Shown piece after piece: positions 1 through 29,058 of a stretch of DNA of 29,058 nt. The notes below the pieces were generated by a model that was given only the letters and a program-made list of their open reading frames with translations, was not told where the DNA came from and ran no database searches. The first letter of the stretch is position 1, and each line of letters begins with the position of its first letter. A program made the position numbers and the translations under genes. The stretch is from a virus: the IMG/VR virus record IMGVR_UViG_3300037882_001839, positions 1-29,058 of that record; one strand, given 5' to 3'.

Positions 1-10
1 CCGCAAGATA

Positions 11-295
11 ATGTGTTGGATTGAAGGACTGGGCGAAACGCTCTTTGAATGCAAAAACCCTGAAGAAGCCAGGAAAGCTGCGATTGTCTTAAGTGGACTC
101 AAAGCCGAACTTATAGCCGAGAGGGAAAAGAATAAGGTGGCGGTGGAGACGTTGAAACACTATGCCGACGAAGGTAACTGGACTTCTAGAAAAGACGGAT
201 TTCCCGCTGATCACAAACTCCCCAGAACACCTGGTTGTCCAGAGCCTGGGTCAAGCGCAGCGCAAGAAGCCCTTGCCAAGATGGCGGTGGAATAA
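11..295 (+). CDS. Hypothetical phage early protein, C-terminal part (5'-truncated by window edge)
   Basis: The frame is open to the first bases of the window (codons R-K-I precede the first Met), so the true start may lie upstream and this may be only the C-terminal part. The visible 94 residues begin with a helical, charged segment (about 15-50), followed by a 'HYADEGNW' motif and an Ala-rich tail ending 'AAQEALAKM'. In many phage small proteins a Tyr-Ala-Asp...Asn-Trp motif is followed by a Gly/Ala-rich 'AxxAL' end, so I group it loosely with those; the function is unknown. It is on the plus strand, like the early genes at the far right of the window, which would fit a circularly permuted genome in which the early block continues into this gene. 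Coding is likely; identity is unresolved. Confidence 0.5.
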   Translation: MCWIEGLGETLFECKNPEEARKAAIVLSGLKAELIAEREKNKVAVETLKHYADEGNWTSRKDGFPADHKLPRTPGCPEPGSSAAQEALAKMAVE

Positions 296-360
296 GTTGA
301 AAGGTGAAAAAATGAGATTAGTAACAAGAGTTCGAAAAAAACCAATACGGAGTTTAACAT

Positions 361-783
361 ATGAAAACAAAAACAATCGCCTATTTAATATTTATCATCT
401 TTGCATCGTGTGCAGGTGGCACCACTGAACAAGACGATCTAAACATTGATGATGCCCCAATCGAAGGAGTGTGGGCCTTACAGTCAAATGCGTGTAACGA
501 GTTTTACGCCTGGGATCCAGTGGTCCAAGTTAACTTTTTGTCCACTCTATCACCAGGCCTGGATATTTACGGGGTTACTTCATCGTTTGGTTTTTTCTCT
601 ATTGTGATTGAGCCAATCTCTGGCGAGTTTTACACATGCGTAGTTCCGCAGGGGGAGCTAGATATAACAAAATGTGATATTTTGTGTGCTGGCGCAGTGT
701 CAGGCAATCAGGTAGATTTGTTGTGTCAAACTGATTTTGACAGGCTTAATACTTGCGGCCCCGTGGTGTATAATATAAACTAG
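361..783 (+). CDS. Putative phage-encoded lipoprotein (moron candidate)
   Basis: The 140-residue protein starts with a short basic segment (MKTKT), a hydrophobic stretch (residues 6-14) and a lipobox-like 'FASC' with Cys17, so it looks like an exported, lipidated protein. The mature part is acidic just after the Cys, then rich in beta-type residues, with several Cys (near residues 45, 93, 105, 109, 123 and 132) that could form disulfides in the periplasm. A GGAG ribosome site lies about 8 bases before the ATG. The gene is on the plus strand and ends directly against the end of the minus-strand lysis block, a typical spot for an independently expressed moron. Known phage lipoproteins of this size act in superinfection exclusion or host-surface change; applying that here is inference. 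I recognise no family. Confidence 0.6.
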   Translation: MKTKTIAYLIFIIFASCAGGTTEQDDLNIDDAPIEGVWALQSNACNEFYAWDPVVQVNFLSTLSPGLDIYGVTSSFGFFSIVIEPISGEFYTCVVPQGELDITKCDILCAGAVSGNQVDLLCQTDFDRLNTCGPVVYNIN

Positions 784-1029
784 TCAGTCGATTTGCAAAA
801 GCCTAATGCACCGTAATAGTTCTACTGTTTCCACAAAGTCTGCAGTTATGTAAGCGCGTTCTTTTAAACCACGCGCTATTTTTTTATCAACTTCTTCAAT
901 GACTGCCCACTTGCACGGAGCGTCACTCTTTGGGGACGGTATCTGAATCACTTTTTGGCACTGTGTTAGCGTTAGCAGCATTATTATACTCGGCCAAAAA
1001 TTCATCATAAGTCGCATTAATAACTTCAT
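784..1029 (-). CDS. Candidate outer-membrane spanin subunit (Rz1-like lipoprotein)
   Basis: This is an 81-residue protein with an N-terminal hydrophobic segment (about residues 9-22) ending in 'LTLTQC' (Cys24), followed by a short Pro-containing stretch (IPSP) and a charged helical tail. This is the plan of an o-spanin lipoprotein, although Gln just before the Cys is not a standard lipobox residue. The ATG at 1029 has an AGGGG ribosome site 8 bases upstream. The gene starts inside the preceding gene (923-1171) and overlaps it by 107 bases in another frame, the arrangement seen in Rz/Rz1 pairs. It is the last gene of the late block and meets the plus-strand lipoprotein tail to tail. In the family, o-spanin and i-spanin bridge the periplasm and fuse the two membranes at the end of lysis. 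Family recognition rests on architecture, not on a signature motif. Confidence 0.5.
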   Translation of the reverse strand: MKLLMRLMMNFWPSIIMLLTLTQCQKVIQIPSPKSDAPCKWAVIEEVDKKIARGLKERAYITADFVETVELLRCIRLLQID

Positions 1030-1171
1030 AGGACTTGCCCCTATTTACTTTTGTTTTCGCGTCAAGCTTAAGCACTTCATTTTCGATATCGAGTAGGCTC
1101 TGTTTTTTTCCTAAAACAAAGCCTACCGCTATCAATACAGCGTCTAGTATTTTTTTTAATAACTCAATCAT
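923..1171 (-). CDS. Candidate inner-membrane spanin subunit (Rz-like)
   Basis: The 82-residue protein has an N-terminal membrane segment (about residues 5-21, ending GKK), then a charged helical region (about 22-75) that could form a periplasmic coiled coil. That is the layout of an i-spanin, although it is shorter than lambda Rz. Its ATG overlaps the stop of the upstream 50-aa gene as ATGA, implying translational coupling. The candidate o-spanin starts inside its 3' third. Together with the endolysin and two other small membrane proteins it forms a five-gene lysis cassette at the end of the late operon. It could instead be a small holin-like membrane protein; the nested partner with a lipoprotein-like N-terminus favours a spanin. 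Confidence 0.5.
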   Translation of the reverse strand: MIELLKKILDAVLIAVGFVLGKKQSLLDIENEVLKLDAKTKVNRGKSYEVINATYDEFLAEYNNAANANTVPKSDSDTVPKE

Positions 1172-1320
1172 TTGAATTTGTTGATTGTGTCTTTAGCAAG
1201 GTTAACCACAACCTGCGCAATTGAATTTGACTTAATCCAAGGAATTATTGCCAACAGCTCACTAGTCGCTAAGGCAAAGCCTAGTATCACCGCTTGATTT
1301 GCTACCATAAATTCTACCAT
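1168..1320 (-). CDS. Small 50-aa membrane protein (holin candidate)
   Basis: A 50-residue reading frame starts at an ATG preceded by a very strong GGGGGAG ribosome site and ends in TGA overlapping the next gene's ATG. The product has one hydrophobic segment (about residues 10-28, from 'AVILGFAL' to 'AIIPW') followed by a basic, amphipathic C-terminus (KDTINKFK). Similar roughly 50-residue single-pass proteins occur in phage lysis cassettes and are often proposed as holins or pinholins. The position between endolysin and spanins supports that, but the sequence alone cannot prove it. The other holin/antiholin candidate in this cassette is the protein at 1713-2015. Confidence 0.55.
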   Translation of the reverse strand: MVEFMVANQAVILGFALATSELLAIIPWIKSNSIAQVVVNLAKDTINKFK

Positions 1321-1333
1321 ATCTCCCCCTTTG

Positions 1334-1696
1334 TTATTTTACTCCGTTATGTTCAAAAGAAAAATGATTGCCATCTTGTCTTTTAAAATCACCACCCCAA
1401 GCGCAGGCAGGGTCTAAAGTTTTCCAATAATCGCCTAGTTTTTTGTAGGCTTTGCTATCTGATTGATATTGAAAAACACCAGAATCTAGGTCTTTAATGA
1501 AAAGGTTTAAATCTACGGCTAGACGTTGTGTGTGTAAGCTGTTGGCAATGCCAGTGCCTTTTTTTGCGTTCAATGCTGCTTGTTCTGGCGTTCTGTACGC
1601 CTCGCCAAAAGTCAATGCGTAGCCCTTAGAATAGGCCCAAAAAATCAACCTTGAGATCAGCAAAGTAAACCGTTGCTGCTTAGATGATAATTCCAT
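1334..1696 (-). CDS. Endolysin, M15 family L-Ala-D-Glu peptidase type
   Basis: The 120-residue protein matches single-domain M15 endolysins (T5 endolysin type) that cut the peptide stem of peptidoglycan using zinc. It opens with 'MELSSKQQRF', contains 'FGEAYRTPEQA' (31-40), then 'SLHTQRLAVDLNLF' giving the zinc ligands His55 and Asp62, and 'WGGDF...DGNHFSF' with catalytic-type Asp108 and zinc ligand His111. The Asp-x-x-His spacing is the same as in T5 endolysin. I chose the ATG at 1696 rather than an in-frame start at 1738, because the family begins at this Met-(x)-x-S-x-x-Q motif and the longer form would overlap the preceding gene. There is no signal peptide, so it needs a holin to reach its substrate, and small membrane proteins flank it on both sides. 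Confidence 0.88.
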   Translation of the reverse strand: MELSSKQQRFTLLISRLIFWAYSKGYALTFGEAYRTPEQAALNAKKGTGIANSLHTQRLAVDLNLFIKDLDSGVFQYQSDSKAYKKLGDYWKTLDPACAWGGDFKRQDGNHFSFEHNGVK

Positions 1697-1712
1697 AATG
1701 ATTCCATAATGA

Positions 1713-2015
1713 CTAAAGTTTATAAGCCAAGTAGCCAATAATACCGCTGATTAAAATCACTACTGTGCTAATACCAAAAGTAGCAACGGAGCGGGTTAAA
1801 TCTTTATTAGATTGCTCGCATTCATGCCGTACTGTGTTATCACCCTCCATAATTTTCTTATCTAAGTTATGATAGAGATCATTAAAATAATCCAGGCGAT
1901 TAAATATTTTTTCTACAGCTAGCTTATGATCGTCTTGATGCTTCATCATGCGGCACTGCATGTTTTCAATTTTCACAAGCTGAATTTCAATACTGCGTTT
2001 TTGTTTTTCATCCAT
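1713..2015 (-). CDS. XhlA-like membrane protein with coiled coil and C-terminal TM (holin-associated candidate)
   Basis: The 100-residue protein has a charged, helical N-terminal three-quarters (residues 1-75, rich in Lys, Glu, Asp and Asn with a heptad-like spacing of hydrophobics) and one C-terminal membrane span (about 77-98, 'FGISTVVILISGIIGYLAY'). This matches the plan of XhlA-type phage proteins, which work with holins in lysis, and of some tail-anchored holin partners. It lies directly upstream of the endolysin (17 bases between its stop and the endolysin ATG) and downstream of the tail-fibre genes, the usual position for the first gene of a lysis cassette. The family assignment rests on topology and position only. 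Confidence 0.55.
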   Translation of the reverse strand: MDEKQKRSIEIQLVKIENMQCRMMKHQDDHKLAVEKIFNRLDYFNDLYHNLDKKIMEGDNTVRHECEQSNKDLTRSVATFGISTVVILISGIIGYLAYKL

Positions 2016-2044
2016 AAATCAGTGACTCGTTAATTGTGTTGATT

Positions 2045-2287
2045 TTAAGCTTTCAAAAAACCAACATCAGACTCTAACGCAGAAACTTTATCTTTCAATT
2101 CCTGCAATGCTTCTTGTTCTGTCAGTGATGCAGTCTGATAAATTAATTTTTGATAAGTTTTCGGCAACTCCCCATCTATAATTTCAAATGCGCCGGGCAC
2201 ATCTGTAAAACAAGGATGCGTGGTCAAATCGCTTAAGGTTGTCTCGACCACTGTATAATCGGTGCCAATTTGATGTATGTGTGCCAT
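2045..2287 (-). CDS. Small protein downstream of tail fibre (tail-fibre accessory candidate)
   Basis: The 80-residue product starts at the ATG at 2287, five bases after the stop of the large tail fibre gene. A longer in-frame start at 2317 would overlap the fibre gene and adds a poor N-terminus. The protein is acidic, with a globular N-terminal part ('HIHQIGTDYTVVETTLSDL') and a C-terminal helix (about 55-80) with a heptad-like pattern. Small genes in this position often encode tail-fibre assembly chaperones or minor fibre components, but I see no family motif and give no gene name. Confidence 0.55.
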   Translation of the reverse strand: MAHIHQIGTDYTVVETTLSDLTTHPCFTDVPGAFEIIDGELPKTYQKLIYQTASLTEQEALQELKDKVSALESDVGFLKA

Positions 2288-2292
2288 AATAA

Positions 2293-4458
2293 TTAAGCCG
2301 TAAAGTAGTGACCCCATATTTGTGCAGTTCTTGCTGCAACGGACGCAAATACTACATGAAACTCATATGCTGTATCACCAGCGTTTCTTCTAAATGCACC
2401 TGCACCATTTGAGGCGTTTGATGTCTCTAAGGCGGAGCAATAACCATGCGCTGCAAATATTCTTTCAGACCCATTAGCCCCTGACACCCATTCAACCGGG
2501 TTTGGCATGTCAGACGGTTTTTCCATTTGTACGGCAGTTAATGCAGAGCCAGCCGTGCCATAAGTTAAATAAATCTGATAAAAGACACAATTTCCTATTT
2601 GGGTCCATTGGTATCCGTGATCGGTAGAACCAGACGGGGCCGTTGTACCTGTCCAAGTAATGGTTGACGCATAGACTTGCCATGCTGGTGGATGACGAAA
2701 AGTGTGAGTGGTCCAAGTGTCCGTTGCAGTTCTGACCGGAAAAACGTCTGTTGTACTAAGTGCCTCAATTGCAGACAGATCATTTGCTAATGCCAGAGTT
2801 GGATTGCCTGATACCCCGTTACCATTTGAAACTGATATTCCAGCGGCTGGCCCAATGAGAGTCCTGCCTGTAAAAGTATCGGCTGCCGTTTGTGTCAGTA
2901 GCCCGTTTGTGTTGTACGCCGCAAATGCTGTTAGTGTGGCATCAAATGCCTGTACGTCTGTTCCTATGACTACGCCTAAATTTGTCCTTGCACCCGATGC
3001 GGTGCTTGAGCCGGTACCACCGTCTGCAACTGCCAAGTCTGTTATTCCAGTGATGGAACCGCCGGTAATGGTAACGTTTGAATCTGCTTGCGTTGCAATG
3101 GTGCCCAGGCCAAGTGTGGTGCGTTGGGCTGCCGCGTTAGCATCGTCTAAAATTGCGCGGCCTGCCGCCGTGCAATCAATTTCTTCGACATCACCAGAAC
3201 CAGCAGTTGACCTGCCAAGGATTTTGTCAGTAGCAGAAACGTTTTGCATTTTGGCATACGTCACTGCATCATTGGCAATGGTGGCCGCAAATGATCCTGT
3301 CCCTGATCCTGTAACATTACCAGTCAGCGTAATTGTCTGATCCCCTGTGTTTGATCCTGTCAAAGTAGTATCGCCGCTAAGTGTGATCGTCCTATCTGAG
3401 TCGCCTGTCGCAATATTTAAAATGCGGTCTGCCGACAAATTAGATGCGGGCTTAAGATTAAGCGTGTGTGAGGCGTCTGTGTCTTTTACTTTTAACGACG
3501 CATTATCGACTGTTATTGCGCCGCCTGTAATCGTCACATTTGATGCCGCTTGCGTTGCAATGGTGCCAAGTCCTAAATTTGTGCGGGCAGTTGCAGCAAC
3601 AGCAATGTCAGACAAATTATTTGCTACCTGACAAAAAACGGTAGACGCTTGCGTTGCTGCGGTCCCAAGCCCTAAGTTTGTTCTAGCTGTTGAAGCTGAA
3701 GCAACATCAGATAAATCATTTGCAGTCTGGCAAAAAGCAGAATTGTTTTGTACCGCAGCAGTTCCAAGCCCCAGTGTTGTCCGTTGTGCCGTTGCATTAG
3801 CATCGTCTAAAATTGCGCGGCCTGCCGCTGTACAAGGAACCTCTTCTATGACACCGGACCCGGCTGTAAATCTGCCAAGCAGTGTGTCAGTAGCAGAAAC
3901 GTTTTGTATCTTTGCGTATGTGACCGCTTGACTTGCTATTGTGGTTGCAAATGAACCAGTTCCCGTGCCTGTTACATCGCCGGTAAGTGTTATAGTTTGG
4001 TCACCTGTGTTAGTGCCGGTTAACGTCGTGTTGCCGCTTAGTGTCACCGTTCTATCTGCGTCGCCTGTTGTAATTGTGAGTGTGCGCTCAGCAGTAAGAT
4101 TGCTGCCAGCATTTATAACGAGCGCGTGAGATTCATCACTGTCTAAAATTTTTAATCCGCTTTGCCCAATGGTTATTATGTCAACACCTGTCACAGCCCC
4201 AGTGTCTGAAATTAAAACAAGACAATCTTGAAGCAGTTTGCCGCTTGTTGTATCATACCTGGCAACGGCGTTATCTGTAGCTGATGCAGGACCAACAACG
4301 TCACCAGTACCAGCCACGGCGACAAACTCAAGAGCTGATTCGCCGGCGTTGACACGCGCAACCTTAGCCGCTTGCCCTGCGTACGTGTCAGGCGTATCTG
4401 TTAAAGTTAAGAACGACGATGCTCCACCGCCACCGCCACCGCCACCAGAAACCGGCAT
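2293..4458 (-). CDS. Large repetitive tail fibre/spike protein
   Basis: This 721-residue protein is the main receptor-binding fibre candidate. It begins with a poly-Gly linker (eight Gly at residues 5-12), then a 'TLTDTPDTYAGQAAKVARVNAGESALEF' phage fibre segment. Thr/Gly/Ala-rich beta repeats follow, such as 'TITLTGDVTGTGTGSF', 'LLGRFTAGSG', 'CTAAGRAILDDANA' and 'RTTLGLGTAA', seen at least twice each. Two blocks of about 80 residues (around 155-235 and 370-450) are clear duplicates, also visible at the DNA level near 3150-3330 and 3790-4000. The C-terminal 130 residues have a different, non-repetitive composition, with Trp, Tyr and Cys, and probably form the globular tip. In the family, trimeric beta-helical or triple-stranded fibres bind cell-surface sugars or proteins. 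It is transcribed with the virion genes just before the lysis cassette. Confidence 0.82.
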   Translation of the reverse strand: MPVSGGGGGGGGASSFLTLTDTPDTYAGQAAKVARVNAGESALEFVAVAGTGDVVGPASATDNAVARYDTTSGKLLQDCLVLISDTGAVTGVDIITIGQSGLKILDSDESHALVINAGSNLTAERTLTITTGDADRTVTLSGNTTLTGTNTGDQTITLTGDVTGTGTGSFATTIASQAVTYAKIQNVSATDTLLGRFTAGSGVIEEVPCTAAGRAILDDANATAQRTTLGLGTAAVQNNSAFCQTANDLSDVASASTARTNLGLGTAATQASTVFCQVANNLSDIAVAATARTNLGLGTIATQAASNVTITGGAITVDNASLKVKDTDASHTLNLKPASNLSADRILNIATGDSDRTITLSGDTTLTGSNTGDQTITLTGNVTGSGTGSFAATIANDAVTYAKMQNVSATDKILGRSTAGSGDVEEIDCTAAGRAILDDANAAAQRTTLGLGTIATQADSNVTITGGSITGITDLAVADGGTGSSTASGARTNLGVVIGTDVQAFDATLTAFAAYNTNGLLTQTAADTFTGRTLIGPAAGISVSNGNGVSGNPTLALANDLSAIEALSTTDVFPVRTATDTWTTHTFRHPPAWQVYASTITWTGTTAPSGSTDHGYQWTQIGNCVFYQIYLTYGTAGSALTAVQMEKPSDMPNPVEWVSGANGSERIFAAHGYCSALETSNASNGAGAFRRNAGDTAYEFHVVFASVAARTAQIWGHYFTA

Positions 4459-4459
4459 T

Positions 4460-4840
4460 TTAAACCACCAATCCTTTTAAAACTGTTAAGTATAAAGTTA
4501 TTGTTCCAGAGCTTCCTGTACCAACAACCGTGTATTGAATTTTTTTGCCGGTACCTAATACAAAGGGGTTCACCACGCTCAGCGTATGGGTAATGTTTTT
4601 TCCTACTGTTAAACTGGCCAGAATCCCTTCACCCGCAGTAAGAATTGTTGTAACCGTTGTGTCGTTTGTTTGTATAGCAACCGATGTCAGCCCAACGGCG
4701 GCCACTTTTGTATAAAGCCCGTGTGGAATAACTATGGATTGCTCGCTCGCTGTGCAAATATCATAAGTGCCTGCGGCTTTCGCACAATCAATGTCAAACG
4801 CTTGCGTTAGGGAATAAAATCCCGATGATAGTAATGGCAT
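4460..4840 (-). CDS. Small virion/fibre-associated protein, unknown
   Basis: The 126-residue product is Thr/Val/Gly-rich with alternating hydrophobic residues, predicting an all-beta fold. It has two Cys near residues 19 and 29 in the N-terminal third. It sits between another small beta-rich protein and the large tail fibre, and its stop lies one base before the fibre ATG, so the three are probably co-translated. Its role is unknown; a fibre base, decoration or tail tip protein would fit the context. I recognise no family. Confidence 0.6.
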   Translation of the reverse strand: MPLLSSGFYSLTQAFDIDCAKAAGTYDICTASEQSIVIPHGLYTKVAAVGLTSVAIQTNDTTVTTILTAGEGILASLTVGKNITHTLSVVNPFVLGTGKKIQYTVVGTGSSGTITLYLTVLKGLVV

Positions 4841-4843
4841 ATA

Positions 4844-5179
4844 TTAAAACTCCGCTATTGCTAAAATTGTACCTGCACCTGCGGCAATGCCGTTAATGGC
4901 GCCTGTAAAATAATCAAGCGTACTCATGTTGAATGCACCGCCTGGCATTATCGTGACGCCGGTATCAATCACAGCAGTGCCGCCAAAATTCAGCGTTACT
5001 CTGTTTGAGGAACTGGTATTAGTGATTATTAAACTTTTTCTCGACGTGTTTGCACTGACAACAGTCGCACTTGAAGTCGAAAGAGTGACAGTGGAGTGCG
5101 TAGGAGTTGAACTATATGTTCCCCTCTCCGGCACCCAATTAGATCCATCCCATACTAGCCCATTAGATAAACCACCCAT
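4844..5179 (-). CDS. Small beta-rich structural protein, unknown
   Basis: The 111-residue protein opens 'MGGLSNGLVWDGSNWVPERG', a short 'WDGxxWVP' start like those of phage fibre and tail-tip proteins. It continues with Thr/Ser-rich beta strands ('STVTLSTSSATVVSAN', 'SLIITNTSSSNRVTLNFGG') and a Gly/Ala-rich end. The pattern 'RKSLIITNTS...VTLNFGGTAV' resembles small beta-barrel decoration proteins that cap phage fibres. It lies between the internal/ejection protein candidates and the fibre genes, four bases upstream of the next gene. The function remains an inference. Confidence 0.55.
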   Translation of the reverse strand: MGGLSNGLVWDGSNWVPERGTYSSTPTHSTVTLSTSSATVVSANTSRKSLIITNTSSSNRVTLNFGGTAVIDTGVTIMPGGAFNMSTLDYFTGAINGIAAGAGTILAIAEF

Positions 5180-5206
5180 TTTTTATTTTTCTTCCTGCCG
5201 AATTTC

Positions 5207-6997
5207 CTAATTATTATTTGCCGTAATGCCGATTGCTTTTATTAAAATCTTTAAAGGCTCTGATCCTAAAAATGCACCGGAGTTCACCTGGTCCAATGTT
5301 TTTTGTGCGTATGGCTTCAGATTAAACTGCCCAGGCTCAAAAGGTTTTACTTGTGGCGCAATACCTGGTTGAAATACCTGTGCCTTCATAGGCTTTGATG
5401 CTCTAACAATATTTTGCTCTGCTTTAACTATGTCACCCCAAACATCTTTGCCAAAAAGATTTTGCAATGATTCACGTCCGTATTTGTCTAGTGCCCCGCC
5501 AAAAGAGGTGGCCGATGATGACGATCTTGCTAAATCATTCAGTACAACATCTTGAATTGGTTTTCGTAGAGCAGGCTGTTTTGTAATTATTTCGCTTATT
5601 TTACTTCCAGAAAAAACATTTCTTGCAGAGTCAACAATTTGCTCAGAAGTTTTTTCACCCAAAGATTCAAAAAATTCAAAAATCGGTTTGTTCTCACTAA
5701 ATGATTTTTTTACAGACTTTACTAGGGCTGCTTCTTCTGGAGATGCTATTACCTCCAAAGCATCATTAAGATTGTTTCTTGCAATATTATAAACCGAACC
5801 AAAAGCTTTGTTTTCCCCGCTCCTGCTTAACACTCCAAAATTTGCAAGTGATCCTAACTCTTTGAGCTTCCTGTTGAGCGTGATTAGAGTAGGGTTTTCT
5901 ACTAAATCTTTGCTAATGAGTGACAATCTTGTATAAAAAGATTTCAGCTCAGGAGCCCGCACTTTACCAATTGCCTTTTCTAAAATATTGCCTTTTACGT
6001 CAGTCAACCCAGCATCATTTAAAATTGAAAATATTTGTTGCCTCACCGGTTCGACTGATACTTTTGCGCCGCTGTTTTTATTTATGATTGGGTTTAAAAC
6101 CGCTCCAACATTTTCATTAAATGCCAATTCTGCACTTTTTGCACTGCTAACCAGATCTTGCCCAGCCGCTACCCTTGGCTGTGCCCCCATCTTTTGCGGC
6201 AACAATTTTATGCCTTCTTTTGCCTGCTGTTGCGCAGCTAATTTTGCGGCCTGTGCTTCTGCCTTTTTAACAAGAAAATCTGCCTTCCTCTGGCTTTCTT
6301 GCAGATTAAAATCCATGGCAACATCTGTTTTTGTTTGTTGAAAGGCCGATCTCCTTGCATCCTCAGCAACATTAAACGCAGTTTTTGCAGCAGCTTCTTT
6401 TGCAATCCGCATTTTTTTGATCGCTGGACCAATTGGCAAAACGCCAGCGGGATTTAAGTTTTCAATTCCTTCTCTTACAAAATTAGAAAGCCCGCCAGGG
6501 ACCAAATTGTTTACAAACTTGGCAGCATTGCCAGCCCCTTTTAGCGTAGCACCAATGGCCTTGGCAGCAACACCGCCGCCCATATCCATAACAGAGTTTG
6601 TTAAAAAATCATCAAGAGTGTTGTATGTTGACTGCCCCAACGTTTCTCTGGGCGCATACCCAAGAGATTGTTTTAAATAACGCTCTGTTGCTCCACCTGC
6701 AGAACCTAACACCCCAGCGCCAGCAGCCGAGGTTAACACTGCCCCTGGCCCAGTAGGGGCGCCAGCGCCGGCCCCGATAATCCCACCGCCAATTGCCCCA
6801 ACAGTAGTTAATGGCCTGGCATCTAAAAATTGATTAAACTTACCACCAGGCTGAAAAAATCCTGGTTGAGATTGAACGCCAGTATCATTCTTAGGCACAA
6901 CCCCGCGCTCCCTTAATTTGCCAAGAATGACAGCTTTTTCAGTCGGCAATTTGCCGCGCTTCTCTAGCTCTAACATTATGTTTATGCGTTCATCCAT
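5207..6997 (-). CDS. Large internal virion / DNA-ejection protein candidate
   Basis: The 596-residue protein has a short helical N-terminus, a long Gly/Ala-rich hydrophobic segment (about residues 62-105, 'VGAIGGGIIGAGAGAP' and onward) with further Gly/Ala hydrophobic patches to about 170, and then a long Ala/Lys/Gln/Glu-rich helical region (about 195-275) and a mixed helical C-terminus. Amphipathic Gly/Ala segments plus long helices are typical of podovirus internal proteins that leave the capsid with the DNA and form a conduit across the envelope. The position fits: several adjacent proteins (7009-9415) also look like virion internals, and fibres follow. No catalytic motif is seen. It could alternatively be a tail-needle or tape-like protein. 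Confidence 0.55.
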   Translation of the reverse strand: MDERINIMLELEKRGKLPTEKAVILGKLRERGVVPKNDTGVQSQPGFFQPGGKFNQFLDARPLTTVGAIGGGIIGAGAGAPTGPGAVLTSAAGAGVLGSAGGATERYLKQSLGYAPRETLGQSTYNTLDDFLTNSVMDMGGGVAAKAIGATLKGAGNAAKFVNNLVPGGLSNFVREGIENLNPAGVLPIGPAIKKMRIAKEAAAKTAFNVAEDARRSAFQQTKTDVAMDFNLQESQRKADFLVKKAEAQAAKLAAQQQAKEGIKLLPQKMGAQPRVAAGQDLVSSAKSAELAFNENVGAVLNPIINKNSGAKVSVEPVRQQIFSILNDAGLTDVKGNILEKAIGKVRAPELKSFYTRLSLISKDLVENPTLITLNRKLKELGSLANFGVLSRSGENKAFGSVYNIARNNLNDALEVIASPEEAALVKSVKKSFSENKPIFEFFESLGEKTSEQIVDSARNVFSGSKISEIITKQPALRKPIQDVVLNDLARSSSSATSFGGALDKYGRESLQNLFGKDVWGDIVKAEQNIVRASKPMKAQVFQPGIAPQVKPFEPGQFNLKPYAQKTLDQVNSGAFLGSEPLKILIKAIGITANNN

Positions 6998-7008
6998 ATG
7001 GGCTTACA

Positions 7009-7899
7009 TTAAAGAAGCTTTAAAAGTTCCTCAGTCGTCATTTGATCATACTTGTCAGATAGCTTTTCCAATTCCTGCTTTTGCTGATTCACCTTCATAG
7101 CTGGAGGCAGATTTTCGCCACTTAACTTGATGCCTTTTCCTGTCTTGTCTTTGATAATACTTTGCAAATACTGCACTTGCTCTTCTCTGAGTTTTTTTGT
7201 TGGGGCAGCTAGCATCACAATAGCTTTGTTTATAGACTTGGCATCAGTTTCAGAAACTCGGTCTTGGCCCAGACCTAAGACTAGAAGCGGACCTGCCAGC
7301 TCAGCGTTTGCGTCAAACAATTCTTTTTCCGGTAAATATCCCATCTTTGCGTTAAAGGCATTAACTCCGCCCGTAATGTATTTTGATTTAAATCCAGTCT
7401 CGCCAGAGGGGATTTGCTTTGCAAAATTTATCAGCCCTTTTAGCGCGACAATTGCTGTATTGAATGTCGATTCCTTATCACCTGCCTTAGCCGCCTTACT
7501 CCCCGTCTTAAGTGCATTTGCTAAATCGACATTTCCCCCAGTAGCTTTTAACATCTCGTCATAAGTTAACTGTTCAATTGGCTTCCCAAAAAATTGCAAT
7601 GAGTCGAGAAGGGCTTTATTTCGCTGAGATTCAAATTCGCTTTGCGCGGTCAGATTAGCGGTTTTCTCTGTCTTGGCTTCAGCCGCTACCCCAGGCAAAT
7701 TCACAATGCCGTTTCTGCCAGTGATAACTACATTAGGCGCCTGAGGTGGACTGCCAAATGTTTTCTGCGGGTTGCCGCCATTCATACTAGAATTAACAAT
7801 TGCGCCAACTCCACTCGTGCTTGTTCTGCTGTTTGGTACAAAGCCGATAGGCTGTTGCTGTGTGGTGCTTCTTTGCTGACTAAATGGCACAAATGGCAT
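7009..7899 (-). CDS. Virion protein, unknown (ejection-module candidate)
   Basis: The 296-residue product has a disordered, Gln/Ser/Asn-rich N-terminus (residues 1-60) and then a globular, mostly helical domain with 'ALLDSLQFFGKPIEQLTYDEM' and 'KGLINFAKQIPSGETGFKSKYITGG' segments. A charged C-terminal coiled-coil-like end follows (from about 265, 'QKQELEKLSDKYDQM'). It lies between the 115-aa protein and the large ejection-protein candidate with gaps of about 10 bases, so it is probably part of the same set. I recognise no catalytic residues and no family name. Confidence 0.5.
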   Translation of the reverse strand: MPFVPFSQQRSTTQQQPIGFVPNSRTSTSGVGAIVNSSMNGGNPQKTFGSPPQAPNVVITGRNGIVNLPGVAAEAKTEKTANLTAQSEFESQRNKALLDSLQFFGKPIEQLTYDEMLKATGGNVDLANALKTGSKAAKAGDKESTFNTAIVALKGLINFAKQIPSGETGFKSKYITGGVNAFNAKMGYLPEKELFDANAELAGPLLVLGLGQDRVSETDAKSINKAIVMLAAPTKKLREEQVQYLQSIIKDKTGKGIKLSGENLPPAMKVNQQKQELEKLSDKYDQMTTEELLKLL

Positions 7900-7910
7900 T
7901 ATTTACTCCA

Positions 7911-8258
7911 CTATTTGATAATTTCATAAAGCGACGGGTCAAATTCATTTTCAGGAATTGTCCCCTCCGCGCCGTCTTTTAGTTGTCTCACGGTTAACAT
8001 TCTCGGTACACCGCCATTTGTACTTTGCGAGTTGACGCCGTTTTGCTGGCCTCCACCCATTCCTAATTGCTGCATTAAAAGCATTGTCAGAGGGTCAACT
8101 TGCTTTCCTCCAAGGCCAAGCATTGCCAATTGGTTATTGCCTAGCTGATCTATTCGAGGCCCATATTTCTCCGCTTGCCTTAGTTGCATAGGAAATCTAA
8201 GACCGGATGTAATCCCCTGCCCTAAAGCGTTTCCCAACATTGCCCATCTACTACCCAT
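7911..8258 (-). CDS. Small virion protein with conserved-looking 'GTIPENEFDPS' C-terminus
   Basis: The 115-residue protein has an N-terminal Gly/Leu-rich helix ('WAMLGNALGQGITSGL'), a Met/Gly/Gln-rich middle ('TMLLMQQLGMGGGQQNG') and an acidic C-terminus 'VRQLKDGAEGTIPENEFDPSLYE'. C-termini of the form 'G-x-x-G-T-I-P-x-x-E-F-D-P-x-x-Y' occur in several phage virion proteins encoded near ejection genes; this is recalled as a pattern, not verified by a search. The gene is 12 bases downstream of the Hint-domain protein and probably belongs to the same internal virion module. Confidence 0.5.
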   Translation of the reverse strand: MGSRWAMLGNALGQGITSGLRFPMQLRQAEKYGPRIDQLGNNQLAMLGLGGKQVDPLTMLLMQQLGMGGGQQNGVNSQSTNGGVPRMLTVRQLKDGAEGTIPENEFDPSLYEIIK

Positions 8259-8269
8259 AAATTACCCCA

Positions 8270-9415
8270 TCAGTTTTTAATTGTTGATCCCAATTTCACA
8301 CCGTTGGAAAAATAAAATCCTTCGCTCGTCAAAATATCGTACGTGTTTGGCGATTCGTGTTCTACCTCGCTAATCGACACGAGCTCGTCAAAATACGGAT
8401 GGCCATTTGACATGATAACTTCACCAGTTTTAAATTTGTGGTTGTAAAATTTATGCTCGCTGTCTCTTTGTCGTGATACCACAGCAAGAACAACGCCACC
8501 ATTAACCTTATCGCCAACCTTAATGTTTTCCACTTCCTCAGTAGCTCCGTTTGGCAATTCGATTTTTGTACCTCTCGGCAAGCACCACATACTAATTGCT
8601 TGGCCTGCCAGAGGAGCCAGACCTTGCAGGAGTCCAGGCTGACCTGCATTTCCAGGAGTCCCGCCAGCTGATAATCCATACAACCTAAACAAATCCTCAA
8701 TTGGTGTACGCTGTTTCTGGATTGCGTACTGAGCAAGCTGCAGCGCCTGCTGGTCAGACACGCCTTGATTTCTAAATATTTCTGCCGCCTGGTTCATTTC
8801 TCTTTGCGCATCAGCTTGTGCTTGGAATTGTTTTGCACCTAATTGCTGCTGTGCTTGTTGTCCTGCCAATTGTGCTAAGGCGTTTGATAGTTGGTCGCCA
8901 GTATCTCTTTTAATATTCTGAGTGCCCTGCAATGCGGCACCTGATTGATAAAGCCCGCGCTTGTTTATTTCTTCGTCAAAGTTAACAAGCTGCTCGTCCT
9001 GTCTTCTGTTTAAAATACTTTCTAAATTTGCCGCTAATGGACTGAACGCATCACCCACAGCCCTTGAAGCGTCAAATGTTTGCGTAAATTGGAATGGTGA
9101 TCTTTGGGCAAAATTTAACTGCGGAAACATGTTCTGATAGTTTTGCGCTGAGCCTTGAATGCCTTGCAGATTACCTAACTGGTTTTGTAGATTTTTTATT
9201 TCGTCTGTCTGTGTGTACTGAGGGTGTTTTGTTTGATAATCAGCAATTTGCTGCTCCAATGATTGAATCATGGAGTTGTTGGCGTCTTGAAATTGGGGAT
9301 TTGCGCCAAACAGGTTGCCAGTAAACAACTGGTTTAAAATGTTTCCTTGCTCCTCCCAACCAGGACCGCGAAACGCTTCTGCATCATTGCCAGAGCTTCC
9401 AAATAAAAAACTCAT
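8270..9415 (-). CDS. Virion protein with C-terminal Hint (intein/hedgehog-like) domain
   Basis: The 381-residue protein has two parts. Residues 1-277 are Gln/Asn/Ala-rich and helical ('NSMIQSLEQQIADYQTKHPQ', 'LAGQQAQQQLGAKQFQAQ'), typical of an internal or tail protein. Residues 278-381 match a Hint fold: the N-terminal nucleophile Cys278 in 'CLPRGTKIELPNG', then 'IKVGDKV', a 'SNGHPYF' motif (His of the TxxH type) near residue 339, and a closing 'TYDILTSEGFYFSNGVKLGS'. Hint domains perform an N-to-S acyl shift at the first Cys and cleave or transfer the upstream peptide. The end lacks the His-Asn pair and C-extein of a splicing intein, so splicing is not expected but N-terminal cleavage is possible. 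A processed protein of about 277 residues in the virion is the natural prediction. Confidence 0.78.
   Translation of the reverse strand: MSFLFGSSGNDAEAFRGPGWEEQGNILNQLFTGNLFGANPQFQDANNSMIQSLEQQIADYQTKHPQYTQTDEIKNLQNQLGNLQGIQGSAQNYQNMFPQLNFAQRSPFQFTQTFDASRAVGDAFSPLAANLESILNRRQDEQLVNFDEEINKRGLYQSGAALQGTQNIKRDTGDQLSNALAQLAGQQAQQQLGAKQFQAQADAQREMNQAAEIFRNQGVSDQQALQLAQYAIQKQRTPIEDLFRLYGLSAGGTPGNAGQPGLLQGLAPLAGQAISMWCLPRGTKIELPNGATEEVENIKVGDKVNGGVVLAVVSRQRDSEHKFYNHKFKTGEVIMSNGHPYFDELVSISEVEHESPNTYDILTSEGFYFSNGVKLGSTIKN
8273..8584 (-). other. Hint domain coding segment inside virion protein
   Basis: This segment encodes residues 278-381 of the protein above. It starts at the TGC codon for Cys278, directly after a Trp codon, and runs to the last Asn before the stop. 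It contains the Hint N-terminal block, the GD turn, the Ser-x-x-His motif and the C-terminal 'NGVKL' strand. It is about 104 residues long, which is the size of a minimal Hint domain without a homing endonuclease. Confidence 0.72.
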
Positions 9416-9425
9416 TTAAATACCG

Positions 9426-9971
9426 TTACGCCGATACCTCTTTCCCCGATTTTTTATGTAACTTGTTAAAATTACTTTTTGTCACACAGTACCTAATGAC
9501 ATCATGAAATGACCCGTTTTGATATATCTCGTGCTTCAATTCTGCCTCTTTGGTCATTCCCAACTTGCCAACACATTTTATCGCAGGCACATTGTCAATT
9601 CTTACTGTGCAAATAGCTTTGTAAAAATTCATCTGGTTAAGCAAATAATCTAAAAGCATTATTGAAGCCGCCACACCATGCTTACGCCCAAAATGCTTGT
9701 TATCAATTAACGTCCCAACAAAGGCATTTCTATGCCTTTCCTCAATCCTACTAATTGTTGCCATGCCCATTATTTCTTTCACATTACTAGCTTTCGTAAT
9801 AACAAACACTATATTTTTGCCATTCATGTGCGAATTTATTTCGACTGAGTTCATTACCGGAGCATTACAAAAAAAATAATCATAATCCCCCGAAAGTTGC
9901 CAGGCGTAAATATACGGCCACATTTCAGGCTCATAAGGCACAAGCCTTATTTCATCGTTGTTCAGGCGCAT
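9426..9971 (-). CDS. GNAT-family N-acetyltransferase (RimJ/RimL-like) in the virion operon
   Basis: The 181-residue protein resembles the RimJ/RimL-type acetyltransferase family. An N-terminal 'IRLVPYEPEMWPYIYAW' segment is followed by a beta strand 'NIVFVITKAS', 'EIMGMATISRIEERHRNAFVGTLI' (strand beta4 region), an acetyl-CoA loop 'KHFGRKHGVAA' replacing the usual R-x-x-G-x-G/A, and the C-terminal 'VRIDNVPAIKCVGKLGMTKEAELKHEIYQNG', a typical 'N-x-x-A-I-x-x-x-x-K-L-G-F' block. GNATs transfer acetyl from acetyl-CoA to an amine, in this subfamily usually a protein N-terminus. It lies between the S74 fibre and the Hint-domain protein in the late operon, so it may act on virion or host proteins late in infection; the substrate is unknown. 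Confidence 0.82.
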   Translation of the reverse strand: MRLNNDEIRLVPYEPEMWPYIYAWQLSGDYDYFFCNAPVMNSVEINSHMNGKNIVFVITKASNVKEIMGMATISRIEERHRNAFVGTLIDNKHFGRKHGVAASIMLLDYLLNQMNFYKAICTVRIDNVPAIKCVGKLGMTKEAELKHEIYQNGSFHDVIRYCVTKSNFNKLHKKSGKEVSA

Positions 9972-10021
9972 TAATCAGCCCCTTTATTTTAAAATTGTTT
10001 CACGTTGCACAATTGCACCGC

Positions 10022-10930
10022 TTATAAATGAAGCTTAGATTTAATAAAATCTATCTCCCCTTTCAATTCCTTGAGTGCTAGCACCATCGGAGCAATTAGC
10101 TCATGATAGCGCATACCCATAAACTCGCCACTTTTCTCAACGACAGAAGTATTACTGTCAATAATTTGATCTACTTCCTGGGCAATAAATCCATAATGGA
10201 TAAAATCTTGTCCATCACTTTCCTTAGTGTCAATCCATTGGAAGCTGACAGGGTTTAGTTTTGCGATTAATTCAACCCCTTGTTCTAATGGCTTGATGTT
10301 CTTTTTGAGTCGTTCATCAGAAGTGTTGATTGTCCCATTAGTTGCAAAGATTTCAGTAAAACGAAAGCTACTGTCACCAACTGGATAAGTGTTGTTGGTA
10401 GCTGGAGAGATTTTGCCAGTTCTAGTATTATAATTCACGTTTATATCAAACGTGTTTGATGCCTCATTGACTGATAAAGCTGCATTACCAGAGACAGTCA
10501 GGGAAAAAACCTCTGTTGATTCCACATACTTTATACTCGTCTCTGGTGTACCATCACCCAAAATCAGTTTCTTAGAGTCCCCTATGGAAACATCGTAAGA
10601 GCTATTAATTGTAAAAGTGTTGGCCGTTTCGTTGATTTTTAAAGCCTCATTGCCAGAAACAAAGATACTCAATATCTCGTCGGCGCTGCTGTAAATATAA
10701 TCATGAGATGACCTGTCGGCGTCAAAGACAAGTTTTGCGCCGCCATTCAGCTTAGTGTCCACTGTATGAGTATGAATGCCTGTCCAAGTGTAGGTTGTTG
10801 TCAAATTCATGTTTGACGAATCAATAGCCGCGTTTTGCAGCGTATACAGTGGATTAAAGCGCGCATTGACCTCTAAAGCGTCCGCCGTAGTTCCATTAAC
10901 AAATGTGTATGGGTCTGTTTGTACTGCCAT
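10022..10930 (-). CDS. Tail fibre protein with C-terminal S74 intramolecular chaperone peptidase
   Basis: The 302-residue protein has an N-terminal part with beta-rich repeats ('NEALKINETANTFTIN' near 94-109 and 'NAALSVNEASNTFDIN' near 149-164) that would form a trimeric fibre, and a C-terminal S74 domain from about residue 200. The domain shows 'TSDERLKKNI' with Ser204 and Lys209, the spacing of the Ser-Lys dyad in endosialidase-type chaperones, and later 'PVSFQWID' and 'GFIAQEV'. In the family this domain drives trimerisation and then cuts itself off just before the Ser. Cleavage here would leave a mature fibre of about 203 residues. The start overlaps the preceding stop as TAATG, so translation is coupled. 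Confidence 0.85.
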   Translation of the reverse strand: MAVQTDPYTFVNGTTADALEVNARFNPLYTLQNAAIDSSNMNLTTTYTWTGIHTHTVDTKLNGGAKLVFDADRSSHDYIYSSADEILSIFVSGNEALKINETANTFTINSSYDVSIGDSKKLILGDGTPETSIKYVESTEVFSLTVSGNAALSVNEASNTFDINVNYNTRTGKISPATNNTYPVGDSSFRFTEIFATNGTINTSDERLKKNIKPLEQGVELIAKLNPVSFQWIDTKESDGQDFIHYGFIAQEVDQIIDSNTSVVEKSGEFMGMRYHELIAPMVLALKELKGEIDFIKSKLHL

Positions 10931-11193
10931 TATGGGTTACTATATGGTGACCAAGAGCCATTCTTGTTTATATACAGGGCAGTCGTTGCCCCGCTGACTC
11001 TTATGTGCATATCTCCGTCTTTGCCCCCTGTCGGTGCGGCTGTGGTTGTTGTAAAAGTTACGTCCTGAAAATCCTGATTTTTTAATTTAAAGTAAACGTC
11101 CTGCATCCATTTTTCCAATTCGTAAAAAAATCCGCGCATCGACATTGGGATATCGTCGGAAGGCGGCAGTGCTGGGTACTTACGTAAAGTCAA
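10930..11193 (-). CDS. Small fibre-base/tail protein, unknown
   Basis: The 87-residue product starts at a TTG codon preceded by a strong GGAGGAG ribosome site, overlapping the stop of the upstream gene. It contains 'MSMRGFFYELEKWMQDVYFKLK' (an amphipathic helix) and a C-terminal 'GKDGDMHIRVSGATTALYINKNGSW' segment. Phrases such as 'G-x-x-G-D-x-x-x-x...YxxxNGxW' are frequent in small phage fibre proteins ('dockerin-like fibre caps'), so a minor fibre-base role is plausible but unproven. Stop and next ATG overlap as TAATG. Confidence 0.55.
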   Translation of the reverse strand: MTLRKYPALPPSDDIPMSMRGFFYELEKWMQDVYFKLKNQDFQDVTFTTTTAAPTGGKDGDMHIRVSGATTALYINKNGSWSPYSNP

Positions 11194-12782
11194 CTCTCCT
11201 CCACATATGCAGGCTGATAGCCCAAATTAGTAATGCCTATGTTTAACTCGTTTGTAATCATCTGCTCTGAAGCGTTGTTGTGATTTATTTGCACAACAAA
11301 ATACCTGCCAAAAATTGAGCCCTCGTCACTCGAATCAACATTAGACAACTCGACCCTTGTGTATTCAATATTTGGCGCGCTCCAATTTTCACTACCCCAA
11401 TTAAACTCGCCCCATATGGCGCCGGTAGCACTAAGAGCAATGGTCCCACTACCGCTATTTAAATCAGTCACAACACCGACAGAAGCATTAGTTGCCGTTC
11501 GTTGCGTGGTTAAAATACTCAAATCGGTAAGCATTTTTAATGTCGTGGCTGAACCAAAATCTAACTTTCTAGTTTGCCAAAATCCATTGATACCAGTGAC
11601 ACCTTCATCCAACTGCCCAGAATCTTGCTTTAGCGCAAAGCCTAGATAATCCCCAGTTATCAGCACATCACTTCCGCTTTCCTTCCATGTAGTCATGGCG
11701 TTTGCTTTGATCCCAGTATGATAAAGAATGGAACTTAAAGCTTTTCCTTCGGCATTTGAAAACGCATCATTGGCATAATCATAAACAACAATCTGGTTAT
11801 TCTGTGTCGTACTTGCCGTTGTTAACGCAATCCAATATTGTGACCGTGTAGTATAGTTTGCTGATACGCTTTTTGATCTTCTGTCATCGTTCATGCCGTC
11901 CATTAAAGGCTTTGCTGGGTCACTCAAATCTACTGTATTCTTTGATCCGTTAAAGCCCTTTAAGTATCCATCCTTGCCAAGAAAAATTAAAATATTTCCA
12001 TAGCGCCTTGAAGACACTTCCTGGATAGACCAGTGTGACAAAGTGCCGTCGTTTGAAATGACTCGATCAGCAAAAATATCCCTGTAGTTAGATCCTGACA
12101 CTGACCAAATTGCAGACTCCTGAAATACAATCAGACGGTCAGCAAAAACCGCCAGCCCTGTAATATACTCGCCCTTATTTTCAAATCTTACTAAATCAGT
12201 CGCAACCGTCCATGATTCTCCGTCAAGAATGCCAGACCAATATAAAATATCTTTATAAGCCACCCACAATTTATTTTTATGAACTACCGGATAATTAAAA
12301 TTTCCAGGTAGTCCCGTGATCGTCAACGCAGCCGCATTCCCGCTGCCAGTCCACTTTATCGGCGGGTTGGTCCCATTTGCTGCAATAATAATGTCATTTG
12401 TCGATGACGCATTTTTAAACTTTGCAAAACTCCAGTGAATATCTTCGTCATCAGTTATTGTCACTGCCCCAGTTTTATCAGTCCAAGCGTTTGATGCGTA
12501 CTGCTTAAATGCGTCTCCGCCAATCCCAACTTGATACAATGTATTATCTAACTTCGCCTCGAATAATCCTGTGATTTCTTTTGCTGTAGTGTCAGTTTTT
12601 TCTTTAAACGCAACTGTGTGCTTTTTTGTCGAGCCCTGCCTTGTCTCAACTGAATGCTCAGTAATATTCACATTCTGCAACGCAGACGCTTCTCGCGGGT
12701 CTGTAGAGATGTCTGAATATTTGTTATTCAGACCTAGAAACCTTTTGATTGAAATAGGTTGTGATGTCGTCTCAAGCCCCAT
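11190..12782 (-). CDS. Tail hub / packaged-DNA stabilisation protein (gp10-like, probable beta-propeller)
   Basis: The protein is about 530 residues. It opens 'ISIKRFLGLNNKYSDISTDPREASALQNVNI', a beginning typical of phage stopper/hub proteins that thread against the capsid portal. Repeated beta strands follow, with Trp-containing motifs such as 'YPVVHKNKLWVAYKD', 'LAVFADRLIVFQESAIWSV' and 'NILIFLGKDGYLKGF', suggesting a propeller. In P22-like podoviruses the equivalent (gp10) plugs the portal after packaging and carries the tail needle. I chose the ATG at 12782, which overlaps the upstream stop as TAATG and has AGGTGG at proper spacing. A GTG nine bases upstream lies inside that ribosome site and is less likely. 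Confidence 0.7.
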   Translation of the reverse strand: MGLETTSQPISIKRFLGLNNKYSDISTDPREASALQNVNITEHSVETRQGSTKKHTVAFKEKTDTTAKEITGLFEAKLDNTLYQVGIGGDAFKQYASNAWTDKTGAVTITDDEDIHWSFAKFKNASSTNDIIIAANGTNPPIKWTGSGNAAALTITGLPGNFNYPVVHKNKLWVAYKDILYWSGILDGESWTVATDLVRFENKGEYITGLAVFADRLIVFQESAIWSVSGSNYRDIFADRVISNDGTLSHWSIQEVSSRRYGNILIFLGKDGYLKGFNGSKNTVDLSDPAKPLMDGMNDDRRSKSVSANYTTRSQYWIALTTASTTQNNQIVVYDYANDAFSNAEGKALSSILYHTGIKANAMTTWKESGSDVLITGDYLGFALKQDSGQLDEGVTGINGFWQTRKLDFGSATTLKMLTDLSILTTQRTATNASVGVVTDLNSGSGTIALSATGAIWGEFNWGSENWSAPNIEYTRVELSNVDSSDEGSIFGRYFVVQINHNNASEQMITNELNIGITNLGYQPAYVEES

Positions 12783-13747
12783 TAAGCCCACCTAGGAAAT
12801 GATGCCGGTAGTCTCGCCTCAATCACATCTCTCGGAGCGTCAACACTATCCAGTGACCACACCCCATTTGGCTGATAACATTCGTCACGCATGTCTTTAA
12901 TTCTTGATTCTAATTGTTGGAATGTGAGCTGCGCCATTGCAGAATTATTCAAATGCTTAAAGCACTCAGTCTTTGCGTACAATTCAGGTGCGTCGTGATA
13001 TTGCTCAGGCAATAGTGAAATATCATCATCACCATAAATATTTGGAAGCTTCAGCGTAAAATCATAATAGATTGTGAGAGTACTTGAAGGAATTGTAAAA
13101 AAATCAACTATCGGATGACTCGCAGCCCTATCGTATGCCGCTAAAACAAGATTCGTCACGCCACCAGAATTTGAGGTTAGCGTCACCTTGCCAACACTTG
13201 AAGCATCCTTTGACACCCCTAGTATTTTTGTAAAAGTCGTTGTTGTCGAAACAGGTGTCGTGCCTGTTAATGTTTTTTTCTCAACTGTAAAAACATTACT
13301 TGAATCTAACCCCTGAATATTAACGTCCACTGCAGTATCACTTGCTGAACTAGAAGAAATAGCAATTGCACTTGCAGACGATGGCTGATTTTGTACTGGT
13401 GAAAACCCTTTGAGCCGGTAAAGATAAGGAACTCCGGTTGCCGTTGGTCCTGGCTCACGCATTCTAAATTCTTGCTCACTCATGTAACCGATATGTTGCG
13501 GGCTGCTTGTCTCGTAAAAAGTAATTAACTTTGACGTATCAACCAAAGGAGACAACGCATAAGCAGACGTTCCTGAAGCCGTGGTAAGCGTGTACCCGTA
13601 TTGCCGCAGCCACGGCCAGCCACCTTTGGGCCCTTTTGCCGCAACATACTTCTGCCCCCTGTTAAGCCAACGCTTAATTATCCCATCAATATTTGTCGCA
13701 GGATGACATTCAGCCTTAACATTTTTAACCATTTCAGCGACGTTCAA
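12782..13747 (-). CDS. Head-tail adaptor/connector protein
   Basis: The 321-residue product has an N-terminal helical region ('IKRWLNRGQKYVAAKGPKGG', 'WPWLRQYGYTLTTASGTSAYAL') typical of phage adaptor proteins that bind the portal ring. A Ser/Thr/Ala-rich middle domain (about 120-210) looks like an Ig-like insert ('NIQGLDSSNVFTVEKKTL'), and a C-terminal helical segment ends 'LESRIKDMRDECY'. The start is a TTG with AGGAG six bases upstream (a Met codon follows at position 6), so the non-ATG start is credible. It lies between the zinc-finger protein and the hub protein, the order expected for adaptor then hub in the tail-building pathway. The family assignment rests on position and fold pattern. 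Confidence 0.65.
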   Translation of the reverse strand: MNVAEMVKNVKAECHPATNIDGIIKRWLNRGQKYVAAKGPKGGWPWLRQYGYTLTTASGTSAYALSPLVDTSKLITFYETSSPQHIGYMSEQEFRMREPGPTATGVPYLYRLKGFSPVQNQPSSASAIAISSSSASDTAVDVNIQGLDSSNVFTVEKKTLTGTTPVSTTTTFTKILGVSKDASSVGKVTLTSNSGGVTNLVLAAYDRAASHPIVDFFTIPSSTLTIYYDFTLKLPNIYGDDDISLLPEQYHDAPELYAKTECFKHLNNSAMAQLTFQQLESRIKDMRDECYQPNGVWSLDSVDAPRDVIEARLPASFPRWA

Positions 13748-13756
13748 TTTGCGCTC

Positions 13757-14017
13757 CTAGTTTTTATGCGCTCTAGCCACATGTATTTTCATTCCAGATT
13801 CAGACTTAGAAATAAAATCGCAGTGGTTGCACGAAAACAAATCAACGCTTTCAGGTGCTTTTGCTATTGTTTCTTTTACCACATTCGCAGCCGGCTTCAC
13901 GATCTGCCCATTTACTAGCTTCCATTCAGGCCGCCAGTATTCGTAATGGTGCGAAATTTTAGGAGCATGGTGTCCGTTGTCGCCAGGTACAAAGTCATAT
14001 TGTGCGTATTTGTTCAT
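13757..14017 (-). CDS. Small C2H2-type zinc-finger protein in head-gene cluster
   Basis: The 86-residue protein has an aromatic, His-rich N-terminus ('NGHHAPKISHHYEYWRPEW') and a C-terminal classical zinc-finger pattern, residues about 62-85: C-x2-C-x12-H-x4-H ('FSCNHC...GMKIHVARAH'). All four ligands are present. Such fingers bind DNA, RNA or protein; in phage head clusters their role is not established. It lies after the terminator-like hairpin downstream of the decoration gene and 10 bases before the adaptor gene. The ribosome site is weak (TAGG about 11 bases upstream), so expression may be low or depend on readthrough. A structural zinc role is as likely as DNA binding. Confidence 0.7.
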   Translation of the reverse strand: MNKYAQYDFVPGDNGHHAPKISHHYEYWRPEWKLVNGQIVKPAANVVKETIAKAPESVDLFSCNHCDFISKSESGMKIHVARAHKN

Positions 14018-14029
14018 AAATTTTAAAAC

Positions 14030-14059
14030 CTACGGGTGAAGCCTAAACTCCACCCGCAG
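14030..14059 (-). terminator. Intrinsic-terminator-like hairpin after capsid/decoration genes
   Basis: On the minus strand a hairpin with stem CTGCGGGTG / CACCCGTAG (nine pairs with one G-T wobble, 12-base loop) lies in the 59-base gap between decoration and zinc-finger genes. It is followed by GTTTT. The U tract is short, so it probably terminates only part of transcription, lowering expression of the tail genes relative to capsid and decoration protein. Confidence 0.5.
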
Positions 14060-14076
14060 ATTAGTCCAAAGCAGAA

Positions 14077-14856
14077 TCAAGCAGTACTTGCTCCCAATTT
14101 ATAAATCGGGCCGCAAAACATAAAAACACATGCTTTTCTAAGCACTGTGTCCGATGCAATTGACGATTTATTAAATGCTACTCGCATATCGAGAACAGCA
14201 CCTGCTCCGTCTGTCAACAATGAAGTACCAGCTATCAGTGATTCCTCAACAGGAACCGCAGTGCCAGCAGCAACAATGTTTGCAGAAGGATGAAGCCCGT
14301 AAAATTGAACCCAACCGTAATCGTACTGGTCTTGTGCTGCCATAACTACGCCTGCAACTTGTGCAGACTCATCGTTAGCGGCAGAATTTTCACAAGCCCA
14401 TGGAACAATGATTTCAAAATCATCATTGGCCGCAGGAGCGGCACTGAATGCGTCATTTGAATCAATTGTTATTACAGTGGTTGTATTTTTTACGATACGG
14501 CCTGTTTCGCCTTCAGGAGCTGCGCCAGCAGCACCGGCGTCATCGGTGCAACGTAAAAGAGCATCAACATAAATATCAGCAGTCAAACTACTCGTTGTGA
14601 TTGACGTAGTTGTTCCCGATGTAACGTTGGTGATTGTTACGTTGTCTTTAAAAGAGCGCAATGCGCCGATAGCAGCACCGCCACTTTGGTCTTCACGCAG
14701 ATATATAAATCCGCGTAATCCCCAAATTGGATGGTGGTCCCAACGCACTATTCCCTTTTTTTCAAGTGGCGTCGCACTTGTTGAATCTAGCTCAGTGGCC
14801 CAGCTCATTTGGGTGGTACCTCCAAGCGTTAATAATGAAGCGGCTTGAATTGTCAT
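14077..14856 (-). CDS. Head decoration/capsid-stabilising protein candidate
   Basis: The 259-residue protein is beta-rich with many Thr/Ala/Gly ('DNVTITNVTSGTTTSITTSSL', 'VIDSNDAF'-type strands) and no hydrophobic signal. It follows the major capsid gene by 12 bases and has a near-perfect AAAGGAGGT ribosome site, implying very high expression as for a capsid component. A minor or decoration protein that binds the shell is the best fit; an alternative is a tail-tube-type protein. A segment 'GWVQFYGLHPSANIVAAGTAVPVEESLIAG' is typical of phage decoration or capsid-accessory proteins. Confidence 0.6.
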   Translation of the reverse strand: MTIQAASLLTLGGTTQMSWATELDSTSATPLEKKGIVRWDHHPIWGLRGFIYLREDQSGGAAIGALRSFKDNVTITNVTSGTTTSITTSSLTADIYVDALLRCTDDAGAAGAAPEGETGRIVKNTTTVITIDSNDAFSAAPAANDDFEIIVPWACENSAANDESAQVAGVVMAAQDQYDYGWVQFYGLHPSANIVAAGTAVPVEESLIAGTSLLTDGAGAVLDMRVAFNKSSIASDTVLRKACVFMFCGPIYKLGASTA

Positions 14857-14868
14857 TTGATACCTCCT

Positions 14869-15819
14869 TTAAGCTGTTACACCAGACAGATTGAACATAG
14901 ATTCACGTCTACGAGTCGCAAGTTGCGAATAGACTTTAATCTTTGCTACTAAAATGTCTTGGTTTGCAGGTTCGATGAATTTGCCGGTTACGAAATTATA
15001 ATCACTGTGGATATATAATTTAGTCCAGCGAGAGTTTATGCCATAGATTCGATCAGACGTGCATTTAGCGTCATAGATAAAATCAATACCCTCAACTTTG
15101 AGGGCCTTGAAACCTAGGTCTGCTAGTTCAGGATTTCTGAACTCTGCTCGTCCGTTTGCTACCGTTTGCAGATAGCCAAAGATGGTGGCTGTTGTAACAA
15201 TCAAATCAACCATATCGTTTCCACGTTGTGTGTTACGAATAGCTGTTTGAATTGCTGTCAAACCGCCTGTGGCAAAAGAACCTACGCTGGTGTTTGTGGT
15301 ATTTCTCCAAAAACTTTCGTTTGCAGAGTTAATACCGCCAAGGGTTCCAGTTGTTGGGTCCGTGGGAGCCAAAGCTTCCAAACCAAGGTTATCTTTTCCA
15401 CTGTTACCGGTGCCGTCACCAAACAACATAGTAGCCATTTTTTCCTCAAGCGATAGCTCGGCCTGCATGATGACATCCTCCATGAGACTTTCTTGAGCTT
15501 CTTTGCCGGAATTTCTAGCCTTCTCTATTTCTTCGATGATTGCTGGGCACACTGTTTGTTTCCAGTTATACTCAGCAGCACTAATGCCATCTTGTTTGGT
15601 TATATCAATGACATCACTGCCGGAATATGATTGAGCGTTTGCAAATTCATGCAAAAGTCTCAGTACAATCGAATCGCCACCAGAGAGTTTTACCGCGCCT
15701 TTTGACTTCATTACTCCTAAAAACGGGATGTGATTAGAAATATTATCAGCCATTTTGCCAGCGTAATTCTTCAACGTGGTAGACGCAACTCGATCAAAAT
15801 TTGCGTTTGCTTGTGACAT
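14869..15819 (-). CDS. Major capsid protein
   Basis: The 316-residue protein has the features of an HK97-fold coat protein without a long delta domain: an N-terminal arm ('FDRVASTTLKNYAGKMADN'), 'IPFLGVMKSKGAVK', 'GGDSIVLRLLHE', a long spine helix ('CPAIIEEIEKARNSGKEAQESLMEDVIMQAELSLEEKMATMLF'), then the P/A-domain segments 'LTAIQTAIRNTQRGNDMVDLIVTT' and 'GFKALKVEGIDFIYD'. The last part, 'VTGKFIEPANQDILVAKIKVYSQLATRRRESMFNLSG', is typical of coat C-termini. It follows the scaffold gene and precedes the decoration gene, the standard head order. Confidence 0.85.
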   Translation of the reverse strand: MSQANANFDRVASTTLKNYAGKMADNISNHIPFLGVMKSKGAVKLSGGDSIVLRLLHEFANAQSYSGSDVIDITKQDGISAAEYNWKQTVCPAIIEEIEKARNSGKEAQESLMEDVIMQAELSLEEKMATMLFGDGTGNSGKDNLGLEALAPTDPTTGTLGGINSANESFWRNTTNTSVGSFATGGLTAIQTAIRNTQRGNDMVDLIVTTATIFGYLQTVANGRAEFRNPELADLGFKALKVEGIDFIYDAKCTSDRIYGINSRWTKLYIHSDYNFVTGKFIEPANQDILVAKIKVYSQLATRRRESMFNLSGVTA

Positions 15820-15829
15820 GTTCTACCTT

Positions 15830-16552
15830 TCAACCAATTTCTTTGAGAGCCATCGCATAAGCTTCGCTCACTGTCATCGCACGCTGTGCAGGTGCCCCGC
15901 TTGGAGCCCCGCCAGCCTTTGCAGGTGTTGAACTAGCCTTGGCCTGCATTTCCTTATAGGCTGCCTCTTTTGTTTCTTTGGCAATCTTTTCAGGGTCAAC
16001 AGGATTAGCCGCTCGCCACGCTTCATCCAAAGTCATGCTAACGCCAGTCAATGGGTTCACCATGACTCGGTAATCCATAACCTTATTTCTCATTTGGCCG
16101 GTGCGCGGATCCATGTAAGTGTGCTTATTCCAATTCTCTTCACCATACTTATAGCGTCCCTTTAATTCCTCCTGGGAATAAAGAGATTCAAAACGAAATT
16201 GGTGTAATTGTTGTTGCGTTAATTGCTGCTGTTTCAGAATCGCATCGGCACCAGACTGCCCAAATTGTTCAACCAGCGAGTTATAACTCTGCTGGCTTGT
16301 ATCAACGTGAGGCTGTGCTGGCTGCGTATAGGCTGGAGTTTGATATTTAGTTCTTTCAAAATTAGCCCTGTCCGCTTCCAACGCTCTTCTTTCTTCAGCA
16401 AGCGCCATTGTTTTGCGCGTGTAATCAGCCTGCATAAACGCAGGGTCATTAGGTTTGTTCGCGCTATCTTCTGGCTGATTTGATTGTCCTGAGTCGCTTG
16501 TCCCGTCACTCGTAGTTGACGCTTCGGGGGCAACTTGGGTCTCTTCATCCAT
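15830..16552 (-). CDS. Scaffold protein
   Basis: The 240-residue acidic, Gln/Glu/Ala-rich protein has a disordered N-terminus ('EASTTSDGTSDSGQSNQPEDSANKP'), a long charged helix (about 45-70), a Gln-rich stretch ('LKQQQLTQQQLHQFRFESL') and an Ala/Pro-rich C-terminus ending in a short helix ('MTVSEAYAMALKEIG'), the usual capsid-binding end of scaffolds. It lies between portal and major capsid genes and has a strong GGAGG ribosome site. In the family, scaffold guides capsid assembly and then leaves or is cut. No protease motif is seen in it or in its neighbours. Confidence 0.78.
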   Translation of the reverse strand: MDEETQVAPEASTTSDGTSDSGQSNQPEDSANKPNDPAFMQADYTRKTMALAEERRALEADRANFERTKYQTPAYTQPAQPHVDTSQQSYNSLVEQFGQSGADAILKQQQLTQQQLHQFRFESLYSQEELKGRYKYGEENWNKHTYMDPRTGQMRNKVMDYRVMVNPLTGVSMTLDEAWRAANPVDPEKIAKETKEAAYKEMQAKASSTPAKAGGAPSGAPAQRAMTVSEAYAMALKEIG

Positions 16553-16553
16553 G

Positions 16554-18578
16554 TTAATTACCTCCAGGGATTATCCCTGATACCGGTGCCGGAATTGGCC
16601 TCGGTTGTGCCGTCGGCATTGGCCTTTGTGGTGCCATTGGAACGGCTGGAGATGGTTGCGCTAAATTTGGCCCCATCCCCTGAAAACTTCGCCCTGTCGC
16701 ATTTTTCAGCAAATCAACAATGTTGCCAATGCCGCCGGCACCAGCAGATTGTTTCTGCGCTTCTTCGTTTCTTTGCATCTGGGCTTTAAATTCTTTGTGC
16801 ATTTGTATGTGCAAGGCGTTTTGATAGTTGTCGTTACTTTCCTTCTCATGCACGCCAATATGTAAATCGTGATTTTCCGATAATTTTGCAGCGATTAAAA
16901 TTCCTGAATTGAGCAGTTTGCTTTCTGCCGCAGGGTCTTCCTTTTTCTTTAAAAGGTTCATGTTGCGCACGCCAAAAACTTCTTCACCTTCTTTGATCAC
17001 TTCCTCGATATCAAGAGCCGCAGCAGCGCCAGGGATTGTTGAAACAAACTTTGCAAATCCCATAAACTTATTCATGCGTACCTGCTCGTTGTCAGGTAGC
17101 GTCGACCCCGCACGCACACCGGCTGTAATATCTGCTGATAAATTCTGATTGTTAAATTTTAAATATCCGCGCTTTGCGGTCCCAGAAATAATATCGCTAT
17201 CTCCTTTATTTAACCTGTTTCGGTACCCCATAAACTCAGCGGCTGTTACCTCTGTCAGCCTAATCACTCTGTCTGTAGTGTAGTTTTTATGGATGAGCTT
17301 TGCCCATTTACCCGCAATACTAGCCATCACCTCTTCAAGCCGTTCCAGGTTTTCAATCTCAACTTGCTGCGCAGCAGATTCAACAGCTTTAACTTCTGTT
17401 GCTGTTTTTTGATTTTGTGACTGTCTGATTGCTTGCTTAGATATTAGCTGAATATCGCCACGTGCCATTCCTTCAGCCTGCAAGATCAACGGGTCAATTG
17501 CCGCGTGCTGAAACGTTTCAATATCCTGCGACGCTTCCAATTGAACAACTGAAGAATCGATTGAGCTTTTTAATTGTGTTTTTTGTTCTTCAGTTAACGA
17601 CGAGCCGCGTGCCTTGTACTTTGCCGTTCCCTTTTTAGCGTGATTCGACATCATCGTGCGGTAAATACTCATCTCACGCAATTGGCTCTTCCAGAAATAA
17701 ACATCCGAATGCACTTCTTTGGTGTCAGGGATATCGTTGTACATCAAAAAATCATACATCGAATCATAAGGGACGCTTAACTCTTTCTCATCAAACTTTT
17801 TGTCTATCCCGCTTATCAAACAAAACATCATCCTGTTTGCGCGGTCCTCGACCTCGTAAAAACAACCGTACTTAAACGCATCATCCGCAGAACCATTGCT
17901 ATCAACAGCCCCAGCCGTCTCTTTGGTAATTTTTACTTTTATTTTTTCAGATTCGCTTAAACCAAACTTTTCAACAATGTCATTTAAAGGCAACGTTACC
18001 TCGTGCGCTACCCAATGAGATTTTTTAGGGTGTGTCACATCTGAGTCCCAGAACACACAGCCTAAATCCAGTCTATCAGTTCTGACCTCATCATTTTTAA
18101 CACTGTCATCGTACGCGTCTTTTTTTAACTCTGATTGAAAGTTGAAATAGGTTTTGAATACTGTAGTGCCACACAACTTAGTCGCCTTGACCGCGTCGCG
18201 CATTAACTCTTTCATTCTCAGCTTCGGCCACAGGTTATTAACGGCAATCTCATAAATCTCAGCAGACCATTCGGCCTCAGGTGTTTCGGGTGTAAAATAT
18301 ATTTTTGGGTTTTTTGCGTACTGACTAGATACGCTTTGCTTCATATCCACGTACAACAGATTTACGCTTACATTTTTATTTTTGCTGTAGCCGGTAATGT
18401 CAGAATTTACGATATCACCGTTATAGATTTTCTTATTCTCTTCACACTCTTCCGTTAAATCTTCACGGCTTGTTTTAAACGCATCAATCCGCTTAAACCA
18501 AATCTCAGCCTCGCGCTGAGCCTTGTCCTTATCCTTCGACTTACTTTTTCTTTTTTCTTTTTCTGGACTGTCTTCCAA
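16554..18578 (-). CDS. Portal protein
   Basis: The 674-residue protein has a highly basic/acidic N-terminal helix, 'DIVNSDITGYSKNKNVSVNLLYVDMKQSVSSQYAKNPKIYFTP' (a typical portal N-terminal core), 'AVKATKLCGTTVFKTYFNF', a long clip/stem region, and a C-terminal helical part with 'IVDLLKNATGRSF' and a Pro-rich tail (about 640-670). The dodecameric portal forms the DNA channel at one capsid vertex. The start codon is TTG, abutting the stop of the upstream gene (TAGTTG) with AAAGG five bases upstream; no near ATG exists. The length and neighbour order (TerL before, scaffold after) fit podoviral portals. Confidence 0.82.
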   Translation of the reverse strand: MEDSPEKEKRKSKSKDKDKAQREAEIWFKRIDAFKTSREDLTEECEENKKIYNGDIVNSDITGYSKNKNVSVNLLYVDMKQSVSSQYAKNPKIYFTPETPEAEWSAEIYEIAVNNLWPKLRMKELMRDAVKATKLCGTTVFKTYFNFQSELKKDAYDDSVKNDEVRTDRLDLGCVFWDSDVTHPKKSHWVAHEVTLPLNDIVEKFGLSESEKIKVKITKETAGAVDSNGSADDAFKYGCFYEVEDRANRMMFCLISGIDKKFDEKELSVPYDSMYDFLMYNDIPDTKEVHSDVYFWKSQLREMSIYRTMMSNHAKKGTAKYKARGSSLTEEQKTQLKSSIDSSVVQLEASQDIETFQHAAIDPLILQAEGMARGDIQLISKQAIRQSQNQKTATEVKAVESAAQQVEIENLERLEEVMASIAGKWAKLIHKNYTTDRVIRLTEVTAAEFMGYRNRLNKGDSDIISGTAKRGYLKFNNQNLSADITAGVRAGSTLPDNEQVRMNKFMGFAKFVSTIPGAAAALDIEEVIKEGEEVFGVRNMNLLKKKEDPAAESKLLNSGILIAAKLSENHDLHIGVHEKESNDNYQNALHIQMHKEFKAQMQRNEEAQKQSAGAGGIGNIVDLLKNATGRSFQGMGPNLAQPSPAVPMAPQRPMPTAQPRPIPAPVSGIIPGGN

Positions 18579-18866
18579 CTAGCCTTTGCGCTTCCGAATA
18601 GAACGCAATTCCAAAGACGCCAATTGTTCCGTTTTCAATTGGGCCGCCTTTATCTCAGATTCTAACATAGATGCTTTAATTTTTGCCAAATCAAAATCGC
18701 TATCAGGTATTTTGTAACACTCCCCACATAGTCCCAATACGAGCTCAGGAAGTTGGTCATTAGCAACGTAAATATTACGGTCTGCAATGTTAAACCCAGC
18801 TTGCTTTTCCGCCTGACTTATACGCGGCTCCCCGCAATTAACGCAGCCGCCCTGAAAAAAATACAT
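18579..18866 (-). CDS. Small double-CxxC (zinc-ribbon-like) protein between TerL and portal
   Basis: The 95-residue product carries two Cys pairs, 'GCVNCGEPRIS' and 'GLCGECYKI', about 50 residues apart, as in small zinc ribbons. A charged helix 'LAKIKASMLESEIKAAQLKTEQL' forms the C-terminus. I chose the ATG at 18866, which has GAGGTGG directly upstream. A TTG start at 18920 would add 18 residues with a basic end and no better ribosome site. A zinc-binding protein wedged between terminase and portal genes may help packaging or portal assembly, but no function is known to me. Its stop abuts the portal TTG start. Confidence 0.6.
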   Translation of the reverse strand: MYFFQGGCVNCGEPRISQAEKQAGFNIADRNIYVANDQLPELVLGLCGECYKIPDSDFDLAKIKASMLESEIKAAQLKTEQLASLELRSIRKRKG

Positions 18867-18943
18867 GCCCACCTCAATAATATTACGGGGGAGAAACGGG
18901 AATCGGCGCCCGTTCCTCAACTAGTATTCCCCGTGATTGTTGA

Positions 18944-20347
18944 TCAAAAATTTTCCCCGTACATCTCAAACTCTCTGTTTGCTTGTCTTTCCGCAGCGTC
19001 CAACATGCTAAGATCTTTTTTCTTTTCTAAAAACTTTGGCTTTTGACTCATTAAAAACAACCGGCACGATTCAAGAGCGTGATCAGTCGAGTCAGCACTA
19101 ACATCTTCAACTCTGTTTTTATCTCTGACCGCGCCAATTATCTCATCAATTAAATTTGTACAGGTTGAGCTAATGTGCCAAAAACTACTCTGCCCGCCCA
19201 TGTAATCTCTAACCTGCAAATATTGCAACATCCTACTCCAACCGTTGACCCTATCACTATCCCCCATTATCAACGGCACCCCGTTCTCCGCCCAAACATC
19301 ACTGCGCTTGACACTGACAGTTTTCCCAAATTTATAATGCGGTATTTGCACCGGAAAACTTTGTGGGTCCCCAATGCCATAAACTATTTTTTCTAAATTC
19401 TTTTCAGTGATACCCGCGACCTCTTTCGCTGCGTCTATATCCAGGTACCCCGTTTTATACCATTCCCTGTACGTATACACATGACCGTCAGGCCCTACCG
19501 CGTGCCAGTAAACAGCCATTGGCGCGCTAAACCCCCAGTCAACAGATAAAAACCGTGGCCACGGTTTGTGTATCTCAATCGACCCCTCTGGATACACACA
19601 GTGTTTGCGTGAAAACGTTTCAAAAAACGCGCCTACAAAAACGTCCCAGTCGCCATCGAGGTAGGCCCGCAGTAACGTAGGGTTGTGCCCAAACGCTTTT
19701 CTTAACTGTCCCTCGTAGTCACGCGGCAAATACGGATTGTCTTTAGGTAACGCCTTGACAAACTTTGCATTAGCCCTACCCCCATTTACAAAATCCCTTT
19801 TCAACCAACCTGCACGCGGATTTGCCGTGTACACTGTTTTGTACGGCGGCGTAATATTATTGTAGCGCAACCGTAGAGACCCTTCGAGTACCGCAATGTC
19901 CTCTTGGTCAACCTCTTCCGCCTGGTCAATTCCGAAAAATGCGAGCTCGGCAGAATTAAATTTTGCAACGTTTTCGCTTTTGTCTAATCCGCCAAACATT
20001 ATTTTCACGCGGTCTCTGATAATAATTTCTTTGTCCTGTGTTCGTACCTCGTAAAATTGCGGCGGGATAACTTTTTTCCACGTCTCAAGAGTTGTCGTTC
20101 TAAAATCCACACCCTGCAATCTTCCCAGAAAACCTACAGGCAAAGGAAATTTCACAGGCGTCTTAATGTCAAAGAGCGTTATTAAATAATTACACCAGTA
20201 AAAAGCCCACAGGCACAAAAGAAAACTTTTTCCGCCACCTTTGGCGCCACCATACAATAAATCTACGTTTGCGCTGTTCGTTAAAAAATCCCATGCCTGA
20301 GTTTGTCGTACTGTTAAATCAAAATCACTTTTTTTCGTCGTCGCCAT
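18944..20347 (-). CDS. terL: Terminase large subunit (TerL)
   Basis: The 467-residue packaging motor shows the ATPase Walker A 'GGAKGGGKS' (33-41), a Walker B-like 'ELAFFGIDQAEEV' with Asp141 and Glu144/145, the coupling motif 'TVYTANPRAG' (171-180), and the nuclease Asp in 'FLSVDWGFSAP' (Asp270), with a C-terminal 'ESCRLFL' region. TerL drives DNA into the prohead through the portal and makes the end cuts. The length is typical for podovirus terminases. It overlaps terS by 23 bases, which couples the two subunits. Confidence 0.93.
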   Translation of the reverse strand: MATTKKSDFDLTVRQTQAWDFLTNSANVDLLYGGAKGGGKSFLLCLWAFYWCNYLITLFDIKTPVKFPLPVGFLGRLQGVDFRTTTLETWKKVIPPQFYEVRTQDKEIIIRDRVKIMFGGLDKSENVAKFNSAELAFFGIDQAEEVDQEDIAVLEGSLRLRYNNITPPYKTVYTANPRAGWLKRDFVNGGRANAKFVKALPKDNPYLPRDYEGQLRKAFGHNPTLLRAYLDGDWDVFVGAFFETFSRKHCVYPEGSIEIHKPWPRFLSVDWGFSAPMAVYWHAVGPDGHVYTYREWYKTGYLDIDAAKEVAGITEKNLEKIVYGIGDPQSFPVQIPHYKFGKTVSVKRSDVWAENGVPLIMGDSDRVNGWSRMLQYLQVRDYMGGQSSFWHISSTCTNLIDEIIGAVRDKNRVEDVSADSTDHALESCRLFLMSQKPKFLEKKKDLSMLDAAERQANREFEMYGENF

Positions 20348-20762
20348 ACGATTTATTTATATTCACAACGCAAGCGAACGGGCTCTCTTCATCGCTCGCA
20401 TGCTGCATCCGTTCGCCGTATTTTTTTGGTTTTAATTTTGAGGCAATCCATTTGCGAGTGTCTACCCGCAAACGTGCTGCATTGATGCGTGCGGCGTCAT
20501 GACCATCTCCAACTATTTCCGCCGATGCGTCGCTGATATCGTGCATTTCCTCAATAAATGAATCGGCCGCTTCCTGTTTGGCGCGTGTGTATTGCTGTAA
20601 AAACTCTGGCTTAGTTCTCAACCAACAAAAAATTGCTTCCATGCTGGGCAGGGCGTCGTCTTTACAAACAGTTCTCATTGATTCACCACGTGCTAATTTT
20701 GCGCAAATTGTATCCGCTAATTCCTGTGTGAATATTGATGGTCGTCCGCCCGCGTGTGCCAT
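20325..20762 (-). CDS. terS: Terminase small subunit (TerS)
   Basis: The 145-residue DNA-binding subunit has an N-terminal 'GGRPSIFTQELADTICAKLARGESMRTVCKDDALPS' helix-turn-helix-like region (about 5-45) and 'WLRTKPEFLQQYTRAKQEAADSFIEEM' helices. This is a common TerS type beginning 'GRPS.y....a..iC..la.G.Slr.ic....mP'. It recognises the packaging site and hands the DNA to TerL. The end overlaps the terL start by 23 bases, and the start lies three bases after the GroES-like gene. Confidence 0.85.
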   Translation of the reverse strand: MAHAGGRPSIFTQELADTICAKLARGESMRTVCKDDALPSMEAIFCWLRTKPEFLQQYTRAKQEAADSFIEEMHDISDASAEIVGDGHDAARINAARLRVDTRKWIASKLKPKKYGERMQHASDEESPFACVVNINKSYGDDEKK

Positions 20763-20765
20763 AAT

Positions 20766-21074
20766 TTACCAGATTCTAAAAGTTTTGAAATCGTAATACC
20801 AGTCCGCGTCGCATGTCGCTTCAATCTCTCGTTCTCTAATTGAGCAATATTTATTATCGTCGTTATCAACTGTGAAAATCGTTCCAGCGTAGCGTTTGCA
20901 GTGAACACGGTCCGAGGGAGATAGAGTAGAAACATCACTACCAATTGCGACAACGACACCTGTAACGGGAGTAGTTTCAGATTGATCGGACATTACAATC
21001 CCACCGTCTGATATACCAATATACGGATCTAGTTTTACAATTATTTTATCTCTAACGGTCCTGAGGTGGGCCAT
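20766..21074 (-). CDS. GroES-like (Cpn10) co-chaperonin
   Basis: The 102-residue protein aligns by eye with GroES/Cpn10. It begins 'LRTVRDKIIVKLDP' (cf. GroES 'IRPLHDRVIVK'), has a Gly-Gly-Ile mobile-loop motif 'ISDGGIVMSD' (21-30; cf. 'SAGGIVLTGS'), 'TPVTGVVVAIG' (35-45; cf. 'STRGEVLAVG'), 'PSDRVHCKRYAGTIFTVD' and 'YCSIREREIEAT' (cf. 'VLIMSESDILAI'). The GroES roof hairpin between strands is shortened and a C-terminal extension 'DWYYDFKTFRIW' is present. GroES caps the GroEL cage; phage versions such as T4 gp31 let the host chaperonin fold the coat protein. Its position just upstream of terminase and capsid genes fits that use. The ribosome site is weak (AGG close to the ATG). Confidence 0.82.
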   Translation of the reverse strand: MAHLRTVRDKIIVKLDPYIGISDGGIVMSDQSETTPVTGVVVAIGSDVSTLSPSDRVHCKRYAGTIFTVDNDDNKYCSIREREIEATCDADWYYDFKTFRIW

Positions 21075-21171
21075 GCCTAATTATTGGGGTAATCTATGGG
21101 TAATGACTATCTATATTTTTAATCTATGCATCCCCTAATAACGCGCTGTGTCAGTAATATAGTTATTTCAG

Positions 21172-21200
21172 TAGACGTAGCCTATTAGGTGTGTTATTCT
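21172..21200 (+). promoter_or_regulatory. Sigma70-type promoter with extended -10 for early genes
   Basis: TAGACG (21172-21177) stands 17 bases before TGT-TATTCT (21192-21200). The -35 matches four of six consensus bases, and the TGn extension compensates for a partial -10 (four of six). It lies in the divergent gap between the late block and the plus-strand early genes, 33 bases before the first start with a good ribosome site (CAGGAG). Confidence 0.5.
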
Positions 21201-21233
21201 GTGTATAGGTACTCAACTCAAACAGGAGATAAT

Positions 21234-21353
21234 ATGACTATTCAATTTAAAACATGGCACGACGCCATGTTGTGCGGCTACACCAAAAACCCACGAAAAT
21301 CATATCGAGGGTTTACAATTTACAGACGGGACGTATCCGGTGGCAATTCCTAA
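21234..21353 (+). CDS. First early-gene start (39 codons, probably frameshifted from the following ORF)
   Basis: This short frame has the best ribosome site of the area, CAGGAG, five bases before the ATG, and translates to 39 residues ('MTIQFKTWHDAMLCGYTKNP' onward). It ends early at 21351. The longer plus-strand frame that follows has no ribosome site of its own, and a third frame reads sensibly between them, so I suspect one original gene broken by frameshifts (see the findings). It could also be a genuine leader peptide. Confidence 0.35.
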   Translation: MTIQFKTWHDAMLCGYTKNPRKSYRGFTIYRRDVSGGNS

Positions 21354-21769
21354 AATTTGCGTTGGAAATTAAACCACAAACGCAAATTAACAATTTTACC
21401 GAGTGTGATCTGTCGTTATTTTACAAAATTCAACGCCAACACGCTGAGGACGGGCAATTTGCCCAGTCTGAGACGCTGTGGTTGACTGAGGATTTGTGCA
21501 AAATCAAAACCCCTGGTTGTTTTGTGGTCGCGTTTTCTCCTGATTCGATAAAAATTGCGTTTGAAAACGCGTGTCGTGCTAGCGATGAATTTTATAATTC
21601 CAGTCCTACCGCACGGCAATCTGAACGCGAATCAGCTGCAATCGCTGGGACGGTGACAGGTCGCCAATCGGCGTATAATTTCCAACGCGCAAAAAAATTG
21701 GCAGAAAAATACGGGGCTGCAAATTTGTCCGCTGAATGGCAGCAAATTTTGGTGGCAAAATTAGGGTAG
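21254..21769 (+). CDS. Hypothetical early protein, start unreliable
   Basis: The 171-residue frame looks coding from about residue 35 onward ('FALEIKPQTQINNFTECDLSLFYKIQ', 'WLTEDLCKIKTPGCFVVAFSPDS', then a charged helical C-terminus 'RAKKLAEKYGAANLSAEWQQI'). Its first 34 residues are Arg/His/Lys/Ile-rich and do not look like protein. No ribosome site precedes the ATG at 21254, whereas a good one precedes the overlapping ATG at 21234 in another frame. I therefore believe the real N-terminus lies in other frames and that indels in A-runs broke the gene. Function unknown; the position is first in the early block. Confidence 0.45.
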   Translation: MARRHVVRLHQKPTKIISRVYNLQTGRIRWQFLKFALEIKPQTQINNFTECDLSLFYKIQRQHAEDGQFAQSETLWLTEDLCKIKTPGCFVVAFSPDSIKIAFENACRASDEFYNSSPTARQSERESAAIAGTVTGRQSAYNFQRAKKLAEKYGAANLSAEWQQILVAKLG

Positions 21770-21815
21770 GGGGTCCGCATCTAATTGCCAATTCCAATCA
21801 AACAGGAGATAAAAT

Positions 21816-22007
21816 ATGAAAACAGAAAACAAATATAAACACACACCTGGCCCGTGGAAATTAACAATTGACGAGCCGGATACCGACATGACGCCGTTGC
21901 AGCATGCCACAATACACAGTGGCCCAGCATTTGGCCCTAACGGGTTTGAGGTGACTGCGTGGTTAAAACCAGCCGACGCCCATTTGATAGCCGCAGCGCC
22001 TTTTTAG
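21816..22007 (+). CDS. HTPGPW...LIAAAP family phage protein, apparently frameshifted near its end
   Basis: The 63 residues begin 'MKTENKYKHTPGPWKLTID' and end 'ADAHLIAAAPF', matching a very common phage family of the form 'HTPGPW...ANAxLIAAAPELL...'. The ribosome site CAGGAG is good. Members normally continue 15-25 residues past 'AAAP'. Here a five-T run (22001-22005) leads straight into a stop, but the -1 frame continues 'FLVTRFKNTIAKAKGEL' and ends in TGA overlapping the next gene's ATG. One missing T in the run therefore explains the early stop. The function of the family is unknown. Confidence 0.65.
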   Translation: MKTENKYKHTPGPWKLTIDEPDTDMTPLQHATIHSGPAFGPNGFEVTAWLKPADAHLIAAAPF

Positions 22008-22050
22008 TTACTAGATTCAAAAATACTATCGCCAAAGCAAAGGGGGAATT

Positions 22051-22269
22051 ATGAGAGTACATTTAGTTAGAACGTTCCATAAAGAATTGCCATATGCCAT
22101 CATGAAATTGTGTGCTCATGGTAATTACGGTTATCTGATTTACGGTGACAGTCGGGGAAACTGCATAAAGAAAGCCCACGCACAAGGCCATCATGTTTTT
22201 GATGATGAAAAACAGACTGAGGAGCAATCATGCCCCTCGCAAAACAACATTTTGAAAACTGGCACCTAG
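22051..22269 (+). CDS. Hypothetical early protein
   Basis: The 72-residue product has a good AGGGGG ribosome site and starts at an ATG overlapping the likely restored stop of the preceding gene (ATGA). It begins 'MRVHLVRTFHKELPYAIMKL' and contains 'YGYLIYGDSRGNCIKKAHAQGHH'. The last 15 residues ('SCPSQNNILKTGT') overlap another small frame with its own AGGAG site. I recognise no family; coding is likely for the first 55 residues. Confidence 0.5.
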   Translation: MRVHLVRTFHKELPYAIMKLCAHGNYGYLIYGDSRGNCIKKAHAQGHHVFDDEKQTEEQSCPSQNNILKTGT

Positions 22270-22310
22270 CCCTGGCGTATTTGTATTTGACCACGACGAA
22301 ACCAAAATAA
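22230..22310 (+). CDS. Very small ORF, possibly the 5' part of a frameshifted gene
   Basis: This 26-residue frame ('MPLAKQHFENWHLALAY' onward) has an AGGAG ribosome site eight bases before its ATG. From about 22262 the -1 frame reads 'LAPSPGVFVFDHDETKINVS' and continues to a stop at 22334-22336, which looks more protein-like than the short end read here. It may thus be another frameshifted small gene. Evidence is thin because the segment is only about 100 bases. Confidence 0.25.
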   Translation: MPLAKQHFENWHLALAYLYLTTTKPK

Positions 22311-22380
22311 ACGTGTCAAATGTTTTTATCCCGTAAATGAGGAAAATAAATTAATTTTAAACGCTATTTGAGGCGGACTG

Positions 22381-22404
22381 AATGTCCTAATGTCCTAATG
22401 TCCT
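22381..22404. repeat. Triple tandem repeat, unit AATGTCCT
   Basis: Three perfect copies of the 8-base unit follow each other without spacing. Iteron-like arrays occur at replication origins and operators; three copies of 8 bases is short, so the function is open. The TGTCC core also recurs in the repeat at 22446-22463 as TTGTCC. Confidence 0.7.
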
Positions 22405-22445
22405 GTTCCAAACAGAAACATTATTAACCACGCACAATGGATAAC

Positions 22446-22463
22446 CTTTTGTCCCTTTTGTCC
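22446..22463. repeat. Double tandem repeat, unit CTTTTGTCC
   Basis: Two perfect 9-base copies sit 42 bases after the AATGTCCT array and share its TGTCC core, so both may be sites for one protein. Confidence 0.6.
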
Positions 22464-22570
22464 CCGTGATTGGGATACACAGGGCTGAAATTGATAGTTG
22501 TGGCAACGCGTAACGAATGCCCGCATAGCGCGAGACGGTAAACGCACATCAAGAAACAATTCAAAGCAGA

Positions 22571-22605
22571 AAAAAGAAAAGCCCTCGATTTAGAACCGAG
22601 GGCTT
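22571..22605 (-). terminator. Rho-independent terminator read on the minus strand
   Basis: On the minus strand, stem AAGCCCTCG / CGAGGGCTT (nine perfect pairs, 9-base loop) is followed by TTCTTTTTT. This is a strong intrinsic terminator for leftward transcription. No leftward gene is visible upstream of it (to the right), so it may end an unannotated minus-strand RNA, or shield the early genes from antisense transcripts. Confidence 0.75.
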
Positions 22606-22827
22606 GACTTATATCGAAAATTCGACAACATTTAGTGTGCAAAAACGAAATGTAGTCGGAATATCAAATTTCAATTACATTTTGTCAAGTCAAGATTCTA
22701 GCCGTCCCTTGTAAAACACGGTTAACATCGATGCGCGGACTGAAAAGGCGATGGCAAACTCCCGCGCAACATACAACAGTTTTGCTTAACTCGGCGGCAC
22801 TTCCCGTAATGACAAGCATGTTAGAAC

Positions 22828-22841
22828 GTGATTGTAATCAC
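22828..22841. promoter_or_regulatory. Operator-like palindrome GTGATT-GT-AATCAC
   Basis: The two six-base arms are perfect inverted copies. The surrounding CGTGA-N6-TCACA is one base from the CRP core TGTGA-N6-TCACA. It may bind a host regulator such as CRP, or a phage repressor. No promoter elements are obvious next to it. Confidence 0.35.
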
Positions 22842-22968
22842 AACAGCCAGCCCCCCTTAGCCAGGGCGGGAATCTGAGCCTAACACGGAGTCTCGACCTT
22901 CAGCCGTCTTTTCCCTGTGCGTTTTAGAGTCAACAGGGTGAGAGTAAGCCGTGGCCTGTGTTCACCGG

Positions 22969-22990
22969 ACACAAACTTGTGTTATTTTTT
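22969..22990 (+). terminator. Weak plus-strand terminator-like hairpin
   Basis: ACACA-AACT-TGTGT (stem of five or six pairs) is followed by TATTTTTT. The stem is AT-rich and short, so termination would be inefficient. It may end the transcript from the promoter near 21.2 kb. Confidence 0.3.
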
Positions 22991-23000
22991 CAATTGCCTG

Positions 23001-23028
23001 TAGTTCCTGGCAAATCTCATAGGAACTA
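23001..23028. repeat. Perfect 8-bp inverted repeat TAGTTCCT/AGGAACTA
   Basis: The arms are separated by 12 bases and would form a hairpin in RNA of either strand, or serve as a two-site operator. No U tract follows, so it is not a terminator. Confidence 0.5.
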
Positions 23029-23364
23029 ACACACCGTAGTTATTAAAGCCTAAAAAACTTTAATGTGACTCTACGATATCAAAAGTAGCCACGGATAATA
23101 TCGAGTGCACGCATTAATCTGGATTAGCAAAACTGCCGTTGGCCTGCAAATTTAGACTCACACGGATTAGCAATTCTGTTAATACGGGGAACGCAGAACA
23201 TGGCACACACACGCCAGCAAGGTCGAGCTATGGGAAAGGGCATGCTATTTCGTTTAGCGAGTTTGCGGCTTTTTCTCTCGTTTTTGAATTCGTTTGTTTT
23301 ATCTAATCTCACTATCAAACACTCACCTAAATAACGCATTGCATAAACATAATTAAATGACTGC

Positions 23365-23393
23365 TTGCACACATCATGATACGGTGTTATGAT
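23365..23393 (+). promoter_or_regulatory. Strong sigma70 promoter with extended -10 for the regulator operon
   Basis: TTGCAC (23365-23370), a 17-base spacer, and TATGAT (23388-23393) preceded by TGT give a near-consensus promoter. Transcription would begin near 23400, about 32 bases before the first gene. The direct repeat ATGATAC (23376-23382 and 23389-23395) overlaps spacer and -10 and is a candidate operator for the XRE protein encoded downstream. Confidence 0.7.
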
Positions 23394-23431
23394 ACACGTA
23401 TGGCAGTAGGTAGTTTTTAATAGGGGGGGCG

Positions 23432-23653
23432 ATGGATAGGGACAATGAACGATATGAGTGCCAAAATTGCTCTGAGAAGTTTGCAAAAAAAGACATGATA
23501 ACCCTAAAAAAATCCCAAACTAGGCTTTGCAGGCCGTGCGCTCAATATAACAGTTACCGTGTTGGCGTTTTAGTGGATGAATTTATAGCCGATATGAGCG
23601 ACGAGGATATAATCAAAAATATTCAAAAAAATGGCAGCATAGAAAGGTTTTAA
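23432..23653 (+). CDS. Small zinc-ribbon protein, first gene of the promoter-proximal operon
   Basis: The 73-residue protein has 'YECQNCSEKF' and 'RLCRPCAQY', two CxxC pairs 23 residues apart, as in a zinc ribbon, followed by an acidic helix 'VLVDEFIADMSDEDIIKNI'. A strong AGGGGGGG ribosome site precedes the ATG. It is the first gene after the strong promoter and its stop overlaps the XRE start as TAATG. Zinc ribbons of this type are common in phage transcription or host-takeover proteins; the target is unknown. Confidence 0.65.
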   Translation: MDRDNERYECQNCSEKFAKKDMITLKKSQTRLCRPCAQYNSYRVGVLVDEFIADMSDEDIIKNIQKNGSIERF

Positions 23654-23874
23654 TGTTAGATAAAAAAAAATTAGCAGCAGCGATGAAAGAGCGCGGTTGG
23701 GGTATGGTAGATTTAGCCTATCACTCCAAATTGTCCTATGAAACTATCAAAGCGATAAAAAATAGCCAGCAAACCGGCAAAAACATCACGTCCGACACAG
23801 TAATTGCAATTTGCCGCGCTCTCAATAAATCGTTTGATGAAATTTGCATTAACCCGTTGGAGGTAAATTTATGA
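23653..23874 (+). CDS. XRE/Cro-like helix-turn-helix regulator
   Basis: The 73-residue protein is a compact single HTH domain: 'LAAAMKERGWGMVDLAYHSKLSYETIKAIKNSQ' gives the HTH (about residues 7-40), followed by 'ITSDTVIAICRALNKSFDEIC', the typical fourth and fifth helices of the lambda repressor-like fold. Cro-size proteins like this bind operator pairs in their own promoter. The direct repeats overlapping the promoter at 23365-23393 are its most likely target, giving negative autoregulation. Start and stop overlap the neighbouring genes (TAATG and ATGA), so the operon is translated as a unit. Confidence 0.85.
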   Translation: MLDKKKLAAAMKERGWGMVDLAYHSKLSYETIKAIKNSQQTGKNITSDTVIAICRALNKSFDEICINPLEVNL

Positions 23875-24164
23875 GTACGTTTCGATGTGCAGATTGCAGT
23901 GAGTCTCTGTTTTCTGCAGACTCTGTCTGGGTAGCAGGTAGCCAGTATTGCAAAACGTGCTGCCCCTCAACAGACTATATCACATGTGCCGGTTGTGATG
24001 AAAATGAGTTTGTTGACCGCGTCAATACGGTTGACAACTACCCTGGCAAATATTGTGAGCTGTGTTTGGATGAATTGTGTTTTGACGCTAATGGATTCAA
24101 AAACGTTGATTCGGCAGAACGCAGTGTCGCGGTGGCGTATCTAAACTCTATCAATGTGAGGTAA
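23871..24164 (+). CDS. Cys-rich double zinc-knuckle protein
   Basis: The 97-residue protein has at least ten Cys in its first 67 residues, arranged as pairs: 'CADC', 'CKTCC', 'CAGC', and 'CELCLDELC'. This looks like two consecutive zinc ribbons or a LIM-like double knuckle, followed by a short helical C-terminus. The start overlaps the XRE stop as ATGA. With the 73-aa ribbon protein two genes upstream, the operon carries two different zinc proteins around a regulator, suggesting control of host transcription or of RNA; this is inference. Confidence 0.7.
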   Translation: MSTFRCADCSESLFSADSVWVAGSQYCKTCCPSTDYITCAGCDENEFVDRVNTVDNYPGKYCELCLDELCFDANGFKNVDSAERSVAVAYLNSINVR

Positions 24165-24166
24165 TT

Positions 24167-24280
24167 ATGGAAATTGCAATGCTATTTCTAGGCTCAGGGC
24201 TAGGAATTTTTCTAACGTGTATGATGATTTTAATCTGGGAAGATACTCGCGATATTCGAGATAGGTGGAACAATGACTAA
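24167..24280 (+). CDS. 37-aa single-span membrane protein
   Basis: The frame has a GAGG ribosome site before its ATG and encodes 'MEIAMLFLGSGLGIFLTCMM' and on to 'WEDTRDIRDRWNND': one membrane span (about residues 3-24) and a charged cytoplasmic tail. Its stop lies inside the next gene, overlapping the ATG by eight bases, as expected for a coupled operon member. Small phage membrane proteins of this kind often act in membrane remodelling, exclusion or as toxins; no evidence selects one. Confidence 0.6.
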   Translation: MEIAMLFLGSGLGIFLTCMMILIWEDTRDIRDRWNND

Positions 24281-24560
24281 AGATGAACAAATTTTAATTT
24301 TTGGTTATGGCCGCATGAGCCGAGACAATTTACAGCAAGAGATTATTGATAGGCTACACGAGGCCCTCGGTTTTGCAATAAAAGGCCAATTCCACAGGGT
24401 CAACACAATGATTTTCAGGACTGGCGTGTTAGAGGAAATGTGTAAAACCGAGGCAAAATTCAATTACCCGTACTCACACGATTTTAAAATATTTGAAAAC
24501 GAGACGCCTGTGGAATGCAGGGATAGTGAAGAAGATATTTTTATTGAACACAAACTGTAA
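24273..24560 (+). CDS. Hypothetical early protein
   Basis: The 95-residue acidic protein starts at an ATG with AGGTGG nine bases upstream, inside the end of the 37-aa gene. It reads 'MTKDEQILIFGYGRMSRDNL', a helix 'LQQEIIDRLHEALGFAIKG' and a C-terminal acidic part 'EEDIFIEHKL'. It is the last gene before the recombination cassette and is separated from it by a stable hairpin. I recognise no family. Confidence 0.55.
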   Translation: MTKDEQILIFGYGRMSRDNLQQEIIDRLHEALGFAIKGQFHRVNTMIFRTGVLEEMCKTEAKFNYPYSHDFKIFENETPVECRDSEEDIFIEHKL

Positions 24561-24571
24561 ATAAAACCCCA

Positions 24572-24597
24572 TGAGTTGCGCAGCCGCTAGCAACTCA
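24572..24597. repeat. 8-bp perfect hairpin TGAGTTGC/GCAACTCA before the recombination genes
   Basis: The arms are perfect with a 10-base loop. No U tract follows, so it is not an intrinsic terminator. In the mRNA it would lie 38 bases upstream of the ERF start and could protect or block the downstream message. It sits in the 74-base gap between two plus-strand genes. Confidence 0.55.
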
Positions 24598-24634
24598 CGG
24601 AATTAACCAGCGGTAAACGAGGCAATCAAACAAA

Positions 24635-25405
24635 ATGGAAACGTCACCAACGGTCACTAATGTGATCCCGACAGATAAGCCTGCACCTAGCGAAACAGCA
24701 ACCGTACTCGCAATTGTTGAGAGGTGTGCAATTAACCCAGAGGTCAACGTCGACAAAATGCAAACTCTCCTGGACATGCAGGAGCGCATCCTTGACCGTT
24801 CCGCACGGCAGGCATTTAGTGCCGATTTTGTCCGCATGAAGCCTGAAATCCCAAAGGTTTTAAAAACTAAAAGCAATTTACAAACAAAATCTAGGTACGC
24901 AACGCTAGATGATGTCAACAGAACTGTTGACCCAGTGCTGGAAAAATTTGGTTTTGGCTCGTCGTTCAAAATTGCTCAATCAGATACCCATATCACAGCA
25001 ACAGCAACGCTGTGGCATGTTAGCGGGCACACCGAGGAAACAACTGTTTGTCTGCCTCTTGATAAAACTGGCATCCAGGGGAGTGTCAATAAAACTGAGG
25101 TCCACGCAATCGGATCCTCAATTACCTACGCAAAACGGTATGCCATATGTGCGTTATTAAATATCAGTACTGGTGATGAGGACGATGACGGCAACGCAGC
25201 TGGTAATAACGCGGCTGTGGACGTGCTCGCCACATTGCCACAGCAACAAGTGATTACCGGTCTGGTTGCCAGACTGACACCAATTTCAAAAGCGAGGTTT
25301 GCCAGTCTGTACCCTAAAATTTCCGAGATAAAAAAATCAGAGGTTGACTCGGTAATTGCGCGACTGAAACGGACGCTAGGTGAGATCGAGGTGACACGTG
25401 CTTAA
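24635..25405 (+). CDS. ERF-family single-strand annealing recombinase
   Basis: The 256-residue protein is a typical ERF annealing protein: 'KSRYATLDDVNRTVDPVLEKFGF' (85-107), 'WHVSGHTEET' (127-136), 'GSSITYAKRYAICALLNI' (160-177) and the acidic 'GDEDDDGN' (180-187). ERF proteins bind single strands and anneal homologous DNA, working with a 5'-3' exonuclease and SSB. Both partners follow directly. The C-terminal half is a helical domain. The ribosome site is weak (GAGG 12 bases away), so expression may depend on the hairpin just upstream. The end overlaps the exonuclease start by eight bases. Confidence 0.9.
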   Translation: METSPTVTNVIPTDKPAPSETATVLAIVERCAINPEVNVDKMQTLLDMQERILDRSARQAFSADFVRMKPEIPKVLKTKSNLQTKSRYATLDDVNRTVDPVLEKFGFGSSFKIAQSDTHITATATLWHVSGHTEETTVCLPLDKTGIQGSVNKTEVHAIGSSITYAKRYAICALLNISTGDEDDDGNAAGNNAAVDVLATLPQQQVITGLVARLTPISKARFASLYPKISEIKKSEVDSVIARLKRTLGEIEVTRA

Positions 25406-25994
25406 AATCATTAACTGCATCCAAGGCTCGAACGAATGGCATGAAGCCCGTTGCGGCATAATTACCGCATCATGTTTCAAAGACATTTTGGCAAAGGGCG
25501 CCGGTAAAACGAGACGGACATATTTGCTAAAACTAGCAGGTGAGAGAATAACCGGAAACCCGATGGAGTCATACACTAACGTCCACATGGCGCGCGGGAA
25601 AGAGCAAGAAGCCATTGCGCGGACTCTCTACATTGAGCATACCGGCAATGTCGTCGAGGAATGCTGGTTTTTAAAAAATGGAAACATTGGCTATTCACCA
25701 GACGGGCTCATTGGTGATGAAGGTCTGTTGGAAATAAAATCAAAACTCGCACACCTGCAAGCAGATATTTTATTGTCAGGCGAGGTGCCAGGCGAGCACG
25801 TGGCGCAGATCCAGGGAGGATTGTTAGTGTCTGGCAGGCAGTGGCTGGATTTTGTCTCGTTTTGCCCTGGAATGCCTTTGTTTATAAAACGTGTGCGCCA
25901 AGATGATAATTTGATTGGTGAGTTAGTGTCTGAGCTGTCTAAGTTTGAAAATGAGCTATCAGAAACAGTACAAAAAATAATGGAGAAATTTTAA
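25398..25994 (+). CDS. YqaJ/lambda-Exo-type 5'-3' exonuclease
   Basis: The 198-residue protein shows the YqaJ nuclease core: 'WHEARCGIITAS' (14-25), 'GKEQEA' (67-72), 'GYSPDGLIGDEGLLEIKSK' (98-116) with catalytic-type Asp102, Glu112 and Lys114, and 'AQIQGGLLVSG' (136-146). This is the lambda-Exo/RecB-type PD-(D/E)xK fold, which digests the 5' strand of double-stranded ends and leaves single strands for the annealing protein. The start is a GTG with GAGGTG upstream; it overlaps the ERF stop, so exonuclease and annealing protein are made together. At 198 residues it is slightly shorter than lambda Exo (226). Confidence 0.9.
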   Translation: MLKIINCIQGSNEWHEARCGIITASCFKDILAKGAGKTRRTYLLKLAGERITGNPMESYTNVHMARGKEQEAIARTLYIEHTGNVVEECWFLKNGNIGYSPDGLIGDEGLLEIKSKLAHLQADILLSGEVPGEHVAQIQGGLLVSGRQWLDFVSFCPGMPLFIKRVRQDDNLIGELVSELSKFENELSETVQKIMEKF

Positions 25995-26417
25995 ATGGCT
26001 TCAATAAATAAAGTAATTTTAATTGGGCATGTTGGCAAAGATCCTGAAGTGCGGTTTACACAAAGCGGCCAATGCGTTGCCAGTTTTAGTGTGGCTACCT
26101 CTGAATCCTACAAAAAAGGTGAAGAGAAAATTAAACGTACCGAATGGCACAGGGTAGTTGCCTGGGGCAAACTAGGCGAGATTGTTGAACGGTATTTAAA
26201 AAAAGGGACACTCGTATTTATCGAAGGCAAAATCCAAACTCGCAGTTGGGAAAAAGACGGAAAAAAACAATATTCCACTGAGATAGTTGCTGCAACCATG
26301 CAAATGTTATCCGCTAAAGCTGGCTCTAATAGCGAGACACAGAACACATCAGCGCAACCAGCAATTGGCGCTGTTGAGTTGCCACCATTGGAAGTTGATG
26401 ACGATATTCCTTTTTAG
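25995..26417 (+). CDS. ssb: Single-stranded DNA-binding protein (SSB)
   Basis: The 140-residue protein is a clear SSB: OB-fold '[37 protein letters not shown]' (3-39), '[38 protein letters not shown]' (48-85), then a disordered linker and the acidic tip 'DDDIPF' that docks partner proteins. It starts directly after the exonuclease stop with no gap. It coats single-stranded DNA produced by the exonuclease during phage recombination and replication. Confidence 0.95.
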
Positions 26418-26506
26418 GTTTTCCTGTCGCGGTTGATTGCCTCGTTGGGGACGGCGGCGGCGGTGTCGCAAGATGCCAATGCCGCCGATATTTACAAGGT
26501 CAAAAT

Positions 26507-26881
26507 ATGGATACACAAAAAGTAGAAGACTTGGTTAACTTAACCAGTTTTGACTTGATGAAACTACTCGACGAATTGCGTCACCAGGTGACTCTAGCTG
26601 GCTGTAGTTATGCGGAGCTAAACAAAGAGTACAAAGATATTAAGGAGCTGTTGCCGTCAACACTTGCGACAATCCAACTTAAATATAGTTCGCACAAAGC
26701 CGCGGAAGCAAAGGTGTTGGCGCTTGCTGATGCGCAATACCAGGGCAAAATACGGCGCATGAATGAGGCCGAATATCAAATGAGATTAAAAGAAGTTGAA
26801 TACCGGAGCCTACTGAAAAGCATCGAGGCGCTGACATCTATCGGTTATGTAAGAAATGGCGAGCTAAAATTAGCGAGGTAA
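26507..26881 (+). CDS. Coiled-coil protein of the recombination cassette, unknown
   Basis: The 124-residue protein is largely alpha-helical. An N-terminal part 'SFDLMKLLDELRHQVTLAG' is followed by a long heptad-like helix (about 65-110, 'KAAEAKVLALADAQYQGKIRRM' to 'EYRSLLKSIEAL'). Proteins with this 'NEA...R.KEVEYRSLL' end sit next to annealing protein, exonuclease and SSB in many phages, and their role is not established. A short GC-rich gap (26418-26506) separates it from ssb. Confidence 0.55.
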   Translation: MDTQKVEDLVNLTSFDLMKLLDELRHQVTLAGCSYAELNKEYKDIKELLPSTLATIQLKYSSHKAAEAKVLALADAQYQGKIRRMNEAEYQMRLKEVEYRSLLKSIEALTSIGYVRNGELKLAR

Positions 26882-26883
26882 TT

Positions 26884-27126
26884 ATGAATAAAAAAAAATT
26901 GAAAGAGAGCCAAGAATTTGTGGACATGGTTTCGAAAATTGTTAGCAAAAAACTATCTTCTGGAACCACAACCGACGAACAGGACCATTATATATTGTTT
27001 TGTTTAGCAACACAATATCTTGCGTCGGTTATGATTACCTCGCCCAAATATGCGCATGGTGTTTTGAAGGCTGCAGCTGATATGTCTAACAAATATCTTG
27101 ATGCGTGTTGTGATGTAAAAAACTAA
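26884..27126 (+). CDS. Hypothetical early protein
   Basis: The 80-residue protein begins with a Lys-rich segment ('MNKKKLKESQEFVDMVSKIV') and continues with a mostly helical part containing 'YILFCLATQYLASVMIT' and 'YAHGVLKAAADMSNKYL'. A GAGG ribosome site precedes the ATG, and the gene starts two bases after the preceding stop. I recognise no family. Confidence 0.5.
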   Translation: MNKKKLKESQEFVDMVSKIVSKKLSSGTTTDEQDHYILFCLATQYLASVMITSPKYAHGVLKAAADMSNKYLDACCDVKN

Positions 27127-27148
27127 CTAAGTAAATTTTTTAGTCATT

Positions 27149-27430
27149 ATGCCTGACTGTATAAAATTGACTCAAGCGCAATTGCGAACGTTGAAACAAA
27201 TATATGTTGAAAACGGGTATAGGTTTTACTCAAGCAGAGGCGATGCAATACATTGTTGGCAAAAAATATCAGGAGCATTGATTAAGCTTGGGCTAATTGA
27301 GAAAAAATATAATGCGTTTTTTGTCACATTATCAGGCGAGGAATTTTTAAAAGAATATGAAAAAAAATGCCGACAATACGGGAAAAGGCCAGCGGTGCAA
27401 AAATACTCAGGTCATGAAGATTGCGAATAA
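27149..27430 (+). CDS. Small protein with winged-helix-like pattern, unknown
   Basis: The 93-residue product reads 'LTQAQLRTLKQIYVENGYRF' then 'HCWQKISGALIKLGLIEKKYNAFFVTLSGEEFLKEY', a helix-helix-strand order like a winged helix with a 'GLIEKK...VTLSGEEFL' wing region. This could bind DNA, but the match is only to the general pattern. No clear ribosome site precedes the ATG (only TTAGTCATT), so the true start may differ. It overlaps the next gene by 17 bases. Confidence 0.45.
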   Translation: MPDCIKLTQAQLRTLKQIYVENGYRFYSSRGDAIHCWQKISGALIKLGLIEKKYNAFFVTLSGEEFLKEYEKKCRQYGKRPAVQKYSGHEDCE

Positions 27431-27749
27431 ACATGATGCGGATAAACCAGATTACTCGTTGCTTCCACAGCCAGCATTAAACGCCATTGCGCAAGTGTTG
27501 TCATTTGGAGCTAAAAAATATGGTGCTCACAATTGGCGGAACGGGTTGGAGTATAGGCGATTAATTGCAGCATGTTTGCGTCACATAACCATTTTTAATG
27601 AAGGGGAAGATTGTGACAGTGAATCCGGATTGTCCCACATTGCTCATGCGTTATGTTGTCTGGTGTTTTTAGCTACACAAATTCATTACAAGAACGGTGT
27701 GGATGACAGATACAAACATAATTATGAGACCACCAAAGGCGGTGAATGA
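27414..27749 (+). CDS. MazZ-like dATP/dGTP diphosphohydrolase (dGTP_diPhyd_N/DUF5664-type)
   Basis: The 111-residue protein contains the family core: 'DKPDYSLLPQPALNAIAQVLSFGAKKYGAHNWRNG' (10-44), 'RRLIAACLRHI' (48-58) and the metal-binding helix 'EGEDCDSESGLSHIAHALCCLVFL' (63-86). MazZ-type enzymes hydrolyse dATP and dGTP to nucleoside monophosphates and pyrophosphate, clearing dATP or feeding the 2-aminoadenine pathway of Z-genome phages. No PurZ, DatZ or DpoZ gene is visible here. I chose the ATG at 27414; a longer in-frame start at 27357 overlaps the previous gene deeply and adds 19 unsupported residues. The start has only a weak AGGT site, and translation is probably coupled. Confidence 0.78.
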   Translation: MKIANKHDADKPDYSLLPQPALNAIAQVLSFGAKKYGAHNWRNGLEYRRLIAACLRHITIFNEGEDCDSESGLSHIAHALCCLVFLATQIHYKNGVDDRYKHNYETTKGGE

Positions 27750-28108
27750 TGGCACGGAACCAGGCACGCAAAAACCTTGAAAGCTCTCTACAAATCATGT
27801 GCGTGCGCTGGTTTAAAATGCAGTACCCAGAAAAATTGATTCACCACAGCCCGAATGGTGGGCAGAGAAATTTGTTAGAGGCGATAAGATTTAAAGCCAT
27901 GGGCACTATGGCTGGGTTTCCTGATGTATTTATTCCCGAGCCAGAAGGAGACAAACACGGATTATTTATTGAAATGAAATACGGCACAGGTGTGCTGAGT
28001 GATTATCAAAAGGCGTGCATGAGCAGATTAAATGAACGTGGGTATGTTGCAGTGGTGGCGGCGAGTTTTGAGGAGTTTGAGAAGATTGTTCGGGAGTATT
28101 TTAATTAG
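27746..28108 (+). CDS. VRR-NUC domain nuclease
   Basis: The 120-residue protein matches phage VRR-NUC proteins: 'HHSPNGGQRNLLEAIRFKAMGTMAGFPDVFIPEP' (33-66, with Gln40 and Asp60) and 'HGLFIEMKYGTGVLSDYQ' (71-88, Glu76-x-Lys78 of PD-(D/E)xK), then 'GYVAVVAASFEEF'. This minimal nuclease type cuts branched DNA or acts in replication and recombination. The start codon is in an ATGATG overlapping the previous stop, so it is coupled to the MazZ-like gene. Stand-alone VRR-NUC genes are common in phage early regions. Confidence 0.9.
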   Translation: MMARNQARKNLESSLQIMCVRWFKMQYPEKLIHHSPNGGQRNLLEAIRFKAMGTMAGFPDVFIPEPEGDKHGLFIEMKYGTGVLSDYQKACMSRLNERGYVAVVAASFEEFEKIVREYFN

Positions 28109-28117
28109 GGGATTTAT

Positions 28118-29058
28118 GATCAATCAATATATCGGATACGCCAATCATGTTGGGTTAGATTCATTTAAGCACAAATGGGTCAGTAGTGTTATCGCTGCAA
28201 AAATAAAAGAAACCCACGATATTACAACAGAAGAAGTTGAGCATATTATTGACTGGCTTGCGTCTGATGATTGCCCACCTCGTATTGGAAAAATGTCCTA
28301 CGCCCAGGCGGAAAAATCTGCTGAAAAGTGGATGAAAGCACAGATCAAAAAAGGGTCTGAAATAAACGAATTACCAACAGATATAGAAATTGTTTTGGAT
28401 TTTGATGATGGATTTAAAATTGTAAAGCTTATCGGAGAGAACGCCTTTAAACGCGAAGGTTTTTTGATGAGGCATTGTGTTGCTGCATATTACGGGAAAG
28501 AAGTAGAAGTGTATTCATTACGAGATGCAAACAATATTCCACGCTGCACGATAGAAAAAGACCAACAAATTAAAGGCAAAGGCAATGGCGATATATCACC
28601 AAAATATGTTGGCTATGTCGTGAAATTTTTGGAGCATACTGGTATGTCAGTGGGAGATTCTGAAATGATGCATCTGGGCTATGTGAACGTTGCAGAGTTC
28701 AAGGATGAATTGTCTTCCGACCTTTTTAACGACAAATATCACCCGAAAAACAAAAAACTCATCACAAAACACGGTGATGAGTTCGCCGATCTCGGGCTGT
28801 GGGATAAAATTCCGCTCGTTTCCTTCTCATCAAATGTCGATTTCAAAATCAACTTCGACCTCTCTTATTTTATCGCCAAAGCGGTTACCCGCCTTTTCGC
28901 TTTTGTTTCGGCACTAAAATTGAGCATTGCACAGGCGTCGTCTGAGAACAACTCGCAGATTGCTGCATCTGGGAACAACTCGCATCTTGCTGCATCTGGG
29001 TACAACTCGCATCTTGCTGCATCTGGGTACAACTCGCAGATGGCTGCATCTGGGGACA
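28118..29058 (+). CDS. PcfJ-like protein with nonapeptide repeats, truncated by the window end
   Basis: The frame starts at an ATG with AGGGGA four bases upstream and runs open to the window end (313 codons visible). Residues about 115-190 show a PcfJ-like core: 'RHCVAAYYGKEVEVYSLRD' followed by 'IPRCTIEKDQQIKGKGNGD' and 'YVGYVVKFL'. An N-terminal domain precedes it, with a conserved-looking 'CPPRIGKMSYAQAEKSAEKW' helix. A middle region ends in 'SYFIAKAVTRLFAFVSALKL', and from about residue 277 a perfect 9-residue repeat, [N/Y]NS[Q/H][I/L/M]AASG, is seen four times. The repeats probably form a parallel beta-helix or roll. PcfJ proteins are found on conjugative plasmids and phages; the role is unknown. 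Confidence 0.7.
28947..29054 (+). repeat. 27-bp tandem repeat, four visible units, continuing past the window
   Basis: Units start at 28947, 28974, 29001 and 29028. They differ at a few bases (AAC/TAC first codon, CAG/CAT and ATT/CTT/ATG), and GAC then begins a fifth. Each unit encodes one nonapeptide ending AASG. Copy number is likely to vary between relatives. Confidence 0.92.

Follow-up and report, generated by a model that had tools for sequence, protein, structure and literature searches.

A predicted cleavage-only Hint domain at the end of a phage protein in the position of the first ejection protein

The Hint-Bearing Gene

The window, meaning the whole stretch of 29,058 nucleotides that was analysed, is a virus record with terminase, portal, scaffold and capsid genes. 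Its reverse strand carries an open reading frame (ORF) in which a glutamine-rich helical part is followed by a C-terminal module with the motifs of a Hint domain. The parts of this gene are as follows:

8270..9415, (-) strand: Hint-bearing ORF of 381 aa, a Gln-rich helical N-part (residues 1-277) followed by a C-terminal Hint module
8585..9415, (-) strand: N-part, residues 1-277; by synteny a positional homologue of Mx8 p54 and phiGT1_17, with weak sequence similarity
8588..8644, (-) strand: 19-residue stretch of peak hydrophobicity in the N-part, residues 258-276, stopping one residue ahead of Cys278
8273..8584, (-) strand: predicted Hint domain of cleavage-only form, residues 278-381, from the model, structure matches, profile and alignment
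8582..8584, (-) strand: Cys278, predicted nucleophile, with the predicted cut at Trp277/Cys278; invariant in 16/16 family members
8399..8410, (-) strand: block B, S336-N-G-H339; His invariant in 16/16
8336..8341, (-) strand: block F, Tyr359-Asp360; invariant in 16/16
8285..8305, (-) strand: block G remnant, N371-G-V-K-L-G-S377, with Gly-Ser in place of His-Asn

A preliminary description had noted a nucleophile Cys, a GD turn and a Ser-x-x-His motif within residues 278-381, and these are present as described: C278-L-P-R-G-T, V-G-D at 300-302 and S336-N-G-H339. The hallmark of a canonical intein, a C-terminal His-Asn followed by a C-extein with Cys, Ser or Thr at +1, is absent from the protein. 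Block G reads N-G-V-K-L-G-S-T and lacks His-Asn, and the four residues that follow its Ser bring the protein to its end, leaving no C-extein. The last residue is Asn381, but this lies off the block-G position.

Fold of the C-Terminal Module

An AlphaFold2 model of the domain, built with six aligned homologues, is all-beta with a mean pLDDT of 82.5 and a core of approximately 95. Its best neighbours in the PDB are BIL2 of Tetrahymena (Z 12.2), the DnaB and gp41-1 inteins, and Hedgehog (Z 11.3). These matches, at Z 11-12 and an rmsd of approximately 2-2.5 over about 100 residues, describe the horseshoe-shaped, all-beta Hint fold that structure prediction had been expected to give. A full-length AlphaFold2 run returned the Hint region again at pLDDT ~95, with the helical N-part at moderate confidence. 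In the PDB, the profile from the six homologues matched PI-SceI at 1.9e-5 and the gp41-1 intein at 1.2e-4.

The search with Hint families that had been proposed gave a divided answer. Homologues L004 and L098 match Pfam Hint families at 2e-5 to 5e-5, whereas the window domain itself stays below threshold (E 0.004-0.009), scoring 16.9 bits against a gathering cut-off of 28.4 for PF13403 Hint_2 and 17.6 against 32.1 for PF05203 Hom_end_hint. In a relaxed tblastn of the domain against phages, most matches were to annotated proteins of the kind that host inteins (helicases, UvsX/RecA, terminase); the alignments began at the Cys, but E was only 0.5-10. A scan of genome contigs with Hint returned a DnaB intein only, which backs the relationship and not the context. 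Judged from the model, residues 278-381 form a Hint domain. The fold is not new to phage proteins in itself, as Foldseek, run on viral models, lists further phage proteins that are automatically named ‘Hint’.

The module shares its fold and blocks A, B and F with mini-inteins such as gp41-1, DnaB and PI-SceI. It differs from them in lacking both the C-extein and His-Asn, and splicing is not expected: there is nothing for it to join, and the residues for C-terminal cleavage have been replaced.

Gene Neighbourhood

Searches of PHROGs and NCBIfam with the window protein gave nothing significant and no match to phrog_6121, and the full-length protein found no relatives among phages and viral contigs. 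Relatives were reached instead through the capsid protein and through Hint alignments. The genes around the Hint gene are:

11190..12791, (-) strand: tubeB, a tail tube protein like P22 gp10 (hhalign probability of 97.7 across 433 columns, against 1.1 for the reversed control)
9426..9971, (-) strand: GNAT-like protein in the IVPA / P22 gp14 position (Pfam Acetyltransf_3; hhalign probability 78.6 to the phiGT1/Mx8 group)
7911..8258, (-) strand: small gene after the Hint gene; L083 has a gene of similar size after its Hint gene
7009..7899, (-) strand: candidate second ejection protein by position only; L083 homologue in the same place, E 3.4e-8
5207..6997, (-) strand: candidate third ejection protein by position only; L083 homologue in the same place, E 4e-38

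The tubeB comparison used a profile of phiGT1, Mx8, BUCT555 and Bradyrhizobium phage proteins, and the IVPA/P22-gp14 naming of the GNAT-like group follows PMC10386132. Two further genes, one of 87 aa and one for a fibre with a Peptidase_S74 domain, lie between tubeB and the GNAT-like gene, which is directly upstream of the Hint gene. In Mx8, the gene next after the IVPA-like gene is p54, annotated as ‘virion structural protein’; in phiGT1 the same slot holds gene 17 (phiGT1_17), followed by injection proteins. As this order of tubeB, IVPA-like gene and then p54 or phiGT1_17 recurs, the Hint gene, judged by gene order, occupies the slot of the first ejection protein, the position of T7 gp14 and P22 gp7. 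The likeness to these two proteins is one of positional and not sequence homology, for they share the place as first of the ejection genes and show no detectable sequence match to the window protein. Neither T7 gp14 nor P22 gp7 is known to carry such a C-terminal module.

Mx8 p54 and phiGT1_17, virion structural proteins of the phrog_6121 type, resemble the window protein in gene position, in a Gln-rich helical N-part and in a hydrophobic stretch before the C-terminal module, and differ in bearing S74 instead of Hint. Profile comparison of the N-part with this S74-ended family shows weak sequence similarity, at an hhalign probability of 48 and an hmmsearch E of 0.05, so the link is drawn from synteny and the shared junction. 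The fusion of the Hint module to a helical, Gln-rich protein within an ejection gene cluster thus agrees with both the synteny and the full-length model, and the Hint-bearing protein is probably injected into bacteria.

The Hint Family

Repeated rounds of scanning yielded 16 distinct Hint modules, that of the window protein and 15 further members, all of them C-terminal. The window group consists of the window, L004 and L082; the second group has 13 members (L086/L124, L098/L125, L099/L135, L126-L133, L136 and L137). Counted from the alignments, the family that has lost His-Asn numbers at least 16.

Cys1, the block-B His and the block-F Tyr-Asp are kept in 16/16 aligned modules. His-Asn, which type A bacterial intein-like (BIL) domains conserve at their C-terminal end (PMC7765530), is absent from block G in 16/16, and Ser takes the Asn position in all of them (GVKLGST, GVKLKST, PVNSM). 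Since the first-step residues are all kept and the last-step ones uniformly lost, it looks as though N-terminal cleavage has been retained in the family and splicing lost. The reading of the module as a cleaving rather than a splicing form, made from the window alone, is therefore borne out as a prediction. The 11 residues preceding Cys1 fall in the top 4 percent of hydropathy of their own protein in all 16, and approximately 3 to 33 residues follow the block-G Ser across the family (3-5 in the window group).

The Hint modules are under purifying selection. Their dN/dS is 0.09-0.20 in the five pairs that could be estimated, below that of the attached N-part each time; the comparison of the window with L004 is saturated. 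Values this low, and lower than in the N-part, indicate that the module is not a decaying intein. The related proposal of an intein remnant stranded at the end of a truncated gene, which draws on the sequence similarity to inteins, is highly improbable: all 16 modules sit at one C-terminal location although the proteins diverge, they share the Ser replacement, dN/dS is low in the five pairs, and nothing looks truncated, the next gene starting 12 bases past the stop of the Hint gene.

It could also be supposed that the Hint is folded but inactive and stays in the virion protein for good, with a structural or interaction role. Cleavage is so far only predicted, and conservation of fold residues alone would also lower dN/dS. 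However, the catalytic residues of the first step (Cys1, His and Asp) are among the most constant across two divergent groups, in 16/16, and a structural role would have no need of Cys1. An inactive domain is accordingly regarded as unlikely.

In the second group (L086, L098, L099, L126-L137), the place that His-Asn takes in inteins is held, after block F, by an almost invariant PVNSM(I/V)xE and a short tail that is probably helical. The invariant Asn-Ser after Val and the conserved tail could be read as a shortened intein end, with Asn and a +1 Ser, that splices a tail of 20-30 residues onto the N-part. A gapless count from the block-G Gly instead puts the Asn at the His position and the Ser at the Asn position, which makes splicing very unlikely in this group; the window group has no Asn there, and the reading does not apply to the window.

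The N-parts of the two Hint groups show no mutual match, the exception being the window with L004. Typical of the second group are two genes after the Hint gene, of ~590-730 aa and ~1250-1350 aa, sizes like those of gp15 and gp16. No link to this larger group was found with the tubeB profile, and podoviral identity is not claimed for it. Downstream of L082, a gene for 377 aa comes first, and next a protein of 1195 aa that has an SLT transglycosylase domain. The N-part of L098:4732-6405 contains a run of short NxxAGx repeats with a weak Pfam match to an ice-binding beta roll (E 1.4e-4).

L087-L093 were set aside and are not counted in the family, because their Hint, BIL or intein domains belong to proteins of other contexts and mostly have His-Asn. 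One of them, L093:543-2594, carries a pair of Hint domains: His-Asn is present in the inner one and missing from the C-terminal one (CFLKGT..., above the cut-off for Pfam Hint_2). Another, L087:659-3433, is a lambda-J-like tail protein with a BIL-like Hint, including His-Asn, near its N-terminus.

Module Exchange at the C-Terminal Junction

Fourteen positional homologues of the window protein end in Peptidase_S74 or a clear relative of it, with the S-x4-K dyad right after a hydrophobic Gly/Ala stretch (Mx8, phiGT1, BUCT555, L101 from the L064 virus, L102 from that of L065, L103, L105, L108, L109, L116, L117, L119, L057 and L062). The S74 cut falls immediately before the dyad Ser (PMC3742443). 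Other homologues at the slot (L054, L113, L115, L121 and others) have no module and stop at or soon after the hydrophobic stretch, which makes S74 optional there. The window protein has no C-terminal Peptidase_S74 and carries Hint in its place; in the window, L004 and L082, Hint likewise follows the hydrophobic stretch. The layout of the junction is therefore shared, a hydrophobic stretch and then a nucleophile, Ser for S74 and Cys for Hint. The stretch in the window is modest, with a 19-residue mean of 0.57, which is under that of a typical transmembrane helix.

A further type of ending is seen in L104:3486-5045, where a C-terminal module of approximately 64 residues begins with Cys (CWVAREVYG...) after the same stretch and has no Pfam match. 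A module of this type also ends the 706-aa protein L138:3102-5222, which is HMO-2011 gp25. In the window, a separate tail-fibre protein at 10022-10930 (-) ends in Peptidase_S74 with an SDERLK dyad; together with the Hint protein, this gives the virus both kinds of module, the self-cutting S74 and the predicted self-cutting Hint.

Proposed Mechanism and Known Counterparts

Following folding, Cys278 would attack the Trp277-Cys278 peptide bond in an N-S acyl shift, assisted by block-B His339 and block-F Asp360. The thioester would then be hydrolysed or taken by a small thiol. This would release the module and leave residues 1-277 with a free hydrophobic C-terminus.

The Peptidase_S74 or intramolecular chaperone autoprocessing (ICA) domain, known from the K1F endosialidase tailspike and MYRF, is a counterpart in position. 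It is likewise C-terminal and sits at the same junction of positional homologues, and its cut falls directly ahead of the nucleophile with which it begins, as is predicted for the Hint. It differs in having an unrelated fold and a trimer-dependent Ser-Lys dyad, where the window module has the Hint Cys, His and Asp. BIL domains of type B have all intein motifs except the C-terminal one and cleave on the N-side (PMC7765530). Judged by motifs, the window family has the type-B content as defined there, along with the Hint fold. Type B was described from variable regions of bacterial proteins, whereas the Hint modules here lie at the C-terminal end, are fused to phage proteins of the ejection slot and make up a separate sequence group in which Ser replaces Asn.

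The C-terminal Hint of Hedgehog (Hog) is alike in position, in N-side thioester chemistry and in the absence of splicing. It was suggested in the preliminary description that self-cleavage either times release of the N-terminal part or attaches it elsewhere through the thioester. By the second route, Hint would transfer the C-terminus of residues 1-277 to a lipid, a peptidoglycan amine or another virion protein, as Hedgehog does to cholesterol. The residues that permit cleavage would permit transfer too, the fold matches Hedgehog (see above) and the acceptor end is hydrophobic. The window protein, however, has no sterol-recognition or other acceptor region after block G, and the few residues remaining there in its group leave no Hedgehog-like region for adduct recognition. 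Exchange with the cleave-only S74 and the existence of homologues without a module also leave no place for a required adduct. Attachment is rather improbable.

A cap that is removed is the likelier purpose, because the same slot holds S74 or nothing in related viruses. It is thus proposed, as reasonably likely, that the C-terminal cleavage-only Hint is a removable cap which stands in for S74, to which it is unrelated, and which would be severed at Trp277/Cys278. Such a cap may act on the first podoviral ejection protein as a folding or assembly aid, a solubility shield or a release timer, doing the job of the S74 autochaperone at the same junction. The replacement of Hint by S74 or by nothing argues that the module would be temporary, what the virus requires being an N-part whose hydrophobic end is free. 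It does not prove release of Hint, as some S74 domains act as stable protein parts. The cut would be expected before or with assembly, and the cap may protect a membrane-active or aggregation-prone end or act as a folding sensor, as in S74. The T7 protein at this slot, gp14, is water-insoluble in vitro and forms an outer-membrane pore (PMC8954989).

Significance

None of the ingredients of this proposal is new in itself: autocleavage is known for Hint and for S74, N-side cleavage for type-B BIL domains, and Hint occurs in phage proteins. Among the papers searched, no account was found of ejection or internal virion proteins that bear Hint domains, of a cleavage-only Hint family at the ejection slot, or of the exchange of such a family with S74, which is not proof of absence.

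It may tentatively be postulated, as a possibility more doubtful than the cap itself, that autocatalytic C-terminal caps able to replace one another (S74, cleavage-only Hint and perhaps CWVAREVYG) are common on the ejection proteins of short-tailed phages. Up to assembly these would render a membrane-inserting segment harmless, and afterwards they would cleave themselves from the protein; the Hint form would be a distinct phage class with Ser for the terminal Asn. Should the removable cap itself prove true, it would add a Hint family that is cleavage-only by nature and might serve to remove tags. Two unrelated autoproteolytic folds would then have been taken up at one and the same junction of a phage ejection protein; this would point to a general need to free a C-terminal cap from the first ejection protein. 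It would also offer a direct and inexpensive way to probe how insoluble, membrane-active ejection proteins stay safe during assembly.
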